Below, piece after piece: positions 1-64,000 of a stretch of 64,000 nucleotides of DNA. Origin of the DNA: Halomonas sp. (GTDB lineage: Bacteria; Pseudomonadota; Gammaproteobacteria; Pseudomonadales; Halomonadaceae); the NCBI RefSeq assembly GCF_017983445.1, contig NZ_JAGOBJ010000008.1, forward strand, positions 124,001 to 188,000, written 5' to 3'. Made by a program: the position numbers and the translations under genes. Numbering within the stretch: position 1 is the stretch's first letter; each line of letters starts with the position of its first letter. The notes beneath the pieces were generated by a model. The model saw nothing but the letters and a program-made list of their open reading frames with translations. It was not told where the DNA came from and searched no databases.

Positions 1-2
1 CT

Positions 3-836
3 GATGAAACGCCTGTAAGCATTGAGCAGTGGCTCGAACGAAGCTTGCAAGCCAGCCACTGCTATACCTTCCAAGCCCGGGCGGTGGCAATCAATTCTAT
101 TGATGTGCGTACGTTAGCGCTTTCCCACCGAATTCAGGATGGCATTCGCCAGCAGGTCGTGCAACAGCTTGATGGACCCTCCATCAGCGTTGAGCGCCGC
201 TCGCGGGTAGGCCAGCTAGCCTGGAGAGCTGATGGGCAAAGCAGTGAGTTTCCTTCGCTAAAAGGCTGGACGGAGCATACGTCACAGGTTTACGACATTA
301 GCTTGGAAGAGGGTGCGCGTGTTGCAGGGCGGGACGCGGTGAAGCTGCGTTTTGAGCCCCATGATAATCAGCGTTATACCCATGAATGGTGGCTGGATAA
401 CACCACGGGGCTGTTGCTCAAGCATGTGCTGAGCGATCCTACCGGTCGAATTCTCGAAACCTTTCAGGTAACCCAACTGCACGAGCCTGAGCGCTACGAG
501 GGACAGATTGTAGTGGACGCTACGCAGCCCGCTTCTGAGCCATCCTGGCATGCGGATTGGCTGCCGGAAGGTTTTGTCGCGCAGCCTGTTTCAGCGCAAG
601 GTCAAGGTGAAGAAGCCAATCAGCGCTTATATAGCGATGGCTTGGCAACGATAAGCATTTTTGCCGAACCTCAGGCGGCTACACAAAATCTCAAGAGCGG
701 CGTTAGCCAAATTGGTGTCTCCTCGATTGCGGTTGAAGCGCATACCCAAGGTGACTTGCAATGGCAGCTGGTTGGCATTGGCGAAGTTCCCCCGTCCATG
801 CTTCAGCGTATTGTTCATTCGGTCGAGTTTGATTAA
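3..836 (+). CDS. rseB: Sigma-E factor regulatory protein RseB/MucB (5' end outside window)
   Basis: Periplasmic negative regulator of the envelope-stress sigma factor system: RseB/MucB binds the anti-sigma factor RseA/MucA and senses lipid or lipopolysaccharide signals. The frame is open from base 3, so about 278 codons are visible and the start with its signal peptide lies upstream of the window. Seen here are the MucB-like N-terminal beta domain (HEWWLDNTTGLLLKHVL, typical of the lipoprotein-localisation-like fold) and a C-terminal domain (WLPEGFV through the end). The gene is followed by rseC and mucD, the usual algU-mucABCD order, which supports the call; algU and mucA should lie just left of the window. 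Confidence 0.88.
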   Translation, partial: DETPVSIEQWLERSLQASHCYTFQARAVAINSIDVRTLALSHRIQDGIRQQVVQQLDGPSISVERRSRVGQLAWRADGQSSEFPSLKGWTEHTSQVYDISLEEGARVAGRDAVKLRFEPHDNQRYTHEWWLDNTTGLLLKHVLSDPTGRILETFQVTQLHEPERYEGQIVVDATQPASEPSWHADWLPEGFVAQPVSAQGQGEEANQRLYSDGLATISIFAEPQAATQNLKSGVSQIGVSSIAVEAHTQGDLQWQLVGIGEVPPSMLQRIVHSVEFD

Positions 837-893
837 ACGTGATTAACGGTTAATGCCCTTTACTATGAATAAATTACGTCAGAGTAATGTGCA

Positions 894-1343
894 GTGATTA
901 GGCCCTCATGTGATGCTTTAACGCGTTACGGAAGCGTCATTGGCTATACCCGGCATGGGTTATTGGTTGATGTATCGGTTAAAGAGGCATGTCAGCAGTG
1001 TGCTCAAGGCCGAGGTTGTGGCATGGGCATACTGGCGCGGCAGCAACGCCAGCGCATCGAAGTAATCTCTCCCCATCCTGCCCCCTTACTTAGCGAGCGC
1101 TATCCGCTGGGTAGCCAAGTAATGCTTTCCCTTGAACGCTCAGATATAACGCTATTGGCGTTACTCATCTATGCATTGCCGCTTGTAGTGGCGCTGCTAC
1201 TAGCTGGATGCTTGGCCGCGGTAAACGTGGCGGAGTGGGCTGTTCCTGCCAGCTTTTTTGTAACCCTGTCAATCGGGTTGGTAGGTTTGAGGTATTTGCT
1301 TAGCGGGCGAACGGAACGCTTTCGCCCCCAGTTGGTCAGTTAA
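894..1343 (+). CDS. rseC: RseC/MucC family membrane protein (SoxR-reducing/positive regulator of sigma-E)
   Basis: 149-residue inner-membrane protein of the RseC/MucC family, which modulates sigma-E activity in the rseABC operon. A cysteine cluster near the N-terminus (C33, C36, C42, in CQQCAQGRGC) is characteristic. Two hydrophobic segments (about residues 82-107 and 113-136) are the expected transmembrane pair. The start is GTG; no earlier start keeps the frame. It lies 57 bp after rseB and 65 bp before mucD, so it is probably co-transcribed with both. The family assignment is firm; the biochemical role of RseC is poorly defined in general. Confidence 0.88.
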   Translation: MIRPSCDALTRYGSVIGYTRHGLLVDVSVKEACQQCAQGRGCGMGILARQQRQRIEVISPHPAPLLSERYPLGSQVMLSLERSDITLLALLIYALPLVVALLLAGCLAAVNVAEWAVPASFFVTLSIGLVGLRYLLSGRTERFRPQLVS

Positions 1344-1408
1344 TTGTCCTGCACCTCGCATGAGTTGCATTTCCTTCGTTTGATGTCTGCTTTAGTAGGA
1401 GCTCTTGC

Positions 1409-2830
1409 ATGAAGCGCTTGGTTCTCCCCTCGGCACTATGGCTATGCCTGATGGCACTTCTGACGATAGGTCAAAGTGCTTACGCTTATGATTTACCTGA
1501 TTTCACTGAGCTGGTTGAAGATGCCGCCCCCGGGGTGGTCAATATCTCAACAAGTCGCACCGTTCAACGCAGTAGCGCTCCTTCCATGGGTGGATTCGGC
1601 GGTCAGGAAATTCCGGAAATCTTTCGGCATTTTTTTGGCGACAGTTTTGGTGACAGTTTCCCCACGCCTCCAGGGAGTGGCCAGGGGCGTAGCGAAGAGC
1701 GCCAATCACTGGGTTCCGGATTTGTGATTAGCGAAGACGGCTATATCATGACGAATGCCCACGTGGTGCAGGATGCCGATGAAATTCTGGTGCGTTTAAA
1801 TGACCGCCGTGAGCTTCCTGCAGAACTCATTGGTAGCGATGCGCAAACGGACGTGGCCCTGTTGAAAATTGATGCAACGGGGTTGCCCGTTCTAAACCTG
1901 GGTAATTCTGATGATTTGAAAGTGGGTGAATGGGTTGCTGCTATCGGTTCTCCCTTCGGTTTTGATCACTCGGTCACGGCCGGCATTGTGAGTGCCATCA
2001 ATCGCACGTTGCCACGTGATGCTTACGTTCCGTTTATTCAAACCGATGTGGCGATAAATCCCGGTAATTCTGGTGGCCCGCTGTTTAACCTGGATGGCGA
2101 AGTGGTCGGGATCAACTCGCAAATCTTTACCCGCAGCGGCGGCTTTATGGGGCTTTCGTTTGCGATCCCGATTAACGTGGCCATGGATGTTGCCGATCAG
2201 CTACGCGAAGGTGGTCATGTTGACCGCGGCTGGCTAGGCGTCATGATTCAGCCGGTGTCGCGTGATTTAGCTGAATCGTTTGGCATGGAAAACGCCAGTG
2301 GTGCATTAATTGCCGACCTGGACCCTGAAGGTCCTGGGGCTAAAGGCGGCTTGCGCGCAGGCGATGTGATCATCAGCGTGAATGGGGATGAGGTTGATCG
2401 TTCAAGCTCGCTACCGCGTTTGATCGGTCGTGCAGCCCCAGGCAGTGAGGTAGAGCTGACCTTGATGCGTGATGGCGAACAAGTCACCGAAACCGTTGAG
2501 CTGGGTCAATGGCCAGATGCTGAAAAGGCAGAAGGCGAGGGCAGTAATAACCAGGTGCGCCTAGGGATTTCGGTCGCTGAGCTTGATGATACCGTGCGTG
2601 AGCGCTTGAGCATCGACGGTGGTGTTGAAGTGCGTCAGGTTGAGTCGGGTAGCGTTGCCGCACAGGCGGGCCTGCAGGTGGGCGATATACTGGTCAGTAT
2701 TGATCATCGCGGTGTTTCCTCAGCCGATGAGCTGTTAAGTATCGTTGAAGGATTGCCGGGTGATCGGGCAATTCCACTGCGTATATATCGTGACGGACGC
2801 TCACTGTTTGTCGCTCTGCGCCTAGAATAA
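1409..2830 (+). CDS. mucD: Periplasmic serine endoprotease MucD (DegP/HtrA family)
   Basis: 473-residue HtrA-family periplasmic protease and chaperone that degrades misfolded envelope proteins. The N-terminal signal peptide is hydrophobic and ends near AYA (about residue 26). The chymotrypsin-like domain carries the full catalytic triad: H118 (TNAHVV), D148 (TDVALL) and S221 (GNSGGPL). Two PDZ domains follow (roughly residues 265-360 and 380-470). It is preceded by GGAG seven bases before ATG. It closes the rseB-rseC-mucD group, and a 9-bp-stem hairpin lies 18 bp after the stop codon. Length and motifs match MucD/DegP, so the call is secure. Confidence 0.95.
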   Translation: MKRLVLPSALWLCLMALLTIGQSAYAYDLPDFTELVEDAAPGVVNISTSRTVQRSSAPSMGGFGGQEIPEIFRHFFGDSFGDSFPTPPGSGQGRSEERQSLGSGFVISEDGYIMTNAHVVQDADEILVRLNDRRELPAELIGSDAQTDVALLKIDATGLPVLNLGNSDDLKVGEWVAAIGSPFGFDHSVTAGIVSAINRTLPRDAYVPFIQTDVAINPGNSGGPLFNLDGEVVGINSQIFTRSGGFMGLSFAIPINVAMDVADQLREGGHVDRGWLGVMIQPVSRDLAESFGMENASGALIADLDPEGPGAKGGLRAGDVIISVNGDEVDRSSSLPRLIGRAAPGSEVELTLMRDGEQVTETVELGQWPDAEKAEGEGSNNQVRLGISVAELDDTVRERLSIDGGVEVRQVESGSVAAQAGLQVGDILVSIDHRGVSSADELLSIVEGLPGDRAIPLRIYRDGRSLFVALRLE

Positions 2831-2848
2831 GCCTTTTCCTGCCTATTC

Positions 2849-2871
2849 AGTCCGGCGGTTCACGCCGGACT
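2849..2871 (+). terminator. Hairpin after mucD
   Basis: A perfect 9-bp stem (AGTCCGGCG / CGCCGGACT) with a 5-base loop lies just after the mucD stop. The following bases are only weakly T-rich, so this may be a Rho-independent terminator or an mRNA 3'-end stabilising hairpin. Confidence 0.65.
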
Positions 2872-3023
2872 GCTGTTCCTATCCCCCGCATATCGCTACA
2901 ATAGCGCTTATCTTTTTAACGAAAATAGATAAAGCGGCTAAGGAGCCGACTGTTTTCGAGCTTTAAACTCTCGAGGCGGCCATTTTCAAGCCGCTTGCGT
3001 ATCACTAAGGCAGAACACTTTCG

Positions 3024-4841
3024 ATGTCCCATGACGTTTCTAGCAGCAAGCTCAAAAACATAAGAAACTTCTCGATTATCGCGCATATTGACCACGGGAA
3101 ATCGACCCTTTCTGATCGTTTGATCCAAACCTGCGGTGGCCTGACCCAGCGTGAGCTGAAAGAGCAAGTGCTCGACTCCATGGATATTGAGCGCGAGCGC
3201 GGTATAACCATTAAAGCGCAGTCAGTGACGCTCGATTATACGGCGGCCGATGGCGAGGTTTATCAGCTCAATTTCATCGACACGCCCGGGCACGTGGATT
3301 TCTCCTATGAAGTATCGCGCTCGCTGTATGCCTGCGAGGGGGCGCTGCTGGTGGTGGATGCAGCCCAAGGGGTTGAGGCGCAATCGGTGGCTAACTGCTA
3401 TACCGCCATTGAGCAGGGGCTTGAAGTATTGCCGGTACTCAATAAAATCGATTTGCCCCAGGCCGACCCGGATAAGGTAGCGCAAGAAATCGAGGAAATT
3501 ATTGGCCTTGACGCGACTGACGCCTGTCAGGTGTCAGCCAAGAGCGGTATCGGTATCGATGCTCTGCTTGAGCGGTTAGTACGTGATATTCCGCCGCCCA
3601 AAGGCGACCCAGATGCACCGCTGCAGGCACTAATTATTGACTCCTGGTTTGATAACTATCTGGGCGTTGTCTCGCTGGTGCGCTTGTTTGATGGCACGCT
3701 GCGCAAGGGCGAAAAAATCCGTATCAAGTCAACGGGCCGCGACTGGAACACCACCGAAGTGGGCATTTTCACTCCGCTGCGCAAAGAAACCAATATTCTG
3801 CGCGCCGGCGAAGTAGGCTTTATTGTCGCGGGTATCAAAGAAATCCACGGCGCGCCGGTGGGTGACACTATCACCCACACCAAAACGCCTGATGTGCCGC
3901 GTCTGCCGGGTTTCCAGAAGGTGAAGCCTCAGGTGTATGCCGGTATGTTCCCGGTCAGTGCCGACGATTACGAAGACTTTCGTGATGCGCTTGAGAAGCT
4001 CGCGCTTAACGACGCATCCCTGGAGTATGAACCGGAAAACTCGGATGCCCTGGGCTTTGGTTTCCGCGTTGGGTTCCTCGGCACGCTGCATATGGAAATC
4101 ATTCAGGAGCGGCTTGAGCGCGAATACGACATTGATCTCATTACCACTGCACCTACCGTGGTATACGAGCTCGCCATGAAAAATGGCGATGTCATCTATG
4201 TCTCCAACCCCTCCAAGCTTCCGGATATGGCAGACGTGGATGAGATGCGTGAGCCCATCGTACGGGCCAGTATGCTGGTGCCTCAGGAGTTCGTTGGCAA
4301 CGTGATCACCGAGTGTGAGCAGCGCCGTGGTACTCAGAAGGACATGCAGTTCCTGGGTAATCAGATTCAGCTGGCCTATGAGCTGCCGATGTCGGAAGTG
4401 GTCATGGACTTCTTTGACCGCCTAAAATCTATTTCGCGTGGATATGCGTCACTAGAGTACAACTTCGAGCGTTTCGAAGCGGCCAAGCTGGTGCGTCTGG
4501 ATGTGCTGATCAACAGTGAAAAGGTAGACGCCCTTGCGGTGATCATTCACCGTGATCACGCTCATAGCCGTGGCCGGTTACTGGTCGAGAAAATGAAAGA
4601 GCTGATTCCACGTCAGATGTTTGACGTGGCCATCCAGGCGGCTATTGGTGGTCAGGTCGTGGCGCGCTCCACGGTGAAGGCGCTGCGCAAGAACGTGACC
4701 GCGAAGTGTTATGGCGGCGACGTCAGCCGTAAGAAAAAACTGCTTGAAAAACAGAAAGCCGGTAAAAAGCGGATGAAACAGGTGGGGCGTGTCGAAATTC
4801 CCCAGGATGCCTTCCTCGCTGTGCTCAAGGTTAACGACTAG
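3024..4841 (+). CDS. lepA: Elongation factor 4 (LepA), back-translocating ribosomal GTPase
   Basis: 605-residue translational GTPase LepA/EF4, which acts on mistranslocated or stalled ribosomes and influences 30S biogenesis. GTPase motifs are complete: G1 AHIDHGKST, switch I in the RGITIKAQ segment, G3 DTPGHVDF, G4 NKIDLP and G5 SAKSG. EF-Tu domain II-like and EF-G III/V-like domains follow. The lysine-rich LepA-specific C-terminal domain is present, with [19 protein letters not shown] near the end. Length equals the family norm (about 600). It is followed after 14 bp by lepB, the classic lepA-lepB pair. A 150-bp gap separates it from mucD. Confidence 0.97.
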
Positions 4842-4855
4842 GGAATACGTCCTCT

Positions 4856-5659
4856 ATGGATTTTTCATTACTGCTGGTACTGGCCGTTGCAATTTCAGGG
4901 GTCATTTATTTTATTGATGCTGTCTGGCTGCGCCCCAAGCGGCGTGAGCGACTGGCCAAAGCGGAAGCAGCGACGGTCGAAGGCGTTGATGCCCCTACTC
5001 GAGATAAGCTGCTCAAAGAGCCATGGCCTGTAGACTATGCGCGCTCGTTTTTCCCGGTGCTTCTAGTGGTGTTGGTGGTGCGCAGTTTTATCGTCGAGCC
5101 TTTTCAGATTCCTTCAGGCTCAATGCGGCCTACGCTCGAAGTCGGTGATTTTATTCTGGTGAATAAATTCGCTTACGGGCTGCGTCTGCCGGTCGTGCAT
5201 AATCGCATTCTGGAAGTCGATGATCCTGAGCGCGGTGATGTAATGGTATTTCGCTTCCCCGATGAGCCCTCGGTCAACTTTATCAAGCGCGTTGTAGGCT
5301 TGCCGGGTGATCGTATTCGCTACGAAGACAAGCAGCTTTATGTCAACGGCGAACCAGTCGCTAAAACGTTGTTGGAAGAAGGCCCCGATGCCGCGCCGCA
5401 AGAGCTATTATTGGAAGAGCAGCTGGGCAGCGCAAATCATGCCATTTACAACAACCCACGCGATCCAGGGCCGCAAATGCGTGAAGTACAGGTCCCCGAA
5501 GGCCACTACTTCATGATGGGAGATAACCGGGATCATTCCAACGATAGCCGTTACTGGGGATTTGTACCCGAAGAGAATATCGTGGGACGTGCCTTTGCAG
5601 TATGGATGCATTGGGACGGCGGGTTGCCTAGCTTTAGCAGTGTGCGAAGCATCGAGTGA
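4856..5659 (+). CDS. lepB: Signal peptidase I
   Basis: 267-residue inner-membrane leader peptidase that removes signal peptides from exported preproteins. Two N-terminal membrane segments (about residues 3-21 and 63-80) precede the catalytic domain. The Ser/Lys dyad is visible: S89 in IPSGSMRPTL and K144 in NFIKRVVGLPGD. The box D/E motif MGDNRDHSNDSRYWG is intact near the C-terminus. These positions agree closely with the E. coli enzyme. It lies in the lepA-lepB-rnc-era cluster. Confidence 0.97.
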   Translation: MDFSLLLVLAVAISGVIYFIDAVWLRPKRRERLAKAEAATVEGVDAPTRDKLLKEPWPVDYARSFFPVLLVVLVVRSFIVEPFQIPSGSMRPTLEVGDFILVNKFAYGLRLPVVHNRILEVDDPERGDVMVFRFPDEPSVNFIKRVVGLPGDRIRYEDKQLYVNGEPVAKTLLEEGPDAAPQELLLEEQLGSANHAIYNNPRDPGPQMREVQVPEGHYFMMGDNRDHSNDSRYWGFVPEENIVGRAFAVWMHWDGGLPSFSSVRSIE

Positions 5660-5723
5660 GCGGGTTCAGTTTGATTTTGGTCAGTCATGTCACTTTAGTT
5701 AACGTCAATGACGTAGGAGCTCT

Positions 5724-6416
5724 GTGAGTAATTCCTTAAATGCTTTTTGCCGACGAATCGGCCACACCTTTGGCGATGAATCGCTTCTGGAGTTGGCCAT
5801 GACCCACCGTAGCTACGGTGGGCGTAACAATGAGCGCCTGGAGTTTTTAGGCGACTCGATTGTTAACTTCGTTATCGCAGAAGCTTTGTTTCAGCTTTTC
5901 CCTCAGGCGCGTGAAGGGCAGTTATCGCGCCTTCGCGCGCGTTTGGTGAAAGGCCAGACGCTGGCCGAACTAGCCCGTGAAATGGCTTTTGGCGAATGCC
6001 TGCGCCTGGGTTCCGGGGAGATGAAAAGCGGAGGGCATCGCCGTGAGTCGATTCTCGCCGATGCGGTTGAAGCGATAATCGGTGCCATTTATCTGGACGC
6101 CGGTATGGATGTCGTGCGGGAACGCGTTCTTTCCTGGTACGCCGAGCGGCTAGAGAATATTTCGTTACAAGATACCCAGAAAGACCCTAAAACACGCTTA
6201 CAAGAGTTTTTGCAGTCGCGTCAGGCAGCGCTGCCGCGCTATGAAGTGGTCTCTGTAAAGGGCGAGGCGCATGCCCAGACCTTTACCGTGGAGTGCTACA
6301 TTGAGCTACTAAGCGAGCATACCACCGGTAAAGGCCCTAGCCGCCGCCATGCTGAACAGCAGGCGGCAGAAGAAGCGCTTTCGTACCTTGAGAAAAAACC
6401 AGGAGACAAATCATGA
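5724..6416 (+). CDS. rnc: Ribonuclease III
   Basis: 230-residue dsRNA endonuclease that processes rRNA precursors and many mRNAs. The RNase III signature ERLEFLGDS is at residues 37-45, with the metal-binding acidic residues expected there, and the second acidic cluster [13 protein letters not shown] follows. A C-terminal double-stranded-RNA-binding domain ends with [18 protein letters not shown]. The start is GTG preceded by AGGAG. The stop codon overlaps the era start by four bases (ATGA), indicating translational coupling. Confidence 0.96.
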
Positions 6417-7312
6417 GCCAATCCTGCGGCTTTGTGGCCATCGTCGGACGGCCTAACGTAGGCAAATCGACCCTCATGAATCGAATTCTGGGGCAAAAAA
6501 TTTCGATTACCTCACGACGTCCGCAAACCACGCGTCACCAGGTAATGGGCATTAAAACGGTCGAGGACACGCAGTTTATTTACGTGGATACGCCCGGCAT
6601 GCACATCATGTCGAAAGACCGTAATAAAGCCATCAACCGCTTTATGAACCAGGCGGCTACCCAGGCGCTGCGTGACGTCGACTGTGTGGTGTTTATTATC
6701 GACCGCACCCGGTGGACCGAGGAAGACCAGGCGGTACTCAAGCGCCTTGAACACGTTAAAGCGCCGGTGATTCTTGCGGTCAACAAGGTCGACCGTCTTC
6801 AGGACAAGGGTGACTTGCTACCTTGGCTTGCAGAAGTGGGTGCGCGGCGTGAGTTTGCAGCGGTTGTGCCTATTTCGGCCAAACACGGCACTCAGGTTGA
6901 TACGCTGGAAGAGGAAGTCGCCAAGTATCTTCCGGAAAGCGTGCACTTTTTCCCGGAAGATCAGATCACCGACAAGAGCCTGCGCTTTATGGCGGCAGAG
7001 CTTGTACGTGAAAAAGTCATGCGTCAGTTGGGCGACGAACTGCCGTATCAGATGACTGTCGAGATCGAAGAGTTCCGCGAAACCGAGCGGGTCACGCATA
7101 TCAGCGCGCTGATTCTGGTCGAACGCCAGGGGCAGAAGGTGATCCTGATCGGTGAAAACGGTGATCGGATCAAGAGCATTGGCCGCGAAGCGCGCCTGGA
7201 TATGGAGCGTGCGCTGGGTACCAAAGTCATGCTTAACATGTGGGTAAAAGTGAAGCGTGGTTGGTCCGATGACGAGCGTGCTCTGAAAAGCCTGGGGTAC
7301 GACCTCGATTGA
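6413..7312 (+). CDS. era: GTPase Era
   Basis: 299-residue Ras-like GTPase with a C-terminal KH domain that binds the 3' end of 16S rRNA and couples 30S maturation to growth. Visible motifs: G1 [10 protein letters not shown]3 DTPGMH, G4 NKVD and G5 SAKHG. The KH region includes [18 protein letters not shown]. Its start overlaps rnc by four bases and its end overlaps the start region of recO, so rnc-era-recO form a tightly coupled unit. Confidence 0.97.
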
Positions 7313-8013
7313 GTGTTGCGATGTCAGCGGAGCCCGCGTTCTTACTGCACCGCAAGCCGTACCGTGAAACCAGTGCGTTGGTCGATTTATTAACGCTGAA
7401 TAATGGTCGCATACGCGCCGTTGCCCATGGCGGGCAGCGGCCGGGGTCGAAGTCACGTCAACGCTTGCAGCCGTTCACACCCCTGTTTGTTAGCTGGCGT
7501 GGCGAGCGGGATCTCAAGCGGCTTACCTTGATGGAGTCGCGGGGACAGACGGCGTTGCTGGCGGGCGAGGGCTTGCTATGCGGCCTTTACGCTAATGAAA
7601 TTGCGACCCGCTTATTACCGCTAGAGCTCGCTGCGGGCGATGTCTTCGCCTTCTATACGGCGCTGCTTGAAGCGTTACCCCTCCCTTCTGAACGGGCTTT
7701 GGCCTTGCGCCGTTATGAATGGGCGCTGCTTGAAGCGCTTGAAGCGACGCCGCGTTTTTGTACACCCGATGGCAATCCGCTAGACCCACAGGTTCGTTAC
7801 CGGTTTGATCCGCAGAGCCGCGCTTTTCTACCCGCGGAAAACGGACTCGAAGCTCGCGCACTGCGCTATGTAGAACAAGGCGATTGGCAGCATGCGGGTC
7901 TTGCCAATGTTTTAAAATCCGTTATGCGTGCCGCGCTGGCGCCGCATCTGGGGTCGACCGCGCTGCGCTCTCGGGAACTGATGGTGGCGCTGGCCCGCCG
8001 ACGTCAACCATAG
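7309..8013 (+). CDS. recO: DNA repair protein RecO
   Basis: RecO loads RecA on SSB-coated gaps together with RecR. The N-terminal OB-fold signature ([20 protein letters not shown], then a [10 protein letters not shown] segment) and the overall length (230-234 residues) fit the family. The zinc-binding cysteines of some RecO proteins are not present, as is usual for proteobacteria. The start is uncertain: TTG at 7309 overlaps the era stop codon, while an in-frame ATG at 7321 also gives a full OB domain; neither has a strong ribosome-binding site. Confidence 0.92.
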
Positions 8014-8046
8014 CCTACGCTTACGACTTTTCTTTTGGAGACAGTT

Positions 8047-8871
8047 ATGCATCCTCCTCGCATTCTACTCGGCGTTAATATTGATCATATCGCCACGCTG
8101 CGCCAGGCGCGCGGCACCCGCTACCCTGATCCGGTGCAGGCCGCTTTACTTGCCGAAGAGGCGGGCGCCGATGGCATTACTGTGCACCTGCGCGAGGACC
8201 GGCGCCATATTCAGCCCCGTGATGTACGGCTTTTAGCCGAAGTGCTCAATACCCGCATGAACCTGGAAATGGCGGTGACCGAGGAGATGCTTGCGCTGGC
8301 CGAAGAAGTGCGCCCGGCCCACGTGTGCCTAGTGCCAGAGAAGCGTGAGGAGCTTACGACTGAAGGCGGGCTGGATGTGGTAGGCGGCTTTGACGCTATT
8401 GCCAGCGCGTGCGAGCGGCTTAAAAACGCTGGTTGTGACGTATCGCTGTTTATCGATCCTGAAGAAGCGCAAATCGATGCGGCCCATCGCGCTGGCGCAC
8501 CGACGATTGAGCTGCACACGGGTGCCTATGCCGAAGCGAAGCCGGGCAGCGACGTGGCAAATGCAGAGTATGAGCGCTTGACCACTGCCGCCACGCACGC
8601 CGTATCGCTAGGCCTGGTGGTGAATGCAGGGCACGGGCTTCACTACCACAACGTAGAGGCGATTGCCGCGCTACCCGGGGTGAATGAATTAAATATTGGT
8701 CATGCCATTATTGCCCGTGCGCTGTTTGTAGGCATTAAAGAGGCCGTGCAGGAAATGAAGCGGCTGATTATCGCAGGTCAGGAGGCAGGCCTGATGGCCG
8801 CGTTGGATGCGCATGACCATGAACACGAACACGACCATGCGCATAATCACCATGAATGCTGTGGCCACTAA
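8047..8871 (+). CDS. pdxJ: Pyridoxine 5'-phosphate synthase with His-rich C-terminal tail
   Basis: PdxJ condenses 1-deoxy-D-xylulose 5-phosphate with 3-amino-2-oxopropyl phosphate to form pyridoxine 5'-phosphate, the last ring-closing step of the DXP-dependent vitamin B6 pathway. The TIM-barrel core is complete: [32 protein letters not shown], the [10 protein letters not shown] segment, [12 protein letters not shown] and [15 protein letters not shown] at 8047 is chosen because TTTGGAG lies seven bases upstream. The protein (274 residues) is longer than a usual PdxJ (about 240-250). The extra residues form a tail of alternating His, Asp and Glu ending in ECCGH, a likely metal-binding segment. 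acpS follows after 3 bp, as in many proteobacteria. Confidence 0.96.
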
Positions 8872-8874
8872 CCC

Positions 8875-9252
8875 ATGATCGTGGGTATCGGCTCGGATAT
8901 TGCCCGGGTAGCGCGTTTTACGCAGGCGATGGAGCGCCATGGGCCACGCTTTGCCAAGCGGATTCTGGGGGTTGATGAGTACGCCACCTGGCAGCAGAAG
9001 GGCGAACCGACGGCCTATCTAGCCAAACGGTTCGCCGCTAAAGAGGCGTTTGTAAAAGCGCTAGGGCTGGGCCTGCGCGGTGGTATGCAGTGGGGCGATA
9101 TCCAGGTCATCAATGATAACCTGGGCAAGCCCTATTTGCAGTTAAGCAATGAAGCCAAGCGGCTGATGCAGGCATCAGGTGCCACCACCAGTCACGTCAC
9201 GCTAAGTGATGAAGCCGAGTATGCCGTCGCCTTTGTCATTCTTGAGCGTTAG
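8875..9252 (+). CDS. acpS: Holo-[acyl-carrier-protein] synthase
   Basis: 125-residue AcpS-type phosphopantetheinyl transferase that converts apo-ACP to holo-ACP using CoA. The magnesium-binding and active-site residues are D8 (GIGSDIARV) and E57 in RFAAKEAFVKALG. Length is standard. It directly follows pdxJ (3 bp gap). Its last 17 bases overlap the 3' end of the convergent sensor-kinase gene. Confidence 0.95.
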   Translation: MIVGIGSDIARVARFTQAMERHGPRFAKRILGVDEYATWQQKGEPTAYLAKRFAAKEAFVKALGLGLRGGMQWGDIQVINDNLGKPYLQLSNEAKRLMQASGATTSHVTLSDEAEYAVAFVILER

Positions 9253-11953
9253 CTCCAAGGGCCAGCATGCTGCGTTGTTTGCGTAGACGGGCCATGGCGC
9301 TATAAAGCGCTTCCAACAGGCTTTCGGCGTGGCTTAACCCACTGGTTCGCAGCCGTGTTTCCAGCGTTTCAACCAGCAAGGCAAGCTCAGGCGCGCCACA
9401 ATAGCGGCTTGCCCCATTGAGCCCATGTACCCAGTCAAGCAGGGCTTCGACATCCTTGCGCGCATAAGCTGCGTGTATTTCTTTTTCGGTTTCATCCAGA
9501 TTATCGATCAAACGGATTAGCTGTTCGTAGGCAAGGTGCTTCTTGCCCCCGGCAAGCCGTGTGCCCAGCGCCAGATCGACGGCAGGCAGCGCTTCGCTTG
9601 TCGAGGAACTCGGTGCGTTCTCCTGAGAAGTGGCCTGCGTGCTGGCGGGTAGATAAGCCGTAATGTCCAGAAATCGCTGCAATAGCTGTTGGAGCTGTGC
9701 CTCATCAATAGGCTTGATCAGCACATCATCCAGCCCCGCCGCCAGCCACTGCTGGCGCTCGTTACTTAACGCATGCGCGGTGACCGCGACAATGGGGCAG
9801 CGTGACCATCGATTGCTGATACGGCGTAGTGCCTGACTTGTTTGAACACCGTCCATTCCGGGCATGCGGATATCCATAAGCACGATATCGGCGGTGTGGC
9901 TAAGCGCAAAGGCAAGCGCTTCCTGACCACTGGATGCCAGCGTAATGCGTATTTGCTCAGTTTCGAGCATTGCCTTAAGCAGTTCACGGTTAGACGCGTT
10001 ATCGTCGACAATCAGAATATGAATCGCCGAGGCATTAGGCGGTTTTAATGCGCGCGGCTGGGTAGGCGGAAGCTTTTTCTGCACCGGCTGTAGTAGATTG
10101 CGCAGCGTGGCGGCAAGCTGCGCTCGGGTAAATGGTTTACACAGCATTTCGCCCCCATGGGGGAGCTCCCATGGGGGTAAATCAAAACTTGTGGTGTTGG
10201 CCAGAATCAGCACCGGGCAGCTGGCCTGCTCGATCAATTGTTGCCATTCATGTCTTTTCGCGGCTTCAAACTCTTCTTGTTCAAGACCTAAAATCAGCAG
10301 CTCTTCCTGCCCCTTAGCGGTAAACGCAATGGGGATCGCGCCCCAGCGCTCCAGCAGATATTCCAGCGCATGGCGGGTGGGGATATGCGGCTCATAAAGG
10401 CGTACAAGAGGATCTTCCAGATTTAGCTCTGGTAACCGTTCGCCGCTTTGATTGGCCAACAGGGGCAAGGTAAAGGAGAACGTCGTTCCATTGCCAAGTT
10501 CGCTTTCCACGCTGATCTCGCCCCCCATACGTTCAATCAGCTGGCGGCAGATGGTCAGCCCCAGGCCACTTCCGCCGAACTGGCGTGAATGGCTGGGTTC
10601 CGCTTGGGAGAACGCGCTGAATAGCTGCTGCTGGTGCTCATCGCTCAAGCCAATGCCGGTATCGCTGATACTGATACGCAGTACCACGTGCTGACCTTCC
10701 TGATTGTCGAGCATCACGCGCACAATCACTTCGCCCTCATGGGTAAATTTGAGGGCATTGCCAATCAGATTGCTAAGTACCTGATGGATGCGCAATGGGT
10801 CGCCGCTAAGCGGCGTGGGCACATCATCGTAAACCATGGTGACCAGATGCAGGCGCTTGCGCTGGGCCTCTGGCGCATGCAGGCCGATCACTTCATCCAG
10901 CAGGGGCACGATATCGATATCGACTTCTTCAAGCGTCAGACGATTTGCCTCAAGCTTGGAGAAATCGAGTACGTCATTGACGAGCATCAGCAGGTTATTG
11001 CAGGCGCGGTGAACGTGTTCAAGCCACTCTTTCTGACGGCTATCCAGTGTCGAGCGGCCCAGCAAGCGGCAAAAGCCGATAATACCATTGAGCGGGGTGC
11101 GTATTTCATGGCTCATGTTGGCCAGAAATTCTGATTTAACTGCATTCGCCCGCAATGCACTGCGGTGGGCCAGGTCGAGCTTGATATTCTGCTCTTCGAT
11201 GGTTTCCATTGATTCTTGCAGTTCGCTGGTTGCCTGCTCAATCTGGGTCTGCATGTCACGTTGCGACTGCTGAAAGTGCTCGGTCAGGCTATTTACATGA
11301 ACCGCTAACTGATTAAGCTCGGTGGGGCGGGCAGGCGTTAAATACAGCCGATAGTCACCCCGCGACAAGCGGTAGAGCGCCTGGTTGGCCTCTTCGATGG
11401 GGCGGGAAATATAGCGGCTGATGGCGAAGGCGCCGAGAAACAGCAGCAATCCCAGCAGCATGCCCCCCAGACTTAAACTGGCCAGCAGCTTATAGCGCTC
11501 AAGCGTCAATGGATGGGTATTCACTTCTGCTTCAAGCCAGCCTGTTCCATTACGGCGGATGTCGAACTGGGCGCTGTTGAGAGGCACTAGCAGCCGCCAG
11601 ATAGTGTCTTCCTCTTCTACCTGCGTTGAAAGTGGTGGTGATAGGCGCGGGGAGAGCTTGGTTGAGCGCCCGAGTACCAGCAAGCGGTTGCCCTGCTCGT
11701 CAAAAAGGCTCACCGCACTAAGCCCGTGATGATCCAGCAATTGGCGAGACAGCCTTTCCAGACGATCAGGATTCGACTCTGCCATAGCGACCTGAAGGCT
11801 GGGGGCTAGTAATTCGCCAGCATCTTGAAGGCGCTGTTTAAGCGCATCACGCTGTGCTGTCTCGCTTTGTATCATCAGCAAAACAGACATCATGGCATAA
11901 ACCAGTAGCGGAAAACCGAGTAGTGCGAATAGCAGACGCGTGTTCAAAGACAT
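9236..11953 (-). CDS. barA: Hybrid sensor histidine kinase, BarA/GacS type
   Basis: Tripartite inner-membrane kinase of the BarA/GacS family, which normally phosphorylates UvrY/GacA to drive CsrB-type small RNAs. Using ATG at 11953 (905 residues): TM1 near the N-terminus, a periplasmic sensor region, TM2 about residues 158-178, a HAMP linker, then HisKA with H282 (NMSHEIRTPLNG). The ATPase boxes NLIGNALKFT, DTGIGL and GSGLGLTI follow. Next come a degenerate receiver-like segment, a true receiver with D694 (LMDIRMPGMDG), and a C-terminal Hpt domain with H843 (VHGLNGASRYCG). In-frame starts at 11989 and 12019 exist; the latter would overlap the start of cysM on the other strand. The cognate response regulator is not in the window. 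Confidence 0.9.
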   Translation of the reverse strand: MSLNTRLLFALLGFPLLVYAMMSVLLMIQSETAQRDALKQRLQDAGELLAPSLQVAMAESNPDRLERLSRQLLDHHGLSAVSLFDEQGNRLLVLGRSTKLSPRLSPPLSTQVEEEDTIWRLLVPLNSAQFDIRRNGTGWLEAEVNTHPLTLERYKLLASLSLGGMLLGLLLFLGAFAISRYISRPIEEANQALYRLSRGDYRLYLTPARPTELNQLAVHVNSLTEHFQQSQRDMQTQIEQATSELQESMETIEEQNIKLDLAHRSALRANAVKSEFLANMSHEIRTPLNGIIGFCRLLGRSTLDSRQKEWLEHVHRACNNLLMLVNDVLDFSKLEANRLTLEEVDIDIVPLLDEVIGLHAPEAQRKRLHLVTMVYDDVPTPLSGDPLRIHQVLSNLIGNALKFTHEGEVIVRVMLDNQEGQHVVLRISISDTGIGLSDEHQQQLFSAFSQAEPSHSRQFGGSGLGLTICRQLIERMGGEISVESELGNGTTFSFTLPLLANQSGERLPELNLEDPLVRLYEPHIPTRHALEYLLERWGAIPIAFTAKGQEELLILGLEQEEFEAAKRHEWQQLIEQASCPVLILANTTSFDLPPWELPHGGEMLCKPFTRAQLAATLRNLLQPVQKKLPPTQPRALKPPNASAIHILIVDDNASNRELLKAMLETEQIRITLASSGQEALAFALSHTADIVLMDIRMPGMDGVQTSQALRRISNRWSRCPIVAVTAHALSNERQQWLAAGLDDVLIKPIDEAQLQQLLQRFLDITAYLPASTQATSQENAPSSSTSEALPAVDLALGTRLAGGKKHLAYEQLIRLIDNLDETEKEIHAAYARKDVEALLDWVHGLNGASRYCGAPELALLVETLETRLRTSGLSHAESLLEALYSAMARLRKQRSMLALGANAQE

Positions 11954-12040
11954 GAAAGAAGCTCGCAATTCAATAAGGTTGCCTGTCATGCGTAAGGCAG
12001 CACCGATATAATGCAGCATAACGGTTATGATAAGGAACGT

Positions 12041-12940
12041 ATGATGAATTATCCCACGCTAGAGGATGTCGTAGGCAATACGCCGCTGGTGCGCCTGAAA
12101 CGGATTACTGCCGGGCGCAACAATACACTGCTCGCCAAGCTTGAAGGCAATAACCCCGCCGGTTCTGTCAAGGATCGTCCGGCGCTTTCCATGCTCAATG
12201 AAGCGGAGGCGAGGGGTGATATTACCCCCGGCGATACGCTTGTTGAGGCGACCTCGGGTAATACGGGCATTGCGCTTGCCATGGCGGCGGCCATCAAGGG
12301 CTACAAAATGGTCCTGATAATGCCTGAAAATTCTTCGGAGGAGCGGAAGCAGGCGATGGCCGCCTATGGCGCCACGCTGATTTCTGCCAGTAAAGCAGGT
12401 GGCATGGAAGAAGCCCGGGATATCGCTGACAGCATGATTGCAAAAGGTGAGGGCAAGCCGCTGAATCAGTTTGCCAACCCGGATAACCCGCTGGCGCATT
12501 ACCGTACCACGGGGCCGGAGCTATGGCAGCAGACTCAGGGTGAGATCACCCATTTCGTCAGCTCAATGGGCACCACGGGCACCATTATGGGCGTCTCACG
12601 GTATCTGAAAGAGCAAAATTCAGCTATTCAGATTATCGGCCTGCAGCCTGCCGATGGGGCGAGCATTCCGGGTATTCGTCGCTGGCCTGAAGCCTATCTG
12701 CCGAGCATTTTTGAGGCGCCACGGGTGGACACCACTCTGGATATCGGCCAACAGGAGGCCGAGGAACATATGCGGCGCCTGGCTCGTGAGGAGGGCATTT
12801 TTGCCGGGGTATCTTCAGGCGGCAGCCTTGCGGGCGCCTTGCGTATTGCCGAGCAAACTGAAAATGCGGTCATTGTCTTTATTGTCTGTGACCGTGGTGA
12901 TCGCTACCTCTCAACAGGCTTGTACGCCCCGGAGTTATAA
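12041..12940 (+). CDS. cysM: Cysteine synthase B (O-acetylserine sulfhydrylase)
   Basis: PLP enzyme forming cysteine from O-acetylserine and sulfide or thiosulfate. The family N-terminus (YPTLEDVVGNTPLVRLKRI) and the PLP-lysine motif NPAGSVKDRPA (K44) are present. So are the substrate loop TSGNTGIA and the phosphate loop SSMGTTGTIMG. AAGGAA lies just upstream; ATG at 12041 or 12044 is possible. CysM rather than CysK is favoured by the length (about 300) and by the PEAYLPSIF segment. rlmD begins on the base after its stop codon. Confidence 0.94.
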   Translation: MMNYPTLEDVVGNTPLVRLKRITAGRNNTLLAKLEGNNPAGSVKDRPALSMLNEAEARGDITPGDTLVEATSGNTGIALAMAAAIKGYKMVLIMPENSSEERKQAMAAYGATLISASKAGGMEEARDIADSMIAKGEGKPLNQFANPDNPLAHYRTTGPELWQQTQGEITHFVSSMGTTGTIMGVSRYLKEQNSAIQIIGLQPADGASIPGIRRWPEAYLPSIFEAPRVDTTLDIGQQEAEEHMRRLAREEGIFAGVSSGGSLAGALRIAEQTENAVIVFIVCDRGDRYLSTGLYAPEL

Positions 12941-14332
12941 ATGGCCATGCTGGGTAAGCGGCGTCCATCACGTGCTGCGTCAGGAAAGTCAGGGCTTACG
13001 CGGACGTCCGCGCCAAAAGCAGCGGTCTCTTCCGAGAGCGACTCATTAATCATTGAACGCTTGGCACACGATGGCCGGGGCGTTGCCCACAACGCAGCGG
13101 GCAAGGCGGTATTTGTTGATCGCACGCTGCCTGGCGAGCGGGTCGAAGTAGCTGTGCACGTTAATCGTAAACGCTTTGATGAAGCGCATGTAAAAGCGTT
13201 GCTGAGCCGTTCAGCGCAGCGTGTTGAACCGCCGTGCGGCTATTTTGGCCAGTGCGGTGGTTGCCAGCTGCAGCATATGGATATCGATACTCAGCGTGTA
13301 CACAAGCAGGACGTGCTGCGTGAGCTCTTGGCCCGCCAAGGGATTGCAGTAGACTCACCTCACTTGATACATGGCAGCACTGAACACTATCGGCGCCGGG
13401 CGCGGCTGGGCGTCAAGGTCGATGGGCAAAATAACGTACTGCTTGGCTTCCGGGCTGCCCATAGCCACCGGCTAATCGATATCAACCAGTGTTACGTGCT
13501 GGTCGAACCGCTACAAGCGCTATTGCCTCCTTTACGGGCGTTCTTGACTACCCTTGAGGCACCTCGTCAGGTAGGTCATATTGAGCTATTGGCCACTGCG
13601 TCTGAGTGCGTGTTATTGGTGCGTCAGCTCAAGCAGCATGCCGATGATGCCGAGCGCTGGAAGCAGTTTGCCGAGCAGCAGGGCATCGCGCTTGGCGCCT
13701 GGGTGGGGCGCGAGTCGTCTGAGCTACATTGGTACAGCGCGGAACCCGTGCTGGAAGAGATTCTGCATATACCGGGCCAGCCGCCGCTACCCCTGACATT
13801 TGCACCCGGTGACTTTCTGCAGGTAAACGCTGAAGTTAATCAGTTGATGGTAGCGGAAGTGATAGCGTGGTTAGCGCCTGTGCCCGGCCAGCGTATTGTG
13901 GATCTGTTTGCTGGAATGGGCAATTTCAGCCTGCCGCTGGCAATGAGCGGCGCCCAGGTTCATGCGGTTGAAGGTAGCCCCAGCATGGTGGCGCGGATCA
14001 AGGCGAACGCGGCTCGTAACCAGCTAAACGTTAGTGCCCAACAGGCTGATTTAAGCGATGCCGCGGCGATTAATGAGCTATTAAAGGCCCAGGGCAGCCT
14101 TGATGCACTGGTGTTGGACCCGCCCCGTAACGGTGCCGAGAGTATTTGTCAGGCACTTGGCTGTTACCCGATACCCCGTGTGGCCTATGTTTCTTGCGAC
14201 CCGGCAACGCTTGCCCGTGATGCGGCGCATCTGTTGCAGGCAGGATACCGAATCAAGCAAGTGGCAGTGGCGGATATGTTCCTGCACACTGCACATATGG
14301 AAACGCTGATGCTGTTCGAGTACGAGGGCTAG
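12941..14332 (+). CDS. rlmD: 23S rRNA (uracil-1939-C5)-methyltransferase RlmD (RumA)
   Basis: 463-residue SAM-dependent methyltransferase that makes m5U1939 in 23S rRNA. Order of parts: a basic N-terminal extension, a TRAM domain (about residues 35-92), iron-sulfur-cluster cysteines C99, C105 and C108 (CGYFGQCGGC), then the class I methyltransferase fold (VDLFAGMGNFSLPLA). The catalytic motif is VSCDPATLARD and the substrate motif is LDPPRNGA. The start abuts the cysM stop codon, and relA follows after a 69-bp gap; the cysM-rlmD-relA-mazG order matches related gammaproteobacteria. Confidence 0.95.
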   Translation: MAMLGKRRPSRAASGKSGLTRTSAPKAAVSSESDSLIIERLAHDGRGVAHNAAGKAVFVDRTLPGERVEVAVHVNRKRFDEAHVKALLSRSAQRVEPPCGYFGQCGGCQLQHMDIDTQRVHKQDVLRELLARQGIAVDSPHLIHGSTEHYRRRARLGVKVDGQNNVLLGFRAAHSHRLIDINQCYVLVEPLQALLPPLRAFLTTLEAPRQVGHIELLATASECVLLVRQLKQHADDAERWKQFAEQQGIALGAWVGRESSELHWYSAEPVLEEILHIPGQPPLPLTFAPGDFLQVNAEVNQLMVAEVIAWLAPVPGQRIVDLFAGMGNFSLPLAMSGAQVHAVEGSPSMVARIKANAARNQLNVSAQQADLSDAAAINELLKAQGSLDALVLDPPRNGAESICQALGCYPIPRVAYVSCDPATLARDAAHLLQAGYRIKQVAVADMFLHTAHMETLMLFEYEG

Positions 14333-14401
14333 CCTGCCCATCGCATCAAGCCACGGTGTTGGTCATTGTCGGCTAACACCCTGAAGGGATGAATCATAGT
14401 C

Positions 14402-16678
14402 ATGGTGAAAGTGCGTGAAGACCAACCGCTAATGGCTAGCGGCAAGGTGGACATACAACAATGGTTAACGCGCCTACAAGAAGATGTGCGCTTACGTGAA
14501 CCGGAACGCCTTATAGAGGCCTGTGAGCTGGCTGAAAAGCTGGATCGTGAGGCGCCTAATACCCATCGCGTATGGCTATCATCCGGTTCAAGCTTCCGCA
14601 TGGGGCTTGAAATGGCCGATATCCTGGCCGACCTGAAACTCGACCAGGCAACCTTGGAAGCCGCCGTACTCTATCGCGCCGTGCGCGAAGAGCTGCTCAG
14701 CCTGGACGCCGTTACCAAGCGGTTTGGCAGTGAAGTCGCCACCTTGATTGATGGTGTGCTGCAAATGGCGGCCATCAGCTATCCGCTCGCCCCCAATCAC
14801 GGTATGAGCCAGCATAATCAGCAGGAAAATCTGCGCAAAATGCTGGTCAATATGGTGGGGGACGTTCGCGTTGCGCTGATCAAGATTGCCGAGCGCACCT
14901 GTGCGCTACGTCAGGTAAAGGATGCACCGCTCGAAAAATGCCTGCAGGTGGCGCGGGAAGTGGCCGATATTTACGCGCCGCTCGCTCACCGCTTGGGCAT
15001 CGGACAGATCAAGTGGGAGCTTGAAGACCTTTCGTTTCGCTATCTGCATGAAGATGAGTATAAAGCGATCGCCAAGCTGCTCGCCGAGAAGCGTCTTGAT
15101 CGCGAGCGCTACATACATGACGTGGTGGAAACTCTCAAAGGTCTGATGGAAGCCCAGCACATTACCCATCATGACGTGAGCGGCCGGGCCAAGCATATCT
15201 ATTCGATCTGGCGCAAAATGAAGCGCAAGGGAATCGACTTCTCTGAAGTTCACGACGTCCGTGCAGTGCGTATCCTGGTTCCCGAAGTGACCGACTGCTA
15301 CACAGTGCTGGGCATTGTCCACTCGCGCTGGCACCACGTGCCTGACGAGTTTGACGACTACATTGCCAACCCCAAGAAAAATGGCTATCAGTCGCTGCAC
15401 ACCGCGGTGGTCGGGCCTGAAAACAAAGTGCTCGAAATCCAGATCCGCACCTTTGCCATGCACGATGACGCCGAGCTTGGGGTATGTGCCCACTGGCGCT
15501 ACAAGGGCCACGATACCAACGCCAAAAGCCGCAGCTATGAAGAAAAAATCGCCTGGCTGCGTCAGGTTCTGGAATGGCAGGATGAGGTGGGTGGCTTTGG
15601 TGATCTGCGCGAAGGGCTCTCAAGCGATGTCGCGCCGGATCGCAACTACGTATTTACCCCCGACGGGCACGTTATCGACTTGCCGCGGATTGCCACGCCC
15701 ATCGATTTTGCCTACCGCGTTCATACCGAAATCGGCCATCGCTGCCGGGGCGCCAAGGTCAATGGCCGCATTGTACCGCTGACTTACAAGCTCAAGTCGG
15801 GCCAGCAGGTGGAAATTCTTACCGCCACCAAAGGCGGGCCGAGCCGGGATTGGCTAAACCCCAGCCTGGGCTATGTGCGCACTTCCCGGGCGCGCGCCAA
15901 AATTCAGGCATGGTTCAAGCATCAGGCGCGCGATCAAAACCTGGACGAGGGCCGCGCAATCTTTGAGCGGGAAATGCGCCGTCTGGACGTCGATGGGCTG
16001 GATCTACCCAAGCTTGCTGATGCGGTCAATTATCAAAACGCTGATGATATGTACGCAGCGATTGGTGCGGGAGATTTACGGATTGGACAGGTGCTGCATC
16101 AAGCGCAGCAGCTGTTTGGGGAAACCGATGACCAGGAGCAGCTGGAGCGCCTGCTCGCAAAGCCCCGGCGCTTACCCAGTAAAACGCCCAAAAGCGATAT
16201 TACCGTACTCGGCGTGGGTAATTTAAAAACCAGCATGGCCAACTGTTGCCGGCCGGTTCCCGGTGAATCGATTGTCGGGTTTATTACCCAGGGGCGGGGG
16301 GTGACGGTTCACCGTCAGGATTGCAGCAATATCTTGCAGCTGCGTATGGAAGAACCGCAGCGGATTATTGAGGTGGAGTGGGGCGAACGCGCGCATACCC
16401 GCTACCCGGTCACCATCGAAATTCAGGCCTGGGACCGCTCCGGTTTACTGCGGGATGTGACGGGCCTGCTGGGCAATGAGAAGGTCAATGTGCTGGCGGT
16501 CAATACTTTGACCGACACCAACGAAGGCATCGCGCGCCTGCGGATTACGCTCGAGGTGGATGGTCTTGAGTCACTGGGTCGGCTCTTTTCGCGTATCCAG
16601 CAGCTGCCCAATGTGACCGAAGTACGCCGCCTGCGAAACGCAGACCCTAATAAAGACGATCAGCATGGAGGGCGCTGA
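14402..16678 (+). CDS. relA: (p)ppGpp synthetase RelA
   Basis: 758-residue ribosome-associated stringent-response enzyme that makes (p)ppGpp when uncharged tRNA enters the A site. The N-terminal hydrolase-like region has lost its catalytic His-Asp (LYRAVREE instead of an HD pair), as in RelA and unlike SpoT. The synthetase domain has EFDDYIANPKKNGYQSLHT; the EFDD form is the RelA-type signature. TGS (YVFTPDGHVIDLP) and C-terminal zinc-finger-like and ACT domains (YPVTIEIQAWDRSGLLRDVT) follow. The stop codon overlaps the mazG start by one base, giving the well-known relA-mazG pair. Confidence 0.97.
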   Translation: MVKVREDQPLMASGKVDIQQWLTRLQEDVRLREPERLIEACELAEKLDREAPNTHRVWLSSGSSFRMGLEMADILADLKLDQATLEAAVLYRAVREELLSLDAVTKRFGSEVATLIDGVLQMAAISYPLAPNHGMSQHNQQENLRKMLVNMVGDVRVALIKIAERTCALRQVKDAPLEKCLQVAREVADIYAPLAHRLGIGQIKWELEDLSFRYLHEDEYKAIAKLLAEKRLDRERYIHDVVETLKGLMEAQHITHHDVSGRAKHIYSIWRKMKRKGIDFSEVHDVRAVRILVPEVTDCYTVLGIVHSRWHHVPDEFDDYIANPKKNGYQSLHTAVVGPENKVLEIQIRTFAMHDDAELGVCAHWRYKGHDTNAKSRSYEEKIAWLRQVLEWQDEVGGFGDLREGLSSDVAPDRNYVFTPDGHVIDLPRIATPIDFAYRVHTEIGHRCRGAKVNGRIVPLTYKLKSGQQVEILTATKGGPSRDWLNPSLGYVRTSRARAKIQAWFKHQARDQNLDEGRAIFEREMRRLDVDGLDLPKLADAVNYQNADDMYAAIGAGDLRIGQVLHQAQQLFGETDDQEQLERLLAKPRRLPSKTPKSDITVLGVGNLKTSMANCCRPVPGESIVGFITQGRGVTVHRQDCSNILQLRMEEPQRIIEVEWGERAHTRYPVTIEIQAWDRSGLLRDVTGLLGNEKVNVLAVNTLTDTNEGIARLRITLEVDGLESLGRLFSRIQQLPNVTEVRRLRNADPNKDDQHGGR

Positions 16679-17496
16679 TGCGCTATAACCTGGATGACCT
16701 GCTGACGTTGATGCAGGTATTGCGTGACCCTGAACAGGGCTGCCCATGGGATATTCAGCAGGGCTGGGACAGTATTGTGCCGCATACCCTGGAAGAGGCC
16801 TACGAGGTTGCCGACGCCATCGAGCGGCGCGCCTTCGATGAGCTGCCGGGCGAGCTTGGCGATCTACTCTTTCAGGTGGTGTATTACGCCCAGTTTGGCG
16901 CGGAAGAGCAGCGGTTTGATTTTCACGATATCGTGCATACGCTGACGGCTAAAATGCTGCGCCGTCATCCGCACGTGTTCCCTGAGGGCACGCTTGCCTC
17001 GCGCCGCCCACCGGGTGTGAGCGCTGAAGAACTACAAACCCTACAGGTTAACCGCCGCTGGGAATCGCTTAAGGAAGAGGAGCGCGCCGAGCGCACCGAG
17101 GCGCCTTCTGTCTTGGATGATGTGCCGCATACGCTGCCTGCATTAAGCCGCGCCGCCAAGCTCTCCAAACGTGCGGCGCGCGTGGGTTTTGACTGGCCGG
17201 ATGCGCGTGGCGTCATCGATAAAATCCGTGAGGAGCTTGAGGAAGTGGAACAAGCCCTGGCGGAGGGTGATACCCGCCACGCCCAGACGGAAGTGGGTGA
17301 TCTGCTGTTTGCGGTGACGAATTTAGCCCGAACGCTCGGCGCTGATCCTGAGCAGTGTTTACGTGGCACCAATGCCAAATTCGAGCGCCGTTTTCGCTAT
17401 GTGGAGCGCACGTTAAAGGCGAGCCACCGTCCGTTAACCGAGGCTTCCCTGGATGAGATGGAAGCCCACTGGCAGGCGGCTAAAGATCAAGAATAA
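16678..17496 (+). CDS. mazG: Nucleoside triphosphate pyrophosphohydrolase MazG
   Basis: 272-residue all-alpha NTP pyrophosphohydrolase that removes non-canonical or excess NTPs; in E. coli it lowers ppGpp when MazEF acts. Two tandem MazG domains are seen, each with the EExxE/ExxD metal-binding pattern: EEAYEVADAI...ELGDLLFQV in the first half and EELEEVEQAL...EVGDLLFAV in the second. Translation is coupled to relA by a TGATG overlap. Confidence 0.95.
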   Translation: MRYNLDDLLTLMQVLRDPEQGCPWDIQQGWDSIVPHTLEEAYEVADAIERRAFDELPGELGDLLFQVVYYAQFGAEEQRFDFHDIVHTLTAKMLRRHPHVFPEGTLASRRPPGVSAEELQTLQVNRRWESLKEEERAERTEAPSVLDDVPHTLPALSRAAKLSKRAARVGFDWPDARGVIDKIREELEEVEQALAEGDTRHAQTEVGDLLFAVTNLARTLGADPEQCLRGTNAKFERRFRYVERTLKASHRPLTEASLDEMEAHWQAAKDQE

Positions 17497-17546
17497 ATTT
17501 TTAACGTAACCTGATAACGACGCGACCCCGCTAGGAGGCCTTGCCA

Positions 17547-20195
17547 ATGAGTCATGACCTACACGAATCGCTGCGCGATAACGTTCGTATTCTGGGCGAT
17601 AGCCTGGGGCGTACAATAGCCGACGATCTGGGCCAAGCTTTTGTCGATAAAATAGAAACAATTCGGGCACACGCCAAGCGTGGCCGCCAAGGGGATTCCC
17701 TCCAGCAGCGCGAACTCATCGAATATCTACGCAAATTACCCGAGCGAGATCTGCTGCCGGTAACGCGTGCTTTCAACCAGTTTTTAAATTTTGCCAATAT
17801 TGCCGAGCAACACTATCGGGCGCGTTTTCGGCGCGTGGAAGATTACAAACCCGGCTCGCAGCCAGCGTTGGACGAGCTGCTGGCACGTGCCCAGCAGGCA
17901 GGTAACTCACCGCGCAAACTGGTGGAAACGCTTGCCAACATGCGGGTCGAGCTGGTGCTTACCGCGCATCCAACCGAAGTTATTCGGCGTACGCTGATTC
18001 AAAAATACGACGCCATCGATGAATGCCTGACCGCGATTGAGGGCTCTGAAGACTACCCCGAGCGTGGAGCGCGAGCCCAGGGACGCCTGGAAGAGCTTAT
18101 TAGCCAAGCATGGCATACCGATGAAATTCGCCATGAACGGCCAACCCCTGTAGATGAGGCCAAATGGGGCTTTGCGGTCATCGAGAATTCGCTGTGGCAG
18201 GCCGTCCCGGATTTTCATCGCGACCTGGATAACCTGCTTCTGTCGAATGCCGGCGAGCGCCTGCCTCTGGATGCCGCGCCTATTCGCTATGCGTCCTGGA
18301 TGGGTGGGGACCGCGACGGTAACCCCAACGTGACCGCGCGCGTGACTCGTGAAGTCCTTTTATTAGGGCGCTGGATGGCCGCAGACCTTTATTTGCGCGA
18401 TTTAGAGCAGTTGAAAACCGAGCTTTCCATGTGGAAAGCCAACAGTGCTTTAAAAGCGGAAGTTGGCGATGTGGCCGAGCCGTATCGCGAACTGCTTAAA
18501 CGCTTATTGCTTAAGATGGAAGCCACCCGCGACTGGGCCAAGGCAAAGCTGGATGACCGTAATTATGATGGCGGTCCGATTGTTGAGACACGCGATCAGA
18601 TATACGCGCCGCTGCTGGCCTGCTATCGCTCGCTTTGCGATGTGGGGCTGGATACCGTCGCCAATGGCTCACTGCTGGATACTCTGCGCCGTGTGGCCGT
18701 ATTTGGCGTTACGCTGACCAAGCTGGACCTGCGTCAGGAAGCCAGCCGTCATGCTCAGGTCATCGAAGAGCTTACCAGCACTTTGGGGCTTGGCCACTAT
18801 GAGGAGTGGGACGAAGCCCAGCGGCAGGCCTTTCTGCTGGAAGAACTTGCTTCTCGGCGCCCGCTTATTCCACGCCGCTGGGAGTGCTCCGCTGAGTCCC
18901 GTGAGGTGCTGGATACCTTTAAGGTGATCGCTCAGGAACATACTGAAGCGCTCGGCACGTACATTATCTCCATGGCCGCCGAGCCGTCGGACGTGCTCAC
19001 CGTGGCGCTATTAATGAAAGAAGCTGGTGGTGAAGTCACGCTGCCTATTGCGCCGCTATTTGAGACGCTCGACGACTTGAACCATGCGGGTGACGTAATC
19101 GAACAGCTACTGACGCTACCCGGCTATCGGGCGCTGATCGGCGACCGTCAGGAGGTCATGATTGGCTACTCCGATTCCGCCAAGGATGCCGGACAGTTAG
19201 CCGCTGCCTGGGCTCAGTATCGCGCCCAGGAAGCGCTGGTGAATGTTTGCGAGCGGCATGGCGTTGATCTGACTCTGTTCCACGGACGTGGTGGTACGGT
19301 GGGTCGTGGGGGCGGCCCGGCGCACGCCGCTATTTTGTCGCAACCTCCAGGTTCGGTGAATGGCAGTCTGCGGGTCACTGAGCAGGGCGAAATGATTCGT
19401 TTCAAGTTCGGCCAGCCTGATATTGCCCTTCGCTCAATGGAAATTTATGCCTGTGCGGTGCTGGAGGCCACTTTGCTGCCGCCACCGGCGCCAGAACCTC
19501 ATTGGCGCGAAGAGATGGACAAGCTCGCCCACATTGCGCATGCAGGGTACGTTGGTGTCGTGCGTGAAAACCCGGATTTTGTGCCGTATTTCCGTGCGGT
19601 AACGCCGGAAGGCGCGCTGGGGCGTTTGCCGCTTGGGTCGCGCCCCGCCAAGCGACGCCAGGATGGCGGTGTTGAAACGCTACGCGCGATTCCCTGGATA
19701 TTTGCCTGGACACAGATACGCTTGATGCTGCCCGCGTGGTTGGGAAGTGGCGAGGCCTTCGCTCGTCGTCTGGAGGAGCCGGGCGGACTGGAAGTGCTTC
19801 AGGAAATGCGTACGAATTGGCCGTTTTTTGGCACCTACCTCGACATGCTGGAGATGCTGCTCGCCAAGGCCGATACCGCCATTGCCGCTTACTATGAACA
19901 CCGCTTAGTCGACGAGCCGTCGCTTAAATTACTGGGCAAGGAGCTACGTGAACGCTTTGCCCGCCTGGAAGAGGTGCTGTTGAATATTCTCCAGCAAGAA
20001 AAGCTGCTTGAGAATACGCCGCTGATTCGCCAGGCAATTGACGTGCGCAACCCCTATATTGACCCGCTGCATGGGCTGCAGGCCGAGCTATTACAGCGTA
20101 ACCGCGATGCCGATGGCGCTATTAGCGCCGATCTTTCGCGCGCGCTAATGGTGACAATGGCGGGTATTGCTGCAGGCTTACGCAATACCGGCTAG
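17547..20195 (+). CDS. ppc: Phosphoenolpyruvate carboxylase
   Basis: Anaplerotic enzyme that carboxylates PEP to oxaloacetate. The start ATG at 17547 is preceded by AGGAGG at eight bases; 882 residues, the standard length. Catalytic motifs are all present: VLTAHPTEVIRRT (catalytic His), the glycine-rich GRGGTVGRGGGP loop, MIGYSDSAKDAG, and the conserved C-terminal end RNTG. The gene stands alone between mazG (50-bp gap) and a strong hairpin 21 bp after its stop. Confidence 0.97.
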   Translation: MSHDLHESLRDNVRILGDSLGRTIADDLGQAFVDKIETIRAHAKRGRQGDSLQQRELIEYLRKLPERDLLPVTRAFNQFLNFANIAEQHYRARFRRVEDYKPGSQPALDELLARAQQAGNSPRKLVETLANMRVELVLTAHPTEVIRRTLIQKYDAIDECLTAIEGSEDYPERGARAQGRLEELISQAWHTDEIRHERPTPVDEAKWGFAVIENSLWQAVPDFHRDLDNLLLSNAGERLPLDAAPIRYASWMGGDRDGNPNVTARVTREVLLLGRWMAADLYLRDLEQLKTELSMWKANSALKAEVGDVAEPYRELLKRLLLKMEATRDWAKAKLDDRNYDGGPIVETRDQIYAPLLACYRSLCDVGLDTVANGSLLDTLRRVAVFGVTLTKLDLRQEASRHAQVIEELTSTLGLGHYEEWDEAQRQAFLLEELASRRPLIPRRWECSAESREVLDTFKVIAQEHTEALGTYIISMAAEPSDVLTVALLMKEAGGEVTLPIAPLFETLDDLNHAGDVIEQLLTLPGYRALIGDRQEVMIGYSDSAKDAGQLAAAWAQYRAQEALVNVCERHGVDLTLFHGRGGTVGRGGGPAHAAILSQPPGSVNGSLRVTEQGEMIRFKFGQPDIALRSMEIYACAVLEATLLPPPAPEPHWREEMDKLAHIAHAGYVGVVRENPDFVPYFRAVTPEGALGRLPLGSRPAKRRQDGGVETLRAIPWIFAWTQIRLMLPAWLGSGEAFARRLEEPGGLEVLQEMRTNWPFFGTYLDMLEMLLAKADTAIAAYYEHRLVDEPSLKLLGKELRERFARLEEVLLNILQQEKLLENTPLIRQAIDVRNPYIDPLHGLQAELLQRNRDADGAISADLSRALMVTMAGIAAGLRNTG

Positions 20196-20216
20196 ATGCC
20201 TAGGTGAGTTGTGCGT

Positions 20217-20241
20217 ATGCCGCCAGCGCCGCTGGCGGCAT
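20217..20241 (+). terminator. Hairpin after ppc
   Basis: A perfect 11-bp stem (ATGCCGCCAGC / GCTGGCGGCAT) with a three-base loop lies 21 bp after the ppc stop codon. The T-tract is weak (TCATTT). It is most likely the ppc transcription terminator. Confidence 0.7.
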
Positions 20242-20265
20242 CATTTAACACTTCAGGAGTCGGCA

Positions 20266-20811
20266 ATGAACCCAGATGCCCAAGCGGTGCTAAAGTTCTG
20301 GTTTAACGAGCTAACGCCTGCGCAATGGTTTAAAAAAGATCTCGAGATGGATCGGGTTATCGTTACCCGGTTTGCAGACCTGCATGCCCAAGTTGCCCAG
20401 TGTGAATGCTACTCATGGCGCGAGACTCCCCACGGCCGTTTGGCCGAAATTATCGTGCTCGACCAGTTTTCACGCAATATGTACCGCGATAACGCCCGCT
20501 CCTTTGCGTATGATGCGTTGGCCTTGGCTCTGGCCCAGCAAGCCGTGGCCGATGGTGCAGATGGTGAGCTGAGCCCAGAAGAGCGCAGCTTTTTATATAT
20601 GCCGTACATGCACAGTGAATCCAAGGCAATTCACGCGCTAGCGCTTAACCTGTTCGATCAGCCAGGGCTTGAAAATAACCTGGATTTTGAAATTCGCCAT
20701 AAGGCGATTATTGATCGCTTTGGCCGCTACCCACACCGCAATACGGTGCTGGGCAGGGCATCAACCGATGAAGAGATCGCCTTTTTAAAACAGCCAGGCT
20801 CCTCTTTTTAG
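20266..20811 (+). CDS. DUF924 family protein
   Basis: 181-residue soluble all-alpha protein of the DUF924 family (tetratricopeptide-like fold), function unknown. Recognisable family segments are VLKFWFNELTPAQWFKKD near the start, LAEIIVLDQFSRNMYRD in the middle, FLYMPYMHSES, and HRNTVLGR near the end. ATG at 20266 follows CAGGAG by six bases; longer in-frame extensions would overlap ppc and have no ribosome-binding site. It is followed 36 bp later by rluF and may share a transcript with it. Confidence 0.85.
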   Translation: MNPDAQAVLKFWFNELTPAQWFKKDLEMDRVIVTRFADLHAQVAQCECYSWRETPHGRLAEIIVLDQFSRNMYRDNARSFAYDALALALAQQAVADGADGELSPEERSFLYMPYMHSESKAIHALALNLFDQPGLENNLDFEIRHKAIIDRFGRYPHRNTVLGRASTDEEIAFLKQPGSSF

Positions 20812-20847
20812 CGGCGCTTTTAATCCCTTTTAGCCTTACGGCGTGTT

Positions 20848-21861
20848 ATGTCATTACGAAAATCGACTCGAATCAATAAGTACATCAGTGAAAGCGGCCT
20901 TTGCTCGCGCCGAGAGGCAGACCGCTTTGTGGAGCAGGGTAACGTCTGGATCAACGGCCGACGGGCCACCACGGGTGATCAGGTGGTGGCGGGCGACCGG
21001 GTAAAAGTGAATGGTCAGGAGATCGAGCCTCATGAAGAGGAGGATCTGATTCTGATCGCGCTCAATAAGCCCGTGGGCATTGTGAGCACCACGGAGTCGA
21101 GCGAAAAAGACAATATCGTTGAGTTTGTAAAACATGGCGCGCGTATTTTTCCCATCGGTCGGCTGGATAAAGACTCTCAGGGTCTGATTTTTCTGACTAA
21201 TAACGGTGATTTGGTTAACAAGATCCTGCGCGCTAACAACAATCACGAAAAAGAGTATCAAGTGACGGTCAATAAGCCGATCACGGATGAATTTGTTGAA
21301 GGCATGCAAAAAGGCGTGCCGATTCTGGGGCAGGTGACCAAAAAGTGCCACGTAGAGAAAGTCTCCACGTTTGCGTTTACGATTACGCTTGTGCAAGGCC
21401 TCAACCGCCAGATTCGCCGTATGTGTGAATATTTTGGCTACGAGGTTACTCAGCTAATTCGCACCCGGATCATGAACGTATCGATTAAAGGGTTAGCGCT
21501 AGGCGACTGGCGCGATTTAACGCCCAAAGAGATCGATACGATTATCACGCTTACCGAAGGCTCTGAAGCTACCCCGGCAGCACCTAAACAGACTAAACCG
21601 AAAGCCAAGCCCCGTACGCAAAACGGCCAAAATGCGCGTAAAGGCAAACCTGGGGCGGGGGCAAACTCCCACCGCTCTAGTAAACCGGCTACTGATAAAG
21701 CGACGGCTGGAAAAGCAGCTTCGGGTAAAACACGTTCAAGCGTTAAGGGTAAGCCTGGTGCGGCTGGCAAGCGCAGTGGCAAGCCCACGAGTAAAGCTCG
21801 CCCCAGTGCTGGAAAACCCTCTGCACGTGGAAAAGCACCGCGTCCCAAAACGAAACGCTAG
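20848..21861 (+). CDS. rluF: 23S rRNA pseudouridine(2604) synthase RluF with long basic tail
   Basis: 337-residue RsuA-family pseudouridine synthase. An N-terminal S4 RNA-binding domain ([20 protein letters not shown]) is followed by the catalytic domain with D107 in [10 protein letters not shown] and the family motif [17 protein letters not shown]. The RluF assignment (U2604 of 23S rRNA) rests on [10 protein letters not shown] and the catalytic context. From about residue 235 to the end the protein is a low-complexity Lys/Ala/Pro/Gly/Ser tail, probably extra RNA-binding or disordered; such tails are variable in this family. Confidence 0.87.
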
Positions 21862-22027
21862 GCTTTTGAAGCGCTTGCACGTGCTTTGATTACAGTATCA
21901 GGCTGCGAGCTGATGAGACTTAAAAATCTCAATATTGCGATAAGGTAAAGTTGACGCAAACACCTTGCCCAAGCGTGAAAAAGCCAACTAAGGTATTGAT
22001 ACTCGGATATCAATGGAGGACCTTGTG

Positions 22028-22339
22028 ATGGCAAAGCCTGAGCTGCAAGATGCCATAATTTATACCCAGGATGGGAGCGTACTCGGTACAGTATCGGATG
22101 CCAGTGCTGAAACTAAACTTGAGATACTCAAATCAGACGGTAGCCGGATCTGGATCGAGCGCAATGACTTGAGTGAAAACTATGGTCAATTAACGCTTGC
22201 CGAAGATTACACCGTTTATTCGGCTGATAATGTTAATGGCGATTGGACGGAAAGCGATGTGGACGATACGGTTGAAGATACTTTTCCCGCCAGTGATCCT
22301 CCTTCATTTAACATGGGTGATGAAGGGAAGGGGCGTTAA
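22028..22339 (+). CDS. Small acidic hypothetical protein with FPASDPPS C-terminal motif
   Basis: 103-residue acidic protein, no signal peptide or membrane segment. ATG at 22028 follows GGAGGA by seven bases and is preferred over an in-frame ATG at 22013. The N-terminal part (AIIYTQDGSVLGTVSDAS) could be a small beta domain. The C-terminus carries EDTFPASDPPSFN, a short motif that recurs in many unrelated small proteobacterial proteins of unknown role. It stands alone after rluF with a 166-bp gap, and a strong terminator follows. I do not recognise a function. Confidence 0.75.
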   Translation: MAKPELQDAIIYTQDGSVLGTVSDASAETKLEILKSDGSRIWIERNDLSENYGQLTLAEDYTVYSADNVNGDWTESDVDDTVEDTFPASDPPSFNMGDEGKGR

Positions 22340-22376
22340 CTGAATCGTTACGTTTAAGTCTTTTATGCTCCAAACT

Positions 22377-22413
22377 AAAAAGCTGGGACTGCAGATCGCA
22401 ACCCCAGCTTTTT
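22377..22413. terminator. Bidirectional terminator between the small acidic gene and trpG
   Basis: An 11-bp inverted repeat (AAAAAGCTGGG / CCCAGCTTTTT) has an A-run on one side and a T-run on the other. It sits between converging genes, as expected for a bidirectional Rho-independent terminator. Confidence 0.85.
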
Positions 22414-22441
22414 AAGCATTAAATAAAGCGCCAATCAACGG

Positions 22442-23101
22442 TCATGCCAGCAAAAAGTTGGCAATCAGCTCTTTGCCGCCTTCGGTCGCAAACGATTCCG
22501 GGTGAAACTGAATACCATGAATCGGATAATCGCGGTGTTTTATTCCCATTAACTCGAACTCGCCTCTAGCGTTCCAACGGCTGCGCTGTTCAAAGTCAGC
22601 AGCCTGCAAGTTACCTACCGTGGCGGTCACTTCAAGGCATTCAGGTAATGAGTCTGCATCGGCAATCAGCGAGTGGTAGCGCATTACCTCCAGCTGGTCG
22701 GGCACGCCTTTAAACACCGACTGCTGGTCATGGGTGACCGGACTGATCTTGCCATGCATGGGTAATGGTGCTTTTACCACCTTGCCGCCAAACACGTGCA
22801 CAATGCCCTGCATGCCCAAGCAAACGCCCAGCAGGGGCGTTGTTTTGCCTAGCTCTCTAATGACATCGGCGCATACGCCAAAGTAGCGTGGGTCATCGGG
22901 CGATCCGGGCCCCGGTGAAATAATAATGCGGTCAGGCGCCATCGCGACAATATCGGCAAACTCAATCTGGTCGTTGCGCTCAACGATAATGTTGAAATTA
23001 CTCAGCGAGCCGCGGTTTTTTTCCGTGGTGAGAATCTCACCAATGAACTGATAAAGGTTGTAGGTAAACGAATCGTAATTATCGATGATCAACACTTTCA
23101 T
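22442..23101 (-). CDS. trpG: Anthranilate synthase component II (glutamine amidotransferase)
   Basis: 219-residue class I glutamine amidotransferase that supplies ammonia to TrpE. The catalytic residues are visible: C94 in LGVCLGMQG, and H200 and E202 in IQFHPES. The ISPGPGSPDDP oxyanion region is present. The start overlaps the trpE stop by four bases. Sequence alone could also fit PabA, but the overlap with trpE and the upstream trpR with its operator argue for tryptophan synthesis. Confidence 0.88.
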   Translation of the reverse strand: MKVLIIDNYDSFTYNLYQFIGEILTTEKNRGSLSNFNIIVERNDQIEFADIVAMAPDRIIISPGPGSPDDPRYFGVCADVIRELGKTTPLLGVCLGMQGIVHVFGGKVVKAPLPMHGKISPVTHDQQSVFKGVPDQLEVMRYHSLIADADSLPECLEVTATVGNLQAADFEQRSRWNARGEFELMGIKHRDYPIHGIQFHPESFATEGGKELIANFLLA

Positions 23102-24513
23102 GCCGGGCTCTCCGAATCCATAAAGGGCGCTAGGGCTTTACGTGTACCCGCGAATTTACGCCGAATCTCTTCATACTCATCGTCTGCGTTACTATCAAAC
23201 ACGTTGCCACCGCAGGTTTGCACATAAGCGTTCTCGCCATTTACAAACACGGTACGAATGGGAATAGCAAAGGTGCAGTCGCCGTTAAACGAAAACTGGC
23301 CCACCGCGCCGCCGTAAGGACCACGGCCATCGGTTTCCAGGTCGTCTATAATTTTCATGGCTTCAATCTTGGGCGCGCCGGTCAGTGTACCGGCCGGGAA
23401 GTTGCTGGCAAGCGCCGTAAACATGTCTTCGCCTTCGGCAATAATGCCGACGATTTCGCTGGAGATATGCTGGACATGGCTAAAGCGCTTGATATCCATC
23501 AGGCTGCGTACTTTAACGGTACCAAACTGGGCCACCCGGCCAATATCATTACGATGCAGGTCCACGATCATGTTGTGCTCAGCAATTTCTTTGGGATCGT
23601 TAAGCAGTGCCCGCGCCAGTTGAGTGTCTTCCTGAGGCGTTTGCCCTCGGGTCGTCGTGCCCGCCAGAGGAAAGGTTTCCATTTCACCCTGACGCAGGCG
23701 AAACAGCAGCTCAGGGCTTGCGCCGATCAGCTTTTGCTCACCAAATTTCATGTAGTACATCTGCGGCGAAGGGTTGATGGTTCGTAGCTGGTCGTACAGG
23801 GCGACCGTATCGCCCTCAACCCTAAAGCGCTTTTTAAAGCCCACCTCACACTGAAACACCTTGCCGTCGATAATATCCTGCTTGACCTTGGCAACCGCTG
23901 CGGCGTGTTCTGCCTGGCTCATGGTATCGCCAAGCGCGGTGATTTTTAGATCATCGCTCTCGATATCCTCGGCGTCGATGAGTGTTTGTAGGAAGTCAAA
24001 GCGGCTATGGTCGTAATAGAAGTAGGTTACCTCGCCGGTCATCTTATCGAGGATAAGCCCATCTTTATAAAGCCCAAACCGAAACGTATCGAAGTCATCG
24101 CTAGCTTTTAACGAAAGCGTAGGTTCGAAGTACTGCATTGCGTCGTAGCCTAGATAGCCGCTTAACCCGCCTGCGTATTTTCGTGAAATGATATTTTGCG
24201 GTATCAGACTGCGTAGCAGAGCATAAGGGTTGTCGCTTGGGTAATGCTCGATATGGCCTGCGCGGTCTTCAATACTCAGCGTCTGGCCATTGGCGTAAAT
24301 AGTGTGCTCGGGATCAAAACCAATGATGGAATGGCGAGCCATATGGCTATCTTCGCCTAGCGACTCCAGCATGTAGCAGGTAGCAAACTGCTTCTCTATT
24401 TTTTTAAATAAGGCAAAAAAATCACAGTCCGCCGCGAGCGTGACGTAGTGCGGTTTACGCGGCAAGGTGAACGGGCGCGGGCTGGCTGATGGGGGGTTGG
24501 CTTGGGTGGTCAT
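23098..24513 (-). CDS. trpE: Anthranilate synthase component I
   Basis: 471-residue chorismate-utilising enzyme that makes anthranilate with ammonia from TrpG. The N-terminal domain holds CYMLESLGEDS, resembling the LLES-type tryptophan feedback site. The chorismate-binding domain has AGTTTRG, HNMIVDLHRNDIGRV, GAPKIEAMKIIDDLE and the QTCGGNVFDSN segment. Its 5' end is 3 bp from the trpR stop codon, so trpR-trpE-trpG form one operon. No trpD, trpC, trpB or trpA is in the window. Confidence 0.9.
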   Translation of the reverse strand: MTTQANPPSASPRPFTLPRKPHYVTLAADCDFFALFKKIEKQFATCYMLESLGEDSHMARHSIIGFDPEHTIYANGQTLSIEDRAGHIEHYPSDNPYALLRSLIPQNIISRKYAGGLSGYLGYDAMQYFEPTLSLKASDDFDTFRFGLYKDGLILDKMTGEVTYFYYDHSRFDFLQTLIDAEDIESDDLKITALGDTMSQAEHAAAVAKVKQDIIDGKVFQCEVGFKKRFRVEGDTVALYDQLRTINPSPQMYYMKFGEQKLIGASPELLFRLRQGEMETFPLAGTTTRGQTPQEDTQLARALLNDPKEIAEHNMIVDLHRNDIGRVAQFGTVKVRSLMDIKRFSHVQHISSEIVGIIAEGEDMFTALASNFPAGTLTGAPKIEAMKIIDDLETDGRGPYGGAVGQFSFNGDCTFAIPIRTVFVNGENAYVQTCGGNVFDSNADDEYEEIRRKFAGTRKALAPFMDSESPA

Positions 24514-24516
24514 GGT

Positions 24517-24792
24517 TCAGCGATCCAATAATGAGTGAGAAGTGCCTAACGCGCGTGACCCACGCGAAACGGTCGCAATGCCAACACCTAACATTTCCGC
24601 AATCTTGCGATGGGGCACACCGTCACGAAGCAGATTGAAAATTTGCAGCCGTTTGCTTATTTCCAGATATTCCGCCGGCGTCAGCAGGTTACTTAGTGCT
24701 TCGTTCATGGCTTCGGGGCTATCAATCGCCAATAGGTACGTAATTAATTCGGCGTGGTAGGAATCAGGTGAAGATGTGTTCTGTGAAGTCAT
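24517..24792 (-). CDS. trpR: Trp operon repressor TrpR
   Basis: 91-residue all-helical repressor. The diagnostic helix-turn-helix RDGVPHRKIAEMLGVGIAT followed by VSRGSRAL aligns with E. coli TrpR, and the helical N-terminal region LLTPAEYLEISKRLQIFNLL is conserved. When loaded with tryptophan it should bind CTAG-N4-CTAG operators, and exactly such a palindrome lies 20 bp upstream of its own start. This makes it an autoregulated first gene of the trpR-trpE-trpG operon. Confidence 0.93.
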   Translation of the reverse strand: MTSQNTSSPDSYHAELITYLLAIDSPEAMNEALSNLLTPAEYLEISKRLQIFNLLRDGVPHRKIAEMLGVGIATVSRGSRALGTSHSLLDR

Positions 24793-24811
24793 GAGTGCAC
24801 CAATAGTAGAA

Positions 24812-24839
24812 ATATCGTACTAGCGTACTAGTACGATAT
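24812..24839. promoter_or_regulatory. Trp repressor operator
   Basis: A perfect inverted repeat with 12-bp arms (ATATCGTACTAG / CTAGTACGATAT) and a 4-bp centre lies between the diverging trpR and kef-type genes. It contains the CTAG-N4-CTAG core with GTACTAG flanks that defines E. coli TrpR operators. The location next to trpR makes autoregulation of trpR-trpE-trpG very likely. Confidence 0.85.
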
Positions 24840-24979
24840 ATTCATTGGCGAAGAAGTCAAGTATTTCCAAGGAGGAGCGAAGAGGCGTTAACAGTGCAAC
24901 ATTAATGGACCTTGAGGAAGGTGGTTATTCGAGGACGTTAATAGATTACTATACCGTCATCTTGATTAAGGGGTACGGC

Positions 24980-26869
24980 ATGACGGCTTATTTTATCCAG
25001 GCATTTATCTACCTCCTGGCGGCAGTAATCGCAGTGCCGCTTGCCAAACGGTTTGGCTTGGGGTCGGTGCTGGGATATCTCGTGGCCGGGGTTGCCATTG
25101 GGCCGGTCTTTGGGCTGGTAGGGCAAGAGACCAACACTATTCAGCACTTTGCCGAGTTTGGCGTAGTAATGATGCTTTTTTTGGTCGGTATGGAGCTAGA
25201 CCCCAAAAGCCTTTGGGCAATGCGAGTCCGTTTGGTGGGGCTTGGCGGGTTACAGGTCGTGATAACTGCCATTGCGGGTACGGCCATTGCCTGGTGGCTG
25301 GGCCTGGTATGGCAAACGGCCTTAACGATTGGGTTAATTTTTGCGCTTTCCTCCACCGCTATCGTGCTGCAATCGTTAAATGAAAAAGGCCTGGCTAAGA
25401 CCGAAGGCGGGCGTAGCGCTTTTTCGGTGCTGCTATTTCAGGATATTGCCGTCATCCCCATGCTCGCGTTGATTCCACTACTGGCGCTGCCGGAGTTGAT
25501 GGGAACCGGTGGCGGTGGAGATGAACACGGCAGTTTTAATCTGGTGACGCATCTTTCTGGGTGGGCCCATGCCCTGGTAGTCATCGGTGCCATTGCCGTT
25601 GTGATCGCGGGCGGTTATTACCTGGGCCCACCGCTGTTTCGTTACGTGGTAGGGGCTGGGCTTCGTGAAGTGTTTACCGCTACCGCGCTGATGGTGGTGA
25701 TTGGTATTGCAGCGCTGATGAGCCTGGTGAATTTATCGCCCGCGTTAGGCGCATTTTTAGCTGGCGTCGTGCTTGCCAACAGTGAGTTCAAGCATGAGCT
25801 TGAAGCCAATATAGAGCCATTTAAAGGGCTTTTATTGGGGCTTTTCTTTATCACCGTGGGCGCCGGGATCAATTTTGAAGTATTGGCGGCCGAGTGGGTC
25901 ACCGTCGTTTCACTGGGGTTAGCGGTCATCGCGGTTAAAGCCATCGTTTTGCTGGCGCTTGCCTGGCTGTTCAATATCCGTGGAAGTAACTTCTGGCTGT
26001 TTGCGCTGAGCCTGGCCCAGGCCGGTGAGTTTGGGTTTGTGTTGCTGACCTACAGCGTACAAAGCAGCGTTATCCCACCGGACACTGCGCAGATTCTGTC
26101 ACTGGTGGTGGCGCTTTCGATGTTTTTAACGCCGCTTCTCTTTATCGCTTATGACCGAATCGTTCTGCCTCGCTACCTGAGCGCGAAAGTAGAGGATCGA
26201 GACCCTGATGATATTGAAGAACAGGCGCCGGTAATCGTTGCTGGGGTGGGGCGTTTTGGGCAGATTATCTGCCGTTTGCTGCGAGCTAATAATATCCCCA
26301 TGGTCGCGCTGGATCTTGAGCTTGAGCAGATCGAAAACTCACGGCGGATCAATATCAAAAGCTACTTTGGTGATGCCAGCCGCTCGGATCTTCTGGAACG
26401 AGCGGGCATCGAAAGCGCTCGCCTTTTGGTGGTGGCCATCGATGACCGTGAGCGCGCGGTGCAGATGATCCAGCACGTCAAACACTATTACCCTAACGTG
26501 TGGGTGCTGGCACGAGCCTTTGACCGTGGGCACGGTTATCAGCTCCGTGAAGCGGGCGCCGACGATGTGGTCAGTGAAACCTACCACTCCGCGCTGGAGC
26601 TAGGGGGTCATGCGCTGACGGCCATGGGTGTGCATCCTATGCGAGCGAAACAAATGACCTGGTCGTTTGTGCAAAATGAACAGGCTCATGAGGACGAGCT
26701 GTTTAATGCCTGGAAAGAGATAGAAGGCGGTATCAGCTTTAGCCCGCGCTATGGTGAGCTGTTCATGAAGCTTGAGGAATCGCTTAACAGCGCGATGCAG
26801 CAGGATTGGCGAGAACTCGAGCGGGCAGATGTGCCCATCTGGACGCCGCCCGAGAAAAATGAGCAGTAG
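24980..26869 (+). CDS. Kef-type monovalent cation:proton antiporter (CPA2) with RCK domain
   Basis: 629-residue membrane protein of the KefB/KefC family, glutathione-gated potassium efflux or general K+(Na+)/H+ antiport. The N-terminal part has about a dozen transmembrane helices with family signatures GLGSVLGYLVAG, HFAEFGVVMMLFLVGMELDP and LSSTAIVLQSL. An RCK N-terminal nucleotide-binding domain begins about residue 418 (VIVAGVGRFGQ). ATG at 24980 is chosen because AAGGGG lies seven bases upstream and the Kef homology starts there; a longer frame from 24845 would add 45 non-homologous residues. It is divergent from trpR. No kefF/kefG partner is adjacent, so the exact subtype is open. Confidence 0.88.
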   Translation: MTAYFIQAFIYLLAAVIAVPLAKRFGLGSVLGYLVAGVAIGPVFGLVGQETNTIQHFAEFGVVMMLFLVGMELDPKSLWAMRVRLVGLGGLQVVITAIAGTAIAWWLGLVWQTALTIGLIFALSSTAIVLQSLNEKGLAKTEGGRSAFSVLLFQDIAVIPMLALIPLLALPELMGTGGGGDEHGSFNLVTHLSGWAHALVVIGAIAVVIAGGYYLGPPLFRYVVGAGLREVFTATALMVVIGIAALMSLVNLSPALGAFLAGVVLANSEFKHELEANIEPFKGLLLGLFFITVGAGINFEVLAAEWVTVVSLGLAVIAVKAIVLLALAWLFNIRGSNFWLFALSLAQAGEFGFVLLTYSVQSSVIPPDTAQILSLVVALSMFLTPLLFIAYDRIVLPRYLSAKVEDRDPDDIEEQAPVIVAGVGRFGQIICRLLRANNIPMVALDLELEQIENSRRINIKSYFGDASRSDLLERAGIESARLLVVAIDDRERAVQMIQHVKHYYPNVWVLARAFDRGHGYQLREAGADDVVSETYHSALELGGHALTAMGVHPMRAKQMTWSFVQNEQAHEDELFNAWKEIEGGISFSPRYGELFMKLEESLNSAMQQDWRELERADVPIWTPPEKNEQ

Positions 26870-26895
26870 GGTAGGTAAAGAGATTTTAATTGAGC

Positions 26896-26941
26896 CTAAA
26901 AATGAACTAATGCGCTGAGTTGATTGAGCTGGCTTGGCGTT
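26896..26941 (-). pseudogene. Remnant 3' end of an outer-membrane protein gene (flanking repeat, left copy)
   Basis: On the minus strand this encodes TPSQLNQLSALVHF then TAG, which matches the end of the outer-membrane protein at 37187-37759 (TLSHLNQLSASLHLPF). Bases 26910-26941 and 37207-37238 agree at 30 of 32 positions. Only the gene's tail is left here, directly beyond the last Rhs fragment, with one LEY-like trace further upstream. Confidence 0.6.
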
Positions 26942-26995
26942 TCTAACTGCGCTGACGGTCATACCATAAACCATTATACTCCAGGGCCAAACAGA

Positions 26996-27880
26996 TCAGC
27001 CCAGGCCGTCGTACCAGTAGGTGGCCTCCGTGGCATGGCTGTAGGCGCTGGTGTGGGTGAGACTTATCAAGCGATTGGCGCCATCATAACCGAGTGTTAA
27101 GCGCTTACTGTTCGGTTGTTGCCACTCGCTCAGGTTGCTCGCGCCGTCGTAGCGGTAGGTGGCCTCCGTGGCATGGCTGTAGGCGCTGGTGTGGGTGAGA
27201 CTTATCAAGCGATTGGCGCCATCATAACCGAGTGTTAAGCGCTTACTGTCCGGTTGTTGTCGCTCGATCATATTACCCGCACCGTCGTAACGGTAGCGGG
27301 TGCCGTTGAGTTGGCCGAGGCGGTTATCGGAGAGGGCCTGCTGGCCATCCAGGCGGTTACCGGCGGCGTCTACCTCGTAGCGGTGGGCCTGGTCGCCATG
27401 CTGGCTGCCGGTTAAGCGGCCTGCGGCATCGTAGCTATACGCAATCACTTTGGATTGTTCGCCTTGCAGGGCGCGAAAGTTCATCCGGCCCAGGGCGTCG
27501 TATTGATACTGCTGGCCGCCGCCGGATGGGGTGCCGCGCAGGGTGAGGTGGTCCAGTTGGCCAAGGTGGGTATAACCCCGCTCCAGAAACAGCGGTTGCG
27601 TCTGGTCGCCACTGCCGAGGCTGACGCGGCGCTGAGTCTCGCGGTGCAGGGCATCCGGTGTCAGGGCGATGTCCAGATTCAGGTCCGGCGCGCTCAACCC
27701 GTGCAGGTGGCCGCTGCCGTAGGTGTGCGCGTTCAGCGCGCGGGCAGATCACTGAACTGGCTTTGTTGGGGCGCGCCGTTGGCGCCCAAGCTTGTAGCAT
27801 TCGCTGCTGGCCGGTGGCGCGCGGTGAGACGGCTAGTGGCATCATACGCGTTGTGCATGACCATCGGCTAACCATTGGAG
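26996..27880 (-). pseudogene. Rhs repeat fragment (third, most degraded copy)
   Basis: Minus-strand remnant of an Rhs core matching the middle of the intact gene at 31111-35691: [49 protein letters not shown] and so on. The open stretch of 233 codons (27697 down to 26996) begins at an internal codon; upstream homology continues in another frame to about 27880 with a deletion. It ends abruptly at YDGLG, before the conserved DPIGL motif and any toxin tip. A 138-bp tandem duplication lies inside it. Clearly non-functional. Confidence 0.8.
27017..27292. repeat. 138-bp tandem duplication inside the Rhs fragment
   Basis: Two adjacent units of 138 bp (46 codons), 27017-27154 and 27155-27292, share a long near-identical stretch encoding [20 protein letters not shown] and flanks; the second unit diverges toward its end. 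This is an in-frame duplication within the YD-repeat region, absent from the other two Rhs copies. Confidence 0.8.
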
Positions 27881-27952
27881 CAAATCTAACTTTCACAATT
27901 CGCCTTTCATTTGGCTACCAGCCATGGGACTAAAACGAAAAACCGCAATATT

Positions 27953-28161
27953 TCACAACTTCTTTTTTTTAAATAATCTTATCCCGCTTTTAATGAATAT
28001 CCATACACCAAAAATAATCACAGCTGAAGCTGGGAGTATTCTTTCACTTCCCAATTGCATATTCTTGATTTCACCTGTTGCTAATATATATATATACCAA
28101 ACATTATGAGAATAATGCTTATAAAAGCATTTACAGTATTATCCTGGAAATTTTTGCTCAT
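27953..28161 (-). pseudogene. Candidate small membrane immunity protein, frameshifted at a TA repeat
   Basis: ATG at 28161 overlaps the TGA of the second Rhs copy as ATGA. The frame reads MSKNFQDNTVNAFISIILIM and on to a TAG after 26 codons, just past a tract of six TA units (28085-28096). Removing one TA unit restores a 68-residue protein with two hydrophobic segments (about residues 12-27 and 44-57) and a basic end (LFKKKKL, TGA at 27953-27955). Position after an Rhs toxin tip and small membrane architecture suggest an immunity protein. Whether the tract is a fixed mutation or a phase switch cannot be told from one sequence. Confidence 0.5.
28085..28096. repeat. (TA)6 dinucleotide tract within the immunity-like frame
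   Basis: Six consecutive TA units lie at the exact point where the small minus-strand reading frame breaks. Loss of one unit, or gain of two, would reopen the frame. Confidence 0.7.
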
Positions 28162-30720
28162 TTTCCCCATTCCTCAGGGCTAAATACAGTGCCCATAATA
28201 TAACCAACAATACCAGACTTGTTTGGTGAAGGTGGGTCTGGCAAAGAGCTATCTAAAACATCCAAGGCGACTCCTTGTACAGCAGGATTAGCTATTCCCA
28301 CCGCCGCTCCCGGTGATACAGTTGCAACGCTACATAAGGCTCTTAAGCTGAGTTGATTAGCGCCAGTAACTAATGCACTACCAGCACTTGCCGCTGCGCT
28401 TGCAGCACCCGGAATGGCAGCACCTGCCATTGGCGCTGCTAAAGCGGCTGATGCGGCAGGGAGAGTAATATCACTACGTGTTGCGCCCTGATACCTTAGT
28501 GCTCTTCCATGATTGGCATCTTTAGATAACGCTGACATGCTTGTTGGAAATATCAAGCCAATACCTGGATTATAATCTCCACCTGTTACTACTTGGCCGC
28601 CTTGGACTGGCGAAGGGGATGGTGCAGCGTGTGCTAACGCTTGTGAGCCATATGCGGAACTGACACTGCCCATGGCTGATTGAAACAATCCCAACGGATC
28701 GACCGCACCTGCCGGATTAACTACATATCCATACAAATTGGTGCCACCATTGAGGCCAATCGGATCCTGACTTACATACCGCCCCTGCTGCGGATCATAA
28801 TACCGGTGGCGGTTGTAGTAGAGACCACTCTCCTCATCGTGCCACTGGCCTTGAAAGCGAATCGGCTGCTCAGTATTCCCATGCGCATTCTTCACCGCCG
28901 CCCAGTCATCAGGCTGCGCCTGCCATTTCGTTTCGCCGTTGGCGGCAATGAGCTGCATCGGTGTACCGATGGCATCGGTAACGAAGGCACTGAGCGCTTG
29001 CCCTTGCTGGGTATCATCAATGCGCAACATGGGCACAAAACTGCCCTGCTCGTAGACAATGGTCGAGCGCTGACTATCGCTTTCTTCCCGCACAATCCTG
29101 TCACCATCCCAGCCGTAGCGGGTGGTGGCGGTGGTGCCGTTCACGTGGCGCACGGTCTTGTTGATCCGGCGGCCCAGGCCGTCGTAGCGGTAGGTGGCCT
29201 CCGTGGTATGGCCATAGGCGCTGGTGTGGGTGAGGCTTACCAGGCGGTTGGCACCATCGTAGCCCATCGCCAGACGCTCGCCGTCCGGTTGTTGCCGCTC
29301 GATCATATTACCCGCGCCATCGTAGCGGTAGCGGGTGTCGTTGAGCTGGCCCAGGCGGTTGTCGGAGAGGGCCTGCTGGCCCTCCAGGCGGTTACCGGCA
29401 GAGTCTAGCGCGTAGCGGTGGGCCTGGTCGCCGTGCTGGCTGCCGGTCAGGCGGCCGGCGGCATCGTAGCTGTACGCAATCACCTAGCAGTGATCGCCTT
29501 GCAGCGCGCGGAAGCTCATCCGGCCCAGGGCGTCGTACTGGTACTGCTGGCCGCCGCTGGCCTGCGCACCGCGCAGGGTGGGTGGTCCAGTTGGTCAAGG
29601 TTGGTCAAGGTTGGTATAGCCGCGCTCCTGAATCAGCGGTTGGGTCTGGTCGCCACTGCCGAGGCTGACGCGGCGCTGAGTCTCGGGGTGCAAGGCATCC
29701 GGTGTCAGGTCTATGTCAAGATTCAGGTCCGGCGCGCTCAGGCCGTGCAGGTGGCCGCTGCCGTAGGTTTGCCAGTTCAGCGCGGGCAGGTCGCCGAACT
29801 GGCTTTGTTGGGGCGCGCCGTTGGCGGTTAGGGTGTGTTGCTGCTGCCACTGCCAGCCGCTGCTATCTTCGATACCTACGTGGCGCTGCTGTTCGCCGGT
29901 CAGTCGCTGGGCGTGGTCGTAGCTGAACGTCACTCCCCCATGGTCGTTGGTTACGCTCGCCAGCTGGCCGTTAGTGCTCCAGCGGTACTGCTCGGTGCTG
30001 GCGGGGGCGTGTTCGGTCGCAGGCAGGTGACGGGCGGTAAGGCGACCAGCGGCGTCGTACGCGTAACGCGTGACCAGCGGCTGGCCATCCGGGCCTGTGC
30101 GGTTGGTTTCGGTGCGCTCGACCAACTGGCCCGCGCCATCATAGCGGTACTGCTGCTCGCGGCCATCCGGGCCGGTCTCGCTGGCCAGGCGGTCCATATT
30201 GTCATAGGCAAAGCGGTAGACCGCGCCGTTGCCCAGGGTGAGTTCGTTCAGGCGACCGACGTCATCAAACGCTGTGGTCTGGTGGCTGCCATCAGCCTCG
30301 ATACGCTGCACCGGGCGGCCGTGATCGTCAAAGAAGAACTGCTGGCGGAAGCCTTGCGGGCCTTCCAGCTCGACCAGGCGGCCCTGCGGGTCATAGTGGT
30401 GGTGCCAGTGGGTGCCGTCCGGCAGTTGGGTAGCAATACGCTGCCCACGCTCGTCGTGCTGGGTACGCGTGGTTTCTCCCAAGGCGTTAGTGACGCTGGC
30501 GAGAAAACCGTGGCGGTCGTAGTCGTACGCGGTGCGCTGCCGGGAGCAGTCGATCTGGGCGGTGACCTGGCCCATGGCATCCCACTCGCGGTGCCCTCGG
30601 CATCGATGACCGCGAGCAGGTTTCCGCGCTCGTTGCGCTCCACACCTGCCACTGCTGGTGCTCGATCCCTTCGATACGCACGCTGTTGCCCAGTGTGCGT
30701 CCATCCGAGGTGTAGCTACA
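28158..30720 (-). pseudogene. Rhs core plus alternative toxin tip (second copy, decayed)
   Basis: Truncated duplicate of the neighbouring Rhs gene, lacking the VgrG and N-terminal Rhs parts; homology starts near 30720. Lesions seen: shifts of frame at about 30600-30670, a 10-bp tandem duplication at 29591-29610 giving an immediate TGA, a one-base deletion at about 29580, and a CAG to TAG stop at 29484-29486. From 29483 to 28158 an open 441-codon stretch encodes the end of the core ([13 protein letters not shown]) and a separate tip of about 195 residues, Ala/Gly/Ser-rich in the middle (PAASAALAAPMAGAAIPG). I do not recognise the tip family. It is a displaced orphan tip of the kind known in rhs loci. 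Confidence 0.8.
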
Positions 30721-30881
30721 CCAAAATTAGTGGGCTTCTGGGCCACCACGAGTTCACTGGACATATTGCCTATTGTAATAATTCTTTTCTATACTACCGC
30801 CAAAGAAGGAAAAATTTTCTTTCTGTAATAAGGGATTATGGATTTTTTGAATTAAGGTGGACTGAGATCGTAGTCAGCTTG

Positions 30882-31121
30882 TCAGCGATTTTTCTTTTTG
30901 TCCTTTTCTTTTTGATATTTATTCAGGTAGTCACCCAAGCTGTTTGTCAGAACTATAAATGTAGTTAAGATGGCAGTTACAAGGGTAATTACCATTACTA
31001 TTGCCATGGTCTTCTTTAATAAAATCTGCTCAGGTCCAAACTCAACTAAACCAAAGCTTGAAAAGCAAAGTATAAAAGACCATATCCGAATTTTATTTAT
31101 TAATTTCATGCTATTGTTCAT
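30882..31121 (-). CDS. Small membrane protein, probable immunity partner of the Rhs tip
   Basis: 79 residues from ATG at 31121, or 75 from an ATG at 31109. Two hydrophobic segments are visible (about residues 12-26 and 39-59), then a very basic tail ([12 protein letters not shown]). It begins inside the last codons of the Rhs gene (11-bp overlap), the standard place for the cognate immunity gene of a polymorphic toxin. It is AT-rich compared with the Rhs core. No named family is recognised; immunity function is inferred from position, size and membrane topology. Confidence 0.6.
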
Positions 31122-34100
31122 TAAGCAGATCTCCTATGTTACCTAGGACATTCGTGGTTGTTTTACAATGCTGAATCCCACCTGCTAAGCCATGGCTAGG
31201 CCCAAGCCATCCGCTTGCTCCGGCTAAAGCACCTCCACCAGCATCTATAGATGCTCCACCACCTTTAATGATGCCACCACGTACAAAAGGCCCCCAGGTT
31301 TCTGACACTCCATCTTCAAGGGGAGTCGATCCTATGCTTGCGTTTCCTCCAAAACCTGCACCTCTAAACAGGCCTAGACCATACTGTTGGCATTCACTTA
31401 CGACCCAAGCATAATTTCCTCTAGTATCCATTTTTAATCCCGTCGATACTGTTTGTCCGAAAACGCCACCGAACGCTTCAGCTGAGGAGTTTCCTTCACC
31501 AGTAATAACAATATTTTCTGCTGCTTTTCTGACTGCATTGGATTGGCTATAAGGCCCACCTCCGAGTCCATAGACCCCACTTAGCCCTTGTGGGTCTATC
31601 TCTATGTTCGGCGCCGCTGCATATTGATACATATTCATCCCACCATGCAATCCAATCGGATCCTGGCTCACATACCGCCCCTGCTGCGGATCGTAATACC
31701 GATGACGGTTGTAGTAGAGTCCACTTTCTTCATCGTGCCACTGGCCTTGAAAGCGAATCGGCTGCGCTGTATTGCCGCGAATGTTCTTCACCGCCGCCCA
31801 ATCATCAGGCTGCGCCTGCCATTTCGTTTCACCATTGGGCGCCACCAGTTGCATGGGCGTACCCAGCGCATCCGTGATGAAAGCGCTGAGGATTTGACCT
31901 TGCTGGGTATCATCAATGCGCAGCATGGGCACAAAACTACCCGGCTCGTAGACAATGGTCGAGCGCTGACTGTCGCTTTCTTCCCGCACAATCCTGTCAC
32001 CATCCCAACCGTAGTGGGTAGTGGCGGTGGTGCCGTTGGTGTGGCGGACGGTTTTGCTGATCCGGCGGCCCAGGGCGTCGTAGCGGTAGGCGGCCTCCGT
32101 GGTATGGCCGTAGGCGCTGGTGTGGGTGAGGCTTACCAAGCGGTTGGCACCGTCGTAGCCCATCGCCAGACGCTCGCCGTCCGGTTGTTGCCGCTCGATC
32201 ATATTACCCGCGCCATCGTAGCGGTAGCGGGTGCCGTTGAGCTGGCCCAGGCGGTTGTCGGAGAGGGCCTGCTGGCCGTCCAGACGGTTACCGGCGGCAT
32301 CTACGGCGTAGCGGTGGGCCTGGTCGCCGTGCTGGCTGCCGGTCAGGCGGCCAGCGGCATCGTAGCTATAGGCAATCACTTGGGAGTGCTCGCCTTGCAG
32401 GGCGCGGAAGCTCATCCGGCCCAAGGCATCGTACTGGTACTGCTGGCCGCCGCCTTGGGGCGCGCCGCGTAGGGTGAGGTGATCCAGTTGGCCGAGGTTC
32501 GTATAACCCCGCTCCAGAATCAGCGGGTGCGTCTGGTCGCCACCGCCGAGGCTTATGCGGCGCTGAGTCTCGCGGTGTAGGGCGTCGGGCTCCAGGGCGA
32601 TGTCCACGTTCAGGTCCGGCGCGCTCAGGCCGTGCAGGTGGCCGCTGCCGTAGGTATGCCAGTTCAGGGCGGGCAGGTCGCCAAACTGACTCTGCTGCGG
32701 CGCGCCGTTGGCGGTGAGGGTGTGGTGCTGCTGCCACTGCCACTGCCAGCCGCTGCCACCTTCAAGACCCGCGTGGCGCTGCTGTTCGCCGGTCAGCCGT
32801 TGAGCGTGGTCGTACTGGAACGTCACTTCCCCATGGGCGTTGGTCACGCTCGCCAGTTGGCCGTTGGCGCCCCAGCGGTACTGCTCGGTGCTGGCAGGGG
32901 CATGTTCGGTCGCAGGCAGGTGACGGGCGGTAAGGCGACCAGCGGCATCGTATTCGTAACGCGTGGCCAGCGGCTGGCCATCCGGGCCGGTGCGGTTGGT
33001 TTCGGTGCGTTCGACTAACTGACCCGCGCCATCATAGCGGTACTGCTGCTCGCGGCCATCCGGACCGGTCTCGCTGGCCAGGCGGTCCATATTGTCATAG
33101 GCAAAGCGGTAGACCGCGCCGTTGCCCAGGGTGAGTTCGTTCAGGCGGCCGATATCGTCATAGGCGGTATATTGGTGACTGCCGTCGGCCTCGATGCGCT
33201 GCACCGGGCGGCCGTGGTCGTCAAAGAAGAACTGCTGGCGGAAGCCTTGCGGGCCTTCCAGCTCGATCAGGCGGCCTTGCGGGTCATAGTGGTGGTGCCA
33301 GTGGGTGCCGTCGGGCAGCTGGGTGGCGATACGCTGCCCACGCTCATCGTGCTGGGTGCGGGTGGTTTCCCCCAGGGCATTGGTGATGCTGGCGAGAAAA
33401 CCGTGGCGGTCGTAGTCGTACGCGGTACGCTGCCGGGAGCAGTCGATCTGGGCGGTGACCTGACCCAGGGCGTTCCATTCGCGCTGGTGCGTCGCGCCCA
33501 CCGCATCGGTGACCGTGGTAGGGCGGTCGGGCAGGCGTTCATCGTCATAGGCGAAGGCAGTGGTGCCTTCTGGCCCGGTGATCTCCAGCGGCTGGCCGCG
33601 TTCATCGCGCGTGATCTGCCAGTGCTGGTTCTCGGGGCCTTCTACGCGGGTCGTATTGCCCATAGCGTCGCGCTCGAGGATCCAACGCTGCCCATCCGGC
33701 GTGACCTGACCGATCACCTGGCCGTTCTCGTCGCGCTCGATCAGCGTCTCGCGGCCGAGCGGGTCGACCGTGGCGATCTTGCGCCCGGCGCGGTCGTAGC
33801 GAAACTCGATGCGCGAGCCGTCGGCGCGGGTGTGGGCGGTCCAGCGCTGGCCGGGGCCGCTACCCACGAAGTGATACAGCTCTTCACGGCCCAGGCTGTC
33901 GGTGACCTGGGTGTGATCGACGTGATAGGTGTAGCGTCGTGCGAGGCCGCCCGCTTCCTGCTGGCCGACCACGCGGCCGTCCGGGGCGTGGCGGTCCCAG
34001 GTGTAGTGGGCTTCCATACCGCCGGGCACGCGGTGAGCAATCAGCATGTGATCCTGCCACTCGAACTCGCGAACCACTTCGCCATGGCGATGGCGCACGG

Positions 34101-35691
34101 CGAGCAGGTCGCCGGCTGCGCTGAACGAGTAGCGCACCAGCCAATCATCCTGCACGCTGCAGTCATGATCCTGAACCAGCTTGACGCCGGTTAGGCGCTG
34201 ACCGGCATCGTCGGCCTGCCGGGGCAGCAGGGCATCGTAGACGAACTGGTAGTGGCGCCCGGCGCTGTCGATGGCGCGTACCAGCAACGCATTGTCCCAC
34301 TGGTACGCCGTGGTATAACCGTTGCGGTCGCGCTCTTCAGTCAGCGGCCAGCGCTCGCTGGCATTCTCAGGGCGGGCAAACACGTAGTAAAGGCCGCCGG
34401 TATCGCTGAGCACGATGCGCGCGGGGTCGTCGCGCAGCGTCTCGTCCAGCGCCTGCCAGCGGGGATCGTTATCTGCTGCTTGGTCTTGAGACACGGATTC
34501 GCCCCCACGGCGTATCCACAGCTGTTCGGTAGGCGAGAAGCGCGCCTGACCTGGCTCGAGTGATCCAAAGGTAATTTGTCGCCCTTGGGCATCGTGGATA
34601 ACGCAGGCGTCATCTTCCAGGGTAATAGCCAGGCTTTCACCTGACAGCGACCAGCCCTGGCCGAGCACGCCGATCCGCGCGTTGCTGGAGAGGTACCCAC
34701 GGCTGAACACAAAAGGTCGCGGTGCGGGAAGGGCAAAATCGGTCTCGGCGGGGAGCAGCTTGGCCCCCAACAGTGGGTTCACTGGACTGCCCACGGCGGG
34801 TTCGCAGGCGCTACAGTCGTCGGCCAGGCCATCGGTAATGTCGATATCCTCCAGCGCCAGGGGCGTGGCCGCGGCGATATCGCTACTGAGCAGGGGCGTC
34901 TGATGCGGCTCCAGGGTAATGTCATCACTCTCTTCCGGCTCGGCTTCGCCGGGCAGGCGCGGCAATACGATTGCTTGCCCCTGGCCACGGCCGGGGCTCC
35001 CGCCAGAGTTGATTTTCACCTGCGCACCCACGATGGTCACGCCGCTGGGGTCGAGTTTGACAAAGCTGCCGCCGGCTTTAAGGGTGATCTCCGCCCCGGC
35101 CTCAATCACGACCTGGGAGCCTGCCTTGTAATGCACTTCGCGGCCCGCTTCCAGCAACTGCGAATCGCCGTAGAACTCGTGGCGAGTCTGATCCACCTGA
35201 AGGTGATCATCGCCTTTTACCTGGGTAAAACGGTCGTTATGTACCGTCAGGTGGTCGTCGTTGTGGATCTCGCTTAAACGGTTGCGGTGCAGCTTCAGGT
35301 GGCTGTCGCGGCGAATCTCTTCGGTGCGGTCGTTCAGGGTGAGCAGTTCCAGGTCTTTCTGGGCGTGCAGCCAGATCTGCTCTTCACCGGCTTCGTCCTC
35401 AAAACGTAGCTCGTTGAACCCCTCGGCCTTGTGACTCTGGGTGCGGATCACGGTACGCGTTTTATGCTCCGGCAGCGGGTAGGGCGGGATGTTTACCGCG
35501 TGGTAGGTACGCCCGGTGATGAGTGGCTGGTCCGGGTCGCCTTCCAGGAACGAGATAATCACCTCATGGCCAATCCGCGGAACCGCCATGCTGCCATAGC
35601 CACCACCCGCCCAACCCTGGGCGACACGTATCCAGCAGCTGGCTGTTTCATTGGGCTCGGCGTAGCGATCCCAAGGGAACTGGACCTTCAC
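31111..35691 (-). CDS. Rhs protein with VgrG beta-spike part at N-terminus and unknown C-terminal tip
   Basis: 1526 residues from GTG at 35691. The first part is the C-terminal half of a VgrG spike: the gp5-like OB domain ([20 protein letters not shown]) and beta-helix repeats ending with [15 protein letters not shown] linker and an Rhs cage region of many YD repeats follow ([27 protein letters not shown]), ending in the conserved core [13 protein letters not shown]. The last about 178 residues after DPIGL are the variable tip, Gly-rich at the end ([20 protein letters not shown]). The tip is released inside target cells in known Rhs effectors; its activity here is unknown. The missing N-terminal VgrG half lies upstream in another frame. 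Confidence 0.85.
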
Positions 35692-36841
35692 CCGGCCGTG
35701 CTCGTCGCAGTAGATCTCTTCGCCTTCGGGGCCGCCAGGTCTGGTCTCGGGGCATCAGCGTCACGCTGTTGTGATAGCGGGTCATCTGCTCGCCCGCCTG
35801 ATCGGCGGTGGCGCTTCCCCGGGCCATGCCGTCCTCTTCCAGCGCCTGGGGTTGCTCGCCCACATGCACCACGCCCAATACCTGCCAGTCCTGATTGAGG
35901 CTCTCCACGTCGTGGTCGGTCAGGGTAAAGCAGAGTCCCGGGGCCAGTTCGGGCAGGTCGCTTTCGGCCTCGGCCATCAGCGCATCGGCACGCAGAGATT
36001 CCAGGCGGTGGCGGGTAAACGGTTTGCCGGAGCCATCCTTCTTGTAGCGCCCTGGGTAGTCGAAGTGTTCGTAGTCTTCGCGTTGGGCGTGTTCACCTAA
36101 CCCCGGCGCCAGATGCTCGTGAATCTGCGCATAGGCCGGGTTCTTGAAGGTGTAATCCTTGAGCATGGCAGAGGCCGGCCGCACCCGGCTGACCTGACGC
36201 AGCTTGCGCAAATGGCGCCGGGGCGGCGTGCCGCCCGCGCGGCCATGGTAGGTACGCTCACCGACGCTGGGCAGCACCGCCGTGGCATCGGCAAACACTA
36301 GCCGGTGCGCACCGCCTTCGGCGTTTTCGAACTCATGAAAATAGAAGCAGCCCTCTTCGGCGGCCAGGCGTTCGATAAACGCCAGATCGGTTTCCCGGTA
36401 CTGCACCAGGTACTCCCGCTCGAGCGGGGTACGCGTGGTGGCAAAGCCGATATCCGTCAGGCTACGCTCCTGGGCCAGGGTGGTGATCGCATCATAAGGC
36501 TGCGTTTCCTGAAAGATGCGCGAATTGTGGCGTAGCGAAAGCCGCCACAGCGCCGGGCGAATCACTACCTGATAAAAAGAGCGACGGTGCCCTCTGTCGC
36601 CTTGGGCGAACTCGCTCACAATGCCATGAATGCGGCGTAACGGTTCGCCGTCCTGCCAAATAGAGAGGGTGGCAGTTTTATCCAGGCAGTCGGTAGGGGT
36701 TAAGTCATGAGCGCGGCTGGCAAACTCGACAGAGAGCGAAAACGGTTCGGAAAGGGCTTCGCGGTGGGTAAAACGTACAACAGCAGTATCATCAGCCCCG
36801 GGTAGGGTGAGAGTAAACTGCAGGCCTGTTTTATCCGCCAT
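35648..36841 (-). CDS. vgrG: VgrG/TssI N-terminal part, frameshifted from the Rhs part
   Basis: 397 residues from ATG at 36841 with AAGGAG nine bases upstream. It carries the gp27-like domain of the type VI secretion spike protein Vgr[20 protein letters not shown], the IHGIVSEF segment, [19 protein letters not shown] and FYFHEF. It runs to [14 protein letters not shown] and then enters an unrelated Arg-rich frame that stops at 35648. The expected continuation [14 protein letters not shown] and the rest of the spike are in the frame of the Rhs gene, so one ancestral VgrG-Rhs gene has been split. Roughly 20 linker residues normal for VgrG also seem missing, suggesting a small out-of-frame deletion near 35735. 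No other T6SS genes are in the window. Confidence 0.85.
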
Positions 36842-37186
36842 CGTATCGCTCCTTGAACCGCGTCTGCTAATGAGAAACGCTTAGGGTAGCGGGCTGAGCG
36901 GGAAGGGCAACCTTTGGAGGTTAAGAGGCGTTAATCTCTTACAGCGTTGTAAGACATTGCTTACAAAATTATTGGCATCGGCTTACAAAGACGGTGGAAG
37001 GCTAAAAATTAGCGTTTTCGCATGTAGGGAATGAGTAACGATTATGGTCAAGCAGCGCAAAGTCTTTGGCATACCTTTGGCATAGATGTGCTTGCGTACC
37101 GAGGCGATAACTGCAGAAAGGGCAATGTTTTACACGCAGGAAGATAAGTAATGGCTTATGAAAAGAATGCTAATAGTAATAAGAAC
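36842..37186. other. Intergenic region upstream of vgrG
   Basis: 345 bp without a gene. It holds an inverted repeat CTTACA-GCGT-TGTAAG at 36938-36953 and two further GCTTACAAA copies at 36959-36967 and 36981-36989, 22 bp apart, a possible binding-site cluster for vgrG control. A shorter inverted repeat AACCT-TTGG-AGGTT is at 36909-36922. Nothing else recognised. Confidence 0.4.
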
Positions 37187-37759
37187 CTAAAAGGGTAAAT
37201 GCAGCGATGCGCTGAGTTGATTGAGGTGGCTTAGCGTTGGTGCATCAACGCGTTCGTACTCCAAACGGGTGATCAGCCGGTTAATGGTGACGGTGGCGCC
37301 AAAGCCTTGCAGCCAGGCAGTGCCGCCTTCGTCTGCGCCTTGAGGCTGGTCGGTATCGCCGCGCCATTCGGTCAGGCCAGACTTAGCGTACATACTGAAA
37401 GCCCCCATACGGATGCCTGCCACAATGGCGCCGCCTAAACTTAGCGTATCCATGATCATGGGTGACATGCTGGAGGCAATCGGCACTTCTTCGCTTTCGC
37501 GGTAGGCAATTTCAGCGCCAATATCTAATTGGGGGAGTTGCCAGGGGCTAAACCCGGCCGTTAAGCGAAAACCGGATGTGTAGGTGTCCAAGCTGCTTAA
37601 ATCACTGCCTTCCAGGATCACGCCGTTATCGAGTCGCATAAGCTCGCTCTCCGGCATGGCATAGGCAATTGCTGGCGCCTCGTCATTGGCGACAGCGGCG
37701 ACAACAGTCAGATTTAAACCGATAACACTGTACAGGATAGCGCCAGCCAAGCGTTTCAT
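37187..37759 (-). CDS. Predicted outer-membrane beta-barrel protein
   Basis: 190 residues with an N-terminal signal peptide (hydrophobic stretch ending near VANDEA) and alternating beta-strand segments (FRLTAGFSPW, LDIGAEIAYRES, RLEYERVDAP). The C-terminal residue is Phe, typical of outer-membrane barrels recognised by BamA. The size suggests an eight-stranded barrel. No precise family is recognised. Its last 32 bases recur at 26910-26941 beyond the Rhs block, which lies between the two copies. It is transcribed toward the Rhs/VgrG genes' far side, with the methyltransferase gene 21 bp upstream on the same strand. Confidence 0.7.
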   Translation of the reverse strand: MKRLAGAILYSVIGLNLTVVAAVANDEAPAIAYAMPESELMRLDNGVILEGSDLSSLDTYTSGFRLTAGFSPWQLPQLDIGAEIAYRESEEVPIASSMSPMIMDTLSLGGAIVAGIRMGAFSMYAKSGLTEWRGDTDQPQGADEGGTAWLQGFGATVTINRLITRLEYERVDAPTLSHLNQLSASLHLPF

Positions 37760-37780
37760 TGGCGTTCCTCATCCTTGGCT

Positions 37781-38623
37781 TTAATTATTATCCCAACCAG
37801 CATAGCAACTGGCTTTAATTTCTACCAAGTTAATTGCCTGCTGCTTGAGGTTAAAAAGCAGGTTTCTACCCATTTCCTGGAAGCGCTCACCAAATACCCA
37901 CTGTGGCGAGAGGATCGGCATCTGGGCGGTTTGCTCTTTATTGCCTTGGCGCTCACGCCACTCCAGGGCGATATCGCTCCAGTCAACGCAGTGCTCAAGT
38001 ATAAAGCCGCTTTGCTGAAGTTGCTGGGTAAGTGCCGTTTGGCTAAGCAGGTGCGAGTGCGTGAGCTCTGTCGCCCAGGGCACTGGGTAACGCAAGGCCT
38101 CTACATTAGGCCCGCTCACTACTTCATGCATTACCAGCTGCCCGCCAGGGCGTAATACCCGGTGACTTTCAGCAAACACCTGGGCGGCATCAGGCATGTT
38201 GAGCAGGCTGTGCTGAAATAAAAGCGCGTCAAAGGTGTTATCTGCAAACGGTAGGGCAGTCGCATCTCCCGTTATCCAGAAAAGCGGCGTTGAGTGGGGT
38301 TCGCTCAACGCACTTAGCGCTTTATTGAGTGCATTAAAACGGTGGGTAATGTCCAGGCCGGTCACCTGAAAACCCTGCGCTGCGCCTTGGCGCATTAACC
38401 CGCCCAAGCCTGCACCAATATCCAGAACGCGTGGATGAAGGGCTGGGTCAAGCAGCGCGAGCAACCGCGTAGTGGCCGTTACGCCGCCGATATGCAACTG
38501 ATCAAGCGGGGCCAACTGGTGCAGGGTAGGGCCCGCCGGATAATGGCTGCGAATTTGCGCCAGCACATCGGCATCGCGTAGCCCCTGCTGGTAATACTCA
38601 GCCAAACGCGGTGCGTCTGTCAT
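37781..38623 (-). CDS. Class I SAM-dependent methyltransferase
   Basis: 280-residue UbiE/Methyltransf_11-like enzyme. Motif I is [10 protein letters not shown], followed by [13 protein letters not shown] and [10 protein letters not shown]; the post-motif [15 protein letters not shown] is intact. The substrate is unknown. The start overlaps the stop of the upstream acyl-CoA synthetase gene by four bases (ATGA), so it is probably the last gene of the liu transcript. The link to leucine catabolism is inferred from position only. Confidence 0.82.
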
Positions 38624-40341
38624 GACGGTGATTCTGGATTCAACCCCAGCTCTTGAGTGGAAATTTCACGCATCTTGAATTTCTGGATTTTGCCGGTCAC
38701 CGTCATGGGGAATTCATCGACGAATTTAAAGTAGCGGGGGATCTTGAAGTGGGTGATCTTGCCTTTACAGAACTCACGCAGGTCTTCACCGCTAATCTCT
38801 CCTGCCGTGGCGTTGAGTTTTACCCAGGCAACCAGCTCCTCACCGTATTTTTTGTCGGGCACGCCGGTGACCTGCACATCGGAAATCGCCGGGTGGGTAT
38901 ACAGAAACTCTTCGATTTCTTTGGGGTAAACATTTTCACCCCCGCGAATCACCATGTCTTTAATACGTCCGACGATCTGGATATAACCCTCTTCATCCAT
39001 GGTGGCCAAGTCACCGGTATGCATCCAGCCGGATTCGTCGATGGCCTCACGCGTGGCCTGCTCGTTGTTCCAGTATTGGAGCATGACGCTATAGCCCCGG
39101 GTACACAGCTCGCCGATTTCACCGCGGGGTAAGATAGCGCCATTGCCGGGGTCGACAATTTTGCTCTCCAGATGCGGCTGGGTACGCCCCACGGTGGAAA
39201 CCCGCTTTTCAATACTGTCATTTGCGCCCGTTTGGGTAGAAACCGGGCTGGTTTCAGTCATCCCGTAGGCGATCTGGACGCCCTTCATGTTCATCTTGTT
39301 GATGACTTGTTTCATGATCTCGGCTGGGCAAATCGAGCCTGCCATGATGCCGGTACGCAGCGAAGAGAGGTCGGTGTTGGCAAACTCGGGGTGATCCAGC
39401 TCGGCGATAAACATTGTAGGCACGCCGTAGAGCGCGGTGGCTTTTTGTTCGTGTACGGCTTTGAGTACTTTACCCGGGTCAAAGCCTTCATCGGGGTAAA
39501 TCATCGCAGCCCCATGGGTCATACAGCCCAGATTACCCATGACCATGCCAAAACAGTGATAAAGCGGCACAGGAATGACCAGACGATCTTCACTGGTAAA
39601 GCCCATGCTTTCAGCTACAAAAAAGCCGTTATTGAGAATATTGTGATGAGAAAGCGTGGCGCCTTTCGGAAAGCCGGTGGTGCCCGAGGTGTATTGAATA
39701 TTGATCGGGTCGTCAAACTGAAGGGTGCTTTGCAGGTCGTTGACGTCGGTTTGGCTAACCTTGCTCGACTCCTGCATTAAATCTGACCAGCGCCACATGC
39801 CGGGATGCTTCTCGCTGCTTAAGTTAATCACGCACTCAAGCTGGGGTAGCTTTAGCGATTTAAGCGCGCCTTCTGCACTGGTTTGAAGCTCCGGCGCCAG
39901 CTCATAGAGCATGCCGCGGTAGCCTGAGCTTTTGAAACTGTCGGCGCAGACCAAAAAACGCGCGCCGGATTGGTTAAGCGCATACTCAAGTTCATGAGTA
40001 CGGTAAGCCGGGTTGATGTTGACTAAAATGGCGCCAATTTTGGCGGTAGCGAATTGGGTTAATGTCCACTCGCTGCAGTTAGGCGCCCACATACCGACCC
40101 GATCACCACACTTCACGCCAATGGCTAGTAACGCACGAGCGCAGCGGTTTACCTCTTCATGCAGCTCGCGGTAGCGCCAGTGAATGTTCTGGTGCAGCAC
40201 AATCAGGGCATCGTTATCGGGATACTGCGCGGCAATTTGATCGAATTTATCGCCGATAGTCATGCCAAGCAGCGGTTTGTCAGCGGTGCTGCTGGCATAG
40301 CTGGGCAGGGCTTTAGATAGGCTGGGGTCATGTAGCGCCAT
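38620..40341 (-). CDS. AMP-dependent acyl-CoA synthetase
   Basis: 573-residue ANL-superfamily ligase that activates a carboxylic acid to its CoA thioester. The AMP-binding signature [18 protein letters not shown], the YGMTETSP motif, the [16 protein letters not shown] hinge region and the catalytic-lysine motif [15 protein letters not shown] are all present. It is closest in kind to medium-chain or branched-chain fatty acid CoA ligases. It lies 51 bp downstream of liuE on the same strand, a frequent neighbour of liu operons, where it may activate isovalerate or acetoacetate; the substrate is inferred. Confidence 0.88.
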
Positions 40342-40392
40342 AATGTCTCTCCGTATTTTTATTGTCTGATCGAAAAGGCCGCGTGATGAGGG

Positions 40393-41322
40393 TTAGCTTG
40401 AGCGTGCGCCTCTGGCCAGGGCAACTTTTGAGGTCGGCTTGCGGCCCAGCGCCTGGGTAATCCAATTACCGGTATCCAGCACGGCCTGCAGATCAATCCC
40501 CGTTTCAATGCCTAAGCCTTCCAGCAGGTAAAGCACATCTTCGGTGGCGACGTTGCCGGAGGCACCTTTGGCATAAGGGCAGCCGCCCAAACCGCCGGTC
40601 GCAGCATCAATCACGCTGACACCTTCTTGCAGCACCGCATAAAGATTGGCGATGGCCATACCATAGGTATCATGAAAATGCGCCGCCAGCCGATCGATCG
40701 GCACCTGCCCGGAAACGGCCTCAATCATTCGCTTGGCAGCCAGCGGCGTACCCACTCCAATGGTGTCACCGAGGGAAATTTCATAGCAGCCCATGTCATA
40801 AAGGGCCTTGGCCACCTGAGCGACTTTCTCCGGGGGAATATCGCCTTCATAAGGGCAGCCCAGCACGCAGGAAACGTAGCCACGCACACGTACATTGGCA
40901 TCACGTGCGCGCTTGAGCACAGGCTCGAAGCGCTCAAGGGATTCCGCAATCGAGCAGTTGATGTTCTTTTGCGAAAACGCTTCAGAGGCCGCACCAAATA
41001 CCGCTACTTCATCAACACCTGCGGCCAGCGCATTTTCAAGCCCCTTGAGATTAGGGGTAAGGGCCGAGTAAACCACGCCGGGAGTACGGGTAATGCCATG
41101 CATTACGTCGGTAGCATCGCCCATTTGCGGTACCCACTTGGGTGATACAAAGCTTGCCGCTTCAATATGGCGGATGCCAGCATTGGCGAGCCGATGAATC
41201 AGCTCGATTTTGGTCGCGGTAGGCACCATGGCCCCCGGCTCGTTTTGCAGGCCGTCTCGGGGGGCCATTTCGAACAGGCGTACGCGCTGGGGAAGGCTGG
41301 ATTGGCGCAGTACCATGGTCAA
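40393..41322 (-). CDS. liuE: Hydroxymethylglutaryl-CoA lyase
   Basis: 309-residue TIM-barrel lyase that splits HMG-CoA into acetyl-CoA and acetoacetate, the last step of leucine degradation. Signature segments: [14 protein letters not shown] at the start (metal-binding Asp), HFHDTYGMA (metal-binding histidines) and the catalytic-cysteine loop [15 protein letters not shown]. It starts five bases after liuD in the liu operon. Confidence 0.95.
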
Positions 41323-41327
41323 GCTCC

Positions 41328-43433
41328 TTATTCGCCTGGGGCGAAGTCGAGTAATACATCACCCTGGCTAACGGTATCGCCTGCCTGAAAGCGGAAACCT
41401 TCCACGCGGCCGTTAGTCGGCGCGGTCATGGTGTGCTCCATCTTCATGGCTTCCATGACCATCAGGGGAATGCCTTTTTCAACGCTCGCCCCGGCTTCAA
41501 CCAGCAGCGCTACCACCGTGCCATGCATGGGAGCGGTAAAGCTCGCCTGCACTTCATGCTGGCCGTGATCAATCGCATCGATACGCTGCCAGTAAAGGCG
41601 GGTTTCGCCCTGTGGGTCGACCATGATTAACACATTGCCATCGCGCTGGGCCTGCAGGCGGCGGCGATGCCCGTTAAGGGTAATTGCCACGGCATTGCCG
41701 ATAAGCGGTTGAAGGCTGGCGCTAAAGGTTTGCCCATTAACGGCGTGACCATTAATGGTTAGGTGCCACTCCTGATCACCGGGGTGTCGCTTGCCTTCTA
41801 CAACCACCAGAGGGCTTGCGTCCTCAGATGCCTGAGAATGCTTGGGATCGTGCAGGGCAATGCGCACCGTGCGGGGTGCGTTAAGGCGAAAGCCATCGTG
41901 GCGATCCCAGGGCGAGCTGCTTTCGCACTCCTGGGCCAGCTGGTGTAACGCCATTAACGCGGCGCTGGCATAGTCTTCAGGCTGGTAGTGGTGCGCAGCA
42001 AACAGCGTTGCCTCGTGGCGCTCGATAAACCGCGTATCCAGCTCTATGTTTTTAAAACCTAAGTTCTTAAACGCGGGGTGAGTCGCCAGGCGCTGCAAAA
42101 AAGCCCGGTTGGTGACCACGCCCTGTATATCGAGGGCCGCTAGCGCGCGGTTAAGGGTGGCCAGGGCGGCATCCCGGTCACTGCCATGCACAATGAGCTT
42201 GGCGAGCATGGGGTCGTAGTGCATGGAAACCGTATCGCCGCTTTCCACACCGCTGTCCAGGCGTACCAGGTCGGCCTTTAGGTCGGTGCCTGCTAAATCG
42301 AGCGCAAAGCGGGTAAGCTTTCCCGTCGCAGGTAAAAAGTCCTGGTCAGGATCTTCGGCATAAAGCCGTGCTTCAAAGCTATGCCCGGTGATCGTCAATG
42401 CTTCCTGCGTGCAAGGCAGCGGTTCGCCCATGGCCACCCGCAGCTGCCATTCGACCAGATCCTGGCCGGTGATCATTTCGGTCACCGGGTGCTCGACCTG
42501 CAGGCGGGTGTTCATCTCCATAAAGTAGAACGAACCATCCTGCCCTGGTGAAGCGTCCAAAAGAAACTCAACCGTGCCTGCGCCCACGTAGCCGATTTCC
42601 TGAGCGGCACGCACGGCCGCATTACCCATCGCCGCGCGTAGTTCAGGCGTCATGCCCGGGGCGGGAGCTTCTTCTAGAACTTTTTGGTGGCGACGTTGAA
42701 CGCTGCAGTCGCGCTCGAACAGGTACACGCCGTGGCCCTGGCGATCACAAAATACCTGTACTTCTACATGGCGTGGCTGTACCAGGTATTTTTCGATAAG
42801 CATACGATCATCGCCAAAAGCGGCTTTAGACTCGCGGCGACAGCCTTCCAGCGCCGCCTGAAAGGCCTCGCTTTTTTCGACCACGCGCATGCCTTTGCCA
42901 CCGCCTCCGGCGCTGGCTTTGAGCATGACCGGGTAACCAATTTTATCGGCTTCAGCACGTAGCAGGTCATCGTCCTGGTTATCGCCGTGGTAGCCCGGCA
43001 CCAGCGGCACATTTGCATTGGCCATACGCGCCTTGGCAGCCGATTTATCCCCCATGGCGGCAATGGCTGACGCGGGCGGCCCGATAAAGATAATGCCCGC
43101 TTCTTCGAGCGCTTTTACAAAGGCACCATTTTCCGAAAGAAAGCCGTAGCCAGGGTGAATGGCGCCACTGCCGCTGCGCTTGGCGGCGTCAATCACCGCC
43201 TCGATATTCAAATAGCTTTCCCGCGCAGCGGCGGGGCCAATGCGAATGGCTTCATCGGCTTCGCGCACATGGCGGGCGTTGGCGTCGGCATCGGAATACA
43301 CAGCAACGGTTTTAAGGCCCATAAGGCGTGCCGTGCGCATTACCCGGCAGGCAATTTCACCCCGGTTGGCGATCAACAGCGTGTCAAAGGGCGTGGTACG
43401 CAGGTTAGATTCAGACGGCGTTAGGTGGCTCAT
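41328..43433 (-). CDS. liuD: Methylcrotonyl-CoA carboxylase, biotin-containing alpha subunit
   Basis: 701-residue biotin carboxylase/carrier subunit. The biotin carboxylase domain begins [17 protein letters not shown] and contains the ATP-grasp segment [14 protein letters not shown] and [16 protein letters not shown] linker region is followed by the biotinyl domain with [11 protein letters not shown], biotinylated on about K664. The start overlaps the liuC stop by four bases. The neighbouring liuB, liuC and liuA make methylcrotonyl-CoA the substrate. Confidence 0.95.
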
Positions 43434-44254
43434 GAGCGGCGCTCCTTGGCATTGCCGGATAGAGGCGTTTCAGCCCAGGCGGGGCGACGCTTTTCAAAAA
43501 ATCCAGCCAGGCCTTCCTGGCCTTCCTGGCTAACCCGCAACTGGGCGATCACCTGACAGGTTTGTTCGCGCGTGGCGTCAGAATCAGGCGACTGGCTGAC
43601 CGTTTGTAACAGCGCTTTGGTAGCCTGCTGCGCCTGAGGTGAACCAGCGAGCAACGTTTCCAGCATGGCCTCTACCGCGCTATCCAGTGCGCCATGTTCA
43701 ACGATCTGATGGGCCAGGCCCAGGCCGAGCGCCGTTGGCGCATCGATGACTTCAGCGCTCAACGCGTAACGGCGCATCTGGCGCGCGCCGAGTGCGCGGT
43801 GTACATAGGGGCTGATGACCGCAGGCGAGAGGCCAATCTTGACTTCTGAAAGACAGAATTTGGCTTTATCGGAGGCAATAACGATATCGCAGCAGGCGGC
43901 CAAGCCTACGGCGCCGCCAAAGGCTGCGCCCTGAACCCGGCACAGGGTGGGGCAGGGTAGCGTATCCAGGTTATGCATCAGGGCGGCAAGTTTGCGCGAG
44001 TCGGCCAGGTTGTCTTCAAAATCGTAATCGACCATGCGCTTCATCCAGTTCAAATCCGCGCCCGCTGAGAAACTGTTACCTTCAGAACCCAGCACCACCA
44101 CGCGAACCTCACCGCTTTCAATCAGCGGGTGAAGCTTCTCAATGTGTTCGTTCAGCTCGGCAATCAGCTGGTCATCAAAGGCGTTATGAACGTCGGGGCG
44201 ATTGAGGGTTAAGCGGGCAACACCAGCATCAATGGTTAACGTTGAATTTGTCAT
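43430..44254 (-). CDS. liuC: Methylglutaconyl-CoA hydratase (enoyl-CoA hydratase/isomerase family)
   Basis: 274-residue crotonase-fold enzyme that hydrates 3-methylglutaconyl-CoA to HMG-CoA. It has LTLNRPDVHNAFDD at the N-terminus, the oxyanion-hole segments FSAGADLNWMKRM and VQGAAFGGAVGLAACCDI, and EVKIGLSPAVISPYV. Placement between the two methylcrotonyl-CoA carboxylase subunit genes gives the specific function. Confidence 0.93.
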   Translation of the reverse strand: MTNSTLTIDAGVARLTLNRPDVHNAFDDQLIAELNEHIEKLHPLIESGEVRVVVLGSEGNSFSAGADLNWMKRMVDYDFEDNLADSRKLAALMHNLDTLPCPTLCRVQGAAFGGAVGLAACCDIVIASDKAKFCLSEVKIGLSPAVISPYVHRALGARQMRRYALSAEVIDAPTALGLGLAHQIVEHGALDSAVEAMLETLLAGSPQAQQATKALLQTVSQSPDSDATREQTCQVIAQLRVSQEGQEGLAGFFEKRRPAWAETPLSGNAKERRS

Positions 44255-44265
44255 GATAGGGCCCC

Positions 44266-45873
44266 TTACATCCGGAACACGCCGAAGCGTGTCTCTTCAA
44301 TCTCAGCATTCATGGCCGCGGCCAGCGCTAAGCCCAGCACATCGCGGGTTTGTAGCGGGTCGATTACCCCGTCATCCCAGAGCCGGGCGCTGGCGTAGTA
44401 AGGGTGACCCTGATGCTCGTACTGTTCGCGGGTGGGCTGCTTGAACGCCTCTTCGGCTTCTTTGGTCCACTCGCTGCCTTCGCGCTCATACTGCTCGCGT
44501 TTGACCTGGGCAAGTACCCCGGCGGCCTGCTCGCCGCCCATCACGGAAATGCGCGCGTTGGGCCACATGAACAGAAGATTCGGATCATAAGCGCGCCCAC
44601 ACATGCCATAGTTGCCCGCCCCGAAGCTTCCGCCAATCAACACGGTGAACTTGGGCACCTTGGCGCACGCCACGGCGGTGACCAGCTTGGCGCCATGTTT
44701 GGCGATACCTTCGTGCTCGTACCTGGAACCCACCATGAAGCCGGTGATGTTCTGCAGAAAAATCAGCGGAATCTTGCGCTGGGCGCACAGCTCAATAAAG
44801 TGCGCACCTTTGACGGCGCTCTCTGAAAACAGCACGCCGTTATTGGCCACAATACCCACCGGATGACCATGAATATGCGCAAACCCGGTGACTAAGGTAT
44901 CGCCGTAGTAGCGTTTGAATTCATCGAAATCAGAGCTGTCGACGATTCGGCCGATGACTTCACGAACATCAAAGGGCTTTTTAAGGTCGGTGCCCACAAT
45001 GCCGTAAAGCTCGGATGGATCGAGCTTGGGTGGCTGGGGCGCCTGCATGGCAAGCTTGCCGCGCTTTTGCCAATTCAGGCGCGAGACACAGGCCCGGGCA
45101 AGCTGCAGGGCATGCATATCGTTTTCGGCATAATGGTCGGCCACGCCGCTGACTTTGGCATGCACATCCGCGCCGCCCAATGCCTCGGCACTGATACTTT
45201 CACCGGTGGCTGCTTTGACGAGCGGCGGGCCGCCCAGAAAGATGGTGCCTTGCTCTTTAACGATGATCGATTCATCGGCTATGGCGGGCACATACGCACC
45301 GCCTGCGGTGCAGGAACCCATCACCACGGCAATTTGCGGAATGCCTTCAGCCGACAGGGTGGCCTGGTTATAGAAAATGCGCCCGAAGTGGTCGCGATCA
45401 GGGAAGACTTCATCCTGACGGGGGAGAAAGGCGCCGCCGGAATCGACCAGATAAATACACGGCAAGCGATGCTTACGGGCGATCTCCTGGGCGCGGATAT
45501 GTTTTTTGACCGTCAGTGGAAAGTAGGTGCCGCCTTTTACCGTGGCATCGTTGGCCACAATCACGCATTCAACGCCCGATACGCGCCCAATGCCGGTCAC
45601 CACACCGGCGGCCGGTACGTCGCTTTCATACACCTTATGAGCGGCAAGTGCGGAAAATTCTAGAAAAGGCGAGCCTTCATCGATCAGGTGATCGATACGG
45701 TCACGCACATAAAGCTTGCCACGGCTCTCATGACGCTCACGTGATTTAGCGCCGCCACCCTGGGCAACGGCCGCGGTGAGCTCATGTAGCTGAGTAACCA
45801 CGCTACGCATCGACTGATCGTTGGTCTGAAAGAGCTCGCTACGCGGATTAATCTGAGTGCTGAGAATGCTCAT
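44266..45873 (-). CDS. liuB: Methylcrotonyl-CoA carboxylase, carboxyltransferase beta subunit
   Basis: 535-residue carboxyltransferase that moves the carboxyl group from carboxybiotin to 3-methylcrotonyl-CoA. Typical parts are the [22 protein letters not shown] start, [18 protein letters not shown], the [14 protein letters not shown] loop and the C-terminal [12 protein letters not shown]. It lies 9 bp downstream of liuA. Confidence 0.95.
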
Positions 45874-45882
45874 GGTGCGCCT

Positions 45883-47058
45883 CTACTTGCTTTCGGTGAA
45901 GAGTTCGCGGCCAATCAACATCCGCCGAATTTCACTGGTGCCCGCGCCGATTTCATACAGCTTTGCGTCGCGCAGCAGGCGCCCAGTGGGGTATTCATTG
46001 ATATACCCGTTGCCGCCCAGTAGCTGAATGGAATCCAGCGCTACCTGGGTAGCTTTTTCGGCACAGTAGAGGATGACGCCCGCGGCATCCTTGCGCGAGG
46101 TCTGGTCGCGATCACACGCGGCCGCGACGGCATACAGGTAGGCGCGGCAGGCATTTAGCGTGGTGTACATGTCTGCCACTTTGCCCTGCACCAGCTGGAA
46201 CTCACCTATCGACTGGTTAAACTGTTTGCGCTCATGGACGTAGGGCATCACGACATCCATGGCGGCCTGCATGATGCCAACGGGGCCTGCGGCAAGCACG
46301 GTGCGCTCATAATCAAGCCCGCTCATCAATACGCGGACCCCTTTGCCTTCTTCACCCAGCACGTTTTCAGCGGGAACCTCACAATCCTGAAACACCAGCT
46401 CGCAGGTGTTAGAGCCGCGCATGCCCAACTTGTCGAGCTTCTGCGCCGTGGAGAACCCCGGCATGCCTTTTTCGATCAGGAAAGTGGTAATACCTTTGGA
46501 GCCAGCCTCCGGGTCAGTCTTGGCGTAGACCACCAGCACATCGGCATCCGGGCCATTGGTGATCCACATTTTGTTGCCGTTTAGAATGTATTTGTCGCCA
46601 ACTTTTTTAGCCCGTAGCTGCATGGAAACGACATCGGAGCCAGCACCCGGTTCAGACATGGCAAGCGCGCCCACGTGTTCGCCACTGATCAATTTGGGCA
46701 GATACTTGGCCTTCTGTTCGGCAGAGGCGTTGCGCTTGATTTGGTTCACACACAGGTTGGAGTGCGCACCGTAGGACAGCGCGACCGACGCGCTCGCCCG
46801 GGAGATCTCTTCCATGGCGATGCAGTGGGCAAGGTAGCCCATGCCGCTGCCGCCATCCTCTTCAGATACGGTGATGCCTAAAAGGCCCATGTCACCAAAC
46901 TTTTTCCATAAATCGTTGGGGAATTCGTTATTGCGGTCGATTTCTGCGGCGCGGGGGGCAATTTCACTGGCGGCGAAGGCATTGACCTGCTCGCGCAGCA
47001 TGTTCATTTCGTCATCGAGACCGAAATTCAGTTCTGAGTAGAGAGAGTGCATGGTCAA
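45883..47058 (-). CDS. liuA: Isovaleryl-CoA dehydrogenase
   Basis: 391-residue FAD-dependent acyl-CoA dehydrogenase catalysing the first committed step of leucine breakdown. FAD and substrate signature [16 protein letters not shown] is present. The catalytic glutamate sits at E251 in [13 protein letters not shown], the location special to isovaleryl-CoA dehydrogenase rather than the usual C-terminal position. The C-terminus has [20 protein letters not shown]. It is the first enzyme gene after liuR. Confidence 0.95.
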
Positions 47059-47129
47059 TCACCTGTTTTATTAGAAAATTGTTTATCGATTGAAAAATTG
47101 TTGGGTAGAGAATGAGACGCCGCTAAATC

Positions 47130-47555
47130 TTAAGTAGATGATGAAGCTTGAGTACGCTCTTCATCGGATTGTTTTTCGTACAACTCCTCAAGCGCCTGAC
47201 GGCAGCGAATCTCGGCACTTTCAAGCTCCAGCTGTACCATGGTGATATCTTTCATCTGCTGTTCAAGCGCTGCCCGGCGTTCGCCGATTTTGTTCAACAT
47301 AAGCTGCAGCTGTTTTTCACTACCGCTACGGGTCTCATCCCAAAGCTCAAATAACTCTCGAATCTCTGCCAGTGAAAGTCCCAGCCGTTTGCCCCGTAAG
47401 GTCAATTTAAGCCGTACCCGATCCTTGCTGCTGTAAATGCGTGTTTGGCCCCGCCGTGCCGGGTGAAGCAGCTCCTGATCTTCATAGAACCGAATGCTGC
47501 GGGTGGTGACGTCAAACTCGCTGGCCAGTTCGCTAATCGAGTAGGTTTTGCTCAT
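47130..47555 (-). CDS. liuR: MerR-family transcriptional regulator LiuR
   Basis: 141 residues from ATG at 47555 (GAG five bases upstream; a TTG six codons earlier is possible). The N-terminal winged HTH is of MerR type: YSISELASEFDVTTRSIRFYEDQELL followed by RRGQTRIYSSKDR. A long coiled-coil dimerisation helix follows. In proteobacteria LiuR represses branched-chain amino acid catabolic genes and binds TTGACGTTTACGTAA-like palindromes. A perfect palindrome of that kind lies 63 bp upstream of this gene and another precedes the valine-branch operon. Confidence 0.92.
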   Translation of the reverse strand: MSKTYSISELASEFDVTTRSIRFYEDQELLHPARRGQTRIYSSKDRVRLKLTLRGKRLGLSLAEIRELFELWDETRSGSEKQLQLMLNKIGERRAALEQQMKDITMVQLELESAEIRCRQALEELYEKQSDEERTQASSST

Positions 47556-47573
47556 GGGCTCAATTCTCTTCAA

Positions 47574-47913
47574 AAAGGTCTGTTCCTATGGAACACTGCT
47601 GATGAGGCTAAAACAAGTTTACGTTAACGTAAAGAAGTCATTGCATTGGTCTATGACCGTATAGAAAAATTTAACTATATGTAAAATATAGTTTTATCGA
47701 TATTTAAGTATTTAATGTTACTTTTTGTAGACCAAAGTTGTAATTGTAATTGCCTACTATAGATTGCTAGCTTGCACTTATACCTTACGTATAGGTAAAG
47801 ATGCATTGCCAGCTAACAATAACAGCGAACCTACCTCATTAAGCGGTAAGGGACTGGTGAAACGTCAGCACAAGAATCGCTCAGCATAAGAACAACAAGA
47901 GGCTTATTGCTCT
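47574..47913. other. Divergent intergenic region between liuR and the ABC transporter
   Basis: About 340 bp, markedly AT-rich in the middle (47660-47760). It contains the LiuR palindrome on the liuR side. No open frame of interest and no second LiuR-like site was seen near the transporter start. Confidence 0.6.
47618..47633. promoter_or_regulatory. LiuR operator upstream of liuR
   Basis: A perfect 16-bp palindrome, TTTACGTTAACGTAAA. It fits the published gammaproteobacterial LiuR consensus (TTGACGTTTACGTAAA-like). It lies in the promoter region of liuR and thus of the liu operon. Confidence 0.8.
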
Positions 47914-48810
47914 ATGAGTGCAGACAGTACTTCCGCAAACAGTACTTCCGAGAACAGTACTTTCACGACCGATGCTTCTACACAAAGTACTTCTAAACAA
48001 AGTATTTCTACACGAAGTGCTTCAACAACAAGCTCTTCCCAAGCGCCAGTTCTTGAAACGCGAGGGCTGACAAAAGCGTTCCGCGGCTTTACGGCGGTGG
48101 ATGACGTTAATCTCAGTGTTCAGGAAGGCCATATTCATGCCCTGATCGGGCCTAACGGTGCCGGTAAAACCACCGTATTTAATCTACTTACCAAATTTCT
48201 TCCCCCCACGCGGGGCGAAATTCTGTATCGCGGACAACCGATTACCGCGCTTAAGGCAAATCAGATTGCCCGGCTTGGTTTAGTGCGTTCATTTCAGATT
48301 TCCGCGGTGTTTGCTCACATGACTGCGCTTGAGAATGTGCGTGTTGCGCTTCAGCGACAGCTCGGTACGTCCTTTCATTTCTGGAAGTCGGAAAAATCCC
48401 TCGATCACCTTAATGAGCGTGCCTTGGCGCTGCTTGAAGAAGTAGGGCTGCGCGAGTATGCCGACACGTTAACGGTGGAGATGCCTTACGGACGCAAACG
48501 CGCGCTGGAAGTCGCGACAACGCTGGCGCTAGACCCGGTCATGATGCTGTTGGATGAACCTACCCAAGGTATGGGGGCAGAAGACGTTGACCGTATCGTG
48601 GCGCTGATCAAACGCGTTTCCAAAGGTCGGACGGTTCTGATGGTCGAACACAATCTGAGCGTGGTAAGCCGCCTGTGCGACCAAATCACGGTGCTTGCCC
48701 GGGGCGCTGTTCTTGCCGAAGGTGACTATGAAGGCGTGTCGCGTAATCCGCTGGTGCGTGAAGCGTATATGGGCAGTGACGCCGCTGAAGAAGAGAGGGC
48801 CAGCGCATGA
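47914..48810 (+). CDS. livG: Branched-chain amino acid-type ABC transporter ATPase LivG, with Ser/Thr-rich N-terminal extension
   Basis: 298-residue ABC ATPase. Walker A is GPNGAGKTT (residues 79-87), the LivG-type signature MPYGRKRALEVATTLA replaces canonical LSGGQ as usual for this subfamily, and Walker B is MMLLDEPTQGM. The ATPase core starts near residue 46. Before it lies an unusual 45-residue segment made almost only of Ser, Thr, Ala, Gln and Asn, encoded by a repeated AGTACTTC-like unit. The start overlaps no other gene; livF overlaps its stop by four bases. The cargo is probably leucine, isoleucine or valine, inferred from the flanking catabolic operons. Confidence 0.9.
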   Translation: MSADSTSANSTSENSTFTTDASTQSTSKQSISTRSASTTSSSQAPVLETRGLTKAFRGFTAVDDVNLSVQEGHIHALIGPNGAGKTTVFNLLTKFLPPTRGEILYRGQPITALKANQIARLGLVRSFQISAVFAHMTALENVRVALQRQLGTSFHFWKSEKSLDHLNERALALLEEVGLREYADTLTVEMPYGRKRALEVATTLALDPVMMLLDEPTQGMGAEDVDRIVALIKRVSKGRTVLMVEHNLSVVSRLCDQITVLARGAVLAEGDYEGVSRNPLVREAYMGSDAAEEERASA

Positions 48811-49571
48811 GCATTGCTGATACAGCAGTCGTTGATACGCAAGCCGCTACGCCCGGCACCCACGCGCAGCCGCGCGAAATGCTCAGGATAAAAGACCTGC
48901 ACGCCTTTTATGGCGAGTCGCACATTCTTCATGGGGTGAACTTTGACGTAAAACAGGGCGAGCTTGTCACCCTGTTAGGGCGCAACGGCGCCGGGCGTAG
49001 CACCACGCTCAAGGCCATCATGAACATGGTAGGACGGCGAACGGGCTCTATCGTCATCAATGGCCAGGAAACGCTGGCGATGAAGCCCCACCATATTCCT
49101 CGCCTAGGTATTGGCTATTGCCCTGAGGAGCGGGGGATTTTCTCAAGTCTGGATGTCCATGAAAATCTGCTGTTGCCGCCCACGGTCAGTTCGGGCGGCA
49201 TGAGCCTGGACGACATTTACGCCATGTTCCCCAACTTATATGAGCGGCGCAAAAGCCAGGGAACGCGGCTCTCCGGTGGCGAGCAGCAAATGCTGGCCAT
49301 GGCGCGCATTTTACGGACCGGCGCACGCCTTTTGCTGCTGGATGAAATTACCGAAGGGCTGGCGCCGGTCATCGTGCAGAAACTTGGCGAGGTGTTGGTG
49401 CTGCTCAAGGCCCAGGGAATGACCATTGTGCTGGTCGAGCAGAATTTCCGCTTTGCCGCACCGCTTGCCGACCGCCACTTTGTGATGGATCACGGCCAGA
49501 TAGTAGAAGAGATCAGCGCGGCACAGTTACCTGCGCGGCGCGAGCATCTCAATTCGATGTTAGGGGTATAA
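48807..49571 (+). CDS. livF: Branched-chain amino acid-type ABC transporter ATPase LivF
   Basis: 254-residue ABC ATPase, second nucleotide-binding subunit. Signature LSGGEQQMLAMARIL and Walker B LLLLDEITEGLAP are intact. Walker A reads GRNGAGRSTT, with Arg (R64) where a Lys is canonical; the codon is CGT. The partner LivG keeps its Lys, so the transporter may have one altered ATP site, or this may be a subfamily trait. Translation is coupled to livG by an ATGA overlap. Confidence 0.9.
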   Translation: MSIADTAVVDTQAATPGTHAQPREMLRIKDLHAFYGESHILHGVNFDVKQGELVTLLGRNGAGRSTTLKAIMNMVGRRTGSIVINGQETLAMKPHHIPRLGIGYCPEERGIFSSLDVHENLLLPPTVSSGGMSLDDIYAMFPNLYERRKSQGTRLSGGEQQMLAMARILRTGARLLLLDEITEGLAPVIVQKLGEVLVLLKAQGMTIVLVEQNFRFAAPLADRHFVMDHGQIVEEISAAQLPARREHLNSMLGV

Positions 49572-49636
49572 ACCAGGGTAAAGAGCCAGGCTACGTCGCA
49601 ACACAACAACAAAGGCTTAAGGGCCAGGAGACGAAC

Positions 49637-50860
49637 ATGACGTTAATGAAAAAAACATTGGCTGCCAGCATTGCCGTAGCAGCGGCCTCCAGCATGGCAA
49701 TATCGACAGCGCAGGCCGAGATCAGCGACGGCGAAGTGCGGATTGGCTATCTGGCCGATATGTCGGGTACCTACCGCGACCTGGCTGGTCCTGGTGGCTT
49801 ATCGGCGCTTGAGATGGCGATTGAAGATTTCGGTGGCAGCGTCAATGGCTCGCCCATTGTGGTATTCAGCGCCGACGACCGTAACAGCGCTGATGTCGGT
49901 GCCAATACGGTGCGTGAATGGATCGACCAGCGCAACGTGGATATGGTGGCGGGCCTGGTAGCATCTTCGGTCACCATTGCGGTTACCAAAGTGCTTGAAG
50001 AGAACAACGGCCTGGGCCTTGTGTCGGGTTCCGCCGCTTCAAGCGTTACCAACGAGCACTGCACGCCGAACCATATTCACTGGGTTTACGATACGTATCC
50101 CCTGGCCAACGGTACTGCGAAAGCGGTGGTTGAGCAGGGCGGCGATACCTGGTTCCTGCTTACCGCTGATTACGCCTTCGGCCATGCACTTGAAGCCGAT
50201 GTCACAAGCGTAGTGGAAGCTAACGGTGGTCAAATTGTGGGCGGTGTTCGCCACCCGTTCCCGACCAGCGACTTCTCCTCGTATATTCTTCAGGCCCAAG
50301 GTTCTGGCGCCAAGATTGTCGGTCTGGCCAACGCCGGTGCGGATACGGTTAACGCCATTACCACCGCCAGCCAGTTTGGGTTGACGCAGAGCGGCCAGCA
50401 GCTTGCGGGCCTGTTGATATTTTTGAATGACGTGCATGCGCTGGGCCTTGAAGCCACCCAAAACCTGCTGTTAACCACAGGCTGGTACTGGGATATGGAC
50501 GATCAGGCCCGCGAGTGGTCTGAGCGCTATTTTGAAGAAGTTGGCCGCATGCCTACCATGGTGCAGGCGGGTATCTATTCAAGCACCATGCACTACCTGA
50601 AAGCGGTGGAAGCGGCGGGTACCGACGACCCTGAAACCGTACGTGCCCAGATGGCTGAAGAGCCCATCAATGACTTCTTTGCCCGCAACGGTCGCATCCG
50701 TGAGGATGGCCGCATGGTGCACGATATGTACCTGGCGCAGGTGAAAACTCCGGAAGAGTCCACCGGTGAGTGGGATCTTTACGAAATCCTTAGCACCATT
50801 CCTGCCGAAGAAGCTTACCGCCCGCTGTCTGAAAGCCAGTGCAAACTGGTACAGAACTAA
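49637..50860 (+). CDS. ABC transporter periplasmic substrate-binding protein (LivK/LivJ family)
   Basis: 407 residues with a signal peptide (MKKTLAASIAVAAASSMAIS, cleavage near AQA). The mature part is a type I periplasmic binding protein (Peripla_BP_6): VRIGYLADMSGTYRDLAGPG at the start, SGSAASSV as the usual serine-rich ligand contact region, and TADYAFGHALEADV in the hinge half. It sits between the ATPase and permease genes of one transporter. A stem-loop and short tandem repeats follow it, which often protect the binding-protein part of such transcripts. Ligand is not defined by sequence. Confidence 0.9.
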   Translation: MTLMKKTLAASIAVAAASSMAISTAQAEISDGEVRIGYLADMSGTYRDLAGPGGLSALEMAIEDFGGSVNGSPIVVFSADDRNSADVGANTVREWIDQRNVDMVAGLVASSVTIAVTKVLEENNGLGLVSGSAASSVTNEHCTPNHIHWVYDTYPLANGTAKAVVEQGGDTWFLLTADYAFGHALEADVTSVVEANGGQIVGGVRHPFPTSDFSSYILQAQGSGAKIVGLANAGADTVNAITTASQFGLTQSGQQLAGLLIFLNDVHALGLEATQNLLLTTGWYWDMDDQAREWSERYFEEVGRMPTMVQAGIYSSTMHYLKAVEAAGTDDPETVRAQMAEEPINDFFARNGRIREDGRMVHDMYLAQVKTPEESTGEWDLYEILSTIPAEEAYRPLSESQCKLVQN

Positions 50861-50880
50861 GCCCCGTCTTAGTCATTATT

Positions 50881-50926
50881 AAGCGCCAGGGCATTACCAA
50901 GCGCTAGGTCATTAGCAAGCGTTACC
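50881..50926. repeat. Short 18-bp tandem repeat and hairpin between binding-protein and permease genes
   Basis: Two and a half imperfect 18-bp units beginning AAGCGCCAGG and AAGCGCTAGG lie just after the binding-protein stop. The last unit continues into an inverted repeat CAAGCG-TTAC-CGCTTG (50916-50931). This may stabilise or attenuate the transcript. Confidence 0.5.
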
Positions 50927-50975
50927 GCTTGGGTCGCCGGGTAAGGCGGCCCAACGCGGCGAGGAGATTCGTTCT

Positions 50976-51863
50976 ATGACGATGATATTCGGTGTGCCCA
51001 TGGCGGTATTCATGGGGCAGCTCACTTTGGGGCTGGTCAACGGCGCGTTTTACGCGCTGTTAAGCCTGGGGCTTGCCGTCATTTTTGGGCTTTTAAAAAT
51101 CGTCAACTTTGCGCATGGCGCGCAGTACATGCTGGGCGCATTTGCAGCCCTTTTGGGGTTTCGCTATCTGGGGATTAACTACTGGCTGGCGTTGATTTTA
51201 GTACCGCTGGTGATTGGTGGGCTGGGCATGCTGGTAGAGCGTTTTCTACTACGCCGTATTGCCCATCTGGATCACCTGTACGGGCTTTTATTAACCTTCG
51301 GGCTGGCGCTTATTTTTGAGGGCTCGCTGGTTAACTTCTTTGGCGTTTCAGGTGCCCGCTATGCAACGCCTGAAATACTTCAAGGCGGTTTGAATCTGGG
51401 CTTTATGTTCCTGCCTACGTATCGGGCCTGGGTCTTGGTAGCGGCACTCACCATGTGCCTGTTTACCTGGTTTATGATCGAACGCACCCGGCTAGGCGCG
51501 TATTTGCGTGCGGGTACCGAGAACTCGCAGCTGATGCAGGCGTTCGGGGTCAACGTACCGCTGTTGATCACCCTTACCTACGGCTTTGGCGTAGGGCTGG
51601 CAGCGTTTGCCGGTGTGCTGGCGGCACCGCTTTATCCGGTGTCACCCACCATGGGGTCAAGTCTTTTGATTGTAGTGTTTGCCGTGGTCGTTATCGGCGG
51701 GATGGGGTCGATTCTGGGGGCTATTCTCACCGGGCTGGGGATGGGCATTATTGAAGGGTTAACCAAGGTCTACTATCCGGAAGCCGCCAACACGGTAATT
51801 TTCCTGGTGATGATTTTAGTGCTCATGTTGCGCCCAGCTGGGCTGTTCGGGAAGGAGGCATAG
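50976..51863 (+). CDS. livH: Branched-chain amino acid-type ABC transporter permease LivH
   Basis: 295-residue integral membrane permease with about eight hydrophobic helices. LivH signatures include LTLGLVNGAFYALLSLGLAVIFG, KIVNFAHGAQYMLG and the MGSILGAILTGLGMGIIEG segment near the C-terminus. GAGGAG precedes ATG by nine bases. livM starts 2 bp after its stop codon. Confidence 0.93.
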   Translation: MTMIFGVPMAVFMGQLTLGLVNGAFYALLSLGLAVIFGLLKIVNFAHGAQYMLGAFAALLGFRYLGINYWLALILVPLVIGGLGMLVERFLLRRIAHLDHLYGLLLTFGLALIFEGSLVNFFGVSGARYATPEILQGGLNLGFMFLPTYRAWVLVAALTMCLFTWFMIERTRLGAYLRAGTENSQLMQAFGVNVPLLITLTYGFGVGLAAFAGVLAAPLYPVSPTMGSSLLIVVFAVVVIGGMGSILGAILTGLGMGIIEGLTKVYYPEAANTVIFLVMILVLMLRPAGLFGKEA

Positions 51864-51865
51864 CC

Positions 51866-52858
51866 ATGACCGAATCACACACCTTGAAAGCACCTTCCGT
51901 GGTGGCCAAGCGTCAGCGCCGGGCCAATCAGCGTCGCACGCTCTTCTATATTGCCCTGATAGTGGTGGGGCTGGTGGCGCCGTTTCTGGCTTACCCCGTT
52001 TTCCTGATGAAAATACTCTGCTTTGCGCTATTTGCCTGCGCTTTCAACCTGCTGCTGGGTTATGCAGGATTGCTGTCGTTTGGCCATGCGGCGTTTTTGG
52101 CAACCGGTGGCTATGTAACGGGGTATTTGCTGGCAAGCTACCCGGGGCTCACTCCTGAGCTGGGTATTATTGCCGGTACGCTAGTGGCAACGTTGCTAGG
52201 CGTGCTGTTCGGCGTGTTGTCCATTCGTCGCCAGGGCATCTACTTTGCCATGGTGACGCTGGCGCTGGCGCAACTGATGTTCTTTGTGTTTATCCAGGCA
52301 CCGTTTACCGGTGGGGAAGACGGCCTGCACGGCGTGCCGCGGGGCAATCTGTTTGGGTTTATCAGCCTGAGCAATAACCTGACGATGTACTACTTCGTGT
52401 TTGCTGTTTTTCTGTTTGGGTATGCGCTTATCCAGCGCACCGTGCATTCTCCGTTCGGCCAAGTGCTCAAAGCCATTCGTGAAAACGAGCCGCGGGCCAT
52501 TTCGCTGGGGTACAACGTGGATGCCTATAAGCTGGTGGCGTTTGTTATCTCCGCGGCGTTGGCGGGGCTTGCCGGCTCAACCAAAACCGTAGTGTTTCAG
52601 CTGGCATCCCTTACCGACGCTCATTGGCATATGTCGGGCGAAGTCATCTTGATGACGCTGTTAGGTGGAGTAGGTACGTTGCTGGGGCCGATCATGGGCG
52701 CCGGGCTGGTGGTCAGTTTGCAGCATATTCTAGCGCAGTCGCCGCTGGGTAACTGGGTAAGCGTAATGCTGGGGCTGATCTTTGTGGTCTGTGTATTGAG
52801 CTTTCGAAGCGGCATCGTGGGTGAGCTTGGTAATATGTATCGCAAGAACTTCAAGTAA
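51866..52858 (+). CDS. livM: Branched-chain amino acid-type ABC transporter permease LivM
   Basis: 330-residue permease partner of LivH. A basic cytoplasmic N-terminus is followed by many transmembrane helices with LivM hallmarks: FNLLLGYAGLLSFGHAAF, IRRQGIYFAMVTLALAQ, FTGGEDGLHGVP and IRENEPRAISLGYNV. It is the last gene of the five-gene transporter unit (livG-livF-binding protein-livH-livM) and is followed by a Rho-independent terminator. Confidence 0.94.
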   Translation: MTESHTLKAPSVVAKRQRRANQRRTLFYIALIVVGLVAPFLAYPVFLMKILCFALFACAFNLLLGYAGLLSFGHAAFLATGGYVTGYLLASYPGLTPELGIIAGTLVATLLGVLFGVLSIRRQGIYFAMVTLALAQLMFFVFIQAPFTGGEDGLHGVPRGNLFGFISLSNNLTMYYFVFAVFLFGYALIQRTVHSPFGQVLKAIRENEPRAISLGYNVDAYKLVAFVISAALAGLAGSTKTVVFQLASLTDAHWHMSGEVILMTLLGGVGTLLGPIMGAGLVVSLQHILAQSPLGNWVSVMLGLIFVVCVLSFRSGIVGELGNMYRKNFK

Positions 52859-52909
52859 CTTCAGGCTACGTAAAGCTGTGCTGTTTTGGTTGAGCAGGCC
52901 TTGGAATAG

Positions 52910-52931
52910 GGCGCCCTTGAGGCGCCTTTTT
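52910..52931 (+). terminator. Rho-independent terminator after livM
   Basis: A GGCGCC stem, five-base loop and GGCGCC arm are followed directly by TTTTT. Strong by eye. Confidence 0.85.
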
Positions 52932-53008
52932 CATAGGCATAAGCGTGCCACTCTACGTCGAAGGTCGTGGGCGTCAAATGGTTGCGCAGCACAGGTTTAG
53001 GCGATAAG

Positions 53009-53024
53009 TTAACGTAAACGTCAA
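53009..53024. promoter_or_regulatory. LiuR-type operator upstream of the valine-branch operon
   Basis: On the minus strand it reads TTGACGTTTACGTTAA, matching the LiuR consensus and sharing the ACGT-N2-ACGT core with the palindrome upstream of liuR. It lies 48 bp before the acyl-CoA dehydrogenase start. Confidence 0.75.
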
Positions 53025-53071
53025 TTACAACGACAACATCTAATGTGCGCGCACGTTAGCGGAGATTGGCC

Positions 53072-54226
53072 ATGAACTTTGAGTTGAGTGACGACCAGGT
53101 AGCCTTTGCCGATATGGCGCGAGCCTTCGCCCAAAATGAGCTTGAACCCCATGCTGCACAATGGGACGCCGAGGCTATTTTTCCCGTAGACGTTATCCGT
53201 AAGGCCGGTGAGCTGGGTTTCTGTTCGCTTTACGCGCCGGAAAGCGTAGGCGGGCTGGGCCTTTCACGGTTGGATGCCAGCATTATCTTCGAGCAGCTCT
53301 CCATGGGCTGTACCTCTACCACGGCTTACCTCACCATCCACAATATGGTGACCTGGATGCTTGCCGACTTTGGCCAGCCCGAGGTGGTCGAGCAGTGGGG
53401 GACGAAACTTGCGACCGGTGAACTGCTCGGCTCTTACTGCTTGACCGAGCCCAATGCGGGTTCCGATGCGGCCTCACTTAAAACCACGGCCAAGCGTGAT
53501 GGCGAACATTACGTGCTCAACGGCAGCAAGATGTTTATTTCCGGGGCGGGCAGCACCGATTTTCTGGTGGTGATGGCGCGTACCGGCAGCGAAGGGGCGG
53601 GCGGCGTTTCCGCGTTTGCCGTGGATGCCAAGTCGGAAGGCATCAGCTACGGGCGCAAAGAGGACAAGATGGGCTGGAACAGCCAGCCTACCCGGATGAT
53701 TACTTTTGAAGATGTGCGCGTACCCGCCAATCATCTGCTGGGTAACGAAGGCGACGGCTTCAAGATCGCCATGAAGGGCCTGGATGGTGGGCGGATCAAT
53801 ATCGCCACCTGCTCGATTGGCACCGCCCAGCAGGCGATCAACAAAGCCCGCGAATATATGCTTGAGCGCAAGCAGTTCGGCAAGCGCCTGGCGGAGTTTC
53901 AGGCCCTGCAGTTTCGCCTGGCCGATATGGTCACCGAGCTGGTAGCCGCCCGCCAGTTGGTAAGAATGGCCGCGACCAAACTGGATGCCAACCACGCCGA
54001 TGCCACGACCTACTGCGCTATGGCAAAACGCTTTGCCACCGACGTGGGCTTTAACGTCTGTGATGAGGCGCTGCAGCTATACGGCGGCAACGGCTATATC
54101 AAGGAATACCCCATGGAGCGCTATGTGCGTGACACGCGGGTACATCGGATTCTGGAAGGCTCCAACGAGATAATGCGCCTGATCATTTCGCGCCGAGTGC
54201 TCGCCGATAACGCCGCCGAGCTTTAA
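53072..54226 (+). CDS. Acyl-CoA dehydrogenase, probably isobutyryl-CoA dehydrogenase
   Basis: 384-residue FAD-dependent acyl-CoA dehydrogenase. ATG at 53072 follows GGAG by seven bases. Visible are SYCLTEPNAGSDAASLKTTA, the SKMFISGAGS segment, and the usual catalytic glutamate near the C-terminus (E362 in ILEGSNEIM), unlike the liuA product. Its neighbours are 3-hydroxyisobutyryl-CoA hydrolase and 3-hydroxyisobutyrate dehydrogenase genes, so oxidation of isobutyryl-CoA to methacrylyl-CoA in valine breakdown is the likely reaction. The methacrylyl-CoA hydratase and mmsA of that pathway are not in the window. Confidence 0.88.
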   Translation: MNFELSDDQVAFADMARAFAQNELEPHAAQWDAEAIFPVDVIRKAGELGFCSLYAPESVGGLGLSRLDASIIFEQLSMGCTSTTAYLTIHNMVTWMLADFGQPEVVEQWGTKLATGELLGSYCLTEPNAGSDAASLKTTAKRDGEHYVLNGSKMFISGAGSTDFLVVMARTGSEGAGGVSAFAVDAKSEGISYGRKEDKMGWNSQPTRMITFEDVRVPANHLLGNEGDGFKIAMKGLDGGRINIATCSIGTAQQAINKAREYMLERKQFGKRLAEFQALQFRLADMVTELVAARQLVRMAATKLDANHADATTYCAMAKRFATDVGFNVCDEALQLYGGNGYIKEYPMERYVRDTRVHRILEGSNEIMRLIISRRVLADNAAEL

Positions 54227-54318
54227 TCGCCGAACTATAGCTTCTGAACATATAGCCACTGAGCTTATATTTATCGAACTACAGTAATAATCAATGATTA
54301 TCTATCAAGGATGGTTGA

Positions 54319-55434
54319 ATGAGTAGCGTACTGTTTACCGAGCACTCTACCGATGATGGCCATGCGATCGCTGAAATCAAGCTTAACGCCGAGCGCGCGC
54401 TGAACGCGTTAACGCTAGACATGATCGAGGCCATCCTGCCGCAAATAGACGCCTGGGAAACCGACGAACGCATTGTCGCTATCCTGCTGGATAGCGCTGG
54501 TGAGAAAGCCTTTTGCGCGGGCGGCGATGTGGTCAGCCTCTATAAAGCGATTACCGGCCAGGGCGACCCCGACTTCCCCGAGCGGTTTTTCGAGACGGAA
54601 TACCGCCTGGACTACCGGCTCCACACCTATTCAAAACCGGTTATTTGCTGGGGCAACGGCATCGTGATGGGCGGCGGCATGGGACTTTTAAACGCCAGCA
54701 GCCACCGGGTAGTAACGGAAACCTCCCGCTTGGCCATGCCCGAAGTGACCATTGGCCTGTATCCCGATGTGGGGGCCAGCTGGTTTTTAAATCGCCTGCC
54801 GGGCGGTACCGGGCGGTTTCTAGCCATGACCGGCAGTCAGATTAACGCCCCAGATGCGCTAACCCTGGGCCTGGCCGACCGCTGTATTGCCAGCCACCGC
54901 CGAGAGGAGTTTATCCAAAAACTTATGAACGCAACCTGGGGCTCGGGAGGCAATACCGATGCCCACGGTGTGGTCAACCGCACACTGCGCGAGCTCGAGC
55001 AAGCCTCCAAAGCCGATTTCGCGGAGCTGGATACGCCGGTAGGTAATTTCGCCCCGTTGATTCGCGAGTTGATGGATCACGACACCGCTGAGCAGATGGT
55101 GGCTGCCGTACTGGCGGTGGAAAGCGAAGACAAGTGGTTCAGCAAAGCGCAAAAGACCCTGGCGCACGGCAGCCCGGTTTCCATTAAATTGATCGATGAG
55201 CAGCTAAAGCGCGCCAAACATATGTCGCTTGCCGAAGTGTTTCAGTCAGAGCTCGCGCTTTCGGTCCAGTGCTGCCGTCATCGGGAGTTTCCAGAGGGCG
55301 TACGCGCCTTGCTCGTGGATAAAGACGGCCAGCCCGCCTGGACCTATGCCGATGTAACGGCGGTGGAATACAGCTTTATCAATGAGCTTTTAGCCTCGCC
55401 GTGGCAGACAAGTCCGCTTGCTGATCTTAGGTGA
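54319..55434 (+). CDS. 3-hydroxyisobutyryl-CoA hydrolase (crotonase fold)
   Basis: 371-residue enzyme, longer than a plain enoyl-CoA hydratase and typical of the HIBCH group, which cleaves 3-hydroxyisobutyryl-CoA to the free acid. Signature segments are LNALTLDMIEAI, KAFCAGGDVVSLYKA, NGIVMGGGMGLLNASSHRVV and MPEVTIGLYPDVGASWFLNR. AAGGA precedes ATG. It sits between the dehydrogenase and mmsB, in reaction order. Confidence 0.92.
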   Translation: MSSVLFTEHSTDDGHAIAEIKLNAERALNALTLDMIEAILPQIDAWETDERIVAILLDSAGEKAFCAGGDVVSLYKAITGQGDPDFPERFFETEYRLDYRLHTYSKPVICWGNGIVMGGGMGLLNASSHRVVTETSRLAMPEVTIGLYPDVGASWFLNRLPGGTGRFLAMTGSQINAPDALTLGLADRCIASHRREEFIQKLMNATWGSGGNTDAHGVVNRTLRELEQASKADFAELDTPVGNFAPLIRELMDHDTAEQMVAAVLAVESEDKWFSKAQKTLAHGSPVSIKLIDEQLKRAKHMSLAEVFQSELALSVQCCRHREFPEGVRALLVDKDGQPAWTYADVTAVEYSFINELLASPWQTSPLADLR

Positions 55435-55488
55435 CCCAGACAAAGCAGATGTTCTTGAACGTTAACAACCAACAATAAGGACAATATT

Positions 55489-56388
55489 ATGGCTATCGTG
55501 GCATTTATCGGTTTAGGCAATATGGGCGGCCCTATGGCGGCCAACCTGGTCAAGGCCGGTTACATCGTGCGTGCATTCGACCTGTCAGAAGCCGCCTTGG
55601 AAACAGCTCAGTCACAAGGCTGTGAAGTAGCAAGCTCGGCCCGTGAAGCCGCCGCCGAGGCTGATTTTATTATTTCGATGCTGCCCGCAGGCAAACATGT
55701 AAAAGCGCTGTACGTTGATGGGGATGTGCCGCTGTTTGACGTCGTGCAACCGGGCGCGCTGATTATTGACTGCTCGACCATTGATGCTGATACGGCGCGT
55801 AACGTTGCCGATATCGGTGAAAAACGCGGCATCAGTTTTGTGGATGCGCCGGTGTCCGGTGGGGTAGGCGGTGCCCAGGCCGGCACGCTGACCTTTATTG
55901 TAGGTGGCAGCGATGCCCAGTTCGCGAAGGCTAAGCCCGTACTCGATGCAATGGGCAAAAATATCTTCCACGCGGGCGACCACGGTGCGGGGCAGGTGGC
56001 GAAGGCGTGCAACAACATGCTGCTATCGGTATTGATGGCAGGCACCTGCGAAGCGATCAATATGGGGGTTAAAAACGGCTTGGACCCCGCCGTGCTGTCT
56101 GAAATCATGAAGCAAAGCTCGGGCGGTAACTGGGCACTAAACGTTTACAACCCATACCCTGGGGTAATGGAAAACGCCCCCGCGTCAAAAGGCTATCAAG
56201 GTGGCTTTCAGGTAGACCTGATGATCAAAGACCTGGGGCTTGCCATGGATGTCAGCCAGCAAAGCGCCGCGCCCGTGCCTATGGGCTCTGCCGCCCGCGC
56301 GCTGTTCACGCTTCATAAAGCCGGTGGCAACGGCAAACTCGACTTCTCCAGCCTGATGCAGTTTTATCAGGATAAAAGAGAGTCGTGA
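55489..56388 (+). CDS. mmsB: 3-hydroxyisobutyrate dehydrogenase
   Basis: 299-residue NAD-dependent dehydrogenase that oxidises 3-hydroxyisobutyrate to methylmalonate semialdehyde. The Rossmann loop IGLGNMGGPMAANL, the substrate loop DAPVSGGVGGAQAGTL and the catalytic K172 (GAGQVAKACNNML) are present. AAGGAC lies before ATG. Last gene of the valine-branch operon. Confidence 0.95.
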   Translation: MAIVAFIGLGNMGGPMAANLVKAGYIVRAFDLSEAALETAQSQGCEVASSAREAAAEADFIISMLPAGKHVKALYVDGDVPLFDVVQPGALIIDCSTIDADTARNVADIGEKRGISFVDAPVSGGVGGAQAGTLTFIVGGSDAQFAKAKPVLDAMGKNIFHAGDHGAGQVAKACNNMLLSVLMAGTCEAINMGVKNGLDPAVLSEIMKQSSGGNWALNVYNPYPGVMENAPASKGYQGGFQVDLMIKDLGLAMDVSQQSAAPVPMGSAARALFTLHKAGGNGKLDFSSLMQFYQDKRES

Positions 56389-56416
56389 ATATTGAGGGGT
56401 GAGGGGCGAAAGATGT

Positions 56417-56505
56417 TGTAGCGCGTGGTAACGAATCTTGCGGGGCACGAGCAAATGAGCCACCCGCAGCGGCGGCCCGGCGCGAAAGGGCGGCAAAGCC
56501 ACCCC
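56417..56505. repeat. Dispersed GC-rich repeat, copy 1
   Basis: It shares TGTAGCGCGTGGTAACGA and, after a spacer longer than in copy 2, CACCCGCAGCGGCGGCCCGG followed by GCGAAAGGGCGGC-AA-GCC with the copy at 57291-57363. The end can form a GGGCGGC/GCCxCCC hairpin. It lies between mmsB and the GST gene. Confidence 0.7.
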
Positions 56506-56575
56506 ACTCCTAAACCACCTTTATCTCACGGCGTGATCGGGTAAACTCTTAAAAAACCAACCAATAAGGAACGTT

Positions 56576-57202
56576 ATGATCACGCTGTGGGGCAGAAGCA
56601 ACTCAACCAACGTCAAAAAAGTCATATGGGTGCTTGAAGCGCTGGAAGTACCTTTCGAGCAAATTCAGGCGGGCCTCCAACACGGGGTCAATAACACCCC
56701 GGAATACCTGGCAATGAACCCTAACGGGCTGGTGCCGGTATTAAAAGACGACGCCACCGACAGCCTGCTTTGGGAATCCAATACCATCATTCGCTACCTG
56801 GCCGCGCAATATGGTCAAGACAAGCTCTGGGTAGAAGACCCGGCCAAGCGCGCCCAGGCAGAAAAATGGATGGACTGGTCAAGCAACACGCTTTCGCCCG
56901 CCCACCGAGTGATCTTGATGGGCTATGTAAGAACGCCGCCCGAGCAGCGTGATAACGCCAAGATCGAAGCGGGCATGCAGACCTGTGAAAAATTATTTGA
57001 ACTGCTGGATAACGCACTCGCCAAGCAAGTATGGTTCTCCGGCGAGGAGTTTGGCCTGGGTGATATCGCCGTCGCGCCGTTTATCTACAACTTATGGAAT
57101 ATCGGCCTAACTTGGCAGCCGCGCCCCAACCTGGAGCGTTGGTACCAGCAGCTAACTGAGCGCCCCGTATTTCGTGACGTAGTGATGATTCCGGTTACCT
57201 AA
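56576..57202 (+). CDS. Glutathione S-transferase family protein
   Basis: 208 residues. The N-terminal thioredoxin-like domain begins [20 protein letters not shown] and includes [12 protein letters not shown] and [11 protein letters not shown], the glutathione-binding ES motif. The helical C-terminal domain contains the LGDIAVAPF motif. AAGGAA precedes ATG. It stands alone, with a GC-rich repeat copy on each side; substrate unknown. Confidence 0.9.
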
Positions 57203-57290
57203 ACCGCTTCATTTTTATAGCCGCACCCTTCGCGGGTGTGCTAACGCTTACACCGCGCTACAAAATCTTAAATATGCGAGATTTCAAACC

Positions 57291-57363
57291 TGTAGCGCGT
57301 GGTAACGAGGAACGAGGCACCCGCAGCGGCGGCCCGGCGCGAAAGGGCGGCGAAGCCGCCCCA
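57291..57363. repeat. Dispersed GC-rich repeat, copy 2
   Basis: Second copy of the element at 56417-56505, with the hairpin GGGCGGC-GAA-GCCGCCC at its end. A 9-bp inverted copy of its first bases (CGCGCTACA) lies at 57254-57262. It sits between converging GST and panE-like genes. Confidence 0.7.
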
Positions 57364-57376
57364 AGCCCGAACACAG

Positions 57377-58297
57377 CTAAAAACCCGCCTCCAACACCGC
57401 CAACTCACTATCCAACCCGCACAAAACGTCACAGCCCACCCCATGCCGTTCACCACTCTCAATCAACGGCCCTAAAATCGCCCCACGCTCGGTAAGCCGT
57501 TTAGCCTCCACATCCTGCAACATTGAAGCCTTATTGTTCGCCGTCTTCTCAATAACATCCCAAACCAACGCCAGCCACGCATCCAAGCCGCTATCGCCAT
57601 TAGGCGCTTGAATACCTTCGGTCACCATAATCCCCGCCACTTCCTTTACTACCGCCTCAACGCGGCCTGCGTAAGCAGCGCCACGCAGCTCGCCGTTTCG
57701 AATACTATTCAAAGCAACCAACGGATTAATCGCTGCATTCACCGCCAGCTTCTGCCACAAGCGGCTGCGAATATCGTCAACCGCCGTAGCCACAAGCCCG
57801 GTTTGAGTAAGTTGATAGGCTATCCGCTGTGCCAACGCACCGTGGCGATTCTCAAGATCCCCCACAAACGTATGCCCACGCCCCGCATGTACCACGGCAT
57901 CATCGCCCGTTAGGTAAGCGCCTTCCGTAGTCGTGGCACACAGCACGGGGCCAGACCAAATTTCAGTCAGCTTCGGCTGAGCAAAAAAACCGTTCTGCCA
58001 CAGCACCAGTGGGGTAGTCGAAGGAATAACGTCTGCCAGGCTTTCAAGCGCCGCTTCAGCAGCCATCGCCTTGGTAGTGATATGTACAAAAGCGGGCGGC
58101 GCCGGCGCATTGGCTAACAACTGCGATGTGGTTATAACGTTTAAGTGTTGGCTATACGGTTCGTCCTCGGGCGTCATTATGGTTTGCTGCTTTGGCAGTA
58201 CACGACGACCAACTAGTGTGATGTCAGCTAGAGGGGAAAGCGAATGGGCCAACAAGCGGCCTATGGCGCCGGGGCCGAGAATCCAGTGTGAGATCAT
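57377..58297 (-). CDS. Ketopantoate reductase family protein (PanE/ApbA)
   Basis: 306-residue NADPH-dependent 2-dehydropantoate 2-reductase-like enzyme. The dinucleotide motif is WILGPGAIGRLLAH, the catalytic lysine K183 is in WQKLAVNAAINPLVAL, and the C-terminal KASMLQDVEAKRLTE segment is typical. It probably reduces ketopantoate for pantothenate/CoA synthesis, though this family has several paralogs with other substrates. Transcribed toward the GST gene. Confidence 0.87.
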   Translation of the reverse strand: MISHWILGPGAIGRLLAHSLSPLADITLVGRRVLPKQQTIMTPEDEPYSQHLNVITTSQLLANAPAPPAFVHITTKAMAAEAALESLADVIPSTTPLVLWQNGFFAQPKLTEIWSGPVLCATTTEGAYLTGDDAVVHAGRGHTFVGDLENRHGALAQRIAYQLTQTGLVATAVDDIRSRLWQKLAVNAAINPLVALNSIRNGELRGAAYAGRVEAVVKEVAGIMVTEGIQAPNGDSGLDAWLALVWDVIEKTANNKASMLQDVEAKRLTERGAILGPLIESGERHGVGCDVLCGLDSELAVLEAGF

Positions 58298-58719
58298 CGA
58301 AACGTTACTCAGCAGCGGTGTTGTTGCTCAGCTTAGCTTGTTTGCTACAAGAAAATGAAGTTGAGGTGAAATTGCTTGAGAGCGGCTAATTGCTAATGAC
58401 GATGCTTAACATAACATGCTAGCTTTAAAGCTAAGTGGGTTTAGTTAATTCTAGTAAGGATTTGAGCTATAGCGCTTGCTAAAGTGGGTGTCAGGATAAT
58501 TAATCCCCTTTCGATCCTGAGAGGTCGTGCGCGAAATGTAAAAGGTGGGCGAATTATGGCTATAATTCATAATTTTAATTAATATCTCAAAAGGATCATA
58601 TGCTTGGAAGAATCTAGCAGGCTGCATTTGCCAGAAAAAGTGCCATCAAGTTCATTCAATCATAGAACACGCCGTCTAATACGCTGTTATGCAAGATTGA
58701 AACAGTCAGTGGAGTAATA
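58298..58719. other. Intergenic region before the TIR operon
   Basis: 422 bp with no credible gene. Composition becomes clearly AT-richer from about 58360 onward, matching the TIR genes and unlike the region to the left. A small palindrome AGCTTTAAAGCT-like element is near 58420. The operon's promoter should be here but no strong consensus stands out. Confidence 0.5.
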
Positions 58720-59631
58720 ATGTCGATCTCAACAATTTCAAGTTCGATCACTAGGTTGCAAAAAGAAATATCAGATCTCCACCACAAGATGAGCTTGGAG
58801 ACAAAAAAGGAGTCTGATTGTGGAAATCGGATTGGGCAAATTGAAAGGAGTATCAACAAAAGCACTAGCATTACCACTTTGAAAAGCAAAAGCGCTGAAG
58901 TCCAAAGAAAGCAAGCTGACATAGCTAAAATACAGGTTAAAAAAGCGGATCTTTATAAAAAGTTATCCGACAAAGAAGGGCAGTTGCTAAAGGCTAAGCA
59001 AGATCTGTATAAGGAAGAGGAAAAAGAACGTAAAAAGCAAGCCGTTGCCGAAGAGAGAGAAAGGAAAAAGCTCGCAGACATAGAAAAGAGGCGTCAAAGA
59101 GATCAGTTTGAATACCAGCGTCGGTTACGAGCGGAAATCAATCAAACTGCCGATATGGCTGTTTCTGTGAAGGAATTTGCGACTTCTCGAAATATTTCAC
59201 ATACAGATATTGTGAAATATGACTTATTTATATCCCATGCTTCAGAAGATAAAGAGGAATTTGTTCGTCCGCTAGCTGAAACGCTAGAAAATATTGGGGT
59301 CAAAGTATGGTATGACGAATTCACTTTGAAAGTTGGGGATAGCTTACGACAAAGTATTGATCAGGGATTGGTGAACTCGAGATTTGGAACAGTGATTCTA
59401 TCATCTGCTTTTTGCTCGAAGAACTGGACACAGTATGAGCTTGATTCGATGGTTGCACGGGAAATGAATGGGCATAAAATGATATTGCCGATATGGCATA
59501 AAATAACAAAGAGTGAAGTTATTAGTTTTAGCCCAGCGCTTGCGGATAAAGTTGCGCTAAACACTTCTTTGCAGAGCATTGAGGAAATCGCGGGAGAGCT
59601 CGCAGAGGTAATATTGGGCGCAAAGGAATAA
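58720..59631 (+). CDS. Coiled-coil TIR-domain protein
   Basis: 303 residues, no signal peptide or membrane segment. Residues about 10-145 are a charged, heptad-rich coiled coil (Lys/Glu/Gln rich, for example KEEEKERKKQAVAEERERK). Residues about 167-300 are a TIR domain: YDLFISHASEDKEEFVRPL, VKVWYDEFTLKVGDSLR and ILSSAFCSKNWTQYELDSM. E240 occupies the place of the catalytic glutamate in NAD-consuming TIRs. ATG follows GGAG by five bases. A TIR-SIR2 gene starts 21 bp downstream, so the two form an operon. By analogy with Thoeris ThsB it could sense infection and make a cyclic ADP-ribose-type signal; that is inference. Confidence 0.88.
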   Translation: MSISTISSSITRLQKEISDLHHKMSLETKKESDCGNRIGQIERSINKSTSITTLKSKSAEVQRKQADIAKIQVKKADLYKKLSDKEGQLLKAKQDLYKEEEKERKKQAVAEERERKKLADIEKRRQRDQFEYQRRLRAEINQTADMAVSVKEFATSRNISHTDIVKYDLFISHASEDKEEFVRPLAETLENIGVKVWYDEFTLKVGDSLRQSIDQGLVNSRFGTVILSSAFCSKNWTQYELDSMVAREMNGHKMILPIWHKITKSEVISFSPALADKVALNTSLQSIEEIAGELAEVILGAKE

Positions 59632-59652
59632 CAATTATATGAAAAGGCCAAG

Positions 59653-60981
59653 ATGAAGGTATTTATAAGTTATACGCACCAGGATAAAAAATATGCTGAG
59701 TTGATCGCTGATCGTCTGCGTAATGCTGGGCATGATGTTTGGTATGACGGCTGGAAGCTTAAGGCTGGCGATAACTTGGTTGAAAAAATCAACCATGGTT
59801 TGAAGGAAACCGACGCCCTAGTGGTGATTTTGAGTAAGAACGCGTTACAATCCAAGTGGGTTATGCATGAGTTCTCTGCTCTGGCGTTTGGAGAGCTATC
59901 AGGCAAAACTAATAGGATCATTCCGGTGCTTGTTGACAAAAGCACTGTTCCAGAATATCTGGCGCGCTATGTTTACGTTGATCTCTCCGATAACACCGAG
60001 ATTGGACTCAACGGTATAGTTCGCGCTTTATCAGCGCAACCAACCACCAAACCGATACTAAAGAGTGATCGGAAACGTTCATATGAGAAGGCCGTCGACG
60101 CTTTGTCGGATACCCTCCACGAGGGGCGCTTGACGCTGGTTTGCGGTGCGGGAGTTTCAATTGATGCGGGCATTCCATCGTGGAATGCGCTGCTACTTCG
60201 CCTTCTCGATAGAATGATGTCACGCATTTCGCAGAATCATTCCATATCATTTAAGGATGTGGATCCACTAGAATTTCAGAGACGCTACGGACCATCGGCG
60301 CTTGTTGTAGGTCGATACCTTAAGTCCAATCTAGGGAATGACTTTATGCCGGAGCTTCGTGAGGCACTCTACTCAGATGACCCCACATCATGCGACATTA
60401 TTGAAGCGATTGCTGAGCTTGCGCGACCACAAAGGGATGGTAGACCGCTCGATTCAATCGTTACTTTCAATTTTGACGGTCTGACAGAAGAGGCATTAAC
60501 CAACAGTAATATCCGGCACAAGGCCATTCATGAGGAGGGGATACGAGTGGGCCCTAACGAGCTTCCCATCTACCATGTTCATGGCTATTTACCTCGCAAG
60601 GGAAAAATCAAGAAAGAGACAGATATTGTATTCAGCGAGGAAGCCTATCACAGCCAGTTCATTGACCCCTTCAGTTGGTCGAATTTAACTCAACTTAACA
60701 AACTAAGCCAGAACACTTGTCTGTTCCTTGGTTTGAGCTTGACTGATCCTAATCTACGTAGGCTTCTCGATGTCGCTCATAGGAAGAATCCTTCACGGCA
60801 GCTTAACCATTACATCATAAAGAAAGTTCCTAGTTTTTCAGGTAAAAACGACACAGTCGATGATCTGGCTCTACTATTGGAAGAGCAAGATGCTAATGAA
60901 TTGGGGCTCAATGTAGTATGGATAGGGGCCTTTAATGAAGTAGCACCACTGCTAAGACGAATTGCAGGAGATCAAGAATAA
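59653..60981 (+). CDS. TIR-SIR2 fusion protein
   Basis: 442 residues. An N-terminal TIR domain (about 1-125) has MKVFISYTHQDKKYAELIAD, VWYDGWKLKAGD and SKNALQSKWVMHEFSA with the likely catalytic E73. A SIR2-like NAD-binding domain (about 155-440) has the GAGVSIDAGIPSW loop (165-177), TFNFD (271-275, N273 and D275), the catalytic-type histidine H310 in YHVHG, and FLGLSLTDPNLRRLL (358-372) as in SIR2_2-type defence effectors. There is no SLOG domain, unlike Thoeris ThsA. AAGG precedes ATG. Both halves belong to families that degrade NAD+ in abortive-infection systems, so an NAD-depleting anti-phage role is likely, but this exact arrangement with a coiled-coil TIR partner is not one I can name. 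Confidence 0.88.
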   Translation: MKVFISYTHQDKKYAELIADRLRNAGHDVWYDGWKLKAGDNLVEKINHGLKETDALVVILSKNALQSKWVMHEFSALAFGELSGKTNRIIPVLVDKSTVPEYLARYVYVDLSDNTEIGLNGIVRALSAQPTTKPILKSDRKRSYEKAVDALSDTLHEGRLTLVCGAGVSIDAGIPSWNALLLRLLDRMMSRISQNHSISFKDVDPLEFQRRYGPSALVVGRYLKSNLGNDFMPELREALYSDDPTSCDIIEAIAELARPQRDGRPLDSIVTFNFDGLTEEALTNSNIRHKAIHEEGIRVGPNELPIYHVHGYLPRKGKIKKETDIVFSEEAYHSQFIDPFSWSNLTQLNKLSQNTCLFLGLSLTDPNLRRLLDVAHRKNPSRQLNHYIIKKVPSFSGKNDTVDDLALLLEEQDANELGLNVVWIGAFNEVAPLLRRIAGDQE

Positions 60982-61067
60982 CAAGCCACGGAAGAATGAC
61001 ACCCCAAGCGGCTCACCTTAGAGGAACGTTATATGCTTTTCCTAGGCTAAAATCATGAGCAAATACT

Positions 61068-61847
61068 TTAATACGGCGTGATCAACTGGCCAATTTTATA
61101 TCCCTTGCTTGCTAGCACGTGTAGCCAGAGTAGGGTGGCAAGGCTGCCAATAGGAGTGAACTTGGGCCGCAGGTCATTACCAATCACGTTGGTTTAGATT
61201 ATCAGCTCCTGCGTTACCGCAGGCACCTTCGCTTGATCGATGGCCAGCGCGCCGACGAGTGTCGAGGGTAGGTTATTCATTACCGAAGCTACGATGGCCA
61301 AAAGGAAGCCAGTGCCCAGCGTGGCGATAAAGTCACCCTGCTGTGCCAGTCACTCAAGCACCAACGCACCATAATTGGTTAGCCCTGCATTCCTCGGCCC
61401 GTATACGACAAGATACATGGCGATTGAGAACAGCACTATCTGTCAGGGGGCGCCGCGTCGTGCACTTGATACGGAAACGATGGCCCTGTGGCCCGCTTGC
61501 CACCAGCGTCCGGCAATGACCATCAGTAGAATGGCACCGGTTCCCGTAACAAACGCGATGGAAATGCCCAAAGGGACAGTCACGAAGTAGGCGATAAGCA
61601 GTATCGTCAGCAGCGGAAAAGCTGCCCGAAATACCAGTAGATTCTTTATGGCAGAGCGCGGTGGATCGAGGCTCTCAACAGAGTAGTGTTTAGAGATGCA
61701 GCGACTAAAGGCTATCCATAGCACGGTCAACGTTGCCGTTATTGACACCAGATTCACTCGCTCCATGACCGCCGCATAGCGATTAAAGCCAATCTCAAAG
61801 TAGTTATCACTGATGATATGAGCGAGGCTAGAGATAACCAAATACAA
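61068..61847 (-). pseudogene. Decayed ArsB-type arsenite efflux pump gene
   Basis: Minus-strand frame matching the C-terminal two thirds of ArsB: NYFEIGFNRYAAVMERVNLV, QIVLFSIAMYLVVYGPRNAG, LGTGFLLAIVASVMNNLPST and [17 protein letters not shown]. The frame is interrupted by stops at 61443-61445 and 61350-61352 (both TGA where Trp is usual) and 61194-61196 (TAA). The N-terminal third is missing beyond about 61850. Non-functional relic. Confidence 0.85.
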
Positions 61848-61902
61848 GCTTGCTGCTCGGGACCTGAACGAGCTCTACGCTCGTCATGTCAGTAGTATCG
61901 GT

Positions 61903-62169
61903 GTGAAGTTGGCAGGAATGTGTTTCAAGCTGATGCTTACAATCCAGGAGATCATTCTATCTGGTTACTCGCAGCGGCTTGATCGTAGCACCGGATATGA
62001 GAGAGACGACTATCTCTACAGTGTGGGGCTTACACGCGATCAATGGCAGTTGCTGAACTTTGAGGCGCCGGGTGATATCGACGCTTTTGACTGTCTTGGG
62101 CGCTTCGAAATACAGTGTAAAGTACTCGCTTTCTGGGTGATGAAGCCGATTGAGCCGTTCCAAGTTTAG
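61903..62169 (+). CDS. Hypothetical protein, possibly a fragment
   Basis: 88 codons from GTG; the frame continues open upstream to about 61847 without a good start or ribosome-binding site. Contains SGYSQRLDRSTGYERDDYLY followed by SVGLTRDQW. No family recognised. It abuts the truncated arsB relic, so it may itself be a broken gene. Confidence 0.35.
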   Translation: MKLAGMCFKLMLTIQEIILSGYSQRLDRSTGYERDDYLYSVGLTRDQWQLLNFEAPGDIDAFDCLGRFEIQCKVLAFWVMKPIEPFQV

Positions 62170-62441
62170 CAAGTCCTTATTCAGTATCACTCTGCATAGA
62201 TTGCAATATCAGGCATGATTCTTCATTTAATTTAAGCAAGGAAGTGCGGCTTAGTCCGTGGTTGTCACACTGAGCCCACTGCCAGGCACAGCTTTACCCA
62301 ATATCGTCATGTCGATATCTATCATACGAACGTGTTTGCGTTCTCAATGCTTACTTATTGTGGTAGGCCGTAACGTGATGCGGGATATTATACTGTGACC
62401 TGGTTCAAATAGACTTTTTCGATGGCAATGGAAAAAAAGTG

Positions 62442-62894
62442 ATGAAAAAGCATTCTCTTCTAGCGGCTTTGATGGTCAGTACATTGGCCTTGGCTGGCTG
62501 CACAGGGATCGACGCAGTCTCTAGTGATACCGCTAGCAATGCGTCATTGAAGAATACCTACTGGAAACTCGTGACAGTCGGTAAGCGCCAGGCGGTGGTT
62601 GACGGTGAGGCGCGCGAAGCGCATCTAGTGCTACACACCGAGGGCGCTCGACTGGCGGGCTCCACTGGCTGTAACAACTTGATGGGGTCGTATGAGCAGA
62701 GGGGCGACGAGTTAAGTTTTGGCCAGTTGACCACCACTAGTATGGCTTGCGCCAGTGAGCTAATGACGCTTGAAAGAGACTTTCTCAATGCTCTTAACGA
62801 TGCCGTCAACTGGCAAGTTGAGGGTGAAACGCTGATTCTCGACAATGCAAAAGGTGAAGAGCTGGTCCGTTTTGAGGCCGTGTATCTTTACTGA
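62442..62894 (+). CDS. META-domain lipoprotein (HslJ-like)
   Basis: 150 residues from ATG at 62442. A lipoprotein signal peptide ends in the lipobox LALAGC, so the protein should be anchored to the inner or outer membrane. The META/HslJ domain follows: NTYWKLVTVGKRQ, GSTGCNNLMGSYEQRGD, LTTTSMAC and LERDFLNAL. HslJ-type proteins are linked to heat shock and novobiocin resistance in E. coli. Stands alone with about 270 bp of gene-free sequence before it. Confidence 0.85.
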   Translation: MKKHSLLAALMVSTLALAGCTGIDAVSSDTASNASLKNTYWKLVTVGKRQAVVDGEAREAHLVLHTEGARLAGSTGCNNLMGSYEQRGDELSFGQLTTTSMACASELMTLERDFLNALNDAVNWQVEGETLILDNAKGEELVRFEAVYLY

Positions 62895-63373
62895 ACAAAT
62901 CCAGTTTTCGTAATTTGGCATCGGCATCATGCTTGATCAAATAGACTAAAATTTTTTGAGTATTGCGAAGTAATCAGGCGAGGAAATGATTTGAATCGGC
63001 TACGTACGCCTCAAAGATAATCAGTTCGCTCTTACCTCATCCATTGTTCTAAACAAGTAGCGGTTTAGACATTCGTTTCGGAGCTTACCGTTTAAGCTTT
63101 CCACAAAGACATCCTGCATAAGCTTGTCCAGCTGAATACAGCCGTTTCTTTACTTCTGAAAACGCAGTGGTGTTGCCTAACCTCTGCTTGAGCCAGGTTA
63201 CTCGGTGCCCAACCAGCTTGCTTCTTACTCTGCCTACCCGCGCCGCTGTGCCCAGCGTATGACGATCCTTGCAATTCTTGCAGAGCTACTATTCTGAGAG
63301 AACGGTTCAAACTGGCAATCAGGGCTCAATAGCCCTTACCCAAAAAACCGCAGATACAAGCAAGGAGAGCGAA
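62895..63373. other. Intergenic region with insertion-sequence debris
   Basis: About 480 bp without an intact gene. Holds the transposase remnant described separately; a 72-codon minus-strand frame at 63092-63310 partly overlaps it in another phase and shows no family signature. Otherwise nothing recognised. Confidence 0.5.
63021..63140 (-). mobile_element. IS3-family transposase (OrfB) C-terminal remnant
   Basis: Minus strand encodes CIQLDKLMQDVFVESLNGKL then RNECLNRYLFRTMDEVRAN and TGA. This is the conserved DDE/rve segment of IS3-family OrfB (the usual form is IQPGKPMQNAFVESFNGRLR, then DECLN). Both ends of the gene and the terminal repeats are absent, so it is a dead fragment. Confidence 0.75.
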
Positions 63374-64000
63374 ATGGCACTGCATTTGAAAAACTTGGCA
63401 AATCAAACGGTGATCATAACAGGCGCGACCACGGGTATCGGCCTGGCAACTGCGCGCATGGCCGCCGAGCAGGGCGCACGCCTGGTTCTGGCAGCACGTG
63501 ACGAGAATACGTTGCGCAAGCTTTGTGACGAAATCAATTTCGCCGGTGGCGAGGCCGTTTACGTCGCGGTGGATGTCGGCGATAAAGCGCAAGTTCAGAG
63601 GATAACGCAAACCGCTATTGATACTTTTGGCGGCTTCGATACCTGGATTAACAATGCGGGCGTCTCCCTTTTCGGCAACCTGCTGGATATCGACGAGAAG
63701 GATTACCACCGTCTGTTCGACACGACTTACTGGGGCGTCGTGTACGGTTCGCTGGAAGCGGCACGCCACTTGAGCAAGCGCCGTGACGGCTACGCCGGTG
63801 CGATCATTAACCTCGGCTCAATTGCTTCGGATCAAGCCATCCCCTATCAGGGCATGTATTCGGCCGCCAAGCATGCCGTCAAGGGCTTCACCGACGCCCT
63901 GCGCATGGAACTCGAACATGTCGGCGCGCCCATCTCGGTCACATTGATCAAGCCGGCCAGCGTCGCCACGCCTTTCGCCGAACATGCAGGCAACGTCATG
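63374..64000 (+). CDS. SDR family NAD(P)-dependent oxidoreductase (3' end outside window)
   Basis: 209 codons visible; the frame runs off the right edge without a stop. A classical short-chain dehydrogenase: the cofactor loop TGATTGIG (residues 17-24), NNAG (93-96), and catalytic S149, Y162 and K166 (SAAK context). AAGGAG precedes ATG by six bases. Substrate unknown. Confidence 0.9.
   Translation, partial: MALHLKNLANQTVIITGATTGIGLATARMAAEQGARLVLAARDENTLRKLCDEINFAGGEAVYVAVDVGDKAQVQRITQTAIDTFGGFDTWINNAGVSLFGNLLDIDEKDYHRLFDTTYWGVVYGSLEAARHLSKRRDGYAGAIINLGSIASDQAIPYQGMYSAAKHAVKGFTDALRMELEHVGAPISVTLIKPASVATPFAEHAGNVM

Follow-up and report, generated by a model that had tools for sequence, protein, structure and literature searches.

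Two adjacent genes on the forward strand are found between a panE/apbA-type gene and a relic of arsB in the stretch of 64,000 nucleotides analysed here, which is referred to as the window. Gene 1 encodes a TIR protein of the coiled-coil type (CC-TIR) and gene 2 encodes a protein in which an N-terminal TIR domain is fused to a C-terminal SIR2 domain. An earlier note on this DNA had described a coiled-coil-type TIR gene 21 bp upstream of a TIR-SIR2 gene, and the open reading frames on the same strand, 58720-59631 and 59653-60981, agree with that description. The features of the locus are listed below with the basis of each assignment.

57380..58297, minus strand: panE/apbA-type gene, the chromosomal flank of the insertion locus (ApbA 1.1e-19, ApbA_C 1.4e-22; adjacent to the locus or close to it in relatives)
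58505..58692, plus strand: dispersed repeat of attI-like type with the core site GTTATGC at its end, forming the left border of the patch (copies in relatives)
58687..59635, plus strand: CC-TIR cassette unit, G^TTATGC to TAACAA (ends of homology in relatives)
58720..59631, plus strand: gene 1, AbTIR-family coiled-coil-type TIR protein of 303 aa with Glu240 (ORF, domain and PADLOC matches)
59215..59619, plus strand: gene 1 TIR domain, from about residue 166 to 300 (domain and AbTIR matches)
59632..59652, plus strand: 21-bp junction, AACAA followed directly by TTATATG..., with the attC-like sequence of relatives missing (comparison with the downstream sequences of G058, G071, G528 and G556)
59653..60981, plus strand: gene 2, TIR-SIR2 fusion protein of 442 aa (ORF and domain matches)
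59659..59997, plus strand: TIR domain at the N-terminus of the gene 2 protein, residues 3-115, with W69 and E73 (Pfam, residue check)
60103..60963, plus strand: SIR2 domain in the gene 2 protein, from about residue 151 to 437, with GAGVS at 165-169, N273 and H310 (Pfam, alignments)
60979..61034, plus strand: weak attC-like remnant behind gene 2, TAACAAGCC...GTTATAT (pattern match)
61089..61853, minus strand: relic of arsB that makes up the right part of the patch (PF02040, 1e-16 for the ORF at 61446-61847)

Domain organisation of the two proteins

The Pfam families TIR_2 (residues 170-263, 1.2e-20) and TIR (residues 166-267, 6.1e-11) have been assigned to gene 1. The match to the TIR domain of AbTIR reaches 1e-66, and further bacterial TIRs of solved structure are matched too. 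Residues 1-298 of the protein correspond to positions 1-280 of the 282 of the PADLOC candidate model PDC-S66 (1.7e-110), and this full-length match also covers the N-terminal region. The description of that region as a coiled coil rests on its composition, on weak matches of the SMC type and on the match to PDC-S66. The WxxxE motif reads WTQYE, and E240, present at the position given in the earlier note, falls at the catalytic Glu of AbTIR in the alignment. As judged from these comparisons the gene 1 protein is of a known kind; its architecture is not new, in view of the AbTIR match and the end-to-end match to PDC-S66. It resembles the AbTIR/CC-TIR family (PDB 8g83, 7uwg) in the TIR domain, over the full length and in the Glu of WxxxE, and no difference at the protein level was found; the difference lies in the setting, as gene 1 adjoins a TIR-SIR2 gene in the window and forms a cassette-like unit in relatives. 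AbTIR is reported to produce 2'cADPR (PMC10022894). Most simply, the CC-TIR protein is predicted to be a second, independent TIR NADase.

In gene 2, TIR_2 has been assigned to residues 3-115 (2e-30) and SIR2_2 to residues 268-394 (1.1e-16). W69 and E73 of the TIR half, GAGVS from residue 165, TFNFD with N273 and HVH at 308-310 are all placed as the earlier note had them. The catalytic Asn and His of ThsA, N112 and H152, align with N273 and H310. A profile of six gene 2 relatives retrieves ThsA chains first (3e-13 to 2e-11), followed by bacterial TIRs and KomC, and a Foldseek search with the weak AlphaFold model of gene 2 (mean pLDDT 60.6) has ThsA, KomC and DSR2 on top. The earlier view that both proteins are built of NAD-targeting, defence-type domains is upheld.

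A SLOG domain is detected in gene 2 neither by Pfam nor by PADLOC, and the model leaves no room for one, the SIR2 domain extending to residue ~437 and the protein ending at 442. A hidden SLOG domain, which would have made this an ordinary Thoeris protein, is rejected on these grounds; the absence of SLOG and the position of the TIR N-terminal of SIR2 had been read correctly from the sequence. No macro receptor domain is found in the protein either.

The SIR2 domain of gene 2 is closest to that of ThsA with the catalytic Asn and His kept, and the locus shares with type I Thoeris (ThsA/ThsB) a TIR next to a SIR2. Unlike type I Thoeris, gene 2 is devoid of the C-terminal SLOG (STALD) domain, the TIR is fused N-terminal of SIR2, and no conserved TIR partner gene occurs in the loci examined. 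The PADLOC model bSEFIR matches the N-terminal TIR part of gene 2 (1.1e-17), a likeness to the single-gene TIR-like systems; on the relative L002 the aligned stretch of this model covers 2-283, starting in the TIR and reaching the SIR2 part. As a difference from these systems, none of the best 25 of the 39 PADLOC families matched has its best stretch spanning both the TIR and the SIR2 of gene 2. None of six NCBIfam matches reaches its cut-off. DSR1/DSR2, KomC and the SIR2 proteins of E. coli prophages belong to the same SIR2 fold group but have other N-terminal or C-terminal parts.

Occurrence and conservation of the TIR-SIR2 family

Full-length relatives of gene 2 have been identified in a Chloroflexi MAG (L001, 67% identity), in Paenibacillus validus (L002, 55%), in a genome of the same phylum (G904, about 50%) and in three viral contigs (L015-L017, 39-42%). 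The TIR-SIR2 organisation is encoded in 1 of 151 genomes sampled from the family and in 1 of 369 from the class, in both cases the window's own genome, and in 2 of 398 from the phylum, the window's own included. Genome contigs searched with gene 2 gave two TIR-SIR2 genes among 75 candidate stretches. No record covering 80% of the TIR-SIR2 query was obtained among 85 plasmid and 3 phage records, and no DNA match to gene 2 was found in E. coli genomes. Among viral contigs a single-sequence query gave no TIR-SIR2 in 11 candidate stretches; an alignment query gave 6 in 177, three of them full-length and three TIR only, and the same three again among 128. The family is rare and scattered across a Chloroflexi MAG, Paenibacillus, proteobacteria and viral contigs.

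The genes of L015-L017 are preceded by an ORF of the repressor-like helix-turn-helix type, as seen by eye, with a small ORF between the two in L017. A lone SIR2 gene, 36% identical to gene 2 over the SIR2 part, lies between morphogenesis and baseplate genes in both E. coli prophage regions inspected out of four matching records; the one such protein scanned has no Pfam TIR match.

The two halves of the protein are conserved very differently in the alignment of the seven members known here. Pairwise identity is 51-75% among the SIR2 halves, with a median of 55, and 18-61% among the TIR halves, with a median of 25; the TIR value is the lower one in all 21 pairs. G165, G167, S169, N273, D275, H308 and H310 are invariant in all seven. 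The Glu at position 73 of the TIR is conserved in six and replaced by Lys in L015, and Trp69 of WxxxE is present in the window protein only. The window protein, L001, L002 and G904 score above the cut-off of Pfam TIR_2 and L016 and L017 below it; no match is found in L015, of which the weak AlphaFold model (mean pLDDT 54.2) gives only a hint that the alternating strands and helices persist.

Full WxxxE catalysis is thus no shared requirement of the family, given the absence of the Trp from six members, the Lys of L015 and the sub-threshold or missing TIR matches of the viral members. The TIR of the window protein could still be catalytic, since both W69 and E73 are kept. These observations bear on the possibility that signal production and cleavage take place in one protein, the fused TIR being a cyclase or NADase that acts in cis with SIR2. 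The retention of W69 and E73 in the window and of the Glu in six of the seven members speaks for such an arrangement, but the changes listed above, in three viral-contig members extending to the Pfam match itself, speak against it, and it is considered unlikely.

A description of the TIR-SIR2 family was not found in the literature searched on TIR-SIR2 fusion and STALD/SLOG, which is no proof of its absence from print. TIR and SIR2 are handled as separate or partnered domains in what PMC10952713 says of them. Already in print are ThsA relatives without SLOG, AbTIR, defence genes carried by integrons, and the presence of SIR2 and TIR genes at prophage hot spots.

Integron cassette structure and the landing site

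Of 24 relatives from the same genus, at least 12 carry a copy of the repeat at 58505-58692, with seven candidates scored per genome. It has been named attI-like because its last ~70 bp share 81% identity with a site in G528 that lies about 0.2 kb from the broken intI and has attC-like sequence after it. The 12-kb regions that surround the intact intI genes of G058 and G071 (L076, L077) contain no copy. The window copy has no structure (fold z +0.57 and +0.58); a second copy in G058 has z -2.17. The repeat lies near panE in all four relatives fetched for that comparison, directly in G010 and G528, and separated from it by a single ORF in G531 and G529. The gene that follows this panE-side repeat is different in each of the four and encodes a SIR2_2 protein in G010. 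In the stretch of G537 examined the repeat is absent and a Tmn/YobI-type ATPase occupies the panE site. With the SIR2_2 protein of G010 and the ATPase of G537, defence-type cargo recurs at the panE locus, though not in every relative.

On the right side the arsB relic, proposed earlier, is real as judged by its PF02040 match; a second copy (85%) is encoded elsewhere in the window genome. Homology to G537 resumes at 62289. The GC content of the patch is 0.43-0.44 against 0.49-0.68 elsewhere (2-kb windows), as expected from the AT-rich composition that had been reported. Horizontal acquisition of the patch, which had also been suggested, is supported.

The first attC scan was unspecific and called several sites inside coding DNA; it called the upstream site of gene 1 in G528, but in the window it missed both the site behind gene 2 and the repeat that precedes gene 1. 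Boundaries were then compared directly. In G528 and G071 homology to the CC-TIR unit stops at 58685/6 on one side and at 59634/5 on the other, and the layout of G556 is the same. G058 shares the 3' end and also includes the upstream repeat, and the more divergent G561 (76%) has attC-like sequence on both sides. Behind the unit, about 70 nt of attC-like sequence is followed by different genes in G528, G071 and G556; attC-like sequence lies behind gene 1 in all five relatives. The downstream sites fold on the bottom strand with z -3.5 (G058), -3.2 (G561, ends unpaired), -2.0 (G556), -1.7 (G071) and -0.65 (G528), and the upstream sites with z -1.95 (G528), -1.2 (G556), -0.25 (G071) and +0.13 (G561). 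The two ends are paired in six of the nine sites folded.

In the window TAACAA abuts TTATATG, which resembles the start of a cassette, so the attC between the genes is taken to be missing and the two cassettes therefore appear fused. The site behind gene 2 has the motif TAACAA...GTTAT and folds no better than shuffled sequences (z +0.47 on the top strand, -0.57 and -0.52 on the bottom strand); one match of 77% over 47 bp occurs in G582. No attC-like ends were recognised by eye at the TIR-SIR2 loci of L001 and L002, and gene 2 is not seen as a cassette elsewhere. The reading as an integron cassette is firm for gene 1. For gene 2, whose site folds like shuffles and which lacks a cassette counterpart elsewhere, it is not firm, and its arrival as a cassette is inferred.

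None of four TIGR02249 matches in the window genome reaches the cut-off for intI. An intI above the NCBIfam cut-off is encoded in G058 and G071 and a broken one in G528; in G058 and G528 the cassette shares a contig with intI but lies at a distance of about 168 kb and 117 kb, respectively, not adjacent to it. Rfam applied to 55000-64000 (E up to 5) gave one match, far below its cut-off. Integron-borne anti-phage cassettes have been described (Darracq 2025, Getz 2025, Kieffer 2025, as cited by PMC12444791 and PMC13092281), and the locus is similar to them in that genes of the defence type form cassettes with attC sites. It differs in the loss of attC, through which two presumed cassettes have become fused, in the attI-like site and in a genome devoid of intI.

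Association of the two genes and modes of action

The SIR2 half was searched by tblastn (1e-5) in eight CC-TIR loci of 7-11 kb each (G528, G058, G071, G556, G561, a Niallia plasmid, E. coli MS1657 and a Priestia plasmid), and the partner was found in none; L008-L010, which have partial TIR matches, have no match to the SIR2 half either. The reciprocal tblastn search with gene 1 in six other TIR-SIR2 loci, of which L016 comprises just 72 bp downstream of its gene, gave no CC-TIR and at most the gene's own TIR. At the scale of whole genomes a full TIR-SIR2 is absent from the CC-TIR carriers G528, G058 and G071 and from G537, with one TIR-only match in G058; in the genomes of L001 and L002 gene 1 has no match at 1e-5 save the TIR of the L002 gene itself. 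For G556, G561 and G904 the check covers the local stretch. A conserved pairing of the thsA-thsB type is thus found in neither set of loci. The earlier note had treated the two genes as one system; in the loci compared, the test of co-occurrence set beforehand went against this, and the two-gene system was dropped as the main reading after these pairing results.

The reading that we favour, and consider probable, is that of two independent anti-phage-type genes joined as cassettes next to panE, gene 2 being a single-protein TIR-sensor/SIR2 NADase that aborts infection. Two integron cassettes would have come together at the attI-like site beside panE, and genes 1 and 2 would have been left in tandem fusion when the intervening attC was lost. 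Gene 1 would be a stand-alone TIR NADase of the AbTIR type. Gene 2 would work as one polypeptide: its fast-evolving N-terminal TIR or TIR-like domain may take the infection cue, be it a phage product, nucleotide binding or self-assembly, and then release the conserved C-terminal SIR2 NADase, with depletion of NAD+ and aborted infection as the outcome. The single-protein reading is based on the lack of a partner in all the CC-TIR and TIR-SIR2 loci compared, and on an invariant SIR2 joined to a variable TIR. Also in favour are the three full-length members in viral contigs and the other genes of defence type that occupy this chromosomal site in relatives. Inactive TIR-class domains have been described as nucleotide sensors (PMC9503650). 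The NADase activity, TIR sensing and phage defence ascribed to gene 2 are predictions from its domains.

A relay between the two genes has also been considered, in which the CC-TIR protein would make 2'cADPR on infection and the TIR of gene 2 would read it or co-assemble, turning SIR2 on. From the 21-bp spacing on one strand both genes are probably on one transcript, the loss of attC would lock them together, and the signal is known from AbTIR, a close relative of gene 1; 2'cADPR is, moreover, named among the activators of ThsA in PMC11204291. Against these points stand the five carriers of one gene without the other genome-wide (G528, G058, G071, L001, L002) and the lack of neighbouring partners, as well as the lack of a SLOG domain in gene 2 to bind 2'cADPR; PMC10022894 has ThsA efficiently stimulated by 3'cADPR and predicts no stimulation by 2'cADPR. 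Such a relay is distinctly unlikely. A bolder form of it gets a slim chance: the TIR would be a fast-diversifying sensor repurposed on SIR2, and the loss of attC would have created a new co-transcribed relay, a Thoeris-like circuit made de novo by cassette fusion. It is possible for a TIR-made signal or TIR-TIR assembly to gate the SLOG-less SIR2 in this way, with no comparative support. A degenerate Thoeris, in which gene 2 is a ThsA-like effector that has lost SLOG and answers some other ThsB-type TIR of the cell, the adjacent CC-TIR being among these by chance, has in its favour that ThsA is the best match of the SIR2 and that about 30% of ThsA homologues are described as having an N-terminal multi-transmembrane domain in place of SLOG (PMC7272460), but is very improbable in view of a protein with neither a SLOG nor a macro receptor and of the L001 and L002 genomes, where a search for TIRs of the CC-TIR type found none at 1e-5 except the L002 gene itself.

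Under the favoured reading of two independent genes, cassette fusion together with an attI-like landing site shows how defence genes that lie side by side can resemble an operon although they form no system, which calls for care when function is assigned through guilt by association. The TIR-SIR2 protein, with a fast-evolving TIR that in most members lacks the Trp of WxxxE, could directly exemplify a bacterial TIR that serves as receptor and not as enzyme, and could represent a compact, testable NADase switch that operates without SLOG.

TIR and SIR2 genes in other genomic settings

Clusters of three TIR genes have been identified on plasmids of Priestia megaterium (L046, 3968-8807) and Sinorhizobium medicae (L013, 4519-8117), the latter arranged in the series TIR, SIR2, TIR, TIR, Thoeris-like. 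Two E. coli prophages (L075 and L074) each encode a SIR2 family gene at 2280-3485, flanked by a virion morphogenesis gene on one side and the baseplate gene V on the other. The 401-residue product in L075 shares a sequence identity of 36% with the SIR2 half of the TIR-SIR2 fusion protein and has a weak match to AbiH (0.0029). The relative G058 encodes a TIR protein of 372 residues (L023, 844-1962), whose TIR domain shares 37% identity with that of the fusion and whose C-terminal part is unlike that of the fusion.

Other genes at the panE site

The chromosomal site of the relative G537 that matches the patch in the window encodes a Tmn/YobI-type P-loop ATPase (L052, 2854-6510; PF20693, 1.7e-119; PADLOC Tmn, 8.3e-82), flanked by panE and a META-domain gene. 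The relative G010 encodes a 437-residue SIR2_2 protein (L079, 1663-2976), nearest to the PADLOC model PDC-S25 (8.1e-30), immediately after an attI-like repeat adjoining panE.

A dispersed attI-like repeat

This repeat, of about 70-190 bp, is dispersed, with copies in at least 12 of the 24 relatives of the same genus.

Copies of the attI-like repeat
window 58505-58692
L078 3765-3835
L079 1465-1649
L080 1541-1653
L081 4591-4774
L082 2244-2428
L054 2784-2968 and 4665-4821 (two copies)

A broken integron integrase adjoins one copy, and the downstream genes differ among the others. No copy was found beside either of the two intact integrases in the surrounding stretches searched. The repeats are possibly orphan attI landing sites scattered across a genus.
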